Source of the DNA: Candidatus Kuenenia hertensis
GTDB lineage: Bacteria; Planctomycetota; Brocadiia; Brocadiales; Brocadiaceae
Length of the DNA: 64,000 nucleotides
Assembly: GCA_021646465.1 (NCBI GenBank)
Contig: SOET01000017.1
Location: 1-64,000 of the forward strand
Direction: 5' to 3'
The notes below the pieces were generated by a model. It worked only from the letters and a program-made list of their open reading frames with translations, was not told the DNA's origin and did no database searches. The position numbers and the translations under genes are program-made. This document shows positions 1 through 64,000 of this stretch, one piece after another; position 1 is the first letter of the stretch; every line of letters starts with the position of its first letter.

Positions 1-152
1 TAAATAATTTGTTAAATCAAAACCCTCACGGGAAACAGAGTTTCCATTGCAGTTGTCTGCCTGACGGCAGACAGACGTTCCCAAACTGGAGTTTGGGAAC
101 GAGTTGCGCTCTGAGCCCAAGGTAGTTTGATAAATTACGCAGAATAGTTACG
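1..152 (+). repeat. Right-hand part of a dispersed mobile repeat, cut by the window edge
   Basis: The first 50 bases and the end of this stretch recur at 44227-44284 and 44453-44513. It ends in GCAGAATAGTTAC, the terminus shared by the family. It contains two palindromes: GTCTGCCTGACGGCAGAC at 55-72, and the 26-bp palindrome CGTTCCCAAACT-GG-AGTTTGGGAACG at 76-101. The latter is the empty form of the site into which a 150-bp element has inserted in the second copy. The left end lies outside the window. Confidence 0.75.
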
Positions 153-647
153 AGCGGAGTCGAATCATAATAAACGATAGTTTTACAAAAAACCGGGAAT
201 GCTCCACCTCTTAACGATCACCATTCGTAAATTACTGTCTGTATAATATCCCATACAAGATAAGTTTCCCATGTAGTCATTATTTCTTTATACATATAGC
301 AAAAAGTATAAAGTTCAAACCCTTCTCATCATTTCATTACTAACCAGTCTTTCATTGTTTTCATTTCTTATGGTTTATTTATTTTGATATGCACTTTTGG
401 GTGTATTAATAAAGGTCTATTCATATTGGGGTATTGATAAATAAAACATCCTGGTATATTTTTGAAATTGTGAAGAAAACATAAATATTCTGATAATGTA
501 TCATGGTCAATCTTTTTAATCCCATGTTTTGTTATTATGCAAATCTTCAAAGCAGAGGGGGACTTCTCTATTGTTTATAAGCATGAGAATAAACTATAGC
601 TGATGTCAGCTAGTTTTTTTGAGTTTTTTTTATAGGAGGCGTTCATT
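153..647. other. Gene-poor stretch with repeat fragments
   Basis: This stretch holds a copy of the AATCGGGAATGCTCC motif near 181-203, embedded in about 55 bases that recur at 38586-38647. A 60-codon open frame on the minus strand (368-550) has no ribosome-binding site or recognisable motif, so I do not call it a gene. Bases 600-647 are AT-rich and could hold the promoter of the following gene. Confidence 0.5.
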
Positions 648-971
648 ATGCTGAGTGTAAAAAAATGTATTTTTTATTCGTTCGTTGTTTTGTTGCCGTT
701 GTTAGCTAACTACAAAATAATGGCATCAGAAGCCGAAAGCAGTGCATCACATATGGAGAAGAGTGCAGAAAGCAATGTCTCACATTGTCATGAGGAGGCC
801 TTCACCGCATCATATAATCGTATAGGTGTTGTTTTCCCCGAAGGATCAGGAAAGCATCCGTGCAGTGTTTGTGACTGCAAAGATTTTAAAATACATCCTA
901 CTGTAACCACAGAATGTATATGGTGTGGTCATACATGTGTTCAGCACGGATGTAAAAAAGGGAAAAAATGA
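648..971 (+). CDS. Small secreted Cys/His-rich protein
   Basis: A 107-residue protein preceded by TAGGAGG at good spacing. Residues 1-26 look like a Sec signal peptide (KK, hydrophobic core, cleavage near IMASEA). The mature part is Ser/Glu/His-rich and then ends in a dense metal-binding-like region, CSVCDC about 20 residues before CIWCGHTC, then HGC. That pattern suggests a small zinc- or iron-binding periplasmic protein; the family is not recognised. It is monocistronic, with an intrinsic terminator downstream. A second secreted Cys-rich protein at 7090 has a different repeat motif. Function unknown. Confidence 0.75.
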   Translation: MLSVKKCIFYSFVVLLPLLANYKIMASEAESSASHMEKSAESNVSHCHEEAFTASYNRIGVVFPEGSGKHPCSVCDCKDFKIHPTVTTECIWCGHTCVQHGCKKGKK

Positions 972-1017
972 CAAATGACTTTTTAATTGTCAGCAAAATC
1001 GAATTTAACTTGATAAT

Positions 1018-1050
1018 TAAAAAGCGGGAGACAAATCTCCCGCTTTTTCA
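1018..1050 (+). terminator. Intrinsic terminator
   Basis: A perfect hairpin, AAAAGCGGGAG-ACAAAT-CTCCCGCTTTT, is followed by further T residues about 45 bases past the stop of the secreted Cys-rich protein. The A-tract and T-tract on both sides could make it bidirectional. Nothing else is recognised between here and the response regulator apart from AT-rich sequence near 1240-1300 suited to a promoter. Confidence 0.8.
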
Positions 1051-1329
1051 ATTTTGCCGCATTGTTTAATGTTGCAGCTCTGCATATGCTCAAGAATCCG
1101 ATTGCCTTGAAGAATACCATGAATCGAAGGTGATAACAGAACAATCAAAAATTCCCGCAGCAGTATTAAATTCGCAAGATATATTCTGAAAAATAACTGC
1201 AAGACTGTGATAGCCCGGGGATAAAAAACACTTAAAAAATTTGTAACAATTTATTTTTTTTAAAAAAACTAAATTGTTAGTGTGCCATAATTTTTATATT
1301 TGCAAATGATTGTAAAGGAGTGCTTGTAA

Positions 1330-1722
1330 ATGAAAACCATACTCGTAGTCGAAGACGATCAGAATCAGCGACAATTGTATAAACAGGAACTGGAAAATGA
1401 GGGGTATAATGTTATCACTGCAAGAGACGGTATAGATGGTATTAAAATGGTAAATGATTATTTGCCGGACATAATAGTGATGGATATTCTTATGCCTAAA
1501 ATGGACGGACTCGAGTCGATGGGGAAAATAGTAAGCAAACACAGAAAGATACCAATCATTATTAACTCGGCGTATAGTTGTTATAAGGCAAGTTTTTTGT
1601 CCTGGCCTGCCGATGCGTATATAACAAAATCATCTGATTTGAATGAATTAAAAAATACGATAAAAGACATATTAGAAAACAGGGAAGTCTTTAATCAACA
1701 GGATTATCGGGGGCGAGCGTAA
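1330..1722 (+). CDS. Stand-alone response regulator receiver protein
   Basis: A 130-residue single-domain CheY-like receiver, preceded by AAAGGAG. Conserved acidic pair D9-D10, phosphoacceptor D52 (in IIVMDILMP), conserved S80 and K100 are all visible, so the phosphorylation site looks intact. There is no DNA-binding or enzymatic output domain. It would pass a phosphoryl signal to a partner by protein contact. No histidine kinase lies nearby, so its cognate kinase is elsewhere. The small frame that follows at 1742 could be a co-transcribed partner or a gene remnant. Confidence 0.9.
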   Translation: MKTILVVEDDQNQRQLYKQELENEGYNVITARDGIDGIKMVNDYLPDIIVMDILMPKMDGLESMGKIVSKHRKIPIIINSAYSCYKASFLSWPADAYITKSSDLNELKNTIKDILENREVFNQQDYRGRA

Positions 1723-1741
1723 CCTTTCTTTAAAAAAGTAT

Positions 1742-1906
1742 ATGGAAAAGATAAATGCGCAGATACAGGAAGTTAAAAAGGCCGCTGATACTAACAGTCT
1801 TGAATCTACATTACATGCCTTTGTCGGGGTTGGTAGAAAAAACGTGTATAGACTGTCACAAGAACTACCGCAAATGATCGAAACGGTAAGGATAGAACTG
1901 TTGTAA
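1742..1906 (+). CDS. Possible small protein or gene remnant (54 aa)
   Basis: An ATG frame of 54 codons starts 19 bases after the response regulator. Its composition is protein-like: a charged amphipathic first half (MEKINAQIQEVKKA) and a second half ending PQMIETVRIELL. No strong ribosome-binding site precedes it, so it may be the surviving 3' part of a longer gene. The family is not recognised. It is co-oriented with the receiver and could share its transcript. Confidence 0.35.
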   Translation: MEKINAQIQEVKKAADTNSLESTLHAFVGVGRKNVYRLSQELPQMIETVRIELL

Positions 1907-1955
1907 AAGATGTTTTGTTATCAATCAGTTCTCCGGGATTCTGTTGTGCCGCTAT

Positions 1956-1992
1956 TGTCTGCCTCCTCCCGCCGTCAGGCGGTGGGCAGACA
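1956..1992. repeat. Imperfect palindrome of the GTCTGCC family
   Basis: TGTCTGCC at the left pairs with GGGCAGACA at the right across a GC-rich centre. The outer arms match the palindrome at 53-75. It lies in the 435-base gap between the response regulator and the NUMOD1-like gene, which otherwise holds the repeats listed next. Confidence 0.55.
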
Positions 1993-2027
1993 GAGGCGTA
2001 CATTGTAAGGGTAAGAGTTTTTATCAT

Positions 2028-2046
2028 GCCGGGTAAGAAACCCGGC
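2028..2046. repeat. GTCGGG-family hairpin (variant GCCGGG)
   Basis: GCCGGGTAAGAAACCCGGC is a perfect 19-base palindrome of the family GTCGGGTTTCTTACCCGAC found at 6982, 9104, 20091 and 38491. Both arms carry the change T to C and its complement, so pairing is preserved. A TGGGGAGCATTCCC motif from another dispersed family lies 15 bases downstream. Confidence 0.7.
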
Positions 2047-2111
2047 CTGCCATCAAATGGGGAGCATTCCCATTAAATAAATCTTGCATTTTATCTAAAA
2101 ATTATCTACAA

Positions 2112-2141
2112 AAAGTCGGGTGAGGTAAAGCATCACCCGGC
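2112..2141. repeat. Hairpin upstream of the NUMOD1-like gene
   Basis: GTCGGGTGA pairs with TCACCCGGC (one G-T mismatch) around a 9-base loop. It ends 17 bases before the next start codon and has no T-run, so it is not a typical terminator. It may be another diverged member of the GTCGGG palindromes or may influence translation of the next gene. Confidence 0.4.
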
Positions 2142-2157
2142 TCTGGTTTACGAACAG

Positions 2158-2577
2158 ATGGAAACTATAAAAGTAAAACAAATAGATGCGAGAAGTGGTG
2201 AGGTGCTGAATATATTCCCTTCTCTTTCGGAGGCGTCTAAATATACCGGTGTTAGCAAAGCCACGATAAGTTACTGCATTAATAAGAAGAAAGATTCAGG
2301 AAGAGGCTACGTCTGGGAAATTATGGAAAATGCTGAAGAGATGAGACGTAATTCACCATTTTTTGCTGATAATAAAGCGGAAAAAAAGTTATTTATTAAA
2401 AAACTGCAGAAGATTAAACAGGTGCATAAAAATGCACGGATCAGAAATTGCCTCTTGTGTAACAAGAAATTTATCAGTCTTGATATTGCAAACAGAAGGT
2501 GTAATAAATGTAATAGTGATATTGAACATGCCAAAGATTCTTTTGCTGTTTATCGATGTAAATTCTATATTGTGTAA
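2158..2577 (+). CDS. NUMOD1-like DNA-binding protein with zinc ribbon
   Basis: A 139-residue protein. Residues 5-53 resemble the NUMOD1 repeat, a helix-turn-helix module usually appended to homing endonucleases: a basic strand, FPSLSEASKYTGVSKATISY as the helix-turn-helix, then GRGYVWEI. Residues 75-95 are strongly basic. A C-terminal CLLCNKKF...CNKC pattern resembles a zinc ribbon. No GIY-YIG or HNH nuclease domain is present, so this looks like a free-standing DNA binder or a remnant of a mobile endonuclease. The start codon has only a weak ribosome-binding site. A DNA-binding role is inferred. Confidence 0.65.
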   Translation: METIKVKQIDARSGEVLNIFPSLSEASKYTGVSKATISYCINKKKDSGRGYVWEIMENAEEMRRNSPFFADNKAEKKLFIKKLQKIKQVHKNARIRNCLLCNKKFISLDIANRRCNKCNSDIEHAKDSFAVYRCKFYIV

Positions 2578-2600
2578 AAACTATGCTGAAAGGAGATGGT

Positions 2601-3050
2601 ATGGCGAAAGAACTGATGAGATGGTCGCAATTGCCGGGTGTATCTTCGTTGCAGGACGAAATAAACAGGACATTCGAACGGTTCTGGCGGGATTGGGATT
2701 TGCCGGTGTTCGGAAGAGGGGGATTAATGCTTCCTGTTAACGTATCGGAAACAGGGGATCAGGTGATTGTAAAAGCGGAATTACCCGGCATTGACCCTAA
2801 AGAGGTGGACATTTCTATACGGGGGGATACTCTTCTTATTAAAGGAGAGAAGAAAGAGGAAAAGGAAGAAAAGGGAAAAACCTTTCACCGGGTAGAATGC
2901 CGGTACGGAAGTTTTTCCCGCACCGTAACCCTTCCTGCTACCATCGACGCCGATAAGGTAACCGCAGAATATAAAAATGGTGTGTTAGAGATTGCCATGC
3001 AAAAAAAAGAAGAGGCAAAACAAAAACAAATAAAGGTAAAGGTGGATTAA
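2601..3050 (+). CDS. Small heat-shock protein, Hsp20/alpha-crystallin family
   Basis: A cytoplasmic ATP-independent holdase chaperone of 149 residues, the usual length. I chose the ATG at 2601 because AAGGAG lies just before it; an upstream in-frame ATG at 2583 has no such site. The N-terminal part (RWSQLPGVSSLQDEINR) is the usual variable arm. The alpha-crystallin domain spans about residues 42-140 and includes the VKAELPGIDPKEVDI strand, a charged loop, and the signature KNGVLEI. It precedes the exported copper/haem genes in the same direction but has its own ribosome-binding site and probably its own stress control. Confidence 0.93.
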   Translation: MAKELMRWSQLPGVSSLQDEINRTFERFWRDWDLPVFGRGGLMLPVNVSETGDQVIVKAELPGIDPKEVDISIRGDTLLIKGEKKEEKEEKGKTFHRVECRYGSFSRTVTLPATIDADKVTAEYKNGVLEIAMQKKEEAKQKQIKVKVD

Positions 3051-3098
3051 AAAACAGTACATACTAAAAACGTATTTATTAAACGGGAGGCAATGTGT

Positions 3099-3833
3099 AT
3101 GAAAAAGACTGTGATTGGCCTGCTTGCATTATTTTTTATTGTGTTTATGTTCCATGCGTCGCCGCTGGTGCATGCAGAGGTAGAGGAGGAGAAAGAGGCG
3201 CTGAGCCCTGAAGAGGCTGCAGAGGCGCAGAAGAAACTTGAAGAAGCGCAGAAAAAACTAAAGAGAGCCGTAAAAAAGGTTCCTGAAGTAGAGAATCCGG
3301 GAACTATCACGGGGGTTGTTACCTGCAAACGGTCAAGAACAAATGCCGATGCTATTGTATATATTGAAAAAGTGGGTGATAACGTATTTGACCCTCCCGA
3401 TGAACATGCGGTGGTAGATCAGCTCAATTTAACCTATGTTCCCCATGTCGTCGCTATTCAAAAAGGCACAGTCGTTGATTTTCCTAATAGCGATGCGGTA
3501 AGGCACAATATATTTTCTCCGCCCACTGCTGCTTTCCAATTTAATCTTGGCACCTATCCGCCGGGTGTTATCAAGGAAGTATGTTTTGATGTTACGGGAG
3601 AAACTCCGCTGCTTTGCAACGTGCATGCAGAAATGTCGGGATTTGTTGTCTCATTGGATAATCCGTATTTTGCAGTCACTGATGACGAGGGAAATTATAC
3701 CATTGAGGGCGTTCCTCCGGGAAAATATACGCTGAAAACTTGGCATGAAAGGCTTATGTCATTATCTGAAGAGATAGTGGTTGAAGGAGGAAAAACTACT
3801 ACGGTTAATTTTGATTTAAAAAGAAGGAGATAG
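3099..3833 (+). CDS. Secreted cupredoxin-like protein with carboxypeptidase-regulatory-like domain
   Basis: A 244-residue exported protein. The ATG at 3099 lies 8 bases after GGGAGG; the ATG at 3093 is too close to that site. Residues 1-26 form a signal peptide, followed by a Glu/Ala/Lys-rich helix (27-65). A cupredoxin-like fold follows, with a possible type 1 copper set: H136 (RHNIFSP), then C173-N-V-H176-A-E-M179. The C-terminal part (GNYTIEGVPPGKYTLKTWHE) is a beta-sandwich of the carboxypeptidase-regulatory type. Such proteins often accompany MauG/peroxidase-type di-haem cytochromes, as here, suggesting a periplasmic electron-transfer or copper role. It ends 3 bases before the cytochrome gene. 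Confidence 0.85.
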   Translation: MKKTVIGLLALFFIVFMFHASPLVHAEVEEEKEALSPEEAAEAQKKLEEAQKKLKRAVKKVPEVENPGTITGVVTCKRSRTNADAIVYIEKVGDNVFDPPDEHAVVDQLNLTYVPHVVAIQKGTVVDFPNSDAVRHNIFSPPTAAFQFNLGTYPPGVIKEVCFDVTGETPLLCNVHAEMSGFVVSLDNPYFAVTDDEGNYTIEGVPPGKYTLKTWHERLMSLSEEIVVEGGKTTTVNFDLKRRR

Positions 3834-3836
3834 AAT

Positions 3837-5303
3837 ATGACTGTCTCAAAGAAACATTATATGTGTGTTTTTATTTTTTTCTTTGCAGGCATAGCGTTGT
3901 CCCACGCGCAGGAAAGATCCGTTTCTATAACCTCTTCAATTACGGAGAAACCAGCCAAAAAAGCGATGAACGAGGATAAACCTGAAAAATCCGGTGCGAT
4001 GAAACAAGGCAACGATATGCAGGAATCAAGCTATTCACCGATCATTGAAGAGCCGTTTGATAAGGTTATGGCGCGTGATAAAGCGGAGAAGGCTGGAGTG
4101 ATGAAGCGACATATGGATTTGCTTAATGAACGCTATGACCTTTCTAAAAAAGTAGCAAACGATGTTACCATGTCACGAGGAAAATCTCTGCCCGTAGGCC
4201 CCACAGCAAGGTTAAAAAATGGGCTAACATGGGAAACACTTTCTTCAATGACACCTGAGGAGATCAAAGAGAAAAATGTATTTCCTTATCTTCCTTTGCC
4301 TCATCCGAATCATGCAACAGGCGGAATGGTGTTTTCTCAATTGCAGGTGAAACAATTTCCACGGTTAGAACGAATTGATCTGGACTTTGATCTGCCCGAA
4401 CACTTTTTGCCTGAATTTCCTCCGCCTGTTTATCTTACCACGCATAAAGGCAAGGGTGATGTTTCACAGGGAAAAGTGATAACGCTGGACAATTATTACG
4501 AGGTTTTTAACGGAATATTAAACCCTAAACAGATGGAAGGTTTACGGCTTTTGGTAACGCAGTTTCCGCAGCAGCAGTTTAATGCCACAGCCGACAGAAA
4601 AAGTGAGAAACCAAGTATTGGTGTTACTTGCTTTGATTGTCATGTAAATGGCCATACTTCGGCTGCTACCCATCTTGTAGGAGATATTCGTCCTCAATCT
4701 CACAGAAACCGTATTGATACCCCGTCATTACGCGGCGTGAATATTCAACGCCTGTTCGGGTCGCAGAGAGCCCTTAAATCCATTGAAGATTTCACGGAGT
4801 TTGAACAGCGTGCTGCTTATTTCGACGGAGATATCGTGACAGCAATCAAAAAAGGAGTGAACGTCCTGGAACGGGGCAGCCAGGTGCATTTCATGGCAGA
4901 GTTTCAGGCGCTCCTGGATTTTCCTCCTGCCCCGAAACTTGATATCTATGGACGACTCGACCCAAAAAAAGCTGCCGATTCGGAAATCAGGGGGCAAACG
5001 ATATTCTTCAGCAAGGGGAAGTGCTTTGAATGCCACCCGGCGCCGTACTATACGGATAATCTCATGCATGATTTGCAGGTGGAAAGATTTTACAAGCCTC
5101 AGGTGATAAACGGACAATATATCCGGGCGGAAGGCCCTATTAAAACGTTTCCTCTCAGGGGAATCAAAGACTCACCTCCCTATTTACACGATGGAAGATT
5201 GTTAACGCTGGAGGATACGGTAGAGTTTTTTAACCTGGTGCTGCAAACCAACCTGAATGAGGAAGAGAAAAAAGACCTTGTTGCCTTCTTACGGCAATTG
5301 TGA
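3837..5303 (+). CDS. Exported di-haem cytochrome c, peroxidase/MauG-like
   Basis: A 488-residue protein with a signal peptide ending near SHAQ, preceded by GAAGGAG. Two c-type haem motifs are seen, CFDCH at 265-269 and CFECH at 396-400. The sequence around each (VNGHTSAATH; GIKDSPPYLHDGRLLTLEDTVEFFN) is typical of the bacterial cytochrome c peroxidase/MauG superfamily. Residues 25-130 form an unusual charged N-terminal extension with near-repeated EEPFDKVMARDKAEKAG-like stretches. It lies in an operon with the cupredoxin-like and NosL-like genes, so the copper protein may be its redox partner. Substrate unknown. Confidence 0.88.
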   Translation: MTVSKKHYMCVFIFFFAGIALSHAQERSVSITSSITEKPAKKAMNEDKPEKSGAMKQGNDMQESSYSPIIEEPFDKVMARDKAEKAGVMKRHMDLLNERYDLSKKVANDVTMSRGKSLPVGPTARLKNGLTWETLSSMTPEEIKEKNVFPYLPLPHPNHATGGMVFSQLQVKQFPRLERIDLDFDLPEHFLPEFPPPVYLTTHKGKGDVSQGKVITLDNYYEVFNGILNPKQMEGLRLLVTQFPQQQFNATADRKSEKPSIGVTCFDCHVNGHTSAATHLVGDIRPQSHRNRIDTPSLRGVNIQRLFGSQRALKSIEDFTEFEQRAAYFDGDIVTAIKKGVNVLERGSQVHFMAEFQALLDFPPAPKLDIYGRLDPKKAADSEIRGQTIFFSKGKCFECHPAPYYTDNLMHDLQVERFYKPQVINGQYIRAEGPIKTFPLRGIKDSPPYLHDGRLLTLEDTVEFFNLVLQTNLNEEEKKDLVAFLRQL

Positions 5304-5340
5304 TGAAATATCTCAAATTTTATGAAAAGAGGAGGTTAAA

Positions 5341-5781
5341 ATGAAGTATGCAAGAGCGCTTTTATTTTTCCTGGTCTTTGCTTTTGCCTTGTCAACGGGA
5401 GGATATGCCGTTGCGGATGAAGCAAAATGTCCACTGTGTGGTGCGAAACTGGAGGGAAATGAAAATACGGATTATCAGATCACCTTTGAAGATGGCAAAA
5501 TAGTATCGTATGGTTGCCCACATTGCGGGCTTTGGGAACATGCGAAAAAGAAGGACAAAATAAAATCGGTGAGGGCAAGGGATTTTATCAGTGGTGAATG
5601 GATGGATGTTGCAAAGATGTATATACTCGTTCATAGCAGCGCCGTTCCTGCCTGCAAAGATAATTGGATAGCTTTTGGTAAAAAGGATGAAGCAGAAAAA
5701 TTCCAAAAAGGGTTTGGTGGGAAACTCTACACTTTTGAAGAAGCCCTCGAAGAAAGAGGCAGGCAGCCGCTGGGGCATTAG
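5341..5781 (+). CDS. NosL-like periplasmic copper-binding protein
   Basis: A 146-residue protein with a signal peptide ending near GYAVADEA and a strong GAGGAGG site. Mature residues include CPLCGAK and CPHCG, and the C-terminal pattern KDEAEKFQKGFGGKLYTFEE matches the NosL family, in which this segment forms the last helix and strand. NosL proteins bind Cu(I) and serve nitrous-oxide reductase assembly. Here the Cys is not a lipobox and no nosZ is nearby, so delivery of copper to the upstream cupredoxin-like protein is a reasonable alternative. It is the last gene of the three-gene exported set. Confidence 0.8.
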   Translation: MKYARALLFFLVFAFALSTGGYAVADEAKCPLCGAKLEGNENTDYQITFEDGKIVSYGCPHCGLWEHAKKKDKIKSVRARDFISGEWMDVAKMYILVHSSAVPACKDNWIAFGKKDEAEKFQKGFGGKLYTFEEALEERGRQPLGH

Positions 5782-5893
5782 TATTTGCCGCATTTGCAGG
5801 TTGGGTTTCGTACCTCAACCCAACCTTATATGTTTCTGTTTCTTTTTCTTTTTAGAGGGGATTGCCTTATATATATTTCATAAAAGCGTGTAA

Positions 5894-5922
5894 GTAGAGA
5901 CAGGTTTTAAACCTGTCTCTAC
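5894..5922. repeat. GTAGAGAC-family hairpin
   Basis: GTAGAGACAGGTTT-TA-AACCTGTCTCTAC is a near-perfect palindrome. The outer GTAGAGAC arms match those at 15891 and 44139, while the inner arm differs (AGGTTT here, GCAT there) and remains self-complementary. It is followed by a GCTGAATAG-type terminus near 5938-5964 belonging to another repeat. Confidence 0.7.
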
Positions 5923-6044
5923 AAAAGGGATTTAGGGGTGTGTTATAAATTACACTGAATAGTCAAAAAATTTGCAATAAAGTCATGCAGAGTGAATTTA
6001 AGTTAATAAATGAAACATGAATAAAGAAAGGAGCCGATAAGAAA

Positions 6045-6887
6045 ATGAAGAAGATGTGTGTGTTTATGGCCGTAGTTCTGATAACGGGATTATTTATGTC
6101 AAATGAATTGTTTTCTCAGCCCCGGTGGGGGAAAAAGGGAAAAGGGGGCGGTTACGGATGGGGTGTAGGTGAACAATATGGGAGGTTGTTTGATACGGAT
6201 ACCATAGAGACCATTAAAGGAGAGGTGGTAAGTGTTGATATAGTATCCCCCGTAAAAGGCATGTCAGGCGGTATACATTTAATGGTAAAGACAGACAAGG
6301 AAGAAATTCCCGTTCATCTTGGGCCTGCATGGTATATTGAAAATCAGGATACAAAAATCGAACCGAAAGACATTATTGAAGTTAAGGGTTCGAGAATTGA
6401 GCTGGAAACGAAATCAATTATTATCGCTGCCGAAATTAAGAAGGGTGAAGAATGCCTGGTACTTCGTGATGAAAATGGTGTTCCCGCATGGAGCGGCTGG
6501 AGAAGGAAGATAAATTGGAAAGGTCAGGGTGGTTGGGGAGCAGGGAGTCAATATGGACGGATGTATGATCCCAAAACCATTGAAACCATCTCAGGGGAAG
6601 TAATCAGAGTAGACAGAATTGCCCCGATGAAGGGGATGTCAGGCGGAGTGCACCTGACGGTAAAAACTGATAAAGAAGAGATACCCGTTCATCTTGGGCC
6701 GGCATGGTATGTTGAAAACCAGGATATAACAATCGGGCAGAACGATATGATTGAGGTAAAAGGTTCAAAGATTACTTTCGAAGGAAAACCGGCAATCATT
6801 GCCGCGTGTGTAAAGAAGGACAGTGCCGTATTAACGCTCCGGGATGAAAAAGGTATTCCTGTCTGGAGCGGATGGAGGAGAAAATAA
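6045..6887 (+). CDS. Exported protein of two tandem OB-fold-like repeats
   Basis: A 280-residue protein preceded by AAAGGAG, with a signal peptide (about 1-25, ending LFSQ). The rest is two direct repeats of about 125 residues, each running GxQYGR-(L/M)-(F/Y)D, TIETI-(K/S)-GEV, KGMSGG-(I/V)-HL, VKTDKEEIPVHLGPAWY, ENQD, IEVKGS, LRDE and ending WSGWRRK. The short beta-rich repeat resembles periplasmic OB-fold domains that bind ligands or metals. Single-repeat homologues exist in other bacteria, often labelled DNA-binding without support; export argues against that. The repeats are so alike that the duplication is recent or is kept by conversion. Confidence 0.8.
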   Translation: MKKMCVFMAVVLITGLFMSNELFSQPRWGKKGKGGGYGWGVGEQYGRLFDTDTIETIKGEVVSVDIVSPVKGMSGGIHLMVKTDKEEIPVHLGPAWYIENQDTKIEPKDIIEVKGSRIELETKSIIIAAEIKKGEECLVLRDENGVPAWSGWRRKINWKGQGGWGAGSQYGRMYDPKTIETISGEVIRVDRIAPMKGMSGGVHLTVKTDKEEIPVHLGPAWYVENQDITIGQNDMIEVKGSKITFEGKPAIIAACVKKDSAVLTLRDEKGIPVWSGWRRK

Positions 6888-6930
6888 TGTTCATTGTACG
6901 AATTACACTGTTTGGGCGAGTTATTGTGCC

Positions 6931-6974
6931 GGAAACTCCGTTTCCAGTGAGGATTTGATTTAACAAATTGTTTA
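6931..6974 (-). repeat. Inverted partial copy of the end-of-window repeat
   Basis: Read on the minus strand, this matches bases 4-48 of the window with scattered changes (AATTTGTTAAATCAAA, then CCTCAC, then GGAAAC and GTTTCC). Neither terminus is present here, so it is a degraded fragment. Confidence 0.6.
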
Positions 6975-6981
6975 AAGATCC

Positions 6982-7049
6982 GTAGGTCGGGTTTCTTACC
7001 CGACAATACCATTATGGAAAAAAATTGTCGGGTAAGAAACCCGACCTAC
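6982..7049. repeat. Double GTCGGG palindrome
   Basis: Two small hairpins, GTCGGGTTTCTTACCCGAC and its inverse, face each other across a short AT spacer. The whole 68 bp is one large inverted repeat bounded by GTAG and CTAC. A nearly identical 69-bp element sits at 20091-20159. It lies just upstream of the Cys-rich gene at 7090, between an OB-repeat gene and that gene. Confidence 0.85.
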
Positions 7050-7089
7050 TATTGGAAAATAGTATTTTTTAGGAAAGGGAGGGGAAATT

Positions 7090-7416
7090 ATGTATAAGAA
7101 TTTCATTATAGTCATTGGTTTTTTGTTTACCATGGCAATTCCAAACATGTTCTTCGACATATCTCATTCAATGGTATATGCCCATGGGCATAAGCACCAT
7201 GGTTGCCATAATTGCGGGCACTACATATGCCCTGGTGATTGCGGGAAGTGTGAAGAGTGCATAGCCCGCCGAAGGGCTGCAAAGGAGGAGTCTGAAAAAT
7301 GCGAAAAATGTAACCATGTCGATTGTCCCGGTGATTGCACAAAATGTGCTGATTGCTTAAACGAGAGGATAAAAAAACTGGAAGATGAATTACGAAGGGA
7401 AAAAGAGAAAAATTAA
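7090..7416 (+). CDS. Secreted protein with duplicated Cys-rich CPGDC module
   Basis: A 108-residue protein with GGGAGGGG ahead of the start and a signal peptide ending near VYAHG. After a His-rich linker (HGHKHHG) come two copies of one module: CHNCGHYICPGDCGKCEEC and CEKCNHVDCPGDCTKCADC, separated by a charged helix. The C-terminus is a charged helix (ERIKKLEDELRREKEK). Each module has six Cys in the spacing CxxC-x4-CPGDCxKCxxC, suited to binding zinc or an iron-sulfur cluster. The family is not recognised; a metal-binding periplasmic role is inferred. Confidence 0.8.
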   Translation: MYKNFIIVIGFLFTMAIPNMFFDISHSMVYAHGHKHHGCHNCGHYICPGDCGKCEECIARRRAAKEESEKCEKCNHVDCPGDCTKCADCLNERIKKLEDELRREKEKN

Positions 7417-7448
7417 TTATACCCATTATGAAAAATAGTAAATGTTTC

Positions 7449-7738
7449 GGTTTAATCGCGGGCGATTGAACCTGCAAGAAAATTTGCCGTCAGAATTTTT
7501 CGTTCCTCTAAAGGCGGGTTCAGGTTTACAACCTGAACCCATGAGTTTATGTAGGTAGTAGAGGCTGGATTGAAACTTGGTATTTACGGGAATCAATGGC
7601 GAAAGTGACGGTAAAACGTGGGGGTTCAAGTTACAAACTTGAACCCGCGGAAGTTCCATCGAGGACGATTGAACCAGCAAGAATTTTTGCCGTCATAATT
7701 TTTAGTACTTCCGATGGTTCAATCTTGCAGATTGAACC
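7449..7738. repeat. Array of five GGTTCA-type hairpins
   Basis: Each unit has outer arms GGTTCA/TGAACC and an inner arm of four or five bases that differs between units but pairs with itself: inner arms ATCG, GGTT, AGTT and ATCT face their complements over loops of 3-5 bases. Units at 7516 and 7622 are perfect 25-base palindromes. Related units lie at 19024, 21402, 23691, 24667, 24755 and 25181. Confidence 0.85.
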
Positions 7739-7908
7739 ACGATATTTTGCATGTTAACAATATGCTGCAACAGGGGTCAGGATGGATGCTTCCGAGAACC
7801 AAATTTGAAGAAAGCCTTAATTCAATAGTATAGGAATTTTCATTGTTTTATGAGGCTTCCAGCTAATCGTTATCATATTATTAATGTAGCTGGAGGAAAA
7901 CTGTCCCT

Positions 7909-7948
7909 GCATCCCTTCCTTGCGAAGGAGGGGAAAGAGGGGTGGTTA
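7909..7948 (-). repeat. Palindromic CCCCTCC/GGAGGGG repeat
   Basis: This is the reverse complement of the element at 15997-16043, with a core of CCTCCTTCGCAAGGAGGGG and flanking CCACCC/GGGGTGG arms. Both copies lie in gene-free stretches. Confidence 0.7.
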
Positions 7949-8149
7949 TAATTCAAATGTTGCTCCAAAATATTCTGCGAGCTTGGAAATTCATCTTACA
8001 AACATATGATGAATTACAAAAAATCGGAAATGCTCCCCCCGACATTTCACTTGTCGCATATGGGGGGAGTATGTGTGTGTAAATTTTACCATGATGTGTG
8101 AAAAAAATAGTTCTGTGAGGCGATACGTTTCACAGATCGTTTGCAGAAA

Positions 8150-9085
8150 ATGATTATATTTGGACCCGTGCCGTCAAGGCGTTTAGGACGCAGTTTAGGC
8201 ATTAATAATATTCCGCCTAAAGTCTGTACTTATTCGTGCATCTATTGTCAGTTGGGACGTACTATTAAAATGAGTGCAAAACGCCGAGAATTTTATAAGC
8301 CTGATGAAATTCTGAAAGAAGCCAGAGTAAAAATCAAGAAGGCAGAAGAATTTGGAGAATCCATTGATTACCTTACTTTCGTACCCGACGGAGAGCCGAC
8401 TCTTGATTTTAATCTCGGCAAAGAGATTAAATTATTGAAATCTTTTGGAATAAAGATTGCCGTGATTACCAATTCTTCTCTTATTTGGCGCACCGATGTA
8501 AAAGAAGACCTTATGGAAGCCGATTGGGTTTCATTGAAGGTCGATTCGACAAATGAAGAGCTATGGCGCAGGATCAACCGGCCGCACCCTTCTTTACAGT
8601 TGCAATCGATTATGGACGGAATGGTCGGGTTTTCTCAAATGTTCAAGGGTGAGTTGGTGACGGAGACAATGGTGGTAAATGGCGTTAATGATCAAAAAGA
8701 ACACTTCGATGCTGTTGCTGATTATTTAGCACTCGTAAAGCCTTCTGTAGCCTACATTGCCATACCTACAAGACCTCCGGCAGTCAGGGATGTGCAGCCT
8801 CCGGAAGAGGCTGCAATTATTCGTGCACATCAAATATTTACGAAAACACTGAATCACGTGGAATATCTTATCGGGTACGAAGGAGACGATTTTGCCTTTA
8901 CGGGTAACGTTGAAGATGATTTGCTGAGTATTACCGCAGTACACCCGATGAAGGAAGAGGCGGTAAGAGATTATCTGGTGCGGGCGAAGGCCGATTGGTC
9001 AGTTATACAAAAATTAATTGATCACGGAAAACTCATTGAGTCGGTGTATGAGGGGCATAGATTTTATATGAGGAGGATTCAGTGA
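8150..9085 (+). CDS. Radical SAM protein, COG0731 type
   Basis: A protein of 311 residues if it starts at the ATG at 8150; a TTG at 8141 is also in frame, and neither has a clear ribosome-binding site. It opens with GPVPSRRLGRSLGINN, typical of this family, followed by the radical SAM cluster motif CTYSCIYC (C26, C30, C33). These bind a 4Fe-4S cluster that cleaves S-adenosylmethionine. The C-terminal 80 residues resemble a winged-helix-like segment (DDLLSITAVHPMKEEAV). The family is related to wyosine-synthesis enzymes but its bacterial reaction is not established. It stands alone, flanked by repeats. Confidence 0.85.
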   Translation: MIIFGPVPSRRLGRSLGINNIPPKVCTYSCIYCQLGRTIKMSAKRREFYKPDEILKEARVKIKKAEEFGESIDYLTFVPDGEPTLDFNLGKEIKLLKSFGIKIAVITNSSLIWRTDVKEDLMEADWVSLKVDSTNEELWRRINRPHPSLQLQSIMDGMVGFSQMFKGELVTETMVVNGVNDQKEHFDAVADYLALVKPSVAYIAIPTRPPAVRDVQPPEEAAIIRAHQIFTKTLNHVEYLIGYEGDDFAFTGNVEDDLLSITAVHPMKEEAVRDYLVRAKADWSVIQKLIDHGKLIESVYEGHRFYMRRIQ

Positions 9086-9103
9086 TAGCAGAAAAGCCAT
9101 TAT

Positions 9104-9161
9104 GTCGGGCAAGAAACCCGTATTGAAAAATAAGCATTGTCGGGTAAGAAACCCAACCTAC
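9104..9161. repeat. Degenerate pair of GTCGGG hairpins
   Basis: GTCGGGCAAGAAACCCG and GTCGGGTAAGAAACCC follow each other in the same orientation about 35 bases apart, with CCTAC at the end. This is a worn version of the 68-bp element at 6982, here just after the radical SAM gene. Confidence 0.6.
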
Positions 9162-9257
9162 GGGTCTCTCATTATTCGAATAAGCATAGAATTGAGATGA
9201 AAATTTGGAGCCGCTGATTTCTCTTCTTAAAAAATCTTTTAATAGGGAGGCTGGATA

Positions 9258-9442
9258 GTGAGAAAAAATGGATTTTCTGTTGTTTTGATTTCATTCATAT
9301 GTTTGTTGGGGATGCAATCATCGTATGCGAAATAGAAGGGATCGTGACATTTTTAAGGGCAACGACTGGAATTCAACCGGGGATTGAATATCCTATTTTA
9401 CCTGCTCCTGAAGAGGACACGCCCAAACCAAAACTCGATTGA
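9258..9442 (+). pseudogene. Frameshifted small secreted protein
   Basis: GGGAGG precedes a GTG that opens MRKNGFSVVLISFICLLG..SSYA, a convincing signal peptide, but the frame stops at 9333-9335 one codon after the expected cleavage site. Shifting back one base at 9329 continues as EIEGIVTFLRATTGIQPG.. to KPKLD and a stop at 9440-9442. A real frameshift or a one-base assembly error would both explain this. The intact product would be a secreted peptide of about 60 residues. Family unknown. It precedes the persulfide dioxygenase gene. Confidence 0.5.
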
Positions 9443-9463
9443 CAGAAATTTGGTTGTACAAAT

Positions 9464-9520
9464 GTATCTATTCAGCGAAATTTACCATATTCCCCCTTAT
9501 TAAAGGGGGTTAGGGGGTTG
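9464..9520. repeat. Repeat fragment with GTATCTATTCAGCG terminus
   Basis: GTATCTATTCAGCG is the same 14 bases that begin the complete element at 53002. It is followed by an internal CCCCCTTATTAAAGGGGG palindrome, but the opposite terminus is not seen, so this copy is partial or diverged. Confidence 0.6.
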
Positions 9521-9572
9521 TCTTGCATTTTACTGTTAATGACTACACAACTTTTCGGGAAGGAGGATTTAC

Positions 9573-10958
9573 ATGTATTTTAAACAAATTGCAGTGCCGG
9601 GTATTGGCTGCCTGTCGTATGTGATTGGCTGCCCTGCCGCAAAAGTTGCGGCAGTTATAGACCCGAAAAGAGATGTGCAGGACTACATTGATATTGCCAG
9701 GAACGAAGGCATGAAGATAACACACGTTATCGAAACACACATTCATGCCGATCATGTAAGCGGCAATTTGGAAATTCGCTCCCGTACCGGCGCTGATATC
9801 TATTTTCATGAAACGGCGCCTGTTACCTTCGAACATAAAAAACTGAAAGAAGGGGATATCATAGAACTGGGTACGGCAAAATTTGAGGTAATTCATACCC
9901 CCGGACACACCCCGCATTCTCTCTCTCTTTTAGTAACTGATAAAAGCAGATCAGAGGAACCCTGGCTCATTCTCAGCGGAGACCTTCTCTTTGTCGGCGA
10001 TATAGGAAGGCCCGATCTGGCGGGGAAGGAGCTGCTGGAAGAACAGGTGAAAAATCTTTATGAAAGTATTTATAACAAACTTGGCAAATTATCCGACCGT
10101 TTAGAGGTCTATCCGGCGCATGGGCAAGGTTCGCTTTGCGGGAAAGGAATGAGTTCCAAAACCAGCACTACGCTGGGATATGAACGTCATACAAACCCTC
10201 TTCTCCATCTTGATTCTATGGAAGAGTTTAAAAAATCCTTTATGCAGGAATATCCGGCCAGGCCAAAGAGTTTTTCACACATTATATCAATGAACACAAA
10301 AGGCGCCCCCTGGATGGACAGAAGCATTGATGACAGACCTCTGACGCCGTCACAATTCCGGGATGCCATGAAAATTGGTGGGAAGGTTATAGATACAAGG
10401 GATGCTCCCGCGTACGGCGGTGTGCATATTCCGGGAAGTATTAACATTGGTTTTGGAAATCAGATGGTCAATTGGATTGGTATGGCAGTGGAGCCGGAGT
10501 CAAAGATACTCCTCGTCTTTACCGAAGGTACAAAGTATAGAGATATGTGCACTCTTCTTTACAGGATTGGCTATGATAATATTCTTGGATATTTGCAAGG
10601 CGGGATTCCTGCATGGCAGGAGCATGGTTTCCCGATAGAAAGACTTCCTCAAATCTCCGTGCAGGAATTACAGGATGAAATAAAAAGGAAAACGTATCGG
10701 CATATAATAGATGTCAGGTCGGAAGCAGAATGGAATAAAGGGCACATAGAGGAAGCCGAGCTTTTGCCGCTGACAGAAATGCTTCTGAAAGAAGAAGTGA
10801 ATCTGCCAAAAGAGGAAAAAATGATAGTTACCTGCCGCGTAGGATATCGGGGGAATATGGGGGCAAGTTACTTACAAATGCGCGGATTTAAAAACGTACA
10901 CAATCTGGCCGGTGGCATGCAGGCATGGGCTAATGCCGGGTTCCCGGTAAAGATTTGA
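9573..10958 (+). CDS. CstB-like persulfide dioxygenase with pseudo-rhodanese and rhodanese domains
   Basis: A 461-residue cytoplasmic enzyme with GGAAGGAGG ahead of the start. Residues 1-240 are a metallo-beta-lactamase fold of the ETHE1 type: HIHADH at 56-61, H112, D137 and H183 as iron ligands. Residues about 255-355 are a rhodanese-like domain whose active loop (VFTEGTKYRD) has Thr317 where Cys is expected, so it should be inactive. Residues about 362-461 are a rhodanese with Cys421 in TCRVGYRG. This dioxygenase/pseudo-rhodanese/rhodanese order is that of CstB, which oxidises persulfides to sulfite and thiosulfate. It heads the sulfide-oxidation block with DUF1641, SQR and SulP genes. Confidence 0.9.
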   Translation: MYFKQIAVPGIGCLSYVIGCPAAKVAAVIDPKRDVQDYIDIARNEGMKITHVIETHIHADHVSGNLEIRSRTGADIYFHETAPVTFEHKKLKEGDIIELGTAKFEVIHTPGHTPHSLSLLVTDKSRSEEPWLILSGDLLFVGDIGRPDLAGKELLEEQVKNLYESIYNKLGKLSDRLEVYPAHGQGSLCGKGMSSKTSTTLGYERHTNPLLHLDSMEEFKKSFMQEYPARPKSFSHIISMNTKGAPWMDRSIDDRPLTPSQFRDAMKIGGKVIDTRDAPAYGGVHIPGSINIGFGNQMVNWIGMAVEPESKILLVFTEGTKYRDMCTLLYRIGYDNILGYLQGGIPAWQEHGFPIERLPQISVQELQDEIKRKTYRHIIDVRSEAEWNKGHIEEAELLPLTEMLLKEEVNLPKEEKMIVTCRVGYRGNMGASYLQMRGFKNVHNLAGGMQAWANAGFPVKI

Positions 10959-11043
10959 TACATTCTTTAAGAAGAAAAGAAAGAGCATTTCTACAGGGAT
11001 GAAATCGTGGACAAAAAATAACAAAAAGGGATGAGGATGAAAT

Positions 11044-11748
11044 ATGGAACATGACAAAAAAGAAAAATCCATGTTACAGGAGAGTGCGGATACTGCCAGG
11101 ATAGCCGAACTCTTAACGCAGGTATCAGGGCGTATTGATTCTCTTGAGAGGTCGCTATCAGGCATCGAAGTTATAGCCAAAAAACTTCCTGCGGTGATGG
11201 CGGTAACAACTGACGCAGCAGACGAGTATTATCGGGAAACTGCCAAATCCGGAATCGACATCGATGAACGCTTTAAAAAAGTAAGCGAATTGTTAATCCA
11301 GCTTACCGATCCCAAAAAGATCGATACCATTTCCCAATTTATAGAAAAAATCGACAATCTGACGCCTCTCCTGGAACAATTAGAGAGAATGCCTGATACC
11401 CTCGCAGTAATGGTAGATTCATTTGACGAACTGTGCAGAAATGCCCAACGATCAGGACTCGATCTTGAATCGATTATAAAACAAGGAAAGAACGCAGCAG
11501 CAATATTTAACGAACTTCTCAAATCTGACGAGTTAAAAACTCTTATGAATTCAGGCATTTTGGACCCCAAAGCGGTAAGTGTTGTAGCGCAAGCCGGATG
11601 TGCACTGGCGGAATGTAGAGAAGATCGTCCCCAAAAAATCGGATTGATAGGCCTTATGAAAGCAATATGGAATTGTGATCTGCAACGCGCACTTGGATTT
11701 CTTATTAGTTTTGGCAAACGATTTGGACGTTTGCTTAATAAAAATTAA
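11044..11748 (+). CDS. DUF1641 family protein
   Basis: A 234-residue soluble, helical, Leu-rich protein without a signal peptide. The region from about residue 35 has repeated amphipathic helices, and the C-terminal segment IGLIGLMKAIWNCDLQRALGFLI is the hallmark of DUF1641. DUF1641 genes commonly adjoin sulfide:quinone oxidoreductase genes, as here; their role is unknown and may be to help SQR bind the membrane or a quinone. Its stop codon overlaps the 9-base direct repeat that flanks the mobile element at 11753. Confidence 0.85.
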   Translation: MEHDKKEKSMLQESADTARIAELLTQVSGRIDSLERSLSGIEVIAKKLPAVMAVTTDAADEYYRETAKSGIDIDERFKKVSELLIQLTDPKKIDTISQFIEKIDNLTPLLEQLERMPDTLAVMVDSFDELCRNAQRSGLDLESIIKQGKNAAAIFNELLKSDELKTLMNSGILDPKAVSVVAQAGCALAECREDRPQKIGLIGLMKAIWNCDLQRALGFLISFGKRFGRLLNKN

Positions 11749-11752
11749 GAAT

Positions 11753-11918
11753 CAGTATTGTCCGGTTAGGAATTTGCGCGTACCGTTTTTGTCATACCCG
11801 AATGCTTTTATCGGGTATCCAGAGGTTTGTTTATTATGGATTCCCGCTAAAAACATGCGGGAATGACAGCTTTAGAACAAGGAAATAAAACATGCAAATT
11901 CCTAACCGGACAATGGTG
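11753..11918. mobile_element. MITE-like element with 9-bp direct-repeat flanks
   Basis: The left end CAGTATTGTCCGGTTAGG and the right end, read inverted, CACCATTGTCCGGTTAGG match over 25 bases with two differences. The 166-bp element is flanked by ATTAAGAAT at 11744-11752 and 11919-11927, a 9-bp direct repeat consistent with target-site duplication. It has no coding capacity. Inside is an imperfect palindrome of the TGGATTCCCGC...GCGGGAATGAC type. It sits exactly at the 3' end of the DUF1641 gene. Confidence 0.85.
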
Positions 11919-11985
11919 ATTAAGAATAATTGTTTATTAAGAAAAAAAATATACATACCTTGATGTTTTAGGAATTTCAATCTTC

Positions 11986-12049
11986 GTAGGGTGGGCATTG
12001 CCCACCGAAAAGGTATGCAATGTCAGATGGTGGGCAATGCCCACCCTAC
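11986..12049. repeat. GTAGGGTGGGCATTGCC inverted repeat
   Basis: GTAGGGTGGGCATTGCCCACC at the left is answered by its reverse complement at the right, over a 22-base spacer. Each arm contains a small palindrome (GGGCATTGCCC), the same nested design as the GTCGGG elements. It lies immediately upstream of the SQR ribosome-binding site, where it could affect transcript structure. Confidence 0.8.
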
Positions 12050-12081
12050 AGTTAAATTCTCTCTATACAGGAGACTGATGA

Positions 12082-13275
12082 ATGGTACAGAAAGATCATT
12101 ATCAAGTGTTAATTGTGGGCGGTGGTACCGGAGGCATTACGGTAGCAGCCCAATTACACAAAAGTCAAAAAATCCCGGATATTGCAGTAATTGAACCTTC
12201 GGAAAAATTGTATTACCAGCCAATCTGGACGCTTGTTGGCGCCGGGGTTTTCCCCAAAGAGGTGTCCGAACGGGAAACAAAAGAATTTGTTCCTGCTGAC
12301 GTTGTCTGGATTAAAGATAAGGTTGCTCAGTTTGATCCTGAGAAAAATAATCTTACTACTGAAGCCGGAAAGGTAATCGGATACGATTATTTGATAGTGG
12401 CGGCTGGCATTCAGCTCGACTGGGACAAAATACCCGGCCTCAAGGAATCAATCGGAAAAAACGGCGTCTGTAGTAATTATTCATATCAAACGGTTGGTTC
12501 AACCTGGGAAAGTATTCGAAATTTTCAGGGCGGAAACGCCATTTTTACCCAGCCGGACACCCCTATTAAATGCGGCGGGGCGCCTCAGAAAATTTGTTAT
12601 CTGGCAGAACACTATTTCCGGAAATCCGGCGTGCGGGAAAAGAGCACTATTACCTTTGCGCTTCCGCAAGGAGTGATTTTTGGAGTGAAGAAATATGCTG
12701 ATGCACTTGTGGAAGTGGCCAAAAAGAAAGGCATCGGTGTGAAGTATCAGCATAATCTGACAGAATTACGATCCGATAAAAAAGAGGCAATATTCAGGAA
12801 GGTTGATACGGGGGAAGACGTTGTTATGAAATATGACATGATTCATGTGACTCCGCCGATGAGCGCCCCGGATTTTTTGAAAAAGAGCCCGATTGCAAGT
12901 GAAAATGGTTGGGTGGACGTAAATAAAGATACATTGCAACATAACCGTTATGAAAATATTTTTGCAGTTGGCGACTGCAGCAGCCTTCCCACATCAAAGA
13001 CTGCTGCTGCTATCCGGAAGCAGGCGCCGGTACTTGTTCATAATTTATTATCCAAAATCAACGGAGCGCCATTGGATGATTCTTATGATGGCTACACTGC
13101 CTGTCCTATAGTAACCGGATACGGAAGCCTGATTCTTGCTGAGTTTGATTATGACAAAAATCCGAAAGAGACCTTTCCCTTTGACCAGGCGCAGGAACGT
13201 TACAGCATGTATGTAATGAAGGCTTATATGTTGCCGCGGATGTACTGGCATGGAATGCTGAGAGGGCGTGTGTGA
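12082..13275 (+). CDS. sqr: Sulfide:quinone oxidoreductase, type II-like
   Basis: A 397-residue FAD enzyme that would oxidise sulfide at the membrane surface and reduce quinone. It has the N-terminal dinucleotide motif VGGGTGGIT (12-20), the second FAD motif AVGDCSSLPTSKTAAA near 294-309, and the active-site pattern PIKCGGAPQKICYLAE with Cys164. Cys340 (in YTACPIVTGYG) is the likely partner. The PIKCxGAPQK motif is that of the type II, mitochondrial-like group. The start follows CAGGAGACTG. Its neighbours, a CstB-like enzyme, DUF1641 and SulP, fit a sulfide to persulfide to sulfite path. Confidence 0.92.
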   Translation: MVQKDHYQVLIVGGGTGGITVAAQLHKSQKIPDIAVIEPSEKLYYQPIWTLVGAGVFPKEVSERETKEFVPADVVWIKDKVAQFDPEKNNLTTEAGKVIGYDYLIVAAGIQLDWDKIPGLKESIGKNGVCSNYSYQTVGSTWESIRNFQGGNAIFTQPDTPIKCGGAPQKICYLAEHYFRKSGVREKSTITFALPQGVIFGVKKYADALVEVAKKKGIGVKYQHNLTELRSDKKEAIFRKVDTGEDVVMKYDMIHVTPPMSAPDFLKKSPIASENGWVDVNKDTLQHNRYENIFAVGDCSSLPTSKTAAAIRKQAPVLVHNLLSKINGAPLDDSYDGYTACPIVTGYGSLILAEFDYDKNPKETFPFDQAQERYSMYVMKAYMLPRMYWHGMLRGRV

Positions 13276-13339
13276 CATATTATTTACAACCGAAAATTGA
13301 AATAGTCTGTCTAACTATTTGTTATGAGAAGAGGTGTAA

Positions 13340-15004
13340 ATGAGCAGGGTGGAGGGGATATTTCCCGGTATTTATTCAATTCTCAGATACAAAAAGGAAT
13401 TTCTCAGAGGGGATATCAATTCCGGTCTGACCGTGGCCGTACTGCTCGTTCCCCAGGCCATGGCCTATGCAATGCTTGCCGGATTGCCTCCGATCACAGG
13501 TCTTTATGCTTCTACTTTTCCACTTTTTGTCTATGCGTTTTTCGGATCATCAAGACAACTGGCAGTCGGACCTGTTGCCATTGTGTCCATCATTGTTTTT
13601 TCCTCTCTTTCAGAGGTAACAACACCAGGTTCACCTGATTATATTAATCTTGCCCGGTTATTGGCGCTTATGGTTGGGTGTATCCAGATTGTACTATGGT
13701 TTTTCAGATTGGGATTTATTGTAAATTTCTTTTCCCATGCCGTGATCAGTGGTTTTACTTCTGCCGCTGCTCTTATTATCGGCTTCAGCCAGATAAAACA
13801 TTTATTTGGAATAAAACTTCCCTCCACTCATTCTATTTTTCATCTGATTCATGAATTGTTTGGGAAAATTTCTGAAACCAATATTCATTCGCTTCTGATA
13901 GGACTATCCGCTGTGGGAGTGATTTTCTTTTTTAAGAGGAAATTCCCCTTTTTTCCCGCCTCTTTATTTGTGGTAGTTTTGGGAGTCATGGTGGTATATT
14001 TTTTTAAACTCCATGATCGGGGAGTGCAAATTGTCGGTGATGTTCCCCGGGGGGTACCAGGTTTAAACATACCAAATTTATATGATTTTGCGCTGATCAA
14101 ATCCCTTCTTCCCCCTGCATTGACTATTGTTTTTGTGGGATTTATGGAATCCATTGCCATCGCAAAGAAAATGGCTGCCAGGGAAAAATATCACATTAAT
14201 CCCGACTACGAGTTCAGAGGTCTGGCTTTTTCAAATATTGTTTCAGGACTTTTTTCCGGTTATCCGGTAACCGGTGGATTTTCAAGAACTGCGGTCAACT
14301 ATGAAGCAGGAGCGAAAACGGTTCTATCGTCAGTAATTACTTCAATCATGATTATTCTGGTATTGCTTTTTCTCACGCCGCTTTTTTACTATCTTCCGAA
14401 AAGTGTCCTGGCCTCCATTATCCTGGTAGCTGTGGCGGGTCTTGTGGATGTGAAGGACTTTAAGAATCTTATAAAACTTGATAAAAAGGATGGTTTTCTC
14501 CTTCTTTTTACTTTTGTCCTGACTTTGGGGTTTGGCATTGAGACCGGTATTATTTCAGGAGTCATCCTTTCCCTTCTCTTTTTTATATGGGAAAGTGCTC
14601 ATCCCCATATTGCCGAAGTAGGGTATTGGGAAGAAGAGGGGGTATTAAAGAATGTTAAATATTATGATGATGTGAAAACCAGGGATGACGTCCTGGTCAT
14701 AAGAATTGACCGTTCCATTTACTTTGCCAACATCGGTTTTATTGAAAGTTACATTAATAAGGCTATAAAAGACAAAGGTGAAGTTAAAAGTATTATTCTC
14801 GATTTTTCTGCGGTAAATGACATTGATGGAACTGCGATTATCGAACTTGATGAAATGATTGATAATTATTACAAACGCAACATCAGCGTTATGCTCGCTA
14901 ATGTGAAAACCCCTTTAAAAGCAATGCTTAATAAAAAGGTATGGCAACATGAGATGGATTATGAATTGACCACCAAAAATATCGCTCAAATATTAAAGGG
15001 TTAG
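13340..15004 (+). CDS. SulP family anion permease with STAS domain
   Basis: A 554-residue inner-membrane transporter with ribosome-binding site AGAAGAGG. The N-terminal part has the SulP signature VAVLLVPQAMAYAMLAGLPPI, followed by roughly ten to twelve hydrophobic segments and the conserved GGFSRTAVN near residues 311-320. The C-terminal STAS domain runs from about residue 440 to the end, with the ILDFSAVNDIDGTA core. SulP proteins exchange sulfate, bicarbonate or other anions. Position after SQR suggests sulfate or sulfite traffic in sulfide oxidation, but bicarbonate is possible. Confidence 0.9.
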   Translation: MSRVEGIFPGIYSILRYKKEFLRGDINSGLTVAVLLVPQAMAYAMLAGLPPITGLYASTFPLFVYAFFGSSRQLAVGPVAIVSIIVFSSLSEVTTPGSPDYINLARLLALMVGCIQIVLWFFRLGFIVNFFSHAVISGFTSAAALIIGFSQIKHLFGIKLPSTHSIFHLIHELFGKISETNIHSLLIGLSAVGVIFFFKRKFPFFPASLFVVVLGVMVVYFFKLHDRGVQIVGDVPRGVPGLNIPNLYDFALIKSLLPPALTIVFVGFMESIAIAKKMAAREKYHINPDYEFRGLAFSNIVSGLFSGYPVTGGFSRTAVNYEAGAKTVLSSVITSIMIILVLLFLTPLFYYLPKSVLASIILVAVAGLVDVKDFKNLIKLDKKDGFLLLFTFVLTLGFGIETGIISGVILSLLFFIWESAHPHIAEVGYWEEEGVLKNVKYYDDVKTRDDVLVIRIDRSIYFANIGFIESYINKAIKDKGEVKSIILDFSAVNDIDGTAIIELDEMIDNYYKRNISVMLANVKTPLKAMLNKKVWQHEMDYELTTKNIAQILKG

Positions 15005-15059
15005 CAATGCAAAAATGATAATAGGGATTCAGTTATATTTTGCCTGCCTGGCAAAAGCT

Positions 15060-15116
15060 ATGGAAAGGAGGTGGTGGAGATGTCTTGCTTTTGGTTTCTG
15101 TCTCTGTAATTTATGA
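15060..15116 (+). other. Very short open frames behind a perfect ribosome-binding site
   Basis: AAAGGAGGTGG at 15064-15074 precedes an ATG at 15080 that encodes only nine residues (MSCFWFLSL). An ATG at 15060 opens an overlapping 18-codon frame rich in Trp and Cys (MERRWWRCLAFGFC). A leader peptide for the gene at 15216 is conceivable, but nothing besides the strong site supports it. Confidence 0.25.
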
Positions 15117-15215
15117 GGTTTGTAGTATGTGATTTTTTCGTTTTATTAATTTTTTTAATGAGAGGTGCTTTTTACGTTAACCGGAAGTTTTTAATAGTAA
15201 TACAGGAGGAAACAT

Positions 15216-15857
15216 ATGCGTACAAAATTCAATATATCTATTATGGTAATGGCATTATGCTGCATTTCTTTTCTTTATACCTCGAATGTTATTGCAGGAG
15301 GGAAATACTCGGCAGAAGGTGTCTTCGTTGAAGGATGCAATTGCGATGTGCCTTGCCCTTGCGAACTGATTAGTTTTGAAATGGGATGCGAAACTATCGC
15401 TGCAATCTCACTGAGCATGGGTGAATTTGAAGGTGAAAATCTGTCAGGTGCAAAAATTGCGTATGCCACTGAGCCGGGGAAATGGGTGCGTATTTATGTT
15501 GATGCAAAAGATGAGAAACAGAAGCAGGCAGCCACCAGGTTTGCTGAAAGTGTTTTTGCTTCGTTTGGTAAAGTTGAAAAGACTGATAGTGCAAAGATTA
15601 ATTTTTCCGGTTCTGACGGAAAATACAACGTTACCGTAAATGACGGCAAAATCGCGTCCCTGAGTACTGAGCCTATTCTCGGAGGGGATAACAAAACCCC
15701 TGTGATCCATATGAATACCAAAAGTAAATTGTCTCCGGTCTTTATGCAGGGCAGGGTTGTTTCCGGCAATTATAGCGATGGTGATAGAAACTTTGAATTC
15801 AAAGGGACCAACGCTTACTTCAACACAAACATAAAATGTGAAAAGTGCGAAAAATAA
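15216..15857 (+). CDS. Exported DUF1326 protein
   Basis: A 213-residue protein with CAGGAGG before the start and a signal peptide ending near VIAGGKY. The mature protein opens with EGVFVEGCNCDVPCPC, the defining Cys cluster of DUF1326, and ends with NIKCEKCEK. Members of this family have a conserved beta-rich domain of unknown function and are often found near copper or cytochrome genes. Usual members are cytoplasmic; this one appears exported. The Cys set could bind copper. It follows the SulP gene after about 210 bases. Confidence 0.8.
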   Translation: MRTKFNISIMVMALCCISFLYTSNVIAGGKYSAEGVFVEGCNCDVPCPCELISFEMGCETIAAISLSMGEFEGENLSGAKIAYATEPGKWVRIYVDAKDEKQKQAATRFAESVFASFGKVEKTDSAKINFSGSDGKYNVTVNDGKIASLSTEPILGGDNKTPVIHMNTKSKLSPVFMQGRVVSGNYSDGDRNFEFKGTNAYFNTNIKCEKCEK

Positions 15858-15890
15858 CCTTTAATATACAACACTATGGTGTATCGAGAT

Positions 15891-15915
15891 TAGAGACGCA
15901 TGCAATGCGTCTCTA
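15891..15915. repeat. GTAGAGAC-family hairpin
   Basis: TAGAGACGCAT-GCA-ATGCGTCTCTA is a perfect palindrome. The copy at 44139-44166 has the same arms and the same downstream AAGTCTCGCCTGT. Confidence 0.75.
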
Positions 15916-15996
15916 CAAGTCTCGCCTGTCTGTTGGCAGAATGCTTATAATCTGAATATCCATAATCCGAACGAGGCGGAAACTGTAACCAAAGAT

Positions 15997-16043
15997 AACC
16001 ACCCTCTTTCCCCTCCTTCGCAAGGAGGGGATGAAGGGGTGGT
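15997..16043 (+). repeat. Palindromic CCCCTCC/GGAGGGG repeat
   Basis: CCTCCTTCGCAAGGAGGGG forms the core, with CCACCC at the left and GGGGTGG at the right. The other copy, in opposite orientation, is at 7909-7948. Confidence 0.7.
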
Positions 16044-16229
16044 AATAAACTTGTAATAGAAGAAATTTTTACATACTAATACGGTAGAATAGGGTACAGA
16101 GGGAATCAAAGTCTCTGATATGTTTGATTGCGGTAATTCCCGTAAATTAGGCCTTCGGCAACTTTTAACAAGGTAGTAGCAAGGCGCGCCTTGCCACTAC
16201 ATGAACAGTTTGAAATTCCAAACATTAAA

Positions 16230-16715
16230 TTATGCTGTGAATCTTCCATCATCTTTTGCTACGGATAGCTTATGGATATTATTTTTGAGCCATCCTGTTT
16301 TCACCTGTTCACGAACATCAAATACTGGTACATATGGCTTGATATCCAGAAGTGGCGTTCCGTCAACGATGTCTACGTCCCGGATGTGAAGGGTATTATT
16401 TTCAACCCTGACAAGACGGACTACAGAGATGCCGATGGGATTGGGTCTGCCGGGCGCCCGTGTAGAAAAGACTCCGCGGAGTTCGTTATCCAGATATGGT
16501 TTTACGTGTAATGAAGATTTTTTGGCCAAATGAAAGTGGTATACAAGAATAATATGAGAAAAACCATCAACGTCTTTTAATCCTTCAGCATATTCCGGGA
16601 AGACTTCGACTGTTCCCTCGGTATCTTTTGCGATAGAGGTTTGTATTGGTATACCCTTTGGTTCTTTGAATTGAGAATGAATGATTCCTATTGGCGTATA
16701 TGATATTTCATCCAT
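16230..16715 (-). CDS. tRNA threonylcarbamoyladenosine methyltransferase TrmO-like
   Basis: A 161-residue protein from the ATG at 16715; a TTG 39 bases upstream is in frame but less likely. The opening SYTPIGIIHSQFK and the core STRAPGRPNPIGIS are signatures of the TsaA/TrmO family, which N6-methylates t6A37 in tRNA using S-adenosylmethionine. The C-terminal LDIKPYVPVFD is also conserved. It is the only minus-strand gene in this part of the window and is convergent with the DUF1326 gene. Length is close to the usual domain length of about 160. Confidence 0.85.
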   Translation of the reverse strand: MDEISYTPIGIIHSQFKEPKGIPIQTSIAKDTEGTVEVFPEYAEGLKDVDGFSHIILVYHFHLAKKSSLHVKPYLDNELRGVFSTRAPGRPNPIGISVVRLVRVENNTLHIRDVDIVDGTPLLDIKPYVPVFDVREQVKTGWLKNNIHKLSVAKDDGRFTA

Positions 16716-16818
16716 GATTACTTTGCCGGATTTTTTAGTAAGGTGTTTTTTCAATAATATAGCAAAACGAATATGGTTTTTTAAATATTAAACGAATTTT
16801 ATTATTAGGAGACATAAC

Positions 16819-17220
16819 ATGAAATTGTGTATTACCTCTGCTGGCAAGGACATAGAATCAAAGATAGATGAGCGATTCGGAAGATCTCCTTATTTTTTAT
16901 TTGTGGATACCGATACAATGGACTTTAAGGCAGTACCGAACACTGCGGAGACAGCGGGAAGGGGAGCCGGTATAAGGGCTGTTCAACTCATAGTGGATAA
17001 CGAAGCAGATGCCGTATTGACGGGCGTCGTTGGTCCTAACGCATTTGAGGCATTAAAAGCTGCAAAGGTAAATGTCTACGAGGGCGCTTCGGAACTGGAT
17101 ACCGTTAAGAATGCTGTAGAAGGCTTTAAAAAAGGTGATTTTAAAGAGGTTTCTTGTCCTGCAGAAGGCCATGGAAGCGGAAGAGGCAGGGGAAGAGGAG
17201 GTTTCAGAGGCGGAAGGTGA
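16819..17220 (+). CDS. NifX/NifB C-terminal-like (DiNase) protein
   Basis: A 133-residue protein with TAGGAGA before the start. It is a single dinitrogenase iron-molybdenum-cofactor-biosynthesis domain: MKLCITSAGKD, IDERFGRSPYFLFVD, GRGAGIRAVQLI, VLTGVVGPNAFEAL. Such small proteins in non-diazotrophs travel with Mrp/MinD ATPases bearing ferredoxin modules, exactly as here. They may carry metal clusters. The C-terminus is a Gly/Arg-rich tail (GRGRGRGG). Its stop overlaps the next gene's GTG start (GTGA), indicating translational coupling. No nitrogenase gene is in the window. Confidence 0.88.
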   Translation: MKLCITSAGKDIESKIDERFGRSPYFLFVDTDTMDFKAVPNTAETAGRGAGIRAVQLIVDNEADAVLTGVVGPNAFEALKAAKVNVYEGASELDTVKNAVEGFKKGDFKEVSCPAEGHGSGRGRGRGGFRGGR

Positions 17221-18158
17221 CAGAGAGGGATACTATTGGTATAAATGACGTAATTGCTGCTATGAATGAAACACCAGTTTCCATCCCTATCATTGGAATA
17301 ACGGGGGGTAAAGGAGGTGTTGGCAAGAGTACGGTAGCGGTGAATCTGGCAGAAGCATTTGTTCAAAAGGGATATAAGGTTTCATTGGTGGATGCTGATG
17401 TCGATGCCCCTGATGATCATCTCCTGCTCAATATCCCTTTAAAAAATTCAGAAGACGTTGTGATAACACAACCATTGTTTATCGATGATAAATGTACACG
17501 ATGCAGAAGATGCATTACTGTATGCAGGGTGAATGCCCTCTTTCAACCGAAAAATCATATTCCGGTTCTGATTGGCGATTGCAACGGATGTGAAGCCTGC
17601 ATCCTTGTATGCCCTTCTGACGCCATTGCCAGGAACAAGAAATTGGTGGGAAAGACTTTTATGAGTAAAAACAAAAACCTGAAGCTTTTTACCGGTGAAC
17701 TTATCCCCGGTATTGAAGAGAGTTCATTTGTCGTCAATGCGTTAAAGGAAAGGGTTTTTAAAGAAGCCGGAGAGAGTGATATTATCATAATAGATACATC
17801 CCCCGGCGCCCATTGTAATGTAATGAATGCACTGAAAGGTTCGGATCACGCCTATGCAGTGACAGAACCAACACCCCTTGGCGCTCATGATCTGGAACGT
17901 ATCCTTAAGCTGTTGAGCATCATGCAGATTAAAGCGAATATCATCCTTAATCGTTCCGACTTGCCAGGGGCAAGGGAAAAAATACAGTCGGTTGCAGAGA
18001 ATTACAATGTAGAAATATCAGGTGAAATAGCAATGGATGACTTACTTGTCCGGAGTTACGTTAAAGGAATACCGGTTGTAAGAATGTATCCGGGGGCGAA
18101 AAGTTCTCAGGCGATAATAAAGTTATCTCAAAAGATAGCAGCGATGCATTTATCATGA
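17217..18158 (+). CDS. MinD/Mrp-type ATPase with inserted 2x[4Fe-4S] ferredoxin module (first copy)
   Basis: A 313-residue protein. I place the start at the GTG at 17217, which overlaps the preceding stop; frames further upstream lie inside that gene. Deviant Walker A GGKGGVGKST lies near residues 29-38, followed by switch motifs DADVDAPD and DTSPGAHC. Between them is a bacterial ferredoxin insert with CTRCRRCITVC and CNGCEACILVC, suited to two 4Fe-4S clusters. The C-terminal PGAKSSQAI is typical. The family is thought to act in metal-cluster assembly or transfer. It overlaps the next, paralogous gene by ATGA, so the pair may form a heterodimer. Confidence 0.88.
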   Translation: MTERDTIGINDVIAAMNETPVSIPIIGITGGKGGVGKSTVAVNLAEAFVQKGYKVSLVDADVDAPDDHLLLNIPLKNSEDVVITQPLFIDDKCTRCRRCITVCRVNALFQPKNHIPVLIGDCNGCEACILVCPSDAIARNKKLVGKTFMSKNKNLKLFTGELIPGIEESSFVVNALKERVFKEAGESDIIIIDTSPGAHCNVMNALKGSDHAYAVTEPTPLGAHDLERILKLLSIMQIKANIILNRSDLPGAREKIQSVAENYNVEISGEIAMDDLLVRSYVKGIPVVRMYPGAKSSQAIIKLSQKIAAMHLS

Positions 18159-19081
18159 AAGAGATTGTAATAGTAAGCGGAAAGGGAGGTGTTGGTAAAT
18201 CCACAATTACGGCATCATTCGGTGTGTTATTCTCGAAGAAGTATAAAGTGGTATTGGCAGATACTGATGTCGATGCACCTAATCTCGCATTGTTCTTCGA
18301 TGTTGCAGAAAAGAACTCTTATGATATATCAACCTCAGAGAAGGCATATATAGCCTATGGCAAATGTACAGGCTGTTTGAGATGTGTGGAGGTATGCAGG
18401 TTTTCCTCAATGGTTGCATTACATAAAAAACCAGTAGTAATTGCATACACTTGTGAGGGTTGTGGCGCATGCATGGTTGTTTGCCCTGAAAAGGCTATTG
18501 AAATTAAAAGGGTGGAAAACGGGAGGATTACTGTCTACGGTACAGACCACATCATCATCGTATCAGGGGCGTTACATATAGGTGAAAGCAATTCAGGAGG
18601 GATTGTTGATGAGGTAAAGAAAATTGCAAAGCAAGAGGCAAAAAAATTAAATGTGGATTTTATCATTACTGATGGTCCTCCTGGCATTGGATGTCCTGTG
18701 ATATCGTCAGTCAAAGGAAGTGACTATGTAATAGCCGTTACCGAACCAACACCGGCTGCGCTTCGCGACCTGAAAAGGCTTATTGCCGTTGTTAAAAATT
18801 TCCGAATACCGGCAGGTATTGTGATTAACAAATCAGAGATAGATCAGAAATCGGGGCGGGAAATAAAGGGTTTTGCAGAGAAAAATGAGATTACCGTCAT
18901 TTCCGCGATACCATATGACCTGCGTATTCCGGAGGCGATTGCAAAGGCAATGCCTGTTGTAGATGCATACCCTGATGCCCCGTCATCGCAGGCTATCAGA
19001 AGGCTTGTTGATACGGTGTGGACGCTGGTTCAATCGGGGGCGATTGAACCAGCAGTTGCAAAAAAGGATAAAAAGGGGTGA
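18155..19081 (+). CDS. MinD/Mrp-type ATPase with 2x[4Fe-4S] ferredoxin module (second copy)
   Basis: A 308-residue paralogue of the preceding gene, read from an overlapping ATGA. It has Walker A SGKGGVGKST near residue 8, DTDVDAPN, the ferredoxin insert CTGCLRCVEVC and CEGCGACMVVC, and DGPPGIGCPV. The last 20 codons run through a 30-base perfect hairpin (19024-19053), so the residues around LVQSGAIEPAV derive from a repeat; the family's usual end is near the SSQAIRRL segment just before. This suggests the original stop was lost when the repeat arrived. Confidence 0.88.
   Translation: MKEIVIVSGKGGVGKSTITASFGVLFSKKYKVVLADTDVDAPNLALFFDVAEKNSYDISTSEKAYIAYGKCTGCLRCVEVCRFSSMVALHKKPVVIAYTCEGCGACMVVCPEKAIEIKRVENGRITVYGTDHIIIVSGALHIGESNSGGIVDEVKKIAKQEAKKLNVDFIITDGPPGIGCPVISSVKGSDYVIAVTEPTPAALRDLKRLIAVVKNFRIPAGIVINKSEIDQKSGREIKGFAEKNEITVISAIPYDLRIPEAIAKAMPVVDAYPDAPSSQAIRRLVDTVWTLVQSGAIEPAVAKKDKKG
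19024..19053. repeat. GGTTCA-type hairpin inside a coding sequence
   Basis: GCTGGTTCAATCG-GGGG-CGATTGAACCAGC is a perfect 13-bp stem with a 4-base loop. It is translated as part of the C-terminus of the second MinD-type ATPase. A nearly identical hairpin follows the stop codon of the AhpD-like gene at 21402. Confidence 0.9.
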
Positions 19082-19141
19082 ATTCCCGGTTTTTTCTAAA
19101 AGTATATTAATTTAAGCTTGGGTCAGGCAAAACAGATTTAT

Positions 19142-19311
19142 CAATCCAGTCCTCCCCCTATCCCCCTCCGGAGGGGGACAAAGGGGGAGGACTGGATGAA
19201 CGGGTCTGCTTCGTCCATTCGGCAAAGTTTACGCTGAGCATACGAATCGCTCAGGACAGGCTTTGACCCATCCTAAATATTAAGCTTTTTACAAAAAATC
19301 GGGAATGCACC
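19142..19311. repeat. G/C-tract palindrome and AATCGGGAATGC motif
   Basis: CCCCCTCCGGAGGGGG forms a palindrome near 19155-19175, with outer CCTCCCCC and GGGGGAGG arms. TTACAAAAAATCGGGAATGC follows at about 19291-19310. No gene lies between the second MinD-type ATPase and the FeoA-like gene; this stretch is about 280 bases. Confidence 0.6.
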
Positions 19312-19361
19312 CCTTTTTGCCCCTCCGTATTTTATGAAATCTATCTATGAAGGGAGAGAAA

Positions 19362-20063
19362 ATGGAGAATACTCTGAAATATGCTGAGAGAGGAGTGCGT
19401 TTAAAGGTGACAGGTATTAGTGAGCACGTATGCGGCTTTGGGCTCAAACAACTGAATAAATTCGGAATCAAAGAAGGAGCAAACCTTGAGATTGATCCGG
19501 CTTTTGTATCTCAGGTTCTGTTGAATAGAAAAGGAAGAGATGTTCTTTTAGGGTATGAATCTGCAAGAATGATTGTTGTTGGTGAAAGAAGGTTGACAGA
19601 TTTAAAACCGGGAGAATCAGGAAAGATCACTGATATGGAAGGCGGGTATGAGGCTAATAGTAGATTTAAAGAGCTTGGAATGGATGAAGGAACAGAGATA
19701 ATCCTCAAATCATATCCACATCTCGGCGAGCAGTATGTCAGGTGTCAAGGTGTAAAGATATTTAATGAAAATATGAAGGAATTATTGAAGTTGCCCCCGG
19801 TAGAATACATCATAGTTGATGTTAACGGGACCGAAAAGCAGATATCATTTATGAAAACTGGTGAAAAAGGAAAGATAGCAAAGGTTATTGCAGAGAAAGG
19901 GAATCGTGAAAAATTTGATAGAGAATGGATCAAAGAAGGCAACGAAATTGAAATCATGCACAGGTTGGACCCGGAAAGCATCCCGTTAATGGTAAAGGTG
20001 GAAAATAAAAGCCATGTGATAGGGGCCGGGCTTACGGAGAAGATATTTGTGGAAAAAATATAG
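19362..20063 (+). CDS. Tandem FeoA-like (SH3-fold) protein
   Basis: A 233-residue protein started at the ATG at 19362, which follows GGGAGAG; the ATG at 19347 precedes that site. Three FeoA-like units are visible: about 10-65 (GFGLKQLNKFGIKEG), 70-140 (LKPGESGKI, SRFKELGMDEGTEI) and 150-225 (MKTGEKGKIAKV, KEGNEIEIM). The pattern RFKELGMxxG is the FeoA signature. FeoA is a small cytoplasmic partner of the FeoB ferrous-iron transporter. A triple array without intact FeoB nearby is unusual; the FeoB piece at 24800 is truncated. A role in iron delivery or sensing is inferred. Confidence 0.75.
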   Translation: MENTLKYAERGVRLKVTGISEHVCGFGLKQLNKFGIKEGANLEIDPAFVSQVLLNRKGRDVLLGYESARMIVVGERRLTDLKPGESGKITDMEGGYEANSRFKELGMDEGTEIILKSYPHLGEQYVRCQGVKIFNENMKELLKLPPVEYIIVDVNGTEKQISFMKTGEKGKIAKVIAEKGNREKFDREWIKEGNEIEIMHRLDPESIPLMVKVENKSHVIGAGLTEKIFVEKI

Positions 20064-20090
20064 TTACGCAAATTTCTCAAAAATAATATC

Positions 20091-20159
20091 GTAGGTCGGG
20101 TTTCTTACCCGACAACTTTTTATTCCTATTGGTATTGTCGGGTAAGAAACCCGACCTAC
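20091..20159. repeat. Double GTCGGG palindrome
   Basis: Almost the same as the element at 6982-7049: GTAG, then GTCGGGTTTCTTACCCGAC, a short AT spacer, then the inverse ending in CCTAC. It lies between the FeoA-like gene and the Mrp gene. A half hairpin (GCTGGTTCAATCTT) follows at 20212-20225. Confidence 0.85.
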
Positions 20160-20241
20160 AATGTTTTAATAGAGACCTTACTGGAAATATTATTTGTGGT
20201 GCGATTTTTTTGCTGGTTCAATCTTACAGGGAGTTTTATAT

Positions 20242-21012
20242 ATGAATAGTAAGGGAATAGGTAAAGTAGATCATTTTGTTGGCGTTGCAAGCGGCAAGGG
20301 TGGTGTGGGAAAAACCACTGTTGCCATTAACCTTGCATTGGCGCTCAGGAAAGAAAATTATCATGTCGGGCTTTTAGACGCAGATATCTATGGACCAAAT
20401 ATTCCGGTAATGATGGGACTCTCTGAAAAGCCTAAAATAGAAGAAGGAGCAATTATGCCTCTGAAAAAATTTGGATTAAAAGTAATGTCATTTGGTTTTT
20501 TTCTGGAGGCAAATCAGCCGGTAATTTGGCGCGGTCCATTGGTATCGAAGGCTATTGCACAATTTCTGAATGATGTAATGTGGGGTGAACTGGATTATCT
20601 TGTCGTTGATCTGCCACCCGGAACAGGGGATCCTTCTATTACCATCGCTCAACAAATACCTGACGTCTCAATAGTTATCGTTACGACCCCTCAGGAAGTT
20701 GCTTTAGCTGATGTGAGAAAGGCAATTACCATGTTTGGTGAAATGAATGTCAAAGTATTAGGGATCGTAGAGAATATGTCATATTTTCAATGTTCTCATT
20801 CTGAAGAAAAAATAGGGATATTTGGGAAAGGAGGCGGCGAGAATCTAAGCCGTCAGATGGATATTCCGCTTTTAGGGGCCGTTCCTATTGATATAGAACT
20901 CAGAAAAGGGGGTGATGAGGGTATACCTCTCATGGCTGATAAAGAAGATTCAGAGACGGGTAAGATATTCAAGGCCATTGCAAAGAATGTGGTGGAGCTT
21001 GAGGCAGATTGA
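20242..21012 (+). CDS. Mrp/NBP35-family iron-sulfur carrier ATPase
   Basis: A 256-residue protein; the ATG at 20242 follows AGGGAG. It has the deviant Walker A SGKGGVGKTT near residue 20, LDADIYGPNIPVMMG, VVDLPPGTGDPSI and the family signature VENMSYF. Mrp/ApbC/NBP35 proteins transiently bind a 4Fe-4S cluster at a CPxC motif placed after VENMSYF. Here the region reads QCSHSEEK with only one Cys, so cluster binding may be altered or shared between subunits. The operon position next to the FeoA-like and AhpD-like genes suggests cofactor assembly. Confidence 0.9.
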   Translation: MNSKGIGKVDHFVGVASGKGGVGKTTVAINLALALRKENYHVGLLDADIYGPNIPVMMGLSEKPKIEEGAIMPLKKFGLKVMSFGFFLEANQPVIWRGPLVSKAIAQFLNDVMWGELDYLVVDLPPGTGDPSITIAQQIPDVSIVIVTTPQEVALADVRKAITMFGEMNVKVLGIVENMSYFQCSHSEEKIGIFGKGGGENLSRQMDIPLLGAVPIDIELRKGGDEGIPLMADKEDSETGKIFKAIAKNVVELEAD

Positions 21013-21043
21013 AAGTCATTGAAATTAAACGGAGGGACACATT

Positions 21044-21397
21044 ATGGAGAAAAATTTTCCGGAATATTTAGAACACCTGAAGATTATGATAGGTAAGCTG
21101 TCAAAAGAACTTCCGGGCCCGATGTCCGGGTTCACCAAATTACATCAGAGTACAATAACGGAAGGAGCGTTGAGTAAGAAGTTTAAAGAGCTTATTGCCC
21201 TTGCAATAGGCATTACCTCCCGATGTGAAGGCTGCATCTCTATCCATATACGTGAAGCCCTTCTTGCAGGCGCATCATACCAGGAGATTGTTGAAACAAT
21301 TGGAGTTGCAATTCTTATGGGAGGAGGTCCTTCAATGGTTTATGGTGCGGAAGCCCTTGAAGCGTTGGATCAATTAGAGGCGAAAGGATTAAAGTAA
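21044..21397 (+). CDS. Carboxymuconolactone decarboxylase/AhpD-like protein
   Basis: A 117-residue all-helical protein preceded by CGGAGGG. The core ELIALAIGITSRCEGCISIHIREALLAG carries the CxxC...H redox motif of AhpD-like peroxidase-reducing proteins. It is 30 bases downstream of the Mrp gene and probably in its operon. It may protect or repair iron-sulfur or thiol partners. A 30-base hairpin (21402-21431) begins right after its stop codon. Confidence 0.88.
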   Translation: MEKNFPEYLEHLKIMIGKLSKELPGPMSGFTKLHQSTITEGALSKKFKELIALAIGITSRCEGCISIHIREALLAGASYQEIVETIGVAILMGGGPSMVYGAEALEALDQLEAKGLK

Positions 21398-21401
21398 GTT
21401 T

Positions 21402-21431
21402 GCTGGTTCAATCGTCCCCGATTAAACCAGC
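21402..21431. repeat. GGTTCA-type hairpin after a stop codon
   Basis: GCTGGTTCAATCG-TCCC-CGATTAAACCAGC has a 13-bp stem with one mismatch. It starts 5 bases after the AhpD-like stop and lacks a T-run, so a factor-independent terminator role is doubtful, though it could protect the 3' end of the message. Confidence 0.8.
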
Positions 21432-21561
21432 AAAGCAAAAGCAAAAAACCGGCAGAAAGGAAGCAACTGCTGGAACACATTTTTTTATATGGGTTAGCAG
21501 TCATGGATAGGGTGGGATTGTCTGCCCTATACCGGTTAATTCAATACAGGAAAGGAGTTGA

Positions 21562-22794
21562 GTGTTGCCAGATCAATACAAGATTGTCCAGGTCGAAGAC
21601 TACGAGTGGTATATCGGAGCTGAGACAGTGGAGCGGATACGAAAAAAAGCCGAACAACTTCAACATCTTCATGTAGTGAATATCAACTCAACATACTACG
21701 GAGGCGGTGTGTCGGAGTTGTTGTCATCACTAACATTATTAATGAACAGTGTGGGTATTACAACGGGATGGCGGGTGATTGAAGGGTCGCCGGATTTTTT
21801 CAGTGTTACGAAGAAAATGCATAACGCCCTTCAGGGAGCGGAGATTAATTTATCCGAAAGGAAAATACAACTTTACGAAGAAGTAACCTATCAGAATGTT
21901 GTTCGAAACCATTTGGATCATGACGTGGTAATTGTTCATGATCCGCAGCCACTTGCAATGATCAATCATTACAGGAGGAGAGGCGCCTGGATATGGCGTT
22001 GCCATGTGGACTTGTCACATCCAAACAAAGAACTATGGAAATATCTGGTCCCCTTTATTGAAAAATATGATGCAGTAATCGTCAGTGGCAAGGAATATAT
22101 GCAAAAACTCAACATACCGCAATTGGTATTTATGCCGGCTATCGATCCCTTTACCATAAAAAATCGTGAAATGAATGAAGATGAAATAGATGAGCGTTTA
22201 AAACACTATGATATTCCAACAGATCTCCCGTTGGTTGTGCAAATTTCGCGTTTTGACCGTTGGAAAGATCCGGAAGGTGTTATTACGGCATTTAAACTGG
22301 CGCGAAAAAAAGAAAAATGTACCCTTGTGATGCTGGGTAATGTTGCCACTGATGATCCGGAAGGGGAAACGGTATTTGAGAGCCTGCTCAATTGTAAAGA
22401 GGAGCGTATCATCATTCTTTCGTGTCAGGATTCGGCATTGGTGAATGCACTCCAGCGTCGGGCTGTCGTGGTAGTGCAAAACTCGATCCGGGAAGGCTTT
22501 GGATTGACCGTTACAGAGGCCATGTGGAAGGGAACTCCAGTTATCGGAAGGGATGTAGGAGGGATCAGCTATCAGATTGAGAATGGCGTCAATGGGTATC
22601 TTGTCTCCTCAAATGAGGAGTTGGCAGAGAGAATTGTACAGTTGATCAGAGACAAAATGTTGCGTGAAAAGTTTGGGCATAAAGCAAAGGAAAGTGTGAA
22701 GGAAAAATTTCTCCTGACCCGGTATTTGGAACAATACCTTGATTTATTTCAATCTATTGAACCAAACTTTAGGATACATTATCGTCCACTATAA
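21562..22794 (+). CDS. GT4-type glycosyltransferase, trehalose synthase (TreT)-like
   Basis: A 410-residue protein that starts at GTG 21562, five bases after AAAGGAG. The N-terminal half has VVNINSTYYGGGVSELL, characteristic of TreT-like retaining glycosyltransferases, and WRCHVDLSHPN. The C-terminal GT-B half has QISRFDRWKDPEGVI, and the nucleotide-sugar motif EGFGLTVTEAMWKGTPVIG. TreT makes trehalose from a nucleotide-glucose and glucose; related enzymes make other disaccharides. It is not an obvious partner of the surrounding cofactor genes, and acceptor identity is inferred. Confidence 0.85.
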   Translation: MLPDQYKIVQVEDYEWYIGAETVERIRKKAEQLQHLHVVNINSTYYGGGVSELLSSLTLLMNSVGITTGWRVIEGSPDFFSVTKKMHNALQGAEINLSERKIQLYEEVTYQNVVRNHLDHDVVIVHDPQPLAMINHYRRRGAWIWRCHVDLSHPNKELWKYLVPFIEKYDAVIVSGKEYMQKLNIPQLVFMPAIDPFTIKNREMNEDEIDERLKHYDIPTDLPLVVQISRFDRWKDPEGVITAFKLARKKEKCTLVMLGNVATDDPEGETVFESLLNCKEERIIILSCQDSALVNALQRRAVVVVQNSIREGFGLTVTEAMWKGTPVIGRDVGGISYQIENGVNGYLVSSNEELAERIVQLIRDKMLREKFGHKAKESVKEKFLLTRYLEQYLDLFQSIEPNFRIHYRPL

Positions 22795-22845
22795 AAATGA
22801 AATAAATATAGTCAAACAAATCTTGTTTTGAAAGAAGTATTAAAA

Positions 22846-23712
22846 ATGATTAAAACAAAAAAAGAAAAAACAGTGACAAGTTCAGAATCGTGTAAACAGT
22901 TTTCAGGGAAAAGGATATTTGTTTGCGGGAAAGGGGGAAGCGGGAAAAGCTCCATTGTTGCTCTGATGGCAAATGTTCTGCATAATGAGAGGTACAAGGT
23001 AATGGTTTTAGATGGCGATGCCTCAAACCCCGGAGGATTGGCGAGACTCATGTTTGGATTAAAGAGAGGGCCAAAACCGCTGATAGAACTTTTTGGAGGA
23101 AGGGAAAAGGTAGAGTGTCCGGTTGATAATCCGGCGCCCCTCACAAGACTGAACGATACAATCCCGGTTACAGAGAAGAACATCGAGGTAACTGAAATTC
23201 CTTCCGAATATTTTATAGAAAAAGATGAAATAATTCTCTTTCAGGTGGGAAAGATTAAAACGGCTTGTGAAGGTTGTGACGGACCAATGTCAAAAGTGAC
23301 CAGAGATTTTATCGTTACAGGAGACTGGGTAACCTTAATCGATGTCGAAGCAGGAATTGAGCATTTTGGAAGAGGTGTAGAGAAGAATATTGATATTATA
23401 TTAGTTGTGGTAGACCCCACATTTGAGTCGTTTTTGATTGCAGAGAAAGTATTTCATTTTTGTAAAGAACTGGGAAAAGAAATGGCCTGGACAATATTAA
23501 ATAAAGTCCAATCAGAAGAAATGGAATCGGTAATGATTGATGAATTAAAAAAGAAAAAAACCGGTATCATTGGTACGGTACATTATGATTCCGGGATAGG
23601 AAAAACAGGTCTGATGGGGACTGCCCTTGGAAAATGTGAGGCTTTGGAAGAGGTAAAGTGTATCGTTGAGACGTTGGAAACCGAATGTTTCGGTTCAACC
23701 GGGGACGATTGA
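22846..23712 (+). CDS. CooC-like P-loop ATPase
   Basis: A 288-residue MinD-superfamily protein; I use the ATG at 22846 because the frame's upstream TTG has no ribosome-binding site. It has the deviant Walker A CGKGGSGKSS near residue 28, LDGDASNPGG, and CEGCDGP, a Cys pair that in CooC-type ATPases may bind metal. CooC inserts nickel into carbon-monoxide dehydrogenase. No CODH gene is in the window. The final codons (FGSTGDD) come from a GGTTCA-type hairpin at 23691-23716 that also supplies the stop. A half palindrome (ATAGTCAAACAAAT) lies just upstream. Confidence 0.82.
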   Translation: MIKTKKEKTVTSSESCKQFSGKRIFVCGKGGSGKSSIVALMANVLHNERYKVMVLDGDASNPGGLARLMFGLKRGPKPLIELFGGREKVECPVDNPAPLTRLNDTIPVTEKNIEVTEIPSEYFIEKDEIILFQVGKIKTACEGCDGPMSKVTRDFIVTGDWVTLIDVEAGIEHFGRGVEKNIDIILVVVDPTFESFLIAEKVFHFCKELGKEMAWTILNKVQSEEMESVMIDELKKKKTGIIGTVHYDSGIGKTGLMGTALGKCEALEEVKCIVETLETECFGSTGDD

Positions 23713-23716
23713 ACCG
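23691..23716. repeat. GGTTCA-type hairpin forming a gene's 3' end
   Basis: CGGTTCAACC-GGGGAC-GATTGAACCG pairs over ten positions with one T-C difference. The stop codon of the CooC-like gene (TGA, 23710-23712) lies in the right arm, so the terminal residues of that protein are repeat-encoded. Confidence 0.8.
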
Positions 23717-23738
23717 GAAAGCAGAGGGAGGGGGAAAT

Positions 23739-23876
23739 ATGGACAGGCAAAGGAGGGCAAAAAGGGTCTTGAAGAAAAGCGGAAGAAAAATAACGAAGGA
23801 GATAAAAAATAAATGGAAACTACTTTTTGGTCAGCTCTTGCAACTAGTTTTTCGGCAGCTATTGTTACTTCAATAG
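23739..23876 (+). CDS. Possible very small basic protein
   Basis: An ATG follows GAGGGAGGGGG closely and opens 45 codons, beginning MDRQRRAKRVLKKSGRK. The first 30 residues are very rich in Lys and Arg. Its last 64 bases overlap the ZIP gene in another frame, which argues for caution; the ATG may only serve to bring ribosomes to the ZIP start. No family recognised. Confidence 0.3.
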   Translation: MDRQRRAKRVLKKSGRKITKEIKNKWKLLFGQLLQLVFRQLLLLQ

Positions 23877-24547
23877 GTATATATACAATTCGTAATTTTG
23901 CAGGTTGGGGGCAGCGCAATACGTCATATTTTATGTGTTTTGCAGCGGGGATACTTATCTCTGCCTCATTTCTTCACATTATTCCTAAATCAATATCAAT
24001 GAATCCAGGGGCGCCAATTTATCTTCTGGTTGGCTTTTTCGGTTTGCACTTATTCAATCGTTTTATTACCGCGTTTGTGTGTCAAAAAGAAACTGAAAAA
24101 GTCCAGTACAGTATCGGGCTTGTGTCGATGATAGGTATTGGTTTTCATTCGTTTATAGACGGGTTTGTCTATTCTATTGCATTTACGGTGAGTATTTTTA
24201 CTGGATTTATTGCAACGGCAGGGATGGTATTGCATGAATTTCCTGAAGGTATAATCACCTATCTGTTATTAATAAAAGGAGGTTTAAAAGAGCGAAATGC
24301 TCTGATTTTTTCATTTCTTGCAGCCGCTTTAACTACGCCGATGGGCATGCTTATCTCATACCCGATGATTAGCATAATTGATAAATCAATGCTAGGTGCG
24401 TTGTTGTCGCTATCGGCGGGCGCACTGGTTTACGTTGGCGCAACGCATCTGTTACCTAAAGCAGAACAAGAACAAAAGAAATACAGCCTTGTTGCACTTG
24501 GTGGAGGCGTTCTGGTGGCTATAATAATTGTTTTATCGAAGGCATAG
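23813..24547 (+). CDS. ZIP family divalent-metal transporter (first)
   Basis: A 244-residue membrane protein with about eight hydrophobic segments, preceded by GAAGGAG. Metal-site motifs of ZIP transporters are present: HSFIDG in the fourth segment and HEFPEG in the fifth. It would import zinc, iron or another divalent metal into the cytoplasm. Its position at the end of a cluster of iron-sulfur and P-loop ATPase genes, just ahead of a truncated FeoB, points to metal supply for that cluster. A second ZIP gene lies at 28344. Confidence 0.88.
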   Translation: METTFWSALATSFSAAIVTSIGIYTIRNFAGWGQRNTSYFMCFAAGILISASFLHIIPKSISMNPGAPIYLLVGFFGLHLFNRFITAFVCQKETEKVQYSIGLVSMIGIGFHSFIDGFVYSIAFTVSIFTGFIATAGMVLHEFPEGIITYLLLIKGGLKERNALIFSFLAAALTTPMGMLISYPMISIIDKSMLGALLSLSAGALVYVGATHLLPKAEQEQKKYSLVALGGGVLVAIIIVLSKA

Positions 24548-24559
24548 TTTATTTTAAGT

Positions 24560-24682
24560 ATGAATCCTGTTAAAGAAATAATGGAAGATGCTTTGAGAAT
24601 AACGGCAGAGAAAGGATGGGACATTATTTCGGGAGCATTCCCAAATTTTTGCAACCCCCCAGGCGCGGGTTCAGGTCTGTGA
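24560..24682 (+). pseudogene. Truncated gene start ending in repeats
   Basis: An ATG 12 bases after the ZIP stop opens 40 codons. The first 23 (MNPVKEIMEDALRITAEKGW) look like normal protein, but the frame then runs into GGGAGCATTCCC (24635-24646) and a GGTTCA-type hairpin (24667-24691) that supplies the stop. It is best read as the remaining 5' end of a gene displaced by repeats. Family unknown; no ribosome-binding site is evident. Confidence 0.4.
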
Positions 24683-24779
24683 CCTGAACCCCACGTTTCA
24701 TACGTGGCAATTAGCCATGAATTGTATATATCGCTATTAATCAGATAAACAATTGGGTTCAGATTACAAATCTGAACCC
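24667..24779. repeat. Two GGTTCA-type hairpins
   Basis: GGGTTCAGGTC-TGT-GACCTGAACCC (24667-24691) and GGGTTCAGATT-ACA-AATCTGAACCC (24755-24779) are perfect palindromes with different inner arms. They lie between the truncated frame at 24560 and the FeoB fragment. Confidence 0.85.
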
Positions 24780-24799
24780 GCAAGGAACAGTAGGGGAAG

Positions 24800-25210
24800 A
24801 TGATGGACATTAAAATAGCTCTTGTTGGCCAGCCTAACACGGGAAAGTCGAGCCTCTTGAATTCTCTGGCAGGAGCCAGGGCTATTGTGTCAAATTATCC
24901 AGGCACCACCGTAGAAATTACAAAAACGAAAATAAAGATGGACACATCTCTGATTGAAATAATGGATACACCAGGTGTTTATAGTATCTTCGATGCCAGT
25001 AGCGAGGAAATAATTGTAGAAAAGGTTGTATTTGAAGAGGATATTGATGGCTCTGTTATTATGGTTGATGCCACTGTCCTGGAAAGGGGCCTGAATCTTG
25101 TGCTGCAGATCCTTGAGGCAGGCGTTACAGCCATAATAGTCCTGAACTCTTTGGAGTTGTATCGAGCATCCAGATACCATGTTCAGTCATGCAGATTGAA
25201 CCGGCAATGA
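24800..25210 (+). pseudogene. FeoB N-terminal G domain, truncated by a repeat
   Basis: GGGGAAG precedes an ATG opening 136 codons. Residues 8-120 are a FeoB-type GTPase: G1 GQPNTGKS, NYPGTTVE, G3 DTPG. The G4 region reads VLNSLELYRA where FeoB has an NxxD motif. There the frame enters a GGTTCA-type hairpin remnant (25181-25203) and ends with QSCRLNRQ. The remaining 500 or more residues of a FeoB, including all membrane segments, are missing. It could still make a soluble GTPase, but loss of ferrous-iron transport is near certain. Confidence 0.75.
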
Positions 25211-25277
25211 CTGAATAAGAAATATTAATGAAAGTTGCCATTTGAAGTTGAATCTATTCTATTACAGGAGGTAAAAC

Positions 25278-26543
25278 ATGCCGGAAATCGCCAGTGATAT
25301 AAAAGACATTTCCCTGTCTGACAAGGGGCAGGCACGCATTGAATGGGCCTTGAATGAGATGCCTGTGATACGAAACCTTATGGAACGTTTTTCCCGGGAA
25401 AGGCCTTTGGAGGGGGTGCGTATGAGCGGATGCCTGCATATTACCACTGAGACGGCGAATTTGGCCCGCGTTTTAATTTTGGGGGGTGCCGACCTTGTTC
25501 TCTGTGCCAGTAATCCACTGAGTACTCAGGACGATGTCGCAGCGGCTTTGGTGGCTCATTACCAAATTCCAACATTTGCCGTCAAAGGGGAAGATAATCA
25601 GCGCTATTACCAGCATATCAATGCCGCTTTAGATCACTGCCCGCAATTGACTATGGACGATGGCGCTGATCTGGTAAGCGAAATGCATAAAAACCGTAAA
25701 GAACTGTTGAATAACATGTTGGGCGGAACTGAGGAGACAACGACAGGGGTTATCCGGTTGCGTGCAATGGCCCGTGAAGGCGCGTTAAAATATCCTATCA
25801 TCGCCGTAAATGATGCAATGACCAAACATCTCTTTGATAACAGGTATGGCACCGGCCAGAGTACCATTGATGGGATTGTGCGGGCTACAAACATTTTATT
25901 GGCCGGGAAGGTCTTCACCGTGGCGGGATATGGGTGGTGCGGTAGGGGCATTGCAATGCGTGCCAAGGGCCTTGGCGCCAATGTGATCATTGCGGAGGTT
26001 GACCCAATTCGGGCGTTGGAAGCGGTTATGGACGGGTATCGTGTCATGCCTGTGTTGGAGGCGTCTGCTCTTTCAGATTTTATCGTTACTGCTACGGGGG
26101 ATAAGCATGTAATTGATCAGTCTCATTTTGAGGTAATGAAGGATGGTTGCGTTCTTGCAAATTCCGGTCATTTCAACGTCGAGATAAATATCCCTGCGCT
26201 GGTGAAGATGGCGGTGAGTAAACAGCAGCCACGTGAGTATGTACATAAATATCGTTTACCTTCGGGGCATACTATTTGTCTGCTTGCTGAAGGTCGTTTG
26301 GTCAATTTGGTTGCAGCAGAGGGGCATCCTTCAGCAGTGATGGATATGAGTTTTGCAAACCAGGCTCTATGCGCCGTCTTTCTTTACACTCATAAAGAAA
26401 CGCTGGAGAACAAAGTCCTTCCTGTTCCCGTTGAAATTGATCATGTAATTGCACAGTTGAAACTTAAGGCAATGAATACACGTATTGACACGCTTACTGA
26501 AGAACAGACGTCATATTTATCGTCATGGCAGGAAGGCACCTGA
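25278..26543 (+). CDS. ahcY: Adenosylhomocysteinase
   Basis: A 421-residue cytoplasmic enzyme with CAGGAGG before the start. It hydrolyses S-adenosylhomocysteine to adenosine and homocysteine, relieving product inhibition of methyl transfer. Family landmarks include [32 protein letters not shown], and the NAD-binding [10 protein letters not shown] near residue 214-223. Length is usual for the shorter bacterial/archaeal form. It heads a likely operon with a radical SAM enzyme and a methyltransferase, both S-adenosylmethionine users, which gives it an obvious role. No S-adenosylhomocysteine riboswitch is evident in the short leader. Confidence 0.95.
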
Positions 26544-26627
26544 AATCTTATAGTCAAAAGCATCTGTTTTCCGATTTTCTACGGGTAAGAAAAATTGAAT
26601 TGGTGGTTTTTTTGGGGGGTTGTAAAA

Positions 26628-27638
26628 ATGAAAGAAGCAATGTTTTATGAAAAACTTAACGGTAAAGTCAGATGTTATCTCTGTAATCATTATTGCGTGA
26701 TTAAGGAGGGACACAGGGGGATTTGCGGGGTTCGTGAGAATCAGGAAGGGAAATTATATTCGTTGGTGTATGGTAAGTCTGTTTCCGCTGGCGTTGATCA
26801 TATTGAGAAGAAACCTTTTTTCCATTTTTACCCAGGCACTACCGCCTATTCTTTCGCTACGGTAGGCTGTAATTTTCACTGCCTTAACTGCCAAAACTGG
26901 GAAATTTCCCAGATGCCAAAAGGCAAAGGAGGGGAAATTGTTGGAGATGAGTTGTCCCCTGAGGAGATTGTTGCTACTGCAAAGAACAGAGGATGCAAAA
27001 GTATTGCGTATACCTACACGGAACCTACAATTTTTTTTGAATATGCGTATGATACTGCAAAGCTTGCACGGAAAGAGGGAATAAAAAACGTATTTGTAAC
27101 GAACGGATATGCGACAGCAGAAGCCATTAAAGTAATTGCGCCTTTTCTCGATGCTGCTAATATAGATTTAAAGAGTTTTCGTGAAGACTTCTATCATAAG
27201 GTATGCGGCGCAAAACTCCAGCCGGTGCTTGATAATATCAAACTTTACAAAGAGTCGGGCGTTTGGATTGAGATTACAACATTACTGATTCCGGGTTATA
27301 GTGATGATGAAAATCAATTGAAAGAGATAGCAGGGTTTATTAAAAGTGTGGGAGAAGAGATTCCCTGGCATGTAACGGCTTTTTATCCCGCATACAAACT
27401 CCCTGATATTTCTCCTACTTCCGTAGAATCTCTTAGAAACTCAAGAGAGATTGGCAAAAAAGCAGGATTGAGATATGTCTATGAAGGGAATATTCCTGGT
27501 GAAGGTGGTGAGAATACCTACTGTTATAGTTGTGGAGAAATTGTTATAAAGAGGTATGGTTTTGAGATTGCAGAAAATAAATTGATAGACGGGAAATGTC
27601 AGAAGTGTAAGAATCAGATCGATGGTATTGGATTATAA
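26628..27638 (+). CDS. AmmeMemoRadiSam-type radical SAM enzyme (AmrS-like)
   Basis: A 336-residue protein from the ATG at 26628; the frame extends upstream to a TTG without support. N-terminal CYLCNHYCVIKEGHRGICGVREN is a metal-binding segment of this family. The radical SAM site is CNFHCLNC (C81, C85, C88). A C-terminal zinc ribbon, CYSCG and CQKCKN, is appended. The family is related to pyruvate-formate-lyase activators and is named after its frequent AMMECR1 and Memo partners, which are not next to it here. Substrate unknown. It overlaps the next gene by 17 bases. Confidence 0.88.
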   Translation: MKEAMFYEKLNGKVRCYLCNHYCVIKEGHRGICGVRENQEGKLYSLVYGKSVSAGVDHIEKKPFFHFYPGTTAYSFATVGCNFHCLNCQNWEISQMPKGKGGEIVGDELSPEEIVATAKNRGCKSIAYTYTEPTIFFEYAYDTAKLARKEGIKNVFVTNGYATAEAIKVIAPFLDAANIDLKSFREDFYHKVCGAKLQPVLDNIKLYKESGVWIEITTLLIPGYSDDENQLKEIAGFIKSVGEEIPWHVTAFYPAYKLPDISPTSVESLRNSREIGKKAGLRYVYEGNIPGEGGENTYCYSCGEIVIKRYGFEIAENKLIDGKCQKCKNQIDGIGL

Positions 27639-28335
27639 AACAAGAGATGATGACGGGTTTCATCACATAAAAAATATTTTTGATACTTTAACGGACAAAT
27701 ACGACGCCTGGTATGACTCAGAGGATGGGCGCCCCCTTTATGAGACTGAGCTGAGATGCCTTAACCCAATGGTCGAAGATTCTCCCGGACCCATCCTTGA
27801 GATTGGGGTTGGCACTGGAAGGTTTGCTATGCATTTTCCTGATGTTATTGGAATTGACTCATCCCTGAATGCCCTCAAAATGGCTGAAAAAAGAGGGGTG
27901 AAAACTGTAGGTGGTGATGGAGAGCATCTTCCGTTTAAGGATAAAACATTTGGCTGCATCCTTATTGTTGTTACACTTTGCTTTGTTACAGACCCCATTA
28001 CTGTCCTGAGAGAGGCAAAAAGGGTCTTAAAAAAAGACGGGAGTATTATTATAGGGCTTGTTCCCAGGGATTCATCATGGGGAATCCTTTATGAGGAGAA
28101 AGGCAGGGCGGGGCATCCCTTTTATAGTAATGCAAGGTTTTACACCCTGCGGGAGACAGAGAATTTCTTTCAGATCGCGGGACTCAAAATTTTTAGGGTC
28201 AGAAGCACCCTGTTGCATAAGCCTGATGAGCCTCGCAGGATTGATGAGCCACTTGAAGGCTATGCAAGGGATGCCGGGTTTCTCTGCATTGAAGTGAAAA
28301 AACTAATGAAAGGCTGCTGTAAAGAGGTTGAATAA
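27622..28335 (+). CDS. Class I S-adenosylmethionine-dependent methyltransferase
   Basis: A 237-residue protein. The Rossmann-type core is visible: ILEIGVGTGRFA (motif I), VIGIDSSLNALKMAE (post I), GDGEHLPFKDKTFGCILIV (motif II-III). It opens with FDTLTDKYDAWYDSEDG, common in the UbiE-like Methyltransf_11 group. The start overlaps the radical SAM gene, so the two are coupled. The target cannot be told from sequence; small-molecule or metalloid methylation are options. AhcY two genes upstream would recycle its product. Confidence 0.88.
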   Translation: MVLDYKTRDDDGFHHIKNIFDTLTDKYDAWYDSEDGRPLYETELRCLNPMVEDSPGPILEIGVGTGRFAMHFPDVIGIDSSLNALKMAEKRGVKTVGGDGEHLPFKDKTFGCILIVVTLCFVTDPITVLREAKRVLKKDGSIIIGLVPRDSSWGILYEEKGRAGHPFYSNARFYTLRETENFFQIAGLKIFRVRSTLLHKPDEPRRIDEPLEGYARDAGFLCIEVKKLMKGCCKEVE

Positions 28336-28343
28336 ACATAACA

Positions 28344-29090
28344 GTGTTACCAACAACGTATATTGCTGTGCTTTTATTGGCTTTTCTTTCAGGTATTACT
28401 ACCTTAATAGGAGTTGCGCTTGCACTCTATTTTAGAAAAAGCGTAAAGGGAATAGTTATAGGAATAGGTTTTTCAGCAGGAATTATGTTGCTGATTTCTT
28501 TTTTTGAACTTATTCCCGAGTCCGTTGGTGCAGCAGGAATTCCAGGGACTCTAATAACTGTTCTTTTAGGTATTTTGTTGGTTGGAAGTTTGAATTTTAT
28601 AATCCCTCATACCCATTTTATTGAAGAAAAAGGGCATATTGATATACATTTACTCAAAACAGCTTATTTGGTTGCTTTTGGACTTGTTTTACATGATTTC
28701 CCGGAGGGTTTTGCAATGGCCAATTCCTATATTCACTCTCCTTCTTTAGGGTTGTTAGTAGCCTTGGCAATAGCAATTCACAATATACCGGAGGAATTTG
28801 CAATGGCTGTCCCTATTGTACAAACCAAAAAGAAAAAGCTTTTGTTTAAAATAGCTTTTCTTTCAGGATTGGCTGAGCCAGCAGGAGCTATTTTAGGGTT
28901 AATTGCAGTGAGTTTTCTTCCTGTTTTAAATCCGCTCTTTATGGCTTTTGCCGCAGGCGCTATGATATTCGTTTCAATTCATGAATTACTGCCCATGGCC
29001 CGTAGATACAAAAGAATATCTTTATTTGGCTTAGGGATAATTTTGAGTATAGTTGTTTATATGGGCCTTGCTTTGTTGATTCCCGAATAA
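28344..29090 (+). CDS. ZIP family divalent-metal transporter (second)
   Basis: A 248-residue membrane protein starting at GTG 28344, eight bases after the methyltransferase stop, with a GAGG about 16 bases upstream. ZIP metal-site motifs HDFPEG and HNIPEE occupy the fourth and fifth hydrophobic segments, and HTHFIEEKGH is a His-rich loop. It resembles the bacterial ZupT/GufA group more than the ZIP at 23813. It probably imports zinc or iron. Confidence 0.87.
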   Translation: MLPTTYIAVLLLAFLSGITTLIGVALALYFRKSVKGIVIGIGFSAGIMLLISFFELIPESVGAAGIPGTLITVLLGILLVGSLNFIIPHTHFIEEKGHIDIHLLKTAYLVAFGLVLHDFPEGFAMANSYIHSPSLGLLVALAIAIHNIPEEFAMAVPIVQTKKKKLLFKIAFLSGLAEPAGAILGLIAVSFLPVLNPLFMAFAAGAMIFVSIHELLPMARRYKRISLFGLGIILSIVVYMGLALLIPE

Positions 29091-29427
29091 TTTTATTTAA
29101 TTCCTGAAACAAACTCCAATTTAGGGTTTTAATCTGCCCTGGTGGGACCGTTTGTTGGGTACTTACCGCAATCAGCCACGCATGGGGCACGAGGGTATGA
29201 CCATCGGCCTCCATAATTTTCGGGATAAAAAGCGCTGCGTAATGCTTCCTGGTATGCTGGCAATACCCTTTCTTGGAAAGGCAGGAGGCTATAAGAATGC
29301 TCCCAAGGCATAAAATATTCCGATAGGATGAACAGAAAGGTTCTCAGATGTGTCTTATCTCAACTATGAAGGATATGTATGAAATTGTTAAAGAAAACGA
29401 TAAGGTGTAACATTCTAAGGTTGTTAC
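29091..29427. other. Gene-free stretch with a protein-like minus-strand frame
   Basis: A minus-strand frame at 29129-29311 opens MPWEHSYSLLPFQERVLPAY and looks protein-like, but it has no ribosome-binding site and no recognised family. A fragment of GAATGCTCCC near 29294 lies in its first codons. It may be the remnant of a lost gene. I do not call a gene here. Confidence 0.4.
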
Positions 29428-30186
29428 ATGAAAAACGCAATAGAAGTTAATGAGTTAACGAAAAGATTTGGAAAAATCACTGCTGTTGACCACATTAGTT
29501 TTGAAGTGAACAGGGGTGAAATTTTCGGATTTCTCGGTCCTAATGGAGCAGGCAAAACTACAACTATAAGAATGCTTTCCGGTCTTTCCAGACCTTCGGG
29601 CGGGAAAGCATCAATTCTAGGACTCAACATCAATTCAGAGATTACCGGGATAAAAAAACACATTGGGGTTGTCCCTGAGGTATCCAATCTTTACGATGAA
29701 TTATCCGCTAGGGATAATTTAGTGTTTATGGCACAACTTTATGGCGTTCCATCAAAAGAGCGGAGTAAAAGAGCGGAAGAATTACTGAAAACCTTTAGAC
29801 TGCACGAGCGCAAAGACGACCTCTTTCGCACATTTTCCCGGGGTATGAAGCGTGCTCTGACAATTGCGGCAGCCTTGATTCATAACCCGGAAATTCTCTT
29901 TCTTGATGAACCGACAGTTGGTCTGGATGTAGTGGCTGCTTGCTCACTTCGCAATTTGATTCGTAATCTTCACCAGCAAGGCATTACCATTTTTCTTACA
30001 ACACACTACCTGGAAGAAGCGGACTTATTATGTGACCGTGTAGCTATTCTCGTAAAAGGGAGAATCCTGGCAATTGATACACCCGAAACTTTAAAGGTAA
30101 AAACAAATAAAAAATCATTGGAAGAGGTCTTTATTAAAATCACAGGTTTAGAGCCTACGGTTATGGTAATTGAAAAAGGAAAGTAA
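29428..30186 (+). CDS. ABC-2 type transporter ATP-binding protein
   Basis: A 252-residue ATPase with Walker A GPNGAGKT, the signature FSRGMKRALTIAA, and Walker B ILFLDEPT followed by a D-loop GLD. The signature differs from the usual LSGG, as is common in the DrrA/CcmA-like exporter group. It is two bases upstream of its permease, so the two make one exporter. Substrate unknown: drug, polysaccharide or lipid are possible. It is not obviously linked to the arsenic genes downstream. Confidence 0.9.
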   Translation: MKNAIEVNELTKRFGKITAVDHISFEVNRGEIFGFLGPNGAGKTTTIRMLSGLSRPSGGKASILGLNINSEITGIKKHIGVVPEVSNLYDELSARDNLVFMAQLYGVPSKERSKRAEELLKTFRLHERKDDLFRTFSRGMKRALTIAAALIHNPEILFLDEPTVGLDVVAACSLRNLIRNLHQQGITIFLTTHYLEEADLLCDRVAILVKGRILAIDTPETLKVKTNKKSLEEVFIKITGLEPTVMVIEKGK

Positions 30187-30187
30187 G

Positions 30188-30916
30188 ATGTTGCGCGATA
30201 ATTTACGGGCAATTTATTATATTGCCTTGAAGGATATAAGAACATATTATCTTAAACCGCCCGCCATTAGCTGGGGGATTGTTTTTCCTATTACCTGGAT
30301 TTTAGCGTTCTATTTGAGAATGCCGGGCGACTTCCGTGAATTAGTTCCTGGTTTGATTGCAATGACTATTTTATTTAGCACCACCGCAGCAGAAGCGGTT
30401 GTTATTAATTTTGAGCTACGGCTAGGTTCATTAGAACGATTGCTTTTAGCTCCTGTTACTGTGCCGGCAGTACTCATGGGGAAAATAGCAGGAGGTGCTA
30501 TTTTTGGATGTATCATGACGGCCATAGTAACAATGGGTTCTGTTTTTTTTCTTGAAATTCATTCGAACATGCTTTATCTGACTATAATCATACTTATTTC
30601 ATGTATGACATTTGCGACACTCGGCGCTTTTCTCTGCGTCTTGGTGAAAGAGGTTTTTGAGGCTCAGACTTTGCTTAATCTTCCCCGCTTCATAATGATA
30701 TTTTTATCCGGTGTGGTGTACCCTATTTCAAAAATGCCACTGTGGTTGCAGTATGTTTCTCATTCGTTGCCTCTTACATACACCGTTAATGGAATAAGGA
30801 ATTGTTTCGTAAACGGGGCGATATTGCCAGTTTTCAAAGATATATTAATACTGATAGGTTTCTTTATTTTGTTTCTCGTGTTGGCAATCAGATTCCTTCA
30901 TAAAAAGTTCGAATGA
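30188..30916 (+). CDS. ABC-2 type transporter permease
   Basis: A 242-residue inner-membrane protein begun at the ATG 30188, which follows AAAGGAAAG; the upstream TTG lies inside the ATPase gene. Six hydrophobic segments are seen, and the C-terminal PLTYTVNGIRN is the usual ABC-2 motif preceding the last span. It pairs with the ATPase above. Confidence 0.88.
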   Translation: MLRDNLRAIYYIALKDIRTYYLKPPAISWGIVFPITWILAFYLRMPGDFRELVPGLIAMTILFSTTAAEAVVINFELRLGSLERLLLAPVTVPAVLMGKIAGGAIFGCIMTAIVTMGSVFFLEIHSNMLYLTIIILISCMTFATLGAFLCVLVKEVFEAQTLLNLPRFIMIFLSGVVYPISKMPLWLQYVSHSLPLTYTVNGIRNCFVNGAILPVFKDILILIGFFILFLVLAIRFLHKKFE

Positions 30917-31135
30917 GGGATGGTGTTATCTCTGGGAATTTCAGGGACACCATATTTAATTATTTTCCTTCATCGCCAGCATTATTTGAAAATTAAGTAT
31001 GGCGCCCGTACGCAGATTGGAAGAAATTATATGACCCTGAACACTTCTCAGAACATTTTTTATTTGACCTGTCATTGGTAATTGCATAAAAGAGATGTGG
31101 TTCATTTTTTAAATTACTTGATTTTTATTTATTTA

Positions 31136-31153
31136 ATCGTATATTTGCGATAT
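31136..31153. promoter_or_regulatory. Possible ArsR operator
   Basis: ATCGTATATTTGCGAT, an imperfect dyad (ATCG...CGAT), lies about 15 bases ahead of the ArsR start in an AT-rich region. ArsR-family repressors bind such dyads across their own promoters. The match is suggestive only. Confidence 0.4.
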
Positions 31154-31165
31154 AGGACTTATTGT

Positions 31166-31498
31166 ATGGCTACAACAAAATTCAACGAATTTAAAACCGA
31201 AGAGAAAAGGATTGCGCAATTTTGCAAGGCGCTGGCTCATCCGGCGCGGGTTGCCATTGTCAATTTCTTGATTAAAGAGAAAGAATGTATTTGCCGTGAA
31301 GTTGTCGATGAACTTCCTTTATCACAATCTACTGTATCTCAGCACCTGAAAGAGTTGAAAAATGCAGGGCTGGTAAAGGGAGAGATAGATGGTCCAAGAG
31401 TATGCTATTGTATAGACTCTGAAAAATGGACAGAAGCAAAAAAATATATGCATATATTTTTTTCTCAGGAACTTACGGAACAAAAAAAATCTTGCTGA
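31166..31498 (+). CDS. arsR: ArsR/SmtB family metalloregulator
   Basis: A 110-residue winged-helix repressor started at the ATG 31166; the frame extends upstream without a better start. ALAHPARVAIVNFLIKEKECIC contains a CxC (E-C-I-C) in the position of the arsenic-sensing ELCVC motif of classical ArsR. The recognition helix SQSTVSQHLKELKNAGLVKG is typical, and another Cys pair (VCYC, end KKSC) might add a ligand. It lies 51 bases upstream of the ACR3 gene and presumably represses it until arsenite or another thiophilic metal binds. Confidence 0.88.
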   Translation: MATTKFNEFKTEEKRIAQFCKALAHPARVAIVNFLIKEKECICREVVDELPLSQSTVSQHLKELKNAGLVKGEIDGPRVCYCIDSEKWTEAKKYMHIFFSQELTEQKKSC

Positions 31499-31549
31499 CT
31501 CTTACCACCATTGGTCTTTATTCAATATCATGAAGGTGTGCATTGAGTT

Positions 31550-33148
31550 ATGAATGAACTTAAGGAACAGATTAAAAAAGAAGCCCTCAGGTTATATAGA
31601 GAATTAGAATACGCATATTGCGCCTACTTTACCGTAGTTGAAAGAAAGAGGCGTGTAAACCTGTGGCTCGGTATTTCTTCCATCATTTTGTCGGCGCTTG
31701 CGGGGGGCATTGCCTTAAGCAAATCATTCCCTCACTTTGAAATATTTGCCGGGCTGTCAGGATTTTCAGCCGCAACCCTTACATCTCTTTTAATCTTTTT
31801 AAAGCCAACAGAAAATCAATACCAATATTCGGAGTATGGCAAAAAATACCTTGCCCTGCGGGAGGATATCAGGCGGTTTATTGAGATTGAATTTCTGACG
31901 GAAAAACCGCTACACACATTAAAGGCGCAGCTTGAATCGTTTATTACTGAAAAGAAGATGCTTGATCATACAAGCCCTTTCATTCCTGCCGGTATTTATA
32001 GAAAAGAGGAAAAAAGGATCAAGGTACGCGAAGGGGCGCAAAAACGGGAGATCGAAAAAATTGAAAAGAAGCAGTTGTCAATATTCGAAAAATACCTGAC
32101 GCTCTGGGTACTGATTTGCATTGGCACGGGAATCGGTCTTGGCAAGATAGCGCCAGGAGTTGCGATAAAATTAGACGCCCTTTCGGCATATCAGGTATCC
32201 ATACCCATTGCCGTCTGCCTGTTTTTTATGATGTATCCGATTATGGTAAAGATTGATTTTGCAAAGGTGATGCGGGCGGCAAAAACGCCGAAACCGGTGG
32301 CAATGACGCTTATTATCAATTGGGCAATTAAACCGTTTACGATGTTTTTTATTGCCACGTTTTTCGTCGGATATCTGTTCAAAGGGTTTTTGCCCGGCAC
32401 GGAAATTTTGCGAAGCGGACAGGAAGTTGAATTGTGGCGAAGTTACATTTCGGGGACAATTCTGCTGGGCATTGCTCCATGTACGGCGATGGTACTTATG
32501 TGGAGTTATCTGGCAAGAGGCAATGACGGGCTTACGCTGGTAATGGTTGCTATAAACTCACTAACGATGCTCGTGCTTTACGCCCCTCTTGGGGGTTTTC
32601 TGCTTGGTGTGAATGCAATGCCCATACCATGGGAAACAATATTGTTTTCTGTTGCAATCTATGTGGCCTTTCCGTTGGCCGCAGGATATTTCACCAGGAA
32701 GCTCATACTTGTCTATAAGGGACAGGAGTGGTTCAATGAAAAATTTCTTCGGTGGCTTACTCCGGTCAGTATAAGCGCCCTGCTTGCAACGTTAGTGCTT
32801 TTATTCTCTTTTAAAGGTGAGATTATCATAAAAAATCCGCTCACCATATTCTGGATTTCCATCCCGCTTTTTATCCAGACGATATTTATTTTCAGCCTCG
32901 GTTATTTTGCCCTGTCAAGATTGTTCAGGCTTTCTTATGAGGACGCAGCCCCCGGAGCCATGATTGGCGCTTCCAACCATTTTGAGGTGGCAATTGCGAC
33001 AGCTACAATGCTGTTTGGATTATCTTCCGGCGCGGCGCTGGCAACCGTGGTTGGCGTCCTGATTGAGGTTCCCGTGATGCTCATGCTTGTTTCTATTTGT
33101 AAAAAAACATGCAAATTGTTTAATGGATACAGCAGGGGGCATCCATAA
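31550..33148 (+). CDS. SLATT-like domain fused to ACR3 arsenite efflux permease
   Basis: A 532-residue protein in one uninterrupted frame. Residues about 175-532 are a complete ACR3 permease: [24 protein letters not shown] at its start, [11 protein letters not shown] with Cys311 and [11 protein letters not shown] with Glu506, the positions known to be essential in ACR3, and about ten hydrophobic spans. In front lies an extra domain of about 150 residues: an amphipathic helix, two membrane spans (about 38-57 and 64-84), and a charged coiled coil ([19 protein letters not shown]). This resembles SLATT, a two-span domain of nucleotide-centred conflict systems. ACR3 proteins normally begin near residue 176. 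No ribosome-binding site precedes that point, so the fusion seems real. Confidence 0.85.
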
Positions 33149-33305
33149 ATTAAACTTCTCAATTTATTAATAGCAAAGGTGGAATAAGGTTGATATTTTC
33201 ATAGTTTTAAAAATTGCAGCGGTAGATTGTTTATGATATAAAAAGTATTGAGGAAAAAGAAGTACGAAATAGACTATTATAAAGAGGGAAAAATCCAATA
33301 AAATT

Positions 33306-34229
33306 ATGTCTCAAACAAAACGTTCCAGTAAGTTTATAATAATATTATTTGTTGTTGGATTCTTATCTTTAACACTTACCGGTTGTGGAAGAAAAGAAAA
33401 ACGGTTGCTTTTTCATGCAGGCGCCGGACAGCGTTCTTCACTTGATGAAATTGCTCAGGTATTTCAGCAGCGTCATCCGGATGTTAAAGTGGACTTTTCT
33501 TATAAAGGGTCTGGATATTTTTTGGCAGATGTGACGCTTTCACAGGAAGGAGACCTGTATATGCCCGGTGAAGAGTTTTACCTTTTGCAGGCAGCGGACA
33601 GGGAGTTTATCGCCGATTATGACCCAAAAACAGATATTGCAGCATGTTTTGTTCCTGTAATTATTACACCTGAAGGTAATCCTCAAAACGTTCGCTCGGT
33701 TTTTGATTTTGCAAAACCAGGTATCCGCGTAGGTTTGGGTGATCCGAAGGCATGTGCTATCGGCATCTGGCATGAAAAAATTTTCCAAAAAGCAGGTATT
33801 CTGGAAAAGGTAAGGAAGAATACTACTATGGATGCTAAATGTATTCCTGAACTGGGCAATGCCTGTCAGTTGAAAGCCATTGATGCTACTATTGTCTGGG
33901 CAACTACTGCTGTGCTTTATCTAAAAGATATTGAAATAATACCTATGGAGCCTGAATACCGCGAGTTAGTCGGTTTACCTGTAGCAGTATTAAGGTTTTC
34001 TCAATATCCGGATGAAGCCAAAAAACTAAAAGAGTTTATTCTTTCTGATGAAGGAAAAGATATATTTCACAGTCACGCCTATTGTATTGACCCGACTAAA
34101 ACTGATGAAGATATGAAATGGCTGGTGGAGGCGTGCAAGGCGAGTAAAGACACATCTATTTCTGTTTCTGAACAAACGGTCGGACACCTGGTAAAAGAAG
34201 TAAAACGTAGTCGTGAAACAAGAAGGTAA
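33306..34229 (+). CDS. Oxyanion ABC transporter substrate-binding lipoprotein, ModA-like
   Basis: A 307-residue protein with a lipoprotein signal peptide, LTLTGC with Cys27. The mature part opens LLFHAGAGQRSSLDEIAQVFQ, the pattern of the molybdate/tungstate-binding ModA group, and continues with GLGDPKACAIG and VVWATTAVLYL-like strands. Type II binding-protein fold expected. It heads an operon with two permeases and one ATPase. Molybdate or tungstate is the most likely cargo, but two different permeases are more typical of sulfate systems, so specificity is uncertain. Confidence 0.82.
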   Translation: MSQTKRSSKFIIILFVVGFLSLTLTGCGRKEKRLLFHAGAGQRSSLDEIAQVFQQRHPDVKVDFSYKGSGYFLADVTLSQEGDLYMPGEEFYLLQAADREFIADYDPKTDIAACFVPVIITPEGNPQNVRSVFDFAKPGIRVGLGDPKACAIGIWHEKIFQKAGILEKVRKNTTMDAKCIPELGNACQLKAIDATIVWATTAVLYLKDIEIIPMEPEYRELVGLPVAVLRFSQYPDEAKKLKEFILSDEGKDIFHSHAYCIDPTKTDEDMKWLVEACKASKDTSISVSEQTVGHLVKEVKRSRETRR

Positions 34230-34235
34230 TGTATC

Positions 34236-35042
34236 GTGAAAAAACATAGTCAGCTTAAACGGATCTCCTGGGTTATTTTTTTTTCTTCATTTGTAGTTAT
34301 TATTCTGGCAGGAATAGGTTTTCTTATAATCACGAATGCTTTCTTTCTGGGATTCGGCGACTTTCTGTATTATTTACAAAAGTCGCGCACCTGGATAAAT
34401 ATTGTTACTACTATCTGGACAGCCTCAATCGCCACGGTATTATCAATGTTTATTGGAATTCCTGTAGGCTACATACTTTCCCGATACAAATTCCCCTGTC
34501 AAAAATTTATGGATACGTTAATCGATTTACCGGTGATGGTGCCGCCAGCAGCAGTAGGATTATTTTTACTCGGATTATTTAAAACCTTTCCTTTAAGCGG
34601 CATGACAAGTATTTTGGGAATAAAAGTAGATCATGCTCTACCCGGGGTAATCGTTGCTCAATTTACTGTGACTGTATCATTCTGTATTCGTTTGACAATG
34701 GCATCTTTTGAAACAGTCAGTCCAAGGTATGAATACGTAGGCCGGAGCTTAGGCGCCTCATTGCCATATACATTTTTCAAAATAACTTTGCCTCTGGCGA
34801 AAAACAGTCTTATCGTTGCTTTAATTATCGTATGGGCCCGGGCATGTGCAGAATGGGAATCATTAATGCTTTTCGTTGGCGGAATTCAAGGCAGGACAGA
34901 TGTAATGCCATTTGCCGTATACCTCGATTTTGTTGGAGGTAAGCTGGGCTGGGCGCTTACAACAAGTATGTTCTGTGTACTCATTGCCATAGTAAGTATG
35001 TATGCTGTATATCGAATCGGAGGCAAAGCGCATGTCCGGTAG
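34236..35042 (+). CDS. ABC transporter permease, first subunit (CysT/ModB-like)
   Basis: A 268-residue membrane protein with about six spans. The cytoplasmic EAA-type loop YEYVGRSLGASLPYTFFKITLPLAKN, which docks the ATPase, is clear. It starts six bases after the lipoprotein gene and overlaps the second permease gene by 11 bases. It should pair with that permease as a heterodimer. Confidence 0.88.
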   Translation: MKKHSQLKRISWVIFFSSFVVIILAGIGFLIITNAFFLGFGDFLYYLQKSRTWINIVTTIWTASIATVLSMFIGIPVGYILSRYKFPCQKFMDTLIDLPVMVPPAAVGLFLLGLFKTFPLSGMTSILGIKVDHALPGVIVAQFTVTVSFCIRLTMASFETVSPRYEYVGRSLGASLPYTFFKITLPLAKNSLIVALIIVWARACAEWESLMLFVGGIQGRTDVMPFAVYLDFVGGKLGWALTTSMFCVLIAIVSMYAVYRIGGKAHVR

Positions 35043-35880
35043 CACGCGGTTCGTATGTTTATTCTATGCGATAACTATTGTATTCATTTTAAGTGTCTGT
35101 TGGCTGTTTTTAAGCAATATCGGGTATACAGATACACGATCTGTTTTAGAATTGTTTGGCAGACCATGGTTCTGGAAATCTGTTAAACTTAGTCTGTTAA
35201 CATCATTCGTTACTACGATAATAGCAATATGTGTGGGTATTCCTGCTAGTTATGCGCTTTCCAGGTTTAACATTCCCGGAAAGACAATTATTGATATAGT
35301 TTTCGCGTCTGTTATCGTATTACCCGCATCTACCATTGGCTTATGCCTGATGGTTGCATTTCAGTATGAGCCAATATTAAAAATTCAACAAGCTTTAGGA
35401 TTTCGGGTAGTTCACAGCATCCCCAGTATTATTATTGCTCAGTTAGTGCTTGCACTTGCTTTCGGGATTAAGGCATGGCGGGTTGCTTTCGATGATGTAA
35501 ATCCGAGATATGAACATGTAGCACGCTCTTTAGGAAGCTCTCGCATGCGTACTTTCTGGAAAGTCACTTTGCCATTGGCTAAAGAAGGAATTCTTGCTGG
35601 TATAATCCTGGCATGGACACGGGCGATGGCAGAATTTGGCGCAGTATTACTTTTTTCCAGCACTTTCCGAAACCGCCATGAGACGCAGTTTTCCCATATA
35701 ACCAAGTTTCTGGGAATAGACCGCGCCGATATACTTCCTGTGGGAATGTGGATGGAAATAGAAGGCGGTAATATTGAACAAGGCATTGCCATCGGTTTTG
35801 TTCTTGTAATCATCACTTTCATGTCAGTCTATACACTGAATAAAATAAGCGGGAAAGGATTGCAAGCCAGAAAAATATGA
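35032..35880 (+). CDS. ABC transporter permease, second subunit (CysW/ModB-like)
   Basis: A 282-residue membrane protein; the ATG at 35032 lies nine bases after GGAGG inside the previous gene. The EAA loop YEHVARSLGSSRMRTFWKVT is similar to that of the first permease, showing they are paralogues. About six hydrophobic spans. Its stop overlaps the ATPase start (ATGA). Confidence 0.88.
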   Translation: MSGSTRFVCLFYAITIVFILSVCWLFLSNIGYTDTRSVLELFGRPWFWKSVKLSLLTSFVTTIIAICVGIPASYALSRFNIPGKTIIDIVFASVIVLPASTIGLCLMVAFQYEPILKIQQALGFRVVHSIPSIIIAQLVLALAFGIKAWRVAFDDVNPRYEHVARSLGSSRMRTFWKVTLPLAKEGILAGIILAWTRAMAEFGAVLLFSSTFRNRHETQFSHITKFLGIDRADILPVGMWMEIEGGNIEQGIAIGFVLVIITFMSVYTLNKISGKGLQARKI

Positions 35881-36914
35881 TTCGAGTAAAAAATTTGAGT
35901 ATTAATTTAGGTAGTTTTGTAATGAAGCATATCAATTTAGAGGTGAATACGGGTGAATATTTTGTATTGATTGGTCCAACAGGCTGTGGAAAAACAGTGC
36001 TCATAGAAACGTTAGTTGGTCTCAGAAAACCGGATTCCGGAGAAATATGGATAAACAACCAAAATGTGACTTCTCAATTTCCGGAAGAACGGAATGTTGG
36101 TTATCTTCCTCAGGATTTTGCTCTTTTTCCTAATATGACAGTAGAAGAAAACATTGCCTTTGGTCTGAAGGCGCGAAGAAAAGAGGAAAAACATATACAG
36201 TCAGTGATAAACAGACTTGCTGAGTCTCTCAATATATCTCATTTATTATTGAGATACACACAGGGACTCAGTGGCGGTGAAAAGCAACGAGTAGCTCTTG
36301 CCCGGGCATTGGCTACAGAACCCGAAGTAGTTTTTCTTGATGAACCTTTAAGTTCGGTGGATGAATATAGCAGGGAAATATTGTGTAATGAATTAAAAGA
36401 AATACACAGCAGATTTAAGAAAACTTTTATACATGTTTCACATAACTTTGAAGAAATATCGGAAATGGCCGATAGAATGGCTGTTATTAACAAGGGAGCA
36501 ATTGAGCAAATTGATACTGTTGAAAAAATTATTTATCATCCTGTAAACGGATTTGTAGCTCAATTTACAAGGACAAAAAATATTTTTAAAGGCACGATAA
36601 GCGGAAATGAAATACTTATTGATGAAAATATAAGGTTAAAAACAAAATATAATACAACGGGTAATGTTTTAATTACTATGCGGCAGGAGGTTATAAAAAT
36701 ATTAGAAGAATCAAAAGGGGGAAACGACAACATTTTTAAAGGTAAGATTGTCAATCTTAAAAATAGGAATAATATAATATCAATAACTATTGATATTGGA
36801 ATACCAATAACGATATGTACAATGGATTATGATTTAGTAGAGCGTATTAAGTCTAAAAGCAGTGTTTATATTAAGATTCCAATAGAGTCAATTCATGTTA
36901 TGAAAATATCTTAA
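35877..36914 (+). CDS. ABC transporter ATPase with C-terminal MOP/TOBE-like domain
   Basis: A 345-residue ATPase: Walker A GPTGCGKT, Q-loop YLPQDFALFPNMTVEENI, signature LSGGEKQRVALARALA, Walker B VVFLDEPLSSVD. From about residue 235 on, a beta-rich region resembles the paired TOBE/MOP domains of ModC/CysA-type ATPases, which bind oxyanions in regulation. It completes the four-gene importer. ModC-like and CysA-like subunits cannot be told apart here with certainty. Confidence 0.88.
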   Translation: MIRVKNLSINLGSFVMKHINLEVNTGEYFVLIGPTGCGKTVLIETLVGLRKPDSGEIWINNQNVTSQFPEERNVGYLPQDFALFPNMTVEENIAFGLKARRKEEKHIQSVINRLAESLNISHLLLRYTQGLSGGEKQRVALARALATEPEVVFLDEPLSSVDEYSREILCNELKEIHSRFKKTFIHVSHNFEEISEMADRMAVINKGAIEQIDTVEKIIYHPVNGFVAQFTRTKNIFKGTISGNEILIDENIRLKTKYNTTGNVLITMRQEVIKILEESKGGNDNIFKGKIVNLKNRNNIISITIDIGIPITICTMDYDLVERIKSKSSVYIKIPIESIHVMKIS

Positions 36915-36956
36915 CATCAAATTACTACCATCTTCATTATCACAAATTATATAACC

Positions 36957-37727
36957 ATGAAAGTCGCCAGTTTTAATGTTAATTCTATTCGGGCGAGACT
37001 GCCTATTGTTATTGACTGGTTGCAAAAGGAATCACCCGATATCCTCTGTGTTCAGGAAACAAAAGTTGTTGACGCCGAATTTCCTCATGCGGCTTTTGAG
37101 AAGATAAATTATTATTCGGCATTTCGGGGAGAAAAATCTTATAATGGAGTGGCGATTTTAAGTAAATCTTCCATGGAAGATATCAGGATCGGTTTCGATG
37201 ATGATGAATCTGAAGGCTCCCGGATTATTACAGCAAAAATTAATAAAATACGGATTGTTAATACGTATATCCCACAAGGGGTTCATCCTCTATTGCGGCA
37301 ATTTCGTGAAAAGCTGGCTTGGATTGACAGATTGTATGGTTATTTTAAACTATATTATCAACCGGACAAACCCATTCTTTGGTTGGGAGATTTCAACATT
37401 GCGCCTGAATCAAAGGACGTTTATAATCCTGAAAAATTACTAGGGAGCATAGGCTTTCATCCTGATGAACATGCAGCCCTTCAGAGATTTAAAGAGTGGG
37501 GGTTTACTGATGTCTTTCGGTTGCATCAACCAGGACCGGAACAATATACTTTCTGGGACTACCGCGTGAAAAATGCAATAGAGAGAAAAATAGGGTGGCG
37601 CGTCGATCATATTTGGGCAACACGCCCACTGGCAAAAAAATCTGTAAAGGCATGGATTGATATTTCTCCGAGGCTGGCAGAAAAACCATCGGATCATACA
37701 ATAATTGTTGCTGAGTTTAAAATGTAA
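36957..37727 (+). CDS. xth: Exodeoxyribonuclease III
   Basis: A 256-residue AP endonuclease/3'-5' exonuclease for base-excision repair. Active-site landmarks are all present: SFNVNSIRAR near the start, LCVQETKV, WLGDFNIAP, GWRVDHIW and KPSDHTII with the catalytic His. Length is typical. There is no strong ribosome-binding site. It follows the importer ATPase after 42 bases and could be co-transcribed. Confidence 0.94.
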   Translation: MKVASFNVNSIRARLPIVIDWLQKESPDILCVQETKVVDAEFPHAAFEKINYYSAFRGEKSYNGVAILSKSSMEDIRIGFDDDESEGSRIITAKINKIRIVNTYIPQGVHPLLRQFREKLAWIDRLYGYFKLYYQPDKPILWLGDFNIAPESKDVYNPEKLLGSIGFHPDEHAALQRFKEWGFTDVFRLHQPGPEQYTFWDYRVKNAIERKIGWRVDHIWATRPLAKKSVKAWIDISPRLAEKPSDHTIIVAEFKM

Positions 37728-37762
37728 AAAATAGTAGCGTGTAAACAATTCCAGGTCATCAA

Positions 37763-38359
37763 ATGAAACGTTCATTACAAAACATCATCGTAGATGCAAT
37801 AGCTTTTGTTGGCTTTATCCTCTTAACCACTACCGGTATATTGATGCACTATCTCCTTCCGGTTGGGAGCAGGCGCTTTAAGACTATCTGGGGATTGGAC
37901 CGGCACGAATGGGGCAATATCCATTTCTGGATTTCAGTCGTATTTTTATGCAGCTTGACATTACATTTACTTCTTCATTGGCGCTGGGTGGTAAATATTC
38001 TCACCGGCAAATCACATGAAGGGTCCGGATCGCGCGTTGCATTGGGGATTATTGGATTCATTGGCATACTGGCATTTGCTGTATCTCCTCTGTTAAGTCC
38101 TGTAGAAGACAAAAAGGTAAAAACAGAGGAATGTGATTTGTGTCTGACGCAGGATCATGAGAAGATTCAAATTTGGGGCTCAATGACATTATCCGAAGTG
38201 GAAAAAGAGACGGAAGTCTCTGTTGAATATATCATTGAAAAACTCGGGATACCGGCGGACGCAGACAGAAAAGAACGATTAGGCAAACTGAGAAAAGAGT
38301 ATGGATTTGAAATCGAGGATGTTCGTCGGATTATTTGCGAGTATAAAACAAAAAGGTAG
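37763..38359 (+). CDS. DUF4405 membrane protein
   Basis: A 198-residue protein. Three hydrophobic spans (about 10-32, 51-71, 90-108) contain HEWGNIHFW and LHLLLHWRWV; such paired His residues in helices suggest haem b binding, as in cytochrome b-like DUF4405 proteins. After the last span comes CDLC, then a soluble helical tail with a SAM-like or DUF-type segment (MTLSEVEKETEVSVEYIIEKLG). Function unknown; membrane electron transfer is plausible. Confidence 0.78.
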   Translation: MKRSLQNIIVDAIAFVGFILLTTTGILMHYLLPVGSRRFKTIWGLDRHEWGNIHFWISVVFLCSLTLHLLLHWRWVVNILTGKSHEGSGSRVALGIIGFIGILAFAVSPLLSPVEDKKVKTEECDLCLTQDHEKIQIWGSMTLSEVEKETEVSVEYIIEKLGIPADADRKERLGKLRKEYGFEIEDVRRIICEYKTKR

Positions 38360-38690
38360 AAGATGACAGATGAAAAAATGTGGATACTTCTGTCAAATAA
38401 ATAGATTACATTAATGCACGGGAGCATTTCCGATTTTTTGTAAAAACTAATTACCGTTTTCATATTGTATTGGCGGGAAAGTTTTGGGAGGTCGGGTTTC
38501 TTACCCGACAATACAATATGAAAACGGATTGTCGGATAAGAAACCCGACAGACTGAGTCTGCGAATGTGTTCAGGTGACTGTGAATGTCATGCTGAGCGG
38601 AGTCGAAGCATAATAAATGATGAATTACTAAAAATCGGGAATGCTCCCTTAATGCACTCAGTATGATATCAAATTAATAAGAGGTAAAAA
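38360..38690. repeat. Repeat cluster between DUF4405 and oxidoreductase genes
   Basis: No gene is supported. In order: GGGAGCATTTCCGATTTTTT (38420-38439); an inverted pair of 19-base arms, CCGTTTTCATATTGTATTG at 38454-38472 and its complement at 38509-38527; a double GTCGGG palindrome (38491-38549) interleaved with the second arm; then a stretch (38586-38647) shared with 151-203 that ends in AAATCGGGAATGCTCCC. The interleaving shows successive insertions. Confidence 0.75.
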
Positions 38691-40358
38691 ATGGAACATA
38701 CACGTCTGGTTATTATAGGCGCTGTAGCATCGGGGACAAAAACAGCCGCAAAGGCAAGAAGAGAAAACCCTGGTGCAGAGATAACGCTTATCACGGAAGA
38801 GGCGGATATTTCCTATGCAGCATGCGGTACGCCTTATTATATCTCGGATATAATTAAAGACAGTTCCTCTCTCATAATAAAAACACCCGATTATTTTCAA
38901 ACGATGTTGAATGTTCAAGTCCTTACCGAACACAGGGTTGAGTCCATTAATTCCGCTGAAAAGGATATAGTAGTCAGAAATCTTAAAACACATTATCCTG
39001 TTACTCTGCCATATGATCGCCTTGTTCTGGCAGTGGGAGCAACTCCCTATGTTCCTCCGTATGAAGGGGTGCACTATGGAAACATTTTTACGTTACATAA
39101 TGTTAGTGATGCAATAAAGATTAAATCTCTTCTCGGGCAGAGGAAAGTAAAAAATGCCTTAATAGTCGGAGGCGGATTTATTGCGTTAGAAGCGGCAATG
39201 ACCCTGATAACGTATGGAATAAATACCCGTCTCATTATTCGCCGCGATCATATCCTTTCAAATTTTGATAAAGACATTGCAATCCTTATTCAAAACCATA
39301 TCAAGGCAAAAGGAGTACAGATACTTGAAGAGGATGAGGTAAAGAAATTTAAGGCCGATGCAGAGGAGAACGTTGCAACTGTTGTTACGGAAAAACAAAC
39401 CTTTTCTGCAGAATTTGTGCTGCTTACGACAGGGACGAAACCAAACATTGACCTTGCAAGAAAAGCGGGAATTACTATCGGATCAACAGGGGCAATACAG
39501 GTAAATAACAGGCTGGAAACAAATATTCCTGATATTTATGCCGTTGGTGATTGTGTAGAAACGATACATATGATTACAAAAAAACCTGTATGGATTCCAT
39601 TGGCAACAACAGCGAATAAACACGGACGTATTGCGGGAATTAATATTTGCGGCGGGAACGATACCTTTCCTGGTGTTTTGGGTACGTTTGTCGTCAGAGT
39701 ATTTGATTGGACTGTTGCCAAAACCGGGTTGTCAGAGAAAGAAGCGATTAAGGATGGATTCGTTACTGAATCTGTTATTGTTCCTTCCCATGATAAAGCG
39801 CATTATTATCCGGGGGCAAAACTGATCATTGTAAAACTGATAGCGGAAAAACAAAGCGGCCTTTTGCTTGGCGCGGAAATTGTTGGGGAGGGTGTGGTTG
39901 ATAAAAGAATTGATGTTGTTTCATCTGCTTTGATGGGGAAGACAACCATTGAGCAGTTATCAAAATATGATTTGTCGTATGCCCCTCCGTATTCAACCCC
40001 AATGGATCCCCTTATAACAGCCGCAAATGTTTTGCGTAAAAAATTAGAGGGAAAGATTCAAAGTATATCCCCGTTTACCACGAAACAAAAGATGGAGAGA
40101 AAGGAAGATTTTGTTTTATTGGACGTCCGTACAAAAGAAGAGTTCGATACAGGGCATATTGAGGGTTGTTGTCACTTACCCTTAAATGTATTAAAGTCAA
40201 AGGCTGATACATGGGATAAAAAGAAAGAAATTATTACTTATTGCGGAGTAGGCTTAAGGGCGTATCAGGCGTATCAGATTTTAAAGAATGCAGGGTTTGA
40301 AAACGTAAAATTCATGGAAGGGGGCCTATATTCATGGCCGTACACAATAAAAAAATAA
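38691..40358 (+). CDS. CoA-disulfide reductase-like flavoprotein with C-terminal rhodanese
   Basis: A 555-residue cytoplasmic enzyme. N-terminal FAD motif (LVIIGAVASGTKTAAKARR), active-site Cys45 in SYAACGTPYYI, NAD(P)H motif ALIVGGGFIALEAAM near 160-175, and YAVGDCVETIH near 285. A dimerisation domain follows, then a rhodanese from about residue 455 with Cys518 in TYCGVGLRA. This CoADR-Rhd architecture reduces CoA persulfides or polysulfides with NAD(P)H, linking it to the sulfur genes at 9.5-15 kb. The Gly-rich motif has A11-V-A where GxGxxG is usual. It stands alone between repeats. Confidence 0.9.
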   Translation: MEHTRLVIIGAVASGTKTAAKARRENPGAEITLITEEADISYAACGTPYYISDIIKDSSSLIIKTPDYFQTMLNVQVLTEHRVESINSAEKDIVVRNLKTHYPVTLPYDRLVLAVGATPYVPPYEGVHYGNIFTLHNVSDAIKIKSLLGQRKVKNALIVGGGFIALEAAMTLITYGINTRLIIRRDHILSNFDKDIAILIQNHIKAKGVQILEEDEVKKFKADAEENVATVVTEKQTFSAEFVLLTTGTKPNIDLARKAGITIGSTGAIQVNNRLETNIPDIYAVGDCVETIHMITKKPVWIPLATTANKHGRIAGINICGGNDTFPGVLGTFVVRVFDWTVAKTGLSEKEAIKDGFVTESVIVPSHDKAHYYPGAKLIIVKLIAEKQSGLLLGAEIVGEGVVDKRIDVVSSALMGKTTIEQLSKYDLSYAPPYSTPMDPLITAANVLRKKLEGKIQSISPFTTKQKMERKEDFVLLDVRTKEEFDTGHIEGCCHLPLNVLKSKADTWDKKKEIITYCGVGLRAYQAYQILKNAGFENVKFMEGGLYSWPYTIKK

Positions 40359-40434
40359 GGTGAAACCCACACGAGCCAATGGTTCGCAAAAGGGAATGAA
40401 AATCAATAATTATTGCAATTATTTATATCGTAAC

Positions 40435-40462
40435 GTAGGGGCTGAAGATTTTCAGCCCCTAC
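40435..40462. repeat. GTAGGGGCTGAA palindrome
   Basis: GTAGGGGCTGAA-GATT-TTCAGCCCCTAC is a perfect hairpin 30 bases upstream of the membrane sensor gene and after the flavoprotein gene. Its outer GTAG/CTAC ends resemble those of the GTAGAGAC and GTAGGTCGGG families. Confidence 0.8.
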
Positions 40463-40492
40463 ACGACAATAATCTATTTTCGAAGGAAAAAC

Positions 40493-42091
40493 ATGTTTGA
40501 TTTGACAAAATTTTCCTTACAAGACATGTCTGAGATTGGAGATGCACTGCAGCAGTTGGAGTTAAAAGCAAAAAATATTGATCAATTAAGCAGCATGATG
40601 GTTCAGTATTTTTTTGAAAACCTTATTGATAAACGAACGGGAGAAAAGTCCTGCATTCTGGTTCGTTTTTTTATGACATATCCTTATTTAAGTCTTGACG
40701 CAGAATTGCGTCAGTTAGTTGATACAATGTCACACGGTCAGCCTGTGCCGCAGGAAATGAAGTGCCTGGTTTTGCTGGCAACTGCCGGTGTAAAACCGGA
40801 ATGGAATTCAACAGCACATTCGAAAGGACACCGCGTTCTTCCTTTGCAAAGTGAAGATATGCTGAAAAAGAATATCATGGTTCATCAGTTTATCGATCAA
40901 ATGGGTATGGGTATCTCAAACGTACTTAATCCCGATCCAAAACTTGCCTCTGAGCTTGAAGGCAGAATATTTAATGTCTACCATGTGCCGGATGCCTTAG
41001 GCAGTCCTTATATTCCGGCACAGGAAGAATTTGTAGTTCCTTACGGAATTAAGTCCGCAATGGGATTTGGCGGTATGTTGCCGACAGGCAACTTATTTGC
41101 CCTGCTTATATTCTCTAAGACGAAGATTCCCCGTAATACGGCAGCGTTATTCAGAAGTATTGCGTTAAATGTAAGAATGGCTGTCTTACCCTTTGTGTCG
41201 GAAAAAATATTTGTGATTGATAAAGAGGAAATTACGGAAGAAGAACGGCTTAGATCACTGATAGCAACACAAACAAGCTTATTGGAGTTGTACAAAAAGA
41301 CCACCGCTGAACACGTCAGACAATTAGAGTGTGTGTGGTGCAATGTTGTAAAATTAATCAGAAAAATTACAAAAAAAGCCTGGTTATATGCAAGTTTAAT
41401 ATCTCTATCCGTTTTCTTTCTCTTTATTCACCAACAGACCCATAATGAATTCTCATTACATCTGGCTGCCATTCCCCTTGAAATTCTGCTGGGCGCCTTA
41501 TTGATCGAAAAGATATTGGAAAGAAGCAAAAAGGAAGAACAATCAAAAAGGTTAATGTATTTTAGGTCCTATTTGTTCCGTTCACGGCTGCGCAATATAT
41601 TTCTTTCCAATCTTGAAGCGTTGAAATTTCCGGTAATAACGATTTCAAAAATCAAGAATGCGAGTCTGGAAGAGTTGAAACAGATGCGTAAAGATATCGG
41701 CCATATGGAATATAAATCATTAGAGTCAATGGAGACGGTGATAATGGAATATGTCCCGGCATATCATGCATTTTATAACTTTATGGAGTGGACAATTATT
41801 CACGACATCGATTTAGGTTTTGAGAATATGATCTATATTTTGCATTTTATTGAAGAGGTTAAGTTGTTTAAGCACAATAATCCTGATATACCTTTCATCG
41901 CTGAAGCGCAAAAACAGCGGGCATTAATGAAAAAAGTTAAAAAGGTGTTAGCTGAAGGTATGTTTAAATTCATGGATTTTTTAATTGAGTTAAAAGAAAA
42001 GCAGCCAGTGTTATTTTATGAACTTCTTGCTGATTACGAAGAATTGCCGAAGTTCAATCAGTTAATGCATGAACGGAGGAATACGCATTAA
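40493..42091 (+). CDS. Membrane sensor-like protein without output domain
   Basis: A 532-residue protein. Residues about 1-245 resemble the sensory input domain seen in some hybrid histidine kinases (LQDMSEIGDALQQLELKAKN, RTGEKSCILVRFFMTYPY, FGGMLPTGNLFALLIFSKT, a GAF-like core). A coiled linker (250-290) leads to two hydrophobic spans (about 302-318 and 328-345). The rest is a helical bundle with SRLRNIFLSNLEALKFPV and long amphipathic helices. No kinase, GGDEF or methyl-accepting domain is present. I do not know a family for the full-length protein. It may signal through helix packing or a separate kinase. Confidence 0.7.
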   Translation: MFDLTKFSLQDMSEIGDALQQLELKAKNIDQLSSMMVQYFFENLIDKRTGEKSCILVRFFMTYPYLSLDAELRQLVDTMSHGQPVPQEMKCLVLLATAGVKPEWNSTAHSKGHRVLPLQSEDMLKKNIMVHQFIDQMGMGISNVLNPDPKLASELEGRIFNVYHVPDALGSPYIPAQEEFVVPYGIKSAMGFGGMLPTGNLFALLIFSKTKIPRNTAALFRSIALNVRMAVLPFVSEKIFVIDKEEITEEERLRSLIATQTSLLELYKKTTAEHVRQLECVWCNVVKLIRKITKKAWLYASLISLSVFFLFIHQQTHNEFSLHLAAIPLEILLGALLIEKILERSKKEEQSKRLMYFRSYLFRSRLRNIFLSNLEALKFPVITISKIKNASLEELKQMRKDIGHMEYKSLESMETVIMEYVPAYHAFYNFMEWTIIHDIDLGFENMIYILHFIEEVKLFKHNNPDIPFIAEAQKQRALMKKVKKVLAEGMFKFMDFLIELKEKQPVLFYELLADYEELPKFNQLMHERRNTH

Positions 42092-42145
42092 GTGTTGTTT
42101 TTTTAGAAATTGTGAATACACAGGCGCTGTGGGGGACAAAATAAA

Positions 42146-42655
42146 ATGAACAAAGGCAAAATGATATGCTCTTTTATTACTGCGCTGGCGGCCTTATGTT
42201 TTATGCCGCATAAAACAGGAGCTGCCGAAGTACCATTTACAAATGAAACAATAAATGCACAAAAATTATGGGAATATATGACAAAGGAAAATCCCTACCA
42301 GCACTATCCGGAATGGCCTGGCAAGGAAGGCATCTATGAAAGCACTATGCCTCCGGGTGATATATTACGGTTATATATAAACGACCTTGCCCTGGATACC
42401 GTTGTTTACAAAAAGGGAATATTCCCCAACGGTTCCCTCCTCATAAAAGAAATTTATACGGAAGAAAAAAAAGTGTCGTTATTAACGGTAATGTACAAAG
42501 CGAAGGGTTTTAATCCGAAGGGGAATGACTGGTATTGGGTTAAATACAAACCGGATGGGGAAGTTAAGTTGGAAGGGAAGGTAGAATTATGCATCGAGTG
42601 TCATGTGGGTGTTGCAGAGAATGACTATGTGTTTACGGGAAGCATAAAGAAATAA
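42146..42655 (+). CDS. Exported cytochrome P460-like monohaem protein
   Basis: A 169-residue protein with a signal peptide ending near TGAAEV. The sequence TMPPGDILRLYINDLA, PNGSLLIKEIYTE, LLTVMYKAKGFNP and DWYWVKYKPDGEV is the P460 fold, and the single haem motif CIECH (149-153) is close to the C-terminus with DYVFTGS after it. In true P460 enzymes a Lys cross-links to the haem and the substrate is hydroxylamine or NO; other members are simple cytochromes. The cross-linking residue cannot be assigned with confidence here. It overlaps no gene and may be co-transcribed with the next one. Confidence 0.83.
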   Translation: MNKGKMICSFITALAALCFMPHKTGAAEVPFTNETINAQKLWEYMTKENPYQHYPEWPGKEGIYESTMPPGDILRLYINDLALDTVVYKKGIFPNGSLLIKEIYTEEKKVSLLTVMYKAKGFNPKGNDWYWVKYKPDGEVKLEGKVELCIECHVGVAENDYVFTGSIKK

Positions 42656-42658
42656 ATT

Positions 42659-43744
42659 ATGATGACTGAAGTAAAATCAAAGGGCACATGGTTGCACCGT
42701 TTTGCCATACGTTTTTTCACCCTCTTGCTTGCAGTGCTCATATTTTGGGTTTTGGGATTTCTGATTGAGGATATCCGATCCATACGCGGTCCTGATTACG
42801 CTGCCATCGAGAAGAGCCACGTGGACAAAAACCTCATAGCAAAACGCGATACCTTAGAGAAGCAGGTTGCCAATCTCACGCGCCAGATCGTGAATCAGAC
42901 GGAGAAGCAGCGTGTCGTTGGAGACAGTTCACGCAACCTGCAGCAGACCATCAATCAGCTTCTCGAACTCCAGAAACTTGGTATGCAGAAGAACATTGCC
43001 TTTTCCGACACAGAGCAGGCGAATTTTACCACCAGCCTGAATCTGTTCCTGGACAATCAGAAAAAATATCAGGAACTGAGCCAGACCGTGTCGGATATGC
43101 TTGAGAAGAAACAGGGACTTGTTCAGGAGAAGGATCAGACGGAACAACAGATTGACAAGCAGCGCCAACCAGCACGAGATGAATACAACATCCTCAGTCA
43201 GAGACACCGGTTAAAACTGGCGTTTCTTCAGCTTGCGATACTACTGCCCATACTTGTTGTGGCGGCTGGTGTAATCATCAGGAAACGCTCCAGTATCTAT
43301 TTCCCTATTTACCTTGCATTTGGGGCAGCGACCCTGGTTAAGGTCGTTTTGGTGGTTCACGAGTACTTTCCCATCAAGTACTTTAAATACATCCTCATCG
43401 GCGGCCTTTTGCTCGTCGTGGCGCGATTGTTGGTTTATTTCATACGTACAATAGCCTTTCCCAGGAAGCAGTGGTTGGTCAGGCAATACCGGGAGGCATA
43501 CGAGCGTTTTCTTTGTCCGGTTTGTGAATATCCAATACGTATCGGTCCCCGCCGTTTTCTGTTCTGGACACGCAGAACGGTCAACAAGGTAGTTGTTCCA
43601 GGCAATCGAGGCTACCAGGAAGAGCAGTACACATGTCCATCTTGCGGAAGCGGTCTCTTCGAGGAGTGTTCATCGTGCCACAAGGTCAGACATGCGATGC
43701 TTCCGAACTGTTCATACTGCGGGGCAGAGAAGGAGATTAAATGA
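42659..43744 (+). CDS. Coiled-coil membrane protein with C-terminal zinc ribbons
   Basis: A 361-residue protein of unknown family. One N-terminal span (about 17-37) is followed by a long coiled coil of about 130 residues rich in Gln, Glu and Lys with ENQT-type heptads. Three spans follow (about 184-202, 210-228, 238-258). The cytoplasmic C-terminus holds Cys pairs CPVC, CPSCG, CSSC and CSYCG, which make two probable zinc ribbons. GC content looks higher than in its neighbours, hinting at recent acquisition. It starts three bases after the P460-like gene. Confidence 0.72.
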   Translation: MMTEVKSKGTWLHRFAIRFFTLLLAVLIFWVLGFLIEDIRSIRGPDYAAIEKSHVDKNLIAKRDTLEKQVANLTRQIVNQTEKQRVVGDSSRNLQQTINQLLELQKLGMQKNIAFSDTEQANFTTSLNLFLDNQKKYQELSQTVSDMLEKKQGLVQEKDQTEQQIDKQRQPARDEYNILSQRHRLKLAFLQLAILLPILVVAAGVIIRKRSSIYFPIYLAFGAATLVKVVLVVHEYFPIKYFKYILIGGLLLVVARLLVYFIRTIAFPRKQWLVRQYREAYERFLCPVCEYPIRIGPRRFLFWTRRTVNKVVVPGNRGYQEEQYTCPSCGSGLFEECSSCHKVRHAMLPNCSYCGAEKEIK

Positions 43745-43967
43745 CACTCCGGCAAGGTGGTGTACCGGACGGCTTCGCAGAGTTCAATTATAGCCGCTGA
43801 GCTATATCGTTCTGTTGTCAAGAGAATGGTTATACGGAGATTGAAGAATCGCTTCGGGTATAAAAAAATGACAGGTTATTAATAAATCTTTCTGGATGTA
43901 TTGAAAATGAAAATAAAAGTGTAACTATTCAGCATAAATGTTACACGGCTCGTTCCCAAACTCCACA

Positions 43968-44115
43968 GGCTGGGTCAAATGAACCTTCTTGTCTTAAAAG
44001 TGGGGAACAATCTTTATAAATTGCCCGTTTTGTCCCAAGTTTATCGCCTGATTCCCATTAAAGTGGGGCATAAAAACAGCAAAATAGGGTAAAATTGCTC
44101 ATTTGACCCAGTCTG
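43968..44115. mobile_element. Secondary MITE, copy A, inside a palindrome loop
   Basis: About 148-150 bp. The left end CAGGCTGGGTCAAATGA and the inverted right end CAGACTGGGTCAAATGA match except at two positions. It is flanked by TCCA on both sides (43964-43967 and 44116-44119), and outside these lie CGTTCCCAAAC and GTTTGGGAATG, the two halves of a palindrome. Removing the insert and one TCCA restores CCCAAAC-TCCA-GTTTGGG. Confidence 0.85.
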
Positions 44116-44138
44116 TCCAGTTTGGGAATGCATTTGTT

Positions 44139-44166
44139 GTAGAGACGCATTGCTATGCGTCTCTAC
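44139..44166. repeat. GTAGAGAC-family hairpin
   Basis: GTAGAGACGCAT-TGCT-ATGCGTCTCTAC, followed by AAGTCTCGCCTGT as at 15916. It lies between the two secondary MITE copies. Confidence 0.75.
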
Positions 44167-44298
44167 AAGTCTCGCCTGTATATTGACAGATAGGAAATAA
44201 AATTACCGGATTCAAATAGTTTGTAATTTAAATAATTTGTTAAATCAAAACCCTCACGGGAAACAGAGTTTCCATTGCAGTTGCGTTCCCAAACTGGA

Positions 44299-44448
44299 CA
44301 GGATGGGTCAAATGAACCTTCTTGTCTTAAAAGTAGGGAACAATCTTTATAAATTGCCCGTTTTGTCCCAAGTTTATCGCCTGATTCCCATTAAAGTGGG
44401 GCATAAAAACAGCAAAATAGGGTAAAACTGCTCATTTGGCCCAGTCTG
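44299..44448. mobile_element. Secondary MITE, copy B, inside a palindrome loop
   Basis: A 150-bp insertion more than 90% identical by eye to copy A. Left end CAGGATGGGTCAAATGA, inverted right end CAGACTGGGCCAAATGA. Flanked by TGGA at 44295-44298 and 44449-44452. Removing it and one TGGA gives exactly the empty palindrome seen at 76-101, so the empty and filled sites are both in this window. No coding capacity. Confidence 0.9.
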
Positions 44449-44781
44449 TGGAGTTTGGGAACGAGTTGCGCTCTGCGCCCCAAGTAGTTTGATAAATTAC
44501 GCTGAATAGTTACATAAAAGTAATAATAGAAAATAATGAAGATGGTTCTTTTGTAGTACGCTGTTTACAATTAAGAAGTTATTGAAATCCGGGAAAAACG
44601 GGGGGATGCTGCATTTGCTAGAATATTCAAAAAAACTTCTCTGATATGATGGGGTGTAAAATCATGGATGCTTCCATATAGGAGGGTGTTACAGAAACGG
44701 AAACCCGGTAAAACGATTAAAAATAATTTGTTATTGAATAATGAAGGTGACCCGCTGATTTTGACCAAATAAGGATGAATA

Positions 44782-45261
44782 ATGACAAAAAATGGTAAGA
44801 AGCGTGTGTTTGGTGACAAAATAAGTTTTAAATCCCTTTCTTGTGCCCCTGTGAATGAACTTGGAGTAGTCTATCTTTTTGGTGTACTTCACGACACATT
44901 TGATTTTAGGATAGAATCAATCCAATCTGGTTTTCCTGATTGTATTGCCAGACGAAGAGTTGGTACAAATCGTTGGGAAGAAGTACGTATTGAGTTTGAA
45001 TATGATAGTAAATCATTTTTAGCTCACAGGCACGATCCGGATGGAGTTGACCTTATTGTTTGCTGGACGCATAACTGGAAGGAGTGTCCCAAGCGGATTG
45101 AAGTAATCGAATTATCTTCCATACTTGGAACAGCGGAGCAGATCGACAGCGCAATTAAAAGAAAACGTCAATTAACGGCATGGCAGAAATTCTGTCAGGA
45201 AAAACGACTTGAAGGTTTGGCCTTTGATGAAATTGCCAAATTATGGAGAGGAAAAAGTTGA
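44782..45261 (+). CDS. Predicted PD-(D/E)XK-like nuclease-fold protein
   Basis: A 159-residue protein. The region FPDCIARRRVG...EEVRIEFEYDSKSFLAH places an Asp (in FPDC) about 20 residues ahead of an E-x-E strand, as in PD-(D/E)XK-type folds, and is followed by HDPDGVDLIVCWTHNW. I recall similar HDPDGxDLIVCWxHxW proteins as uncharacterised in many bacteria and archaea. The canonical Lys of the motif is not obvious, so activity is uncertain. A small protein encoded just downstream may be its partner. It stands after a large block of mobile repeats, suggesting a mobile origin. Confidence 0.6.
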   Translation: MTKNGKKRVFGDKISFKSLSCAPVNELGVVYLFGVLHDTFDFRIESIQSGFPDCIARRRVGTNRWEEVRIEFEYDSKSFLAHRHDPDGVDLIVCWTHNWKECPKRIEVIELSSILGTAEQIDSAIKRKRQLTAWQKFCQEKRLEGLAFDEIAKLWRGKS

Positions 45262-45332
45262 AGAAATTAATGCAGGGCAAGGAATTAGAACACCAAGAAT
45301 CTGTACCTCGGAAGAACTTATGGAGGGATGAT

Positions 45333-45581
45333 ATGGAACAAGAACCTATCCTGAAAGAAATTCGCAGAATCAGACTTGAAATAGAGTCGGAATGTCAGAA
45401 CGATCCTCAGAAATACTACGAACATATTCAACAGATACAGAAACAATACAGCAGTCGCTTGGTTCGGTTTAAACCTAAGCCAGCTTTAAAGTTGGCAAAA
45501 GCAGATAAAGAAGTCTGGCCTGTTGTTGCAACGGATGATTATCAAACCTTCATATTTCAATTATTGATTGTTAAAGAATAG
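45333..45581 (+). CDS. Small charged protein, possible antitoxin-like partner
   Basis: An 82-residue protein from the ATG at 45333, five bases after GGAGGG; an upstream start at 45243 would overlap the previous gene. It opens MEQEPILKEIRRIRLEIESE followed by PQKYYEHIQQIQKQYSSRL, a helical pattern common in small proteins next to nucleases or toxins. The last 20 residues seem unrelated to this pattern. Antitoxin function is speculation from position. Confidence 0.5.
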   Translation: MEQEPILKEIRRIRLEIESECQNDPQKYYEHIQQIQKQYSSRLVRFKPKPALKLAKADKEVWPVVATDDYQTFIFQLLIVKE

Positions 45582-45641
45582 AATATTGAATTTATATATT
45601 TACCTAACAAAATATTTGTACAAACACATGAGGAATTATAA

Positions 45642-47366
45642 GTGAAAAATCACGAAGTAGCTTTACTCTTCGGAAAGATTGCCGACGTATTGGAACTCAA
45701 GGGGGAAAATACCTTTCGTATCAACTCGTATCGCAAGGCGGCAAGGGTAATTGAAGATTTAACGGAAGATATCGAAGCCCTTGCAAAAGAGGATAAATTA
45801 ACTACTATTCCCGGCATAGGAAAAGGCACGGCTGATAAAGTTGTTGAATACATTACTACGGGGAAAATGTCAAAGTATGAGGAGGTTACAAAAGGGGTAT
45901 CTGAAGAAACGGTAGAACTCATGCAGATACCGGGTTTGGGACCAAAAACGGTTGCAATGCTCCACAAGGAATTGGGTATTGTGAATTTGAATGACATAGA
46001 AAATGCGATTCAGGAAGGGAAACTAAAAGGCCTGTACGGGATCGGGGAAAAAAAGATTGAAAATATCATAAAAGGCATCGGGTTATACAAAACAAGTCAG
46101 CAGCGCATTTCGATCGGAGTGGCATATCCTGTGGTAGTGAGAATTCTTGAACGATTGAAAAAAAATCCAAAGATTAAAGAGATACAGGCAGCCGGCTCTT
46201 TGCGAAGGATGAAGGAAACTGTAGGGGATATCGACATTCTTGCCGCAGGAAAAGACGGCGCCGATATTATAAAATCCTTTGTCAGTATACCGGGCGTTAC
46301 ACAGGTATTGGCGTCGGGCAGTACAAAGGGGAGCGTCAGGCTGGAAGAGGGGGTGCAGGTGGATTTACGTGTGGTCGATGAGGATGAATACGGAGCGGCG
46401 TTACAGTATTTTACCGGATCGAAGGAGCACAATGTTCATCTGCGTGAACTGGCAAAAAAGAAGGGTTTGAAAATCAGCGAGTATGGCATTTTTGAAGGTG
46501 ATAAAAAGATAGGTGGAAAAAATGAGTCGGATATTTACAAACAACTGGGAATGGACTGGATTCCTCCGGAATTGCGCGAAAACAGGGGAGAAATTGAAGC
46601 CGCTATTATTAAAAAACTGCCAAAATTGATTGAGTATTCTGACATAAAAGGAGATCTTCATAATCATTCCAGTTGGAGTGATGGTAACTCTACCTTTGAA
46701 GAAATAGCGGAACATGCGGTAAGGAGAGGATATAAGTACCTGGCAATTTCTGACCATTCCAAGTCTCTCCATGTGGCAAACGGATTAACCGATGACCGGC
46801 TGCTTAAGGAAATTGAAGAAATTGATAAACTTAATATAAAACTAAAAGGGCTTACATTACTGAAAGCTTCTGAGGTGGATATCAAAACGGATGGTTCTCT
46901 GGATTTTTCGGATAAGATGCTGCAAAAACTGGATGTAGTGATAGCTTCTATACATAGTGGTTTCAAGCAGGATAAAAAGAAAATGACGCAAAGAATGATT
47001 ACTGCAATACGTAACCCCTATGTCAACATTATTGCACATCCAACGGGACGCCTTATCAGCAAACGCGTTGGTTATGATGTAGATATCGAAAAGGTAATGG
47101 AGGCATGCGCGGAAACCGGCACTGCCCTGGAGATTAATTGTTATTACGACCGGCTTGACCTGAATGACGTATATTGCAAAAAGGCAAAGGAGATGGGGGT
47201 GAAAATTGCTATTTGCACCGACTCTCATCACGTTGATCAGATGTGGATGATGGAACTGGGAGTGGGAATTGCCCGGAGAGGTTGGCTCGAACCGCAGGAT
47301 GTAATAAACACGTATTCGTTGGATAAATTAAAGACTTTTTGCAGAAAGAAACGACAGGGCGGTTAA
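45642..47366 (+). CDS. polX: DNA polymerase/3'-5' exonuclease PolX
   Basis: A 574-residue repair polymerase that starts at GTG 45642 behind GAGGA. Domains in order: helix-hairpin-helix (IPGIGKGTADKV; IPGLGPKTV; LYGIGEKKI), the X-family nucleotidyltransferase with GSLRRMKETVGDIDIL (metal-binding Asp pair) and VQVDLRVVD, and a C-terminal PHP phosphoesterase from about residue 335 (DLHNHSSWSDG, ISDHS, HPTGR, CTDSHH). This full bacterial layout fills short gaps and proofreads with the PHP domain. Confidence 0.95.
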   Translation: MKNHEVALLFGKIADVLELKGENTFRINSYRKAARVIEDLTEDIEALAKEDKLTTIPGIGKGTADKVVEYITTGKMSKYEEVTKGVSEETVELMQIPGLGPKTVAMLHKELGIVNLNDIENAIQEGKLKGLYGIGEKKIENIIKGIGLYKTSQQRISIGVAYPVVVRILERLKKNPKIKEIQAAGSLRRMKETVGDIDILAAGKDGADIIKSFVSIPGVTQVLASGSTKGSVRLEEGVQVDLRVVDEDEYGAALQYFTGSKEHNVHLRELAKKKGLKISEYGIFEGDKKIGGKNESDIYKQLGMDWIPPELRENRGEIEAAIIKKLPKLIEYSDIKGDLHNHSSWSDGNSTFEEIAEHAVRRGYKYLAISDHSKSLHVANGLTDDRLLKEIEEIDKLNIKLKGLTLLKASEVDIKTDGSLDFSDKMLQKLDVVIASIHSGFKQDKKKMTQRMITAIRNPYVNIIAHPTGRLISKRVGYDVDIEKVMEACAETGTALEINCYYDRLDLNDVYCKKAKEMGVKIAICTDSHHVDQMWMMELGVGIARRGWLEPQDVINTYSLDKLKTFCRKKRQGG

Positions 47367-47371
47367 TATCA

Positions 47372-47457
47372 TGTAATACACACCCCGTCAGCTTACGCCG
47401 CCACCCCTCTTTTTAGAGGGGATTTAGGGGTGCGTTATGAATTACGCTGAATAGTTG
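47372..47457. repeat. 5'-truncated copy of the GCTGAATAG element
   Basis: ACACCCCGTCAGCT, CCCCTCT...AGAGGGG and GGGGTGCGTTATGAATTACG, ending GCTGAATAGTTGC, correspond to the element at 53002-53134. The left terminus is missing; the copy begins just after the polX stop codon. Confidence 0.75.
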
Positions 47458-47493
47458 CGTATAACGAGATATAAGAAACGGGATGATACAAAT

Positions 47494-48522
47494 ATGAAGG
47501 CAATGGTATTAGACAAAATATGCAATTTGACGAAGAACAGGAGACCGTTGACATTAAAGGAGTTATCCATTCCGGTTCCCGGGGAAAATGAAGTATTGGT
47601 TAAAATCACTGCCTGCGGGGTATGTCATACCGAACTGGATGAGATTGAGGGAAGAACACCTCCTCCGAGTTTACCGGTTATTCCAGGCCACCAGGTTGTC
47701 GGGAGAGTTGAAGAAGTTGGCAAACGAGTAAATAAGATAAAAATTGGAGATCGCGTAGGAATTGCCTGGATTTATTCTTCGTGCGGCGAGTGTTCATTTT
47801 GTCTGAATGGTATGGAAAATTTATGTGACCATTTCATGGCAACGGGACGGGACGCCAACGGAGGGTATGCGGAATATCTTACCGTACATGAGGATTTTAC
47901 CTATAAAATTCCCGGGGTGTTTACTGACGTGGAAACTGCCCCTCTCTTATGCGCCGGAGCAATAGGTTACCGGTCTCTGAAACTGGCAAATACAAGCGAC
48001 GGAAAAAACATCGGGCTTACGGGATTTGGCGCGTCGGCGCATATAGTCCTGAAAATGATAAGGCATACTTTCCCGAATGCAAAGGTATTTGTATTTGCAA
48101 GGAGCGAAAAAGAGAGATCCTTCGCAAAAGAACTTGGGGCTGTATGGACCGGTGATACGGAGCACATGGTGCCGGAGAAACTTCATTGCGTAATCGATAC
48201 CACGCCCGTGTGGAAACCTGTTGTTGAGGCATTGAAGAATTTAGAAAGCGGTGGAAGACTGGTGATAAATGCAATCCGCAAGGAAAATTCAGATAAGGTA
48301 AGTTTGCAGCAGTTAGAATATCATTCCCACCTATGGATGGAAAAAGAAATAAAAAGTGTTGCCAATATCACCAGAAGTGATGTTGAGGAATTCCTGCAAT
48401 TGGCTGCTCAAATTCCTCTTAAACCTGAGTTCCAGGAATTTTCGCTGGAAGAAGCAAACGAAGCCTTAATGGAACTTAAAGAAAGGAAGATTCGCGGTTC
48501 GAAGGTCTTACGATTAGACTAA
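47494..48522 (+). CDS. Zinc-dependent alcohol dehydrogenase family protein
   Basis: A 342-residue MDR oxidoreductase from the ATG 47494; an upstream in-frame start overlaps a repeat. Catalytic zinc ligands Cys (ACGVCHTELDEIEG) and GHQVVGRVEEVG, structural zinc Cys set CGECSFCLNGMENLC. The nucleotide-binding region reads IGLTGFGASAHIVLKM. The HTEL-containing N-terminus and AGAIGYRSLK resemble bacterial AdhA/zinc-binding alcohol dehydrogenases. NAD(P)H-linked aldehyde or alcohol conversion; exact substrate unknown. Confidence 0.9.
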   Translation: MKAMVLDKICNLTKNRRPLTLKELSIPVPGENEVLVKITACGVCHTELDEIEGRTPPPSLPVIPGHQVVGRVEEVGKRVNKIKIGDRVGIAWIYSSCGECSFCLNGMENLCDHFMATGRDANGGYAEYLTVHEDFTYKIPGVFTDVETAPLLCAGAIGYRSLKLANTSDGKNIGLTGFGASAHIVLKMIRHTFPNAKVFVFARSEKERSFAKELGAVWTGDTEHMVPEKLHCVIDTTPVWKPVVEALKNLESGGRLVINAIRKENSDKVSLQQLEYHSHLWMEKEIKSVANITRSDVEEFLQLAAQIPLKPEFQEFSLEEANEALMELKERKIRGSKVLRLD

Positions 48523-48554
48523 TCTTCCTGTATTTAATTCGTTCGGTAATTGTA

Positions 48555-48869
48555 TTAATAATTTAATTCTGACTGAGCAGAGTTAATTTTATTTCCTGCA
48601 GCGTTGTCAACGACCTTCCTTTTAAATATTAAGTATTTAAATCTTTGTTCCTGATAAATCAACACAATCTCCCATCCTTCCTCTCCCTGAGCATTAAGTG
48701 TATCTTCAGGTATTCCAATGGAAGTGATACGCACGACCTTGTATTCATATTTGTCTCCTGCATATTTTTCACTGGCAAAGCAATTATTCTCTCTGTGCAG
48801 AGGAAGAGAAAGCGAAAATACAAACGTAACTGCCAGCAATAACGGTAACGTGTATTTATAAATATTCAT
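48555..48869 (-). CDS. Exported DUF4177-like small protein
   Basis: A 104-residue protein with GAAAGGAAC ahead of the start and a signal peptide (hydrophobic core LLLAVTFVFSLSL, cleavage near CFASEKY). The mature part, YEYKVVRITSIG followed by LNAQGEEGWEIV and YLIFKRKV, matches the short beta-alpha-beta DUF4177 pattern. Function unknown. It is on the minus strand downstream of msrB, 20 bases apart, so the two likely form one operon. Confidence 0.75.
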   Translation of the reverse strand: MNIYKYTLPLLLAVTFVFSLSLPLHRENNCFASEKYAGDKYEYKVVRITSIGIPEDTLNAQGEEGWEIVLIYQEQRFKYLIFKRKVVDNAAGNKINSAQSELNY

Positions 48870-48889
48870 GGTTTCAGTTCCTTTCTGTA

Positions 48890-49441
48890 TTAATGGTCAT
48901 TCTTTTTTATGAAATTCAGTGAAGCCGAGTTAATACAATATCGTTGTCCGGTTGGGGGTGGGCCGTCGTTAAATAAATGTCCAAGGTGTGCCCCGCATTT
49001 TTTACAAATGATCTCAGTCCTTATCATGCCATGGCTGGTATCTTCCAAAGCAATAATGTTATCATTCGTTAATACATCATTAAAACTTGGCCATCCGGTG
49101 CCGGAATCAAATTTTGTAATTGAATCGAAGAGTTCATTGCCGCAACATACACATGCGTATGTTCCTGATTCTTTATTATTCCAGTATTTACCGGAAAAAG
49201 GGGGTTCTGTTCCTTTCTCCCGTGCAACATGGTATTGTTGCAGTGTAAGTTGTTGTTTCCATTCGGAGTCAGATTTAACAATTTCAAATTTCACATCATC
49301 ACTTTCTTTCATATTGTGGGAATAAATTGTATTCGGATGTCTGTTTTCGTTACACCCGAAGATACCCCCTGATAATAACAGAAAGATATATATAAAGCAT
49401 TGTGTGCTTAGTTTTGGTTGTTTAAAAAATGATAATAGCAT
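48890..49441 (-). CDS. msrB: Exported peptide-methionine (R)-S-oxide reductase
   Basis: A 183-residue protein. An N-terminal hydrophobic segment ending SGGIFGC is a probable lipoprotein or signal sequence, so it acts in the envelope. The MsrB domain has CVCCGNELFDS and CKKCGAHLGHLF (four zinc-binding Cys), FDSGTGWPSF, and the catalytic Cys in RYCINSASLNF. It repairs methionine R-sulfoxide in exported proteins, useful among the many secreted cytochromes here. The domain is complete and of usual length. Confidence 0.92.
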   Translation of the reverse strand: MLLSFFKQPKLSTQCFIYIFLLLSGGIFGCNENRHPNTIYSHNMKESDDVKFEIVKSDSEWKQQLTLQQYHVAREKGTEPPFSGKYWNNKESGTYACVCCGNELFDSITKFDSGTGWPSFNDVLTNDNIIALEDTSHGMIRTEIICKKCGAHLGHLFNDGPPPTGQRYCINSASLNFIKKNDH

Positions 49442-49701
49442 TTTGTTTTTTTACGTCAATAGAATTATATATGGTGTTCAATATCTGGCAGTTTTAACTA
49501 CCGGGTTTAATGTATCAATGATAAAATTAATATTTGAATGGAAAATGCATTCCGTATAGGATGTATATGCGAATCGTAAATAGAAAGTGCCCAGGATTCT
49601 GAAATTTCGCTAACAGATAAACACTTGACAAATTGTTTTTGGAAATTGAGAATAATTATATAATTATTAAACAAAAAATTTAAACATAAAGTAGTCTTGC
49701 C

Positions 49702-50415
49702 ATGAAGAATAATTCCATAAAAGAAAATAATCATTCCGCCGGAAAAAAATCAACCCGATGGGGATGCCTCCGGATATTCAGCATAATGGCCATATTGGTA
49801 TTCATCACTGCATTACTGGCTGCATGGTGGATTAAACACAATATATATGCAAGTATGTTCAAACCAATTTTGCTGACCGAAAAGGAAAAACGGATATTTG
49901 ATAAAAAGCTTGATCTTCTGGAATTGTCTGCACAGAGAGAAGGAAAGCGAACACACCGAAAACCTCCCACCGTTATGAAGGAAAAACGTCTCATGCCTGA
50001 ACCTTATACGGAGGAAGGCGCATCGCGGGAAATCAGCATTACGGAAAAAGAATTAAACAGCCTGATCTCAAAAGACGTGGAAGCGGCGAAACGTGTTGCC
50101 ATTGACCTTTCTGAAGACCTCGTCAGCATTGCACTATTAATTCCTGTAGACGAAGAAATTCCTATCCTGGGTGGCAAAACAATACGATTGAACTGTGGAG
50201 TTACATTACGTTACGAGATGGAAAAGCCTGTTGTGACTATCCGTGGGGTAAGTATTGGTGGAGTACCACTGCCAAGCGCCTGGTGGGGGAACATAAAAAA
50301 CACTGATTTAGTGCAGAAATTCGGAGAAGAAGGGGGCTTTTGGGATATCTTCTCAAAAGGAGTTGAAAATATCAAAGTCAGGAGCGGTCATCTGTGGATT
50401 AAGCTAAAAGAATAA
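49702..50415 (+). CDS. Membrane-anchored protein of unknown function
   Basis: A 237-residue protein. A basic N-terminus (KSTRWGCLR) precedes one hydrophobic span (about 25-44), and the rest is likely periplasmic. A Lys/Glu-rich linker leads to ISITEKELNSLISKD, followed by beta-strands (VSIALLIPVDEEIPILGGKTIRLN, PVVTIRGVSIGG). This pattern recalls inner-membrane-anchored lipid-transfer-like (YpmS/LolA-type) folds, but the resemblance is weak. Monocistronic, with an AT-rich upstream region. Confidence 0.6.
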   Translation: MKNNSIKENNHSAGKKSTRWGCLRIFSIMAILVFITALLAAWWIKHNIYASMFKPILLTEKEKRIFDKKLDLLELSAQREGKRTHRKPPTVMKEKRLMPEPYTEEGASREISITEKELNSLISKDVEAAKRVAIDLSEDLVSIALLIPVDEEIPILGGKTIRLNCGVTLRYEMEKPVVTIRGVSIGGVPLPSAWWGNIKNTDLVQKFGEEGGFWDIFSKGVENIKVRSGHLWIKLKE

Positions 50416-50471
50416 TAATACCGGAAAAAAGTGATGCAACTTGTCATTCGCTACTGCATGATTCCATATAA

Positions 50472-50508
50472 TATAGTCAAATAAATCATAACAATTTGTT
50501 TGACTATA
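50472..50508. repeat. TATAGTCAAA palindrome
   Basis: TATAGTCAAATAAAT and, inverted at the right, TATAGTCAAACAAAT over a 7-base loop. The left half also occurs at about 22808-22821, upstream of the CooC-like gene. Possibly an operator-like dyad or a repeat; its place just ahead of the PAS-like gene favours a closer look. Confidence 0.5.
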
Positions 50509-50540
50509 CCGTGTATTTTTTTATGTAATGAAATGCCAAC

Positions 50541-51113
50541 ATGAAGAACAAAGAATCACTACTGGCAATGGCTACGGTGAAATACACTATCGGTTATGAC
50601 GATCGATTTGTTTATGTATCACCCAGTTGGTCTGTTTTTGCAAAAGAAAATGGCGCGCCTCAATTAGCAGACAATGCTGTTATTGGAAGGTTGATTTTTG
50701 ATTTTTTGACAGGGATTGATTGCAAAGAATTGTATCGAATGATTTTTAAACATTGCAGGGAAAGCAACAGGAAACTGATATTTCCCTTCCGATGTGATTC
50801 GCCAAATATAAAGCGTTTCATGGAATTGCACATTATTAGCGATTCTCAAGGTAAATTACATTTTGAGGCACAATTGCTGAAAGTGACACCAAGGAAATAC
50901 AATGTATTGCTTGCTAAGTGCACCCATCGATCTGACCGTATGATAAAGATTTGCAGCTGGTGCAAGTTAGTTGAAATATCAAAAGATCATTGGGTGGATA
51001 TAGACACTGCTCTTGAACAGCACGGTTTGTTTAATGAGTCAGACATCCCAAAACTGACACATGGTATTTGCCCTAATTGCTATGTATCATTTGCATCACG
51101 TTACAAAAAATGA
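50541..51113 (+). CDS. Stand-alone PAS-like sensory protein with Cys pairs
   Basis: A 190-residue protein. Residues 10-125 match a PAS-like pattern (IGYDDRFVYVSPSWSVFAKENG, LIFDFLTGI, LYRMIFKHCRESNRKLIFPFRCDSP). The C-terminal part has CSWCKLVEI, a conserved W, and LTHGICPNCY, which I recognise as a C-terminal Cys-pair element following PAS domains in bacterial one-component sensors. The four Cys could bind zinc or sense redox state. No kinase is attached. Function inferred. Confidence 0.7.
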   Translation: MKNKESLLAMATVKYTIGYDDRFVYVSPSWSVFAKENGAPQLADNAVIGRLIFDFLTGIDCKELYRMIFKHCRESNRKLIFPFRCDSPNIKRFMELHIISDSQGKLHFEAQLLKVTPRKYNVLLAKCTHRSDRMIKICSWCKLVEISKDHWVDIDTALEQHGLFNESDIPKLTHGICPNCYVSFASRYKK

Positions 51114-51183
51114 ACCTCATTTCATGTTTACGTAATAAAAAGGAAACATTCATTATGTAAGGGGATGGCAAATTAAGTATGTT

Positions 51184-52293
51184 TTAACCTGCTATCCGAA
51201 TCAATTCAATAATTGCCCTGAGATATGTCTGGGCTTCATCGTAAGAGCCGGATAAATACTCCGGTTGTTTCTTAAAACTATAAATGCTATTCACCCGGTT
51301 ACCCTGTTCCTGCATATTTATTCTTACCCAGGGCGCCCCACCCGCTATTGCCGCATCGACCATGTCTATTGCATGTTTATTCTGCCACCAGACAGGAGGT
51401 TTCGTAAATTTCCTTATTTCTCTTTTGCGGGAAGGTGGTAATGCGTGGTCCCACTCCCCTTGAATTCTCAAATAGTTTCCCCGAAAATCTCCTATATAAC
51501 GAATTGCCTCGCGCTCTTCCCAAAAAGCTGTATTTTCTTCTGAGGGGTCATATTCAAGAGAATAATGGCCAAATAGTTCATATGCATTATCTTCCAGATC
51601 ATTGGAAGGGTCATTATCAAGACCCCATGGTTCCAGGCATATCGTGTAACTATCGCAGGGGCCTTCCACATCAATGATGTATTTAACGGCTGCATCCGGA
51701 TGACGACTCACACATCCGGCAACCATGGAAATACCAAACGAATAAGAAAGTATCCCAATGTTTTCATCAATTACATAATCACGCTCATTAACATAATTTA
51801 TAATTGAATAAAGGCCGTCCTGATGTCTGAACCCGTTATAATCCTCTGTTCCCTCAGAAGCGATATCATCCAGGTCTTCGCTGACACGGCCTTCCGCATT
51901 AAAGCAGGCAACGACAATGCCTGCTTCACTTATCAACTTAACCAGAGCACTATATGCAAGTGTCCTCCCAGGCTCAATATCGCCAGGAACAATTATCAAA
52001 GCGGGGAAACTGTTACCGGAATATAAACGATGGCTGGGACGCCTGATTAAACCATACAACGTATTACCAGACGGAGCCGTAACCTCAAATGGTTCTACCT
52101 CTGTTTGATATTCATTTTTCCGGGGATTCTTTTGCGGCAAAACAGGCGTACGTCCTCTTTCTCTATGTGCCTTATAAGTAAAATTTTCTATATTCGATTC
52201 TTCTGCATTGCAAACGGTATTATTGTGAAAGCAAAAACAAATAAATAACATAAAATTCATAAATATAATGTATTTCTTATTTTCACTCAGCAT
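51184..52293 (-). CDS. Exported alpha/beta hydrolase
   Basis: A 369-residue protein with an N-terminal signal sequence (IIFMNFMLFICFCF, cleavage near CNAEES). The hydrolase core has FPALIIVPGD (oxyanion strand), the nucleophile elbow GILSYSFGIS with Ser in SYSFG, GEWDHALPP with the acid Asp, and HAIDMVDAAIAGG. It resembles peptidase S9/dienelactone hydrolase-type enzymes. Substrate unknown. The long insertion GPCDSYTICLEPWGLDNDPSNDLEDN may shape the active site. Ribosome-binding site GGAGG is seen before the start on the minus strand. Confidence 0.78.
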   Translation of the reverse strand: MLSENKKYIIFMNFMLFICFCFHNNTVCNAEESNIENFTYKAHRERGRTPVLPQKNPRKNEYQTEVEPFEVTAPSGNTLYGLIRRPSHRLYSGNSFPALIIVPGDIEPGRTLAYSALVKLISEAGIVVACFNAEGRVSEDLDDIASEGTEDYNGFRHQDGLYSIINYVNERDYVIDENIGILSYSFGISMVAGCVSRHPDAAVKYIIDVEGPCDSYTICLEPWGLDNDPSNDLEDNAYELFGHYSLEYDPSEENTAFWEEREAIRYIGDFRGNYLRIQGEWDHALPPSRKREIRKFTKPPVWWQNKHAIDMVDAAIAGGAPWVRINMQEQGNRVNSIYSFKKQPEYLSGSYDEAQTYLRAIIELIRIAG

Positions 52294-52372
52294 TATAAAT
52301 TCCTCCTTTTAGTAACAATCGTTTTACTTTAGCAAAAATCGATTATATTATCAACAATCGGTAGAAAGGCTT

Positions 52373-52936
52373 TTACTCTTTCGCTGTTGACGATTTGTCG
52401 CCCCTCTTTTTGCTTATATTTTTTTTGTATAAATCTATTGCATATACAATGCATGACTTTGCACTTGCTGCTCCTTCCCACCCTATGGTCTTCACATACG
52501 CGCCTTCTAAATCTTTGTACACGGCAAAGAAGTGCGCGATTTCCTGAAGAAAATGTTGAGGAATATCCGCAATGTCATGATAGTCCCTGAAAAAGGGGTC
52601 TTTCTCCGGCACGGCAAGAATCTTATCGTCCGGTTCACCGCGGTCTTTCATCCTGAATAATCCAATAGGCCTTGCCTGTATAATGCAACCGGAAAAGGTA
52701 GGTTCGTTTACCATTACTAAAACGTCAAGTGGATCGCCATCATCATAAAACGTTTGCGGGATTAATCCATAATCTCCGGGGTAATAAATTGATGAATATA
52801 AAACACGGTCGAGCCGAAGCGCCCCTGTTTTTTTATCAAATTCGTATTTATTACGCGAACCTTTCGGAATTTCAACAATTACGTTTATACTATTCGGAGA
52901 ATCAGTACCCGCAGGCATATCTTTCCATAAATTCAT
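52373..52936 (-). CDS. ppa: Inorganic pyrophosphatase
   Basis: A 187-residue family I soluble pyrophosphatase with GGAAATAAAC before the start. Active-site signatures: EIPKGSRNKYEFDK, LYSSIYYPGDYGLIPQT, DDGDPLDVLV (the metal-binding Asp trio), and FFRDYHD..KDLEG near the C-terminus. It hydrolyses pyrophosphate from biosynthesis. It is separated by about 80 bases from the hydrolase gene on the same strand. Confidence 0.95.
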   Translation of the reverse strand: MNLWKDMPAGTDSPNSINVIVEIPKGSRNKYEFDKKTGALRLDRVLYSSIYYPGDYGLIPQTFYDDGDPLDVLVMVNEPTFSGCIIQARPIGLFRMKDRGEPDDKILAVPEKDPFFRDYHDIADIPQHFLQEIAHFFAVYKDLEGAYVKTIGWEGAASAKSCIVYAIDLYKKNISKKRGDKSSTAKE

Positions 52937-53001
52937 GTTTATTTCCTTTATAAAATTTTAGTTTTTTCATTGTAAGAGGTAAAAACAGCGAGATTAAATC
53001 T

Positions 53002-53134
53002 GTATCTATTCAGCGTGTTAATACACACCCCGTCAGCTACGCTGCCACCCCTCTTTTTAGAGGGGAAGAATTGGGAAGTCCCCTCTGTCAAGAGGGGATT
53101 TAGGGGTGTGTTATAAATTACGCTGAATAGATAC
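53002..53134. mobile_element. Complete MITE with 15-bp inverted repeats and 8-bp duplication
   Basis: GTATCTATTCAGCGT at the left matches the inverted right end exactly, and inner CACACCCC/GGGGTGTG arms extend the pairing. The element is flanked by TTAAATCT at 52994-53001 and 53135-53142, a perfect 8-bp direct repeat. Inside are two CCCCTCT/AGAGGGG hairpins. It has no gene. It is the best-preserved copy of the family represented at 126-152, 5938, 9464, 43921, 44513 and 47372. Confidence 0.9.
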
Positions 53135-53223
53135 TTAAATCTTACCCGATATGAGTTAAAAAAATGAATAATATATTCACAACTCAACTAAGAGAAAAAA
53201 AGGAAACAAAACGGAAGGAACAT

Positions 53224-54987
53224 TTACACCATTAAATATTTATTATGAAACTGTTCTTCATAGAGACGGCGGTAGCGTCTGTACGGTTCCTGTAATAATT
53301 TCTTATGTGTTCCGGTCTCTACAATCTCTCCGTTCTCAAACACAACAATCATATCCGCCGATTGGATTGTGGAAAGCCGGTGAGCGATAATGAGCGTTGT
53401 TCTCCCGGTCATCAGTCTCTTTAATGCCTGTTGTATCAGGTTTTCCGCTTCGGAATCCAAAGAAGACGTTGCCTCATCCAATAACAATATCGGCGCGTCT
53501 TTTAAAAATGCACGCGCCAGCGCAATACGCTGTTTTTGTCCCCCCGATAGTTTCAGTCCTCCTTCTCCGATTTCAGACTGATACCCCTTTGGGAGTTTAC
53601 AGATAAAATCATGGGCATTTGCAGATACAGCAGCATTCATTATATCTGATTCTGAAGCGTCAGACCTGCCAAAGAGAATGTTTTCATACACTGTCCCTGA
53701 AAACAAAATAGGCTCCTGGGGTACCGTTGCTATTTGTTTTCTCAAACTGTCAAGTTTGACTTCCCTGATATCGCAATCATCAATGGTAATCATTCCTTCG
53801 GAAACATCATAAAACCGCGGTATAAGCTTTACAAAGGTAGATTTTCCCGCACCGCTCGGTCCAACCAACGCAACGGTGTGACCTGCTGGAATATCTAAGT
53901 TAATATTTTTCAAGGTAACTATCGGTGGTTGATAAGAAAAACCTACGTTGATAAAATGTATTTCTCCCTTCACCGCTTGAAATTCTCTTGCGCCAGATGA
54001 ATTGGTAATCTCTGGAGTTGTATTAAATACTTCAAATATCCTTTCTATCGCCGCCTGAGAATTGGCCAGGAGAATATTCAGTTCTGTCAATCGGTTCAGA
54101 GGGGTATAAAACAAACCAAGATAAGCATAAAATGCCGTCAGTTCGCCAATAGTAAGATGACCGTTGATAACCTGCACGGCTCCGTACCAAACTACAAGCA
54201 CCGGTGCAAGATACGTTAAAAAACCGATAACGGAATGGGCAGTGGCATTATTGTTTATGTTCTTCATTTGGAATGACAAGTATTCACGATTATCCTGAAG
54301 AAATATAGTTTCTTCATTCTTTTCCCTTGTATATGCCTGTATAGCGGAAATTCCTCCAAGCTTTTCATGGACGTTTCCCGATATTTCCTCCATTTTTTGC
54401 TGGATTTGATTGCTCATTTTTTTTATTCGCGCTTTAAAATATTTGTTTAATATAATGTGAACCGGGAAAATGGAAACCGAAACAAGTGCGAGCCTCCAAT
54501 TCATATAAAACAGAATCAGGGAATTCAGAAAGATAGAACTTGCATCCATAATGGTATTCGTAAAAGCAGCACCCACAAAATTCTGAGCGGACGCAATATC
54601 GCCAAGCAAACGTGCCGCCACCGACCCCACCTGCCTTTTTTCATAAAAACTCAGTGACATTCTTTGGAGATGCGCGTAAAGTTCCTGCCGCAGGTCAAAA
54701 ATAATCTTTTGTGCTGTTCTGTCGGCAAAATATGATCTGAAATACGTAACCACCGCCCAAACAACGTAAAGCAGTATCATTACTGCCATAGTACCGTATA
54801 ATTTCCTGATATCATAGGAGGAAGGTTTCAGCAAATCGTCAACAATTCCTTTAAAAATCCATGGGAATATCAATGGTATGTTGTATTTCAGCAGTCCGCA
54901 TAACGTTGCAGCCAGAATCAACCATCGGTATGGTTTCACGTATATCAGGAATTTTTTGTATGCGGGAGGTATGATAATTTTTTGCAT
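53224..54987 (-). CDS. ABC exporter half-transporter, MsbA/LmrA-like
   Basis: A 587-residue protein with a six-span membrane domain (about 1-315) and a nucleotide-binding domain. In the latter: Walker A GPSGAGKS, Q-loop VPQEPILFSGTVYENI, signature LSGGQKQRIALARAF, Walker B ILLLDEATSSLD and the H-loop IIAHRLSTI. It would work as a homodimer exporting lipids, drugs or peptides. No outer-membrane or membrane-fusion partner lies nearby, so lipid A-type flipping is one option. It ends close to a complete mobile element at 53002. Confidence 0.9.
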   Translation of the reverse strand: MQKIIIPPAYKKFLIYVKPYRWLILAATLCGLLKYNIPLIFPWIFKGIVDDLLKPSSYDIRKLYGTMAVMILLYVVWAVVTYFRSYFADRTAQKIIFDLRQELYAHLQRMSLSFYEKRQVGSVAARLLGDIASAQNFVGAAFTNTIMDASSIFLNSLILFYMNWRLALVSVSIFPVHIILNKYFKARIKKMSNQIQQKMEEISGNVHEKLGGISAIQAYTREKNEETIFLQDNREYLSFQMKNINNNATAHSVIGFLTYLAPVLVVWYGAVQVINGHLTIGELTAFYAYLGLFYTPLNRLTELNILLANSQAAIERIFEVFNTTPEITNSSGAREFQAVKGEIHFINVGFSYQPPIVTLKNINLDIPAGHTVALVGPSGAGKSTFVKLIPRFYDVSEGMITIDDCDIREVKLDSLRKQIATVPQEPILFSGTVYENILFGRSDASESDIMNAAVSANAHDFICKLPKGYQSEIGEGGLKLSGGQKQRIALARAFLKDAPILLLDEATSSLDSEAENLIQQALKRLMTGRTTLIIAHRLSTIQSADMIVVFENGEIVETGTHKKLLQEPYRRYRRLYEEQFHNKYLMV

Positions 54988-55307
54988 ATCTTTGTTTTTT
55001 CATTAGAGAAAGAGAATTCAATATTTACAACAGATAAGTGTGTCATTAGTTAACAATAATGTCAATAGACGACTCTCTTTAATCCAAATTCCATTCATTT
55101 TAAACAAACCACCCAATTTGAGGTATTGAAAAAAAGCTGGAATTCTCATATAAGAATATTGTAGCGTCGTGTACGTTATACTTTACAGGGAAAAACCTTA
55201 GCTCCATAAACATCAGCCGCTTTCGAAACTTTCCAGGCAAAAGCACAACATTCACTTTGCTGATAGTAAAATAAATATACATTATTTTTACGAGTAAAGG
55301 GGGGGAA
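54988..55307. other. Divergent intergenic region
   Basis: This 320-base gap separates the minus-strand exporter gene from the plus-strand peroxidase gene and should hold promoters for both. I see no repeats and no convincing gene. AT-rich sequence lies on both sides, and a strong GGGGGG-type ribosome-binding site ends the region at 55300-55306. Confidence 0.5.
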
Positions 55308-56453
55308 ATGATGCCAATAGTTAATCGCACCATATCTGCAATCGTGATATTGCATACCAGTATTGTTACCATATTTTCTCTTTTTAGTCTTTTCCCTCAC
55401 AAAACGTTTTCAAAACAGACGAACGAACCTTATCTTCTTAACTTGCCTGAAGGGGTGTTGGAACCCATAATCCCGGAAGAGAATCCTTTAACAAATGAAA
55501 AGGTAGAATTAGGAAAACTCCTTTTTTTTGACAAACGCCTTTCCGCTGACGATACGATAAGTTGTGCAACGTGCCATGAACCGCAAAAAGGATTCGCAGA
55601 TGGAGAAGTACTTGCTATCGGAATTAATGGTCAGAAAGGAACGCGAAACAGTCCAACGGTTCTGAACGCTGCGTTTTTTGACTTGCAGTTCTGGGACGGG
55701 AGGGCGATAACATTGGAAGAACAGGCCAAACAACCATTGATTAACCCGGTAGAAATGGGTATGCCTTCTCATGGCGCGGTTGTTGATAAAATTTCAAATA
55801 TTCCTGAATATAAAACTTCTTTCGATTCAGTATTTGGTTCGAAGAAAATAACAATTGATCAGATAGCGCAGGCTATTGCTTCTTTTGAACGAACACTTGT
55901 TTCCTTCAATTCCCCTTTTGACCGGTTTATTTCCGGTGATAAAAATGCTATCAGCGAGTCTGCAAGCAGAGGATGGGAATTATTCAGGGGGAAAGGGCGT
56001 TGTATTACCTGCCATGAGTTTAACGTATCGTATCCCTTTTTTACCGATAATGCTTTTCATAATATCGGAGTTGCAATGAAGGATAAGGATTTCGAAGCGA
56101 TGGCACGTGAAGCTGCAAGTCCGGATGCGGATCCAAATGTTCTTGCAAATAAGAAAGGATCTGCCGAGCTCGGACGTTATATTGTAACCAGGCAACCCAA
56201 AGATATTGGCGCTTTTAAAACCTCAGGATTAAGAAACATTGCTCTTACGGCGCCGTATATGCATGACGGCAGTGAACCTACATTAGAAAGTGTGATTGAA
56301 TTTTATGATAAAGGCGGCATTCCGAATCCCAATTTGGACGGGGGGATCAGACCCCTGAATTTGACACAAGAAGAAAAGAAAGATTTAGTGGAATTTATGA
56401 AATCCCTCACAAGTGATACCATACCGGAAACTGATTCGCCCCGGAATCCTTAA
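55308..56453 (+). CDS. Di-haem cytochrome c peroxidase
   Basis: A 381-residue exported protein with AAGGGGGGG before the start and a hydrophobic N-terminus. Haem motifs are CATCH (86-90, low-potential site) and CITCH (232-236, high-potential site). Typical segments are LGKLLFFDKRLSADDTISCATCHEP, FWDGRA, ERTLVSFNSPFDRF and APYMHDGSEPTLESVIEFYD. It reduces hydrogen peroxide in the periplasm using electrons from small cytochromes or cupredoxins; some relatives act as oxidases. The cytochrome gene at 57664 could be its donor. Confidence 0.93.
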   Translation: MMPIVNRTISAIVILHTSIVTIFSLFSLFPHKTFSKQTNEPYLLNLPEGVLEPIIPEENPLTNEKVELGKLLFFDKRLSADDTISCATCHEPQKGFADGEVLAIGINGQKGTRNSPTVLNAAFFDLQFWDGRAITLEEQAKQPLINPVEMGMPSHGAVVDKISNIPEYKTSFDSVFGSKKITIDQIAQAIASFERTLVSFNSPFDRFISGDKNAISESASRGWELFRGKGRCITCHEFNVSYPFFTDNAFHNIGVAMKDKDFEAMAREAASPDADPNVLANKKGSAELGRYIVTRQPKDIGAFKTSGLRNIALTAPYMHDGSEPTLESVIEFYDKGGIPNPNLDGGIRPLNLTQEEKKDLVEFMKSLTSDTIPETDSPRNP

Positions 56454-56502
56454 AACCAAACAACGTATACTATTTACAAAAATTTTTCCGGAGAACAATG
56501 TT

Positions 56503-57594
56503 ATGAGTAAAAATAAAAAAAGGAATAATTCCTTATCAGAGTTTACTTCATTAACCGGAATTAACCGCAGGGAATTTTTAAAGACCGCTGTTGCAACCGG
56601 TATCATTATTGTCAGTTCAGGTTGTGCGTCACAGTATTCACAAAATCTGACAGAGCAAAAAGCGGCACCAGCAGCAACAAGTGCAGAAGAATTTATGTTT
56701 GCCTATATCTCAGACTCGCATCTTTTAGCCAGGGGAAAGGAGCACAGATTTGCCAAATCTTTAATAAAAGCCGTGGAAGATGTAAATGCCATGGACCCGC
56801 AGCCGGATTTTGTTTTTTACGGAGGAGACCTGGCGCAACTGGGACTAAGAGAAGAATTATCACTCGGACGGGAAATCCTGGCTGAATTAAAACCTAAAGT
56901 TTACATGATGGTCGGCGAGCATGACTGGTATTATGATATGGGAGAGGTATGGATGGAATTCTTTGGGAATCCCACATACTCTTTTGATTATAAGGGGATT
57001 CATTTTATCGTACTGAATAGCGTAATCGTTGAAGATTACTGGACGCAGTCAAAAATGACGCCCATGGAACGAATGCTGTTTATGGCGCAACTGGATAACC
57101 CAAAGGGCAAGCCTTTTACGGTTGGAGAAGAACAGCGCACGTGGTTAAGCAATGACCTCTCAACCCTCAGCAAAGATACACCCATCGTGGTTTTTTCCCA
57201 TTCTCCTCTGTACAAATACTATAAACCATGGAATTTCTGGACAGACGATGCGGACGAGGTTCAGAAATTATTATCACCCTTTAACGCAGTAACCGTTATT
57301 CACGGACACACGCATCAGGTACTTACCAATAAAATAGGAAACATTATTTTTCATGGCCTGCTTTCAACGGCATGGCCCTGGCCATATGCGCCGCAGGGTA
57401 TTCCCAAATACACGATTCAGATGGATAGGGCAGATCCATTTAACCAGTTTGACGGTAACGGATGGGGCAATATAGATACGATTCGTAATGGAAATATCAA
57501 CAAGACATATATGCTATGGACACGAAATCCCCTGCTGGTTTCTTATGAAAAGGTTATAAATACCAAAGAACAGGTGCCAGGACCTTCGTACTAA
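56503..57594 (+). CDS. Tat-exported metallophosphoesterase
   Basis: A 363-residue protein from the ATG 56503 behind CCGGAGAAC. The N-terminus INRREFLKTAVATG..VSSGC carries a twin-arginine signal (RR) and a possible lipoprotein Cys. The calcineurin-like phosphoesterase core shows YISDSHLL (metal I), YGGDLAQLG (bridging Asp), GEHDWYYD (Asn position replaced: G-E-H-D), VVFSHSPLY and VIHGHTHQV (metal ligands). The GNHD motif reads GEHD here, so metal coordination may differ. Substrate unknown. It lies between the peroxidase and cytochrome genes in what could be one operon. Confidence 0.86.
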   Translation: MSKNKKRNNSLSEFTSLTGINRREFLKTAVATGIIIVSSGCASQYSQNLTEQKAAPAATSAEEFMFAYISDSHLLARGKEHRFAKSLIKAVEDVNAMDPQPDFVFYGGDLAQLGLREELSLGREILAELKPKVYMMVGEHDWYYDMGEVWMEFFGNPTYSFDYKGIHFIVLNSVIVEDYWTQSKMTPMERMLFMAQLDNPKGKPFTVGEEQRTWLSNDLSTLSKDTPIVVFSHSPLYKYYKPWNFWTDDADEVQKLLSPFNAVTVIHGHTHQVLTNKIGNIIFHGLLSTAWPWPYAPQGIPKYTIQMDRADPFNQFDGNGWGNIDTIRNGNINKTYMLWTRNPLLVSYEKVINTKEQVPGPSY

Positions 57595-57663
57595 TTTCAT
57601 ATTAAGAAATTTTTTTGTTAGTAGCCTTTAAAAATGAAGAATTTATGTCTGAGGGAGAAAAAA

Positions 57664-58380
57664 ATGAAAATTGCGTACAACGTCTTTCCTTTTCTTTTCG
57701 TTGTATTGTTGTTCATAATGAATTCCGCCAATGCGGAACATAATGCGATTAATGACACAGATGTGGTAATACAGCCACCGCAAGAAAAGACTGTCCAGAT
57801 TGTAACTGCCTGCGATGGAAGAAAGAAGGTCATTGTTGAGGGATACTATGAAGGCGAGGTTATGCCCGTAGAGAAATCCAGACAAGTAGCACAACTTCTC
57901 ATGTCCTTAATGGAGTTCTGCGAAGAAGAAATTACTGCAAAATTGCCTGAATCGGAGAGGACGATTTATGTTTCAGTCAACGGTTTACCTTTTGAAAGCG
58001 TCAGAGATATAGAGGAACTTCCGCTCATACTCGCACACGGGGATAAACCTCATACGGAAAGACAACAAAGAATATGGAAGGCGGAAATGGATCGCATAAT
58101 TGGTGAAGGATATAGATTGTTTCATGATCCCTCTCTCGGGAAAAACGGCATTTCGTGTGACATGTGCCATCCCGACGCCTCAAACACCCATCCTGAAACG
58201 TATCCAAAGTTTCAAACACAGACAGGAAAGGTAGCTCTATTGAGGGATATGATAAACTGGTGCATTCAAAATCCATTGGAAGGAAACGTGCTCGCCGATG
58301 ATGATCAAAGGATGAAGGCATTGGAATCATACATAATTTCTACCCGTGCAGGCAAAATCCTTGTACCTGGCAAGCACTAA
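57664..58380 (+). CDS. Exported monohaem cytochrome c
   Basis: A 238-residue protein; the ATG 57664 follows GAGGGAG. Signal peptide ends near SANAEHN. A Gln/Glu-rich N-terminal half precedes one haem motif, CDMCH at 165-169, followed by DASNTHPETYPKFQ and a C-terminal helix ESYIISTRAGK; methionine after the haem (KGRM-type) may serve as axial ligand. Its large N-terminal region is not recognised. It follows the phosphoesterase by about 70 bases, in line with the peroxidase. Confidence 0.8.
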   Translation: MKIAYNVFPFLFVVLLFIMNSANAEHNAINDTDVVIQPPQEKTVQIVTACDGRKKVIVEGYYEGEVMPVEKSRQVAQLLMSLMEFCEEEITAKLPESERTIYVSVNGLPFESVRDIEELPLILAHGDKPHTERQQRIWKAEMDRIIGEGYRLFHDPSLGKNGISCDMCHPDASNTHPETYPKFQTQTGKVALLRDMINWCIQNPLEGNVLADDDQRMKALESYIISTRAGKILVPGKH

Positions 58381-58479
58381 ATACTGTTAGATTATTCTGT
58401 CATGAATCAGAACCTATAAATAATATTTTAATCTCTCTCAAACTTTTCATACCTGCGCTGAATTTTTGCGGGAAATGCT

Positions 58480-58587
58480 ATGCATGAGTTTCACGTAGTA
58501 GAAAATATTATTGAAAATGTCAATGCTGCAACAAAAGAAAACGGGCATAAGAAGGCCGTTGCCATAAATGTTTCAATTTCTTCATAA
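58480..58587 (+). pseudogene. hypA: N-terminal remnant of hydrogenase nickel chaperone HypA
   Basis: GGAAATGCT precedes an ATG opening 35 codons: MHEFHVVENIIENVNAATKE..GHKKAVAINVSIS. This matches the start of HypA, including His2, which binds nickel, and the first helix and strand. HypA is about 113 residues; the C-terminal zinc-binding Cys motifs are missing because a stop follows immediately. It lies 0.5 kb upstream of HydG and the hydrogenase operon. A gene cut short by decay or insertion explains it. Confidence 0.7.
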
Positions 58588-58780
58588 TCATCCTCTTTTG
58601 TTTAAACTGTCATGTGAAGTTCTATCCAAATTACACCATAAACTACATAAACAAGATGAAAGTGTCAATATGCAATGTATGTATAATTAAGTGTGTAAAA
58701 ACAGAAAAGATATTTTCATAAAAAAGTTAGGCAATAATAGTTTAAGGTGGTAGAATTGATCGGTCAAAATAATTATTTTT

Positions 58781-58894
58781 AGTAACTTCTCAATAAGCTG
58801 AGGAATAACACACCCCTAAATCCCCTCTTGATAGAGGGGACTTAAAGGTATGAAATATTTTTTATATAATTCCTCAGCTTATTGAGAAGCTACT
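58781..58894. mobile_element. Short MITE-like element with 26-bp inverted repeats
   Basis: AGTAACTTCTCAATAAGCTG at the left and its inverted partner (one mismatch, AGTAGCTTCTCAATAAGC) at the right. Length 114 bp. Flanks both carry ATTTTT (58775-58780 and 58895-58900), a weak AT-rich 6-bp direct repeat. Inside is CCCCTAAATCCCCTC...GAGGGGAC, shared with the 53002 family, so an older repeat may be nested within. Confidence 0.75.
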
Positions 58895-59083
58895 ATTTTT
58901 ATCGTACAGGATTGTTGTTTTCTTAGACAGAAGTTTTACGAAATTATGAATTATGTGTTACGCAATTCCCCGGAAATGTTAAGAGTATTGATGGAAAATG
59001 ATAAACAAATCCATTGAAGACCAGATAGAAGAAGCACTGCAATTACAGAAAAGCATTGGCAGGGTACCTGTGGATTAAGGCTT

Positions 59084-60460
59084 ATGAGAGACTTTACGAA
59101 TGAAGATACAATTAATGATTTATTGGAAAAGACAAAAAATCCTTCCAGCCGTCTCGCTGAAACGATAATTCAAAAGTCGTTAAAATTAAAAGGAATTGGA
59201 CCCGAAGAGGTTGCCGTCCTTCTCAATTGCGAAGACGGGAATGTTTTGAATAATGTCTTTTCAGCCGCCAGGCAGATAAAGGAATCAATTTACGGAAACC
59301 GTCTTGTATTATTTGCGCCGCTTTATCTATCAAATAGGTGTGTTAATGAATGTCTGTACTGCGGTTTCAGGCGGAAATCCGTAAAGACCAACGGACGCGT
59401 TTTGACAGTAAAGGAGGTACGGGATGAGGTGAATGCCCTTATCGCGCAGGGTCATAAACGCCTGCTCCTTGTTGCTGCAGAGGACCCAACTATCGACATA
59501 GATTATTTAGAAAAAATGATAAAAACTGTTTACGACACGGAGGTAGGTCATGGTTCCATAAAGCGGGTAAATATTAATGTGGCGCCAATGGATGTGAAAG
59601 ATTTCACGAGGCTTAAAAATACGGGTATAGGGACTTATCAGGTATTTCAGGAGACATACCACAGAGAATCATATACTACATTACATCCATCAGGCCCAAA
59701 GTCCGACTTTATGAAGCGGCTTTATGCTTGTGATCTTGCTCAAAAAGCAGGAATAGATGATATCGGCATTGGCGTATTGTTTGGTCTCTATGATTACCGG
59801 TTTGAGGTGTTGGCATTGCTGTTTCACGTTAAGCACCTTGAGAATGTATTTGGAGTTGGTCCGCATACAATTTCCGTTCCACGACTCGAACCTGCGCATG
59901 GCTCGAGTATAGCCTCTCATCCGCCTTATCCGGTGTCAGATAAAGAGATGAAAAAGATCATAGCAATCCTTCGCATTGCCGTTCCCTATACGGGAATAAT
60001 ACTTTCTACACGAGAAAATGCTACTTTACGAAACGAACTCTTTCATCTTGGCGTATCACAGATATCCGCCGGTTCAAAAACAGTGCCTGGCAGCTATAGC
60101 GGTAATACATCTGCAGAAGGGCAATTCAGTATATCCGACAACCGGTCCCTTGCAGAAGTAATTGAAGATTTGGCCAACATGGGGTTCCTTCCGAGTTTCT
60201 GCACTTCATGCTATCGTACAGGTAGAACGGGGGAAAATTTTATGGAGCTTGCCAAACCAGGGGAGATAAAGAATTTTTGCCAACCAAACGCACTGCTGAC
60301 GTTTGAGGAATATCTCCTGGATTATAATCCCAAATTAGCCCAAGAGATAAAAGACTTTCTATCTTCTGAAGTTCACAAAATTCCCGATCAAAAAGTCAGG
60401 GAGATGACTTCAAAAAAACTGGAATCCATCGTTCAGGGCAAAAGAGATCTTTACTTTTAA
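59084..60460 (+). CDS. hydG: HydG-type radical SAM tyrosine lyase
   Basis: A 458-residue enzyme, usual length for HydG. The radical SAM cluster motif is CVNECLYC (C86, C90, C93) and the C-terminal second-cluster motif CTSC...C (C373, C376, C399) has the CX2CX22C spacing unique to HydG. SFCTSCYRTGRTG and PNALLTFEEYLLDY are as in characterised HydG. HydG splits tyrosine to p-cresol, CO and cyanide for the [FeFe]-hydrogenase cluster. HydE, HydF and an [FeFe]-hydrogenase are absent here; the [NiFe] operon begins 19 bases downstream. Confidence 0.93.
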   Translation: MRDFTNEDTINDLLEKTKNPSSRLAETIIQKSLKLKGIGPEEVAVLLNCEDGNVLNNVFSAARQIKESIYGNRLVLFAPLYLSNRCVNECLYCGFRRKSVKTNGRVLTVKEVRDEVNALIAQGHKRLLLVAAEDPTIDIDYLEKMIKTVYDTEVGHGSIKRVNINVAPMDVKDFTRLKNTGIGTYQVFQETYHRESYTTLHPSGPKSDFMKRLYACDLAQKAGIDDIGIGVLFGLYDYRFEVLALLFHVKHLENVFGVGPHTISVPRLEPAHGSSIASHPPYPVSDKEMKKIIAILRIAVPYTGIILSTRENATLRNELFHLGVSQISAGSKTVPGSYSGNTSAEGQFSISDNRSLAEVIEDLANMGFLPSFCTSCYRTGRTGENFMELAKPGEIKNFCQPNALLTFEEYLLDYNPKLAQEIKDFLSSEVHKIPDQKVREMTSKKLESIVQGKRDLYF

Positions 60461-60479
60461 AAGAATAGCATAAGTTATC

Positions 60480-61667
60480 ATGGGAAAAAATAATAAAAAT
60501 ACTACAGAAAAGGTCATTTTAAAACATGACCACTTTCAAACACTCATAGATTTGTTGAAGGAAAGGGAGTATCGTATCGTTGGTCCCACATTGGGAGAAG
60601 GTGCTATTGTCTATGATGATCTGAACACTGTTGATGATCTTCCAATCGGATGGACAGATGATCAGGATGGAGGGGTTTATCGTCTTAAGAAACGCAATGA
60701 TCGGGCATTTTTTGGATACACAGTTGGTCCTCATTCATGGAAGAAATTTCTCTTTCCTTCTCAATTGCGCCTGTGGAAGGCCAGACGCGATGAAAACGGT
60801 TTTCACATTGAAAATGATAAGAATGAAATTCGGAAATTTGCCTTTATTGGCGTTCGTTCTTGCGATCTTCACGCCATTTCCGTTCAGGATACTGTCTTTA
60901 TGCACGGCATATACAGCGAGCCCAACTATAAAGCACGGCGTGAGCATACCTTTATCCTTGCGGTAAATTGTGGAATGGCAGGGGGCACCTGTTTTTGTGC
61001 ATCGATGAGTACCGGGCCTGAGGCTACTTCTGGATTTGATCTGGCTTTGACGGAAATCCTGCAGGAGAAGGGAGAACATTATTTTGTTGTAGAAACAGGT
61101 ACAGAACTTGGGGCTGAAATACTCCTCAATGTACCGCATCGGGAAGCGAAGAAAGAAGAGATACACGCTGCCGAAACCATTATAAAGAATACTTCTCAAA
61201 GTATGGGAAGAACCATGGAAACAAAAGACATTAAAGACTTGCTCTATCGTAATTATGAACATCCGCGCTGGGATGATGTTGCGAAACGATGCCTGACCTG
61301 CGCAAATTGTACCATGGTATGCCCTACCTGTTTCTGCACTACGGTGGAGGATGTCACCGACCTGACTGGTGAGCATGCCGAACGCTGGCGTAAGTGGGAT
61401 TCATGTTTTACTATGGATTTTTCATTTATCCATGGGGGCAGCATCCGGGCATCGGCAAAGTCACGTTACCGCCAATGGATGACACATAAACTTGCAACAT
61501 GGATTGACCAGTTCGGCACATCCGGATGTGTAGGATGCGGGCGTTGCATCACCTGGTGCCCTGTGGCAATTGATATAACGGAAGAAACCCGTGAAATTCG
61601 GAAAAGCGAACAAACACATAGTCCCAACAATTCAATAAAGGAGGGGAATAACAATGAGAACGCTTGA
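60480..61667 (+). CDS. Hydrogenase/sulfhydrogenase beta subunit, 4Fe-4S protein
   Basis: A 395-residue iron-sulfur protein. The N-terminal two thirds (IVYDDLNTVDDLPIG, FIGVRSCDLHAI) belong to the HydB/beta-subunit family of group 3b hydrogenases and anaerobic sulfite reductase A. The C-terminal third has CLTCANCTMVCPTCFC and CVGCGRCITWCP, binding two 4Fe-4S clusters. It passes electrons between the hydrogenase core and the flavin subunit. It starts 19 bases after hydG and overlaps the cNMP-domain gene by 14 bases. Confidence 0.9.
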   Translation: MGKNNKNTTEKVILKHDHFQTLIDLLKEREYRIVGPTLGEGAIVYDDLNTVDDLPIGWTDDQDGGVYRLKKRNDRAFFGYTVGPHSWKKFLFPSQLRLWKARRDENGFHIENDKNEIRKFAFIGVRSCDLHAISVQDTVFMHGIYSEPNYKARREHTFILAVNCGMAGGTCFCASMSTGPEATSGFDLALTEILQEKGEHYFVVETGTELGAEILLNVPHREAKKEEIHAAETIIKNTSQSMGRTMETKDIKDLLYRNYEHPRWDDVAKRCLTCANCTMVCPTCFCTTVEDVTDLTGEHAERWRKWDSCFTMDFSFIHGGSIRASAKSRYRQWMTHKLATWIDQFGTSGCVGCGRCITWCPVAIDITEETREIRKSEQTHSPNNSIKEGNNNENA

Positions 61668-62115
61668 ACCTTTTCTTGCTGAACATCCGTTTTTGAAAGA
61701 TCTCGCCCCTGAGTATATCAAGCTTCTCACCGGATGTGCGTCCAATGTCCGGTTTGATGCAGGACAGTTTATTTTCCGGGAGGGTGATGAAGCCAACAAT
61801 TTTTATATCATTCGCCATGGTAAAGTAACTATACAATTATTTGCTGTTGAACGTGGCGCTATAACGATTCAAACCATTGAGGCAGGTGATATACTTGGCT
61901 GGTCCTGGCTTATTTCTCCCTATATATGCCGTTTTGACGCACAAGCAGTTGAACTTACCCGCGCCATTGCGCTTGATGGAAAATGCCTGCGTAATAAGTG
62001 CGAACTGAATCATGATCTCGGTTATGAACTGTTAAAACGTTTTTCCCATATCATCGTTCAACGGCTTGAAGCTACACGATTACAACTTATGGATTTATAC
62101 GGCGCCCATAAGTAA
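61654..62115 (+). CDS. Cyclic-nucleotide-binding domain protein in hydrogenase operon
   Basis: A 153-residue protein preceded by AAGGAGGGG. It consists of one cNMP-binding beta-roll: FDAGQFIFREGDEANNFYIIRHGKV, ITIQTIEAGDILGWSWL, AIALDGKCLRN. No DNA-binding helix-turn-helix follows, so it is unlikely to be a repressor or activator. The phosphate-binding Arg of true cAMP sites (RxA) is not obvious: the loop reads GDILGWSWLISPYICRFDAQA. It may regulate the hydrogenase by binding a ligand or another subunit. Such genes recur in group 3b operons. Confidence 0.85.
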   Translation: MRTLEPFLAEHPFLKDLAPEYIKLLTGCASNVRFDAGQFIFREGDEANNFYIIRHGKVTIQLFAVERGAITIQTIEAGDILGWSWLISPYICRFDAQAVELTRAIALDGKCLRNKCELNHDLGYELLKRFSHIIVQRLEATRLQLMDLYGAHK

Positions 62116-62225
62116 GTAATTTTGGGTGTAGTTTCCATTTTATGCAAGTGTGCCACAGACTGGGAACGAGCGGTTAACAAAATATTTTTATTTATACAGG
62201 AACAGCTTTTCAGGGAAAAATTTCC

Positions 62226-63062
62226 ATGGTGGATACTGCTAATCCGTTTATCCCAACACAATACCGCATTCAAAAGGTTTTGGGGGAAACGTACGATACA
62301 TTTACTGTAGAACTGGTACCCTTACAGGATAATGATGGTTTTTCTTTTTTACCCGGACAATTCAATATGCTTTATGTGTTCGGCGTTGGTGAAGCCCCCA
62401 TTTCCCTATGCAGTGATCCTGCCATAGAAACGTCTATCAAACATACAATCCGTGCAGTAGGAACGGTAACCAGCGCTATTCAAAGGCTAGGACGTGGTGG
62501 CGTCGTAGGAGTACGTGGCCCCTTTGGAACTCACTGGCCATTAGATGACGCAAAGGGGAATGATGTGGTAATTGTTGCCGGTGGAATTGGACTTGCGCCA
62601 TTACGCCCTGCTTTATACCAGATATTTGCCCATCGGGAAAAATACGGAAGAATAGCACTTCTCTTTGGCGCCAGAACACCACATGATATACTGTATAAAC
62701 ATGAATTAGAACGATGGAGAGGGCGTTTTGATGTTGAAATAAAGGTAACTGTCGATAGTGCGATAAACGGTTGGAGGGGAAATGTGGGAGTCGTTACAAC
62801 ACTCATTCCGGGAGCACAATTTGACCCTTTGAATACTATTGCCATGATATGCGGTCCTGAAGTGATGATGCGCTTTACAATCAAAGAATTACAAAATCGT
62901 GGTGTTAAAACAGAGAACATCTATATTTCCATGGAAAGAAATATGAAATGTGGGGTAGGCTTTTGCGGTCACTGTCAATTTGGTCCCACTTTTGTTTGTA
63001 AAGACGGGCCGATATTTCGTTTCGATCGTATTAATACCATATTTGGAAAGCGGGAAATCTGA
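62226..63062 (+). CDS. Hydrogenase gamma subunit, FAD/NAD(P)-binding with 2Fe-2S
   Basis: A 278-residue protein of the ferredoxin-NADP reductase type. FAD domain ([20 protein letters not shown]), NAD(P) domain ([29 protein letters not shown]) and a C-terminal 2Fe-2S region [17 protein letters not shown]. It links NAD(P)H to the hydrogenase core. The gene has a weak ribosome-binding site and a 110-base gap upstream holding no feature. It ends two bases before the small-subunit start. Confidence 0.9.
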
Positions 63063-63063
63063 T

Positions 63064-63843
63064 ATGACTACAATAAAAAAACCAAAACTTGCAGTCTGGA
63101 AATTTGCCTCCTGCGATGGCTGCCAGTTGAGTCTTCTGGACTGCGAAGATGAACTCCTGACCGTTGCCAGCAAGATAGATATCGCAAATTTCCTGGAGGC
63201 ATCCCGTCGTGTGGTAAAAGGCCCTTATGATATTTCGTTGGTAGAAGGTTCCATTACGACGCCTCATGACCAGAAGCGGATCCGGCAAATTAGGAAAAAA
63301 TCGAAATATCTGGTCACTATTGGTGCGTGTGCAACTGCTGGCGGTATTCAGGCATTACGGAATTTCAGAAATGTTGATGATTTTATTTCCATTGTCTACG
63401 CAAATCCACAATACATAGAAACACTTGAAACTTCTACTCCCATATCCAGTCATGTGCATGTCGATTTTGAATTACGTGGTTGTCCTATTAACAAACAGCA
63501 ACTCATTGAGGTACTCAGTGCATTTTTATTTGGACGAAAACCAAACATACCGCCACACAGTGTTTGCATAGAGTGTAAACGGCGCGGAACGGTGTGTGTC
63601 ATGGTTGCAAACGGCACGCCGTGTCTGGGTCCGGTAACCCATGCCGGATGCAATGCCATCTGTCCGTCTTATTGCCGCGGGTGTTATGGATGCTATGGTC
63701 CGAAGGAAACGCCCAACACAACTTCCTTAAGCACATGGTTCAGTGAACAGGGAGTGAAAAAAGAAGATATTGTACGATCCTTTCGCACTTTTAATGCATA
63801 TGCCGAAGCATTCCGGAAGGAGAGCATAGCCCATGAAGAGTAA
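63064..63843 (+). CDS. [NiFe]-hydrogenase small (delta) subunit, group 3b-like
   Basis: A 259-residue iron-sulfur protein of the NADH:ubiquinone 20-kDa/hydrogenase-small type, with the start at ATG 63064. [20 protein letters not shown] contains the CxxC of the proximal cluster. [28 protein letters not shown], and [14 protein letters not shown] supply the remaining Cys. No Tat signal is present, so the enzyme is cytoplasmic. The gene overlaps the large-subunit gene by 11 bases. Confidence 0.9.
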
Positions 63844-64000
63844 AAGAATAAAAGTAAATTATCTTGCCCGCGTTGAAGGTGAAGGTGCGCTTTATATAAA
63901 ATTCAAAAATGGCAGTGTGCGGGATGTGAAATTCAAAATATTCGAGCCTCCGCGATTCTTTGAAGCTTTTCTGCGTGGACGTACCTATAACGAAGCCTCT
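63833..64000 (+). CDS. [NiFe]-hydrogenase large (alpha) subunit, N-terminal part
   Basis: The first 56 codons are in the window; the gene runs past the end. [21 protein letters not shown] is the N-terminal RVEGEG region of group 3 hydrogenase large subunits, followed by [15 protein letters not shown], where the family has the start of the first Cys-pair (L1) region. The CxxC nickel-binding motifs would lie beyond the window. Group 3b would mean NADP-linked, reversible, cytoplasmic hydrogen metabolism. Confidence 0.85.

Follow-up and report, generated by a model that had tools for sequence, protein, structure and literature searches.

The window, i.e., the whole stretch of 64,000 nucleotides analyzed here, carries five consecutive open reading frames at positions 9573-15857, all intact and full length, and they encode a persulfide dioxygenase (PDO), a DUF1641 protein, a sulfide:quinone oxidoreductase (SQR), a SulP transporter, and a DUF1326 protein. 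For these, Pfam and NCBIfam called an MBL with two rhodanese domains, DUF1641, a flavoprotein of the pyridine-nucleotide type, SulP-STAS, and DUF1326, respectively. The first-pass annotation had described the first four as consecutive, which was confirmed with intact reading frames for all of them; the DUF1326 gene lies within the same range, though it went unnamed there. A CoA-disulfide/CoA-persulfide reductase-rhodanese (CoADR) placed at 38691 by the same annotation was also recovered, as an open reading frame at 38691-40358 with both of its active-site cysteines. The features are as follows.

3093..3833, + strand: carboxypeptidase-regulatory-like domain protein, part of the neighborhood conserved in relatives
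5341..5781, + strand: NosL-like protein, part of the neighborhood conserved in relatives
9573..10958, + strand: persulfide dioxygenase-rhodanese (MBL, pseudo-rhodanese, and rhodanese domains) of the "HADH" lineage, 461 aa
9738..9740, + strand: codon of His56, predicted iron ligand, aligned to PDO structures
9753..9755, + strand: codon of His61, third His of the THxHADH motif (CstB-type enzymes have Phe or Tyr here)
9906-9908, + strand: codon of His112, predicted iron ligand, aligned to PDO structures
9981-9983, + strand: codon of Asp137, predicted iron ligand, aligned to PDO structures
10521..10523, + strand: codon of Thr317, a variable column in the pseudo-rhodanese loop
10833..10835, + strand: codon of Cys421, catalytic cysteine of the second rhodanese domain, invariant
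11044..11748, + strand: DUF1641 protein, possible menaquinone-coupling partner of SQR, 234 aa, predicted all-helical
11749..12081, no strand: DUF1641-SQR spacer of 333 bp with two inverted-repeat, MITE/REP-like elements
12082..13275, + strand: type II-like SQR, 397 aa, redox Cys164 and Cys341
13340..15004, + strand: SulP-STAS anion transporter, adjacent here but not conserved at the loci of relatives
15216..15857, + strand: Cys-rich DUF1326 protein with a putative signal peptide, near PDO in six other Brocadiales genomes
38691..40358, + strand: CoADR-rhodanese, Cys45 and Cys518

A promoter scan yielded fewer matches than were obtained with shuffled sequences, no Rfam RNA was found in the 5-20 kb interval, and no sulfide-responsive regulator was noticed near the locus.

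The host genome (4.17 Mb in 89 contigs) encodes hydrazine synthase alpha, and the host is therefore an anammox planctomycete. This ruled out a normal aerobe, the kind of host that would have undone the original reading, and lent support to its proposal of an anaerobe carrying a PDO-SQR module for sulfide oxidation. In a scan of genome contigs, the nearest named relatives came from a Planctomycetota MAG (85%) and from Candidatus Brocadia (82%), and the congener G031 is represented by a single closed contig of 4.4 Mb. Size, GC content, and the cbb3 oxidase suggest that the host is Kuenenia or closely related to it. The host genome also contains a cbb3 oxidase with fused CcoN-CcoO, plus CcoG; Kuenenia genomes have been reported to encode cbb3 (PMC10156729), and Scalindua under microoxia has been reported to reduce O2 via a cbb3 oxidase and flavodiiron proteins (PMC13253579). 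The host is an anaerobe with the means of reducing trace O2. Elsewhere in the genome there is a Sat-AprB-AprA-like cluster, in which Sat and AprA each scored above one curated cut-off and AprB fell below its own. Anammox bacteria share habitats with sulfide producers, and sulfide can also matter in the wastewater plants that employ them; the literature searched held no direct description of sulfide oxidation genes, or of an SQR-DUF1641-PDO set, in these organisms.

The PDO combines an MBL domain, an inactive rhodanese domain, and an active rhodanese domain in one chain, as in the Type III PDO, CstB. Its residues H56, H112, and D137 constitute a 2-His-1-Asp facial triad and align with the iron ligands of PDOs, for which the roles of the homologous residues have been described (PMC6060420); thus, a loss of iron ligands, the other finding that would have counted against the first reading, was ruled out. 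The cysteine positions 20, 201, and 408 of CstB correspond to C20, C189, and C421. The predicted structure (pLDDT 87) superposed on 3tp9 with a TM score of 0.91, and also on human ETHE1 (4chl) and the Myxococcus enzyme MxPDO (4ysb). The best sequence matches among solved structures were 3tp9, an Alicyclobacillus relative, and 3r2u, the CstB of S. aureus, both of which resemble the window PDO in three-domain order and facial triad at 34 to 36% identity. These results indicated that the label "CstB-like" holds for the domain build, the iron triad, and the cysteines. It does not hold for the MBL motif: T-H-x-H-A-D-H is present in Type I and Type II PDOs, and its third His is changed to Phe or Tyr in Type III (PMC6060420), whereas the window PDO retains this residue as His61, so that a Type III identity was ruled out by the published motif. 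Type I PDOs, including human ETHE1, MxPDO, and BpPRF (5ve3), share the full motif, the iron triad, and the MBL fold with the window enzyme, but they show only about 20 to 28% identity to it in structural alignments and do not possess the pseudo-rhodanese domain. Thr317 and Cys421, which had been read as a further match to CstB, are located as described, but the Thr317 column is variable, and this residue is therefore not specific evidence for CstB.

In the phylogeny, the window PDO falls into a clade of 17 rows (support 100/99) separate from CstB, and His61 is present in all 17 of these rows and in none of the 27 other three-domain rows, which all carry Phe or Tyr. The clade comprises eight Brocadiales, seven Desulfobacterota, one MAG titled Deltaproteobacteria (L011), and the planctomycete G183, and the His was also found in 12 of 12 further members from Desulfobacterota. 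At a threshold of at least 49% identity, a PDO of the His61 type was detected in 60 of 389 sampled genomes (15%) from G424's class, one of sulfate reducers. By the motif, the window PDO belongs to a sister lineage of Type III that is common mainly to sulfate reducers. Among Planctomycetota PDOs outside Brocadiales, that of G183 is 45% identical and the others are at most 41%. The anammox PDOs are, as judged from these alignments, closer to the genes of sulfate reducers than to most other planctomycete genes, which suggests horizontal transfer of PDO, for which either direction is possible. The lineage also poses the question of why a persulfide enzyme that depends on O2 is retained in strict anaerobes, be it for microoxic use or for another role.

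The window SQR matched human SQOR over its whole length (E about 1e-143) and contains both SQOR redox cysteines. The human mitochondrial enzyme (6mp5, 6oi5) is its best solved relative, from which the window SQR differs in being bacterial, in the menaquinone expected as its acceptor, and in having its gene beside that of a DUF1641 protein. The latter scored 34.4 bits with PF07849 (cut-off, 21); its profile matched ForE1 weakly in the PDB set (E 0.6), and its AlphaFold model (pLDDT 52) was too poor for a fold search. In the taxonomic order of the host, DUF1641 occurs only together with this locus. In B. subtilis, ForE (YjgD), the DUF1641 subunit of ForCE, is needed for the formate:menaquinone activity of formate dehydrogenase, coupling a soluble oxidoreductase to menaquinone (PMC8808070). 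Because ForE acts in this way, we propose that the window protein, which is linked to SQR and not to formate dehydrogenase, probably helps in quinone coupling or docking of SQR, and the adjacency suggests that such subunits serve more widely in quinone coupling. The CoADR is a full-length match to known CoA-persulfide/CoA-disulfide reductase-rhodaneses (6pfz, 8a56, 3icr), with a flavin-thiol Cys45 and a rhodanese Cys518, and its closest solved structures are NoxA-3/CoA-persulfide reductase.

The cluster was then considered across 62 genomes of the order, a survey of relatives having been suggested in the first-pass annotation. Close PDO orthologues are present in nine of them, the window included (G000, G016, G019, G022, G023, G024, G031, G035, and G044), the copy in G024 being split over contigs; SQR was found at 79% or higher in seven genomes, and DUF1641 in nine, with a disrupted copy in G035 and a fragmentary one in G048. 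The Brocadiales PDO orthologues show 74 to 91% identity over the matched part, and a chance arrangement was excluded, since other Brocadiales have orthologues with 74 to 87% identity whose gene order is conserved. Genus g3 (probably Brocadia) usually shows the arrangement PDO-TauE-DUF1641-SQR, and the DUF1326 gene near PDO in six other Brocadiales genomes is often accompanied by NosL and the carboxypeptidase-regulatory-like protein. The survey thus revealed a conserved order, but with patchy losses and with SulP missing: no SulP match was obtained at any PDO/SQR locus of the relatives, where TauE is found instead, and SulP, counted as part of the module by the annotation, was not supported as a conserved member. 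As for CoADR, in the window it is separated from the module by about 23 kb; it adjoins SQR in G035 only and is near PDO/DUF1641 remnants in G048; these two placements support the view that it belongs with the sulfide-oxidation module in relatives. G031 has PDO without SQR or DUF1641, while G030 keeps SQR and DUF1641 but has a PDO that ends after about 70 codons. PDO and SQR were, as read from these gene contents, lost independently in sister species and are not strictly interdependent, and to call the module "complete" goes too far.

The requirement of a dioxygenase for O2 had been pointed out as a puzzle in an anaerobe. The host is indeed an anammox bacterium, yet the difficulty is softened by the cbb3 oxidase and by a link of the clade to peroxiredoxins. 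Peroxiredoxin genes were found within 1.5 kb of PDO at 9 of 21 non-anammox clade loci versus 0 of 25 CstB-type loci, a contrast (Fisher p 0.0003) that ignores kinship, was drawn against a comparison set consisting mostly of planctomycetes, and includes some short flanks. The linked genes represent at least two kinds of peroxiredoxin, in different phyla and orientations, and L007 and G183 have the same 1-Cys-type peroxiredoxin directly upstream of PDO (68% identity). This repeated neighborhood raises the hypothesis of a combined persulfide/peroxide defense; the link was observed in clade relatives and not beside the anammox PDO. Of nine non-anammox clade hosts, seven gave a bd oxidase match and three a haem-copper oxidase match, and the closed genome of G183 gave neither. 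Within Brocadiales, no correlation between PDO and cbb3 was seen, as a strong cbb3-like match is present in four of nine PDO genomes and in many genomes without PDO. The peroxiredoxin adjacency, the oxidases of clade hosts, and the reported O2 reduction and cbb3 of anammox bacteria favor microoxic use. The g3 genomes with PDO, which are without a strong cbb3 match, and the inhibition of a related PDO by NO (PMC12856154), a core anammox intermediate, argue against a simple microoxic reading. Together, these data answer the oxygen puzzle in part.

We consider it fairly probable that the locus encodes an anammox set for sulfide/persulfide detoxification and partial oxidation, used in microoxic episodes. 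The intact iron ligands and rhodanese Cys, the PDO-like structure model, the similarity of SQR to SQOR, the conserved PDO-TauE-DUF1641-SQR order, and an anammox host with CcoNO/CcoG and Sat-AprB-AprA all favor this reading, which is weakened by the occurrence of PDO without SQR in G031 and of SQR without PDO in G030. Whereas the genes, domains, residues, phylogeny, gene neighborhoods, and host type are established, the substrates, the iron, the flux direction, the conditions of use, and each enzymatic step are predicted. The module would operate as a CstB-type PDO paired with a type II-like SQR does; the Bacillus relative (L016) likewise adjoins such an SQR. H2S would be oxidized by SQR, probably with the aid of DUF1641, passing two electrons to menaquinone, and a low-molecular-weight persulfide, perhaps that of CoA, would carry off the sulfane sulfur. 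With trace O2 present, the iron PDO domain may convert persulfide to sulfite, while the rhodanese domain would shuttle sulfane sulfur among persulfide, sulfite, and thiosulfate. Sulfite could be exported, by TauE in relatives and possibly by SulP as a substitute in the window, or it could be converted to sulfate via AprBA and Sat. With O2 absent, the PDO step would be idle and persulfide would go to the rhodanese and the CoADR-rhodanese, the latter regenerating sulfide.

That the PDO-like enzyme of this lineage is independent of O2, serving in sulfurtransferase reactions or persulfide handling or using NO or nitrite as the oxidant, with His61 marking a changed metal site, appears unlikely. The known hosts are drawn from groups of anaerobes, namely the anammox bacteria, the sulfate reducers, and G183 with its missing oxidase matches, and His61 sets the clade apart from CstB; however, His61 is the normal state in characterized O2-dependent Type I and II PDOs (PMC6060420), the peroxiredoxin adjacency points to oxidative stress, most sulfate-reducer hosts have a bd oxidase, and NO inhibits a related PDO instead of supporting it (PMC12856154). 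The bolder proposal that the whole His61 lineage in anaerobes handles persulfide without O2, in anammox bacteria via NO or a nitrite-derived oxidant, is a long shot, which, if true, would tie anammox nitrogen intermediates directly to sulfide oxidation.

We regard as quite improbable an energy-conserving route in which sulfide is oxidized to sulfate via SQR, PDO, and reverse AprBA-Sat, with electrons passing to nitrite/NO reduction beside anammox. In its favor, the genome has intact SQR and DUF1641 genes along with Sat and AprA scores above curated cut-offs, but AprA-like genes occur with and without PDO and are equally consistent with sulfate assimilation, O2 is required at the PDO step, the cluster is patchy among genomes, and no paper describing such a route in anammox bacteria was found in the literature searched.

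The detoxification reading was also weighed against decay, i.e., a cluster that was inherited but no longer forms a working pathway in the lineage. Between DUF1641 and SQR, inverted-repeat elements have inserted; the spacer there measures 333 bp in the window versus about 40 to 80 bp in relatives, and one of these elements has copies in G030, where PDO is truncated. In addition, G035 has a broken DUF1641 gene, and only fragments of the cluster are present in G048. The reading frames in the window, however, are all full length with intact active-site residues, which makes decay very unlikely there. Finally, it is hardly credible that the MBL domain is a zinc hydrolase resembling glyoxalase II and not an iron dioxygenase, for although H56, H58, D60, H61, H112, D137, and H183 would on sequence alone permit a dinuclear site, the PDO-type GR-P/T-D loop is present and PDO-type proteins rank ahead of glyoxalases in both fold and sequence matches.

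Within the Brocadiales, the congener G030 was found to carry a persulfide dioxygenase-rhodanese (PDO) gene shortened to ~70 codons (locus L094; G030:C1:177953-178162), which lies immediately 5′ of DUF1641 and sulfide:quinone oxidoreductase (SQR) genes that are both intact. G030 is a congener with a natural loss of PDO in which SQR is retained. A second SQR type, with 53-55% identity to the window SQR, is present in some Brocadiales (L095:3418-4620, and loci L102 and L103), where it occurs without DUF1641, and in genome G017 this second type is broken into two frames.

The spacer separating DUF1641 from SQR in the window, and the two PDO neighbours conserved in Brocadiales, are as follows:
11749-12081, spacer with two MITE/REP-like inverted-repeat elements
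5341-5781, NosL-like protein
15216-15857, Cys-rich DUF1326 protein

The second repeat element (11986-12049) has copies in G030 at 79-89% (L094 11229-11312). For the DUF1326 and NosL-like neighbours, a putative copper or thiol link is possible. Just 3′ of the module, the gene run at 16819-21012 encodes a NifX-like protein, two ferredoxin-domain MinD-type ATPases, an iron-transport-like protein and an Mrp/NUBPL ATPase.

Peroxiredoxin genes directly adjoin the His61-type PDO in two loci, and their products are 68% identical to each other:
L007:7200-7856, desulfuromonad
L152:6966-7628, planctomycete G183
Among the non-anammox loci of this clade, 9 of the 21 have a peroxiredoxin ≤1.5 kb from PDO.

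Elsewhere in the host genome lies the following cluster:
L150:4609-7883, Sat-AprB-AprA-like
The window also encodes a cytochrome P460-like protein (42146-42655), which is noteworthy for an anammox genome.
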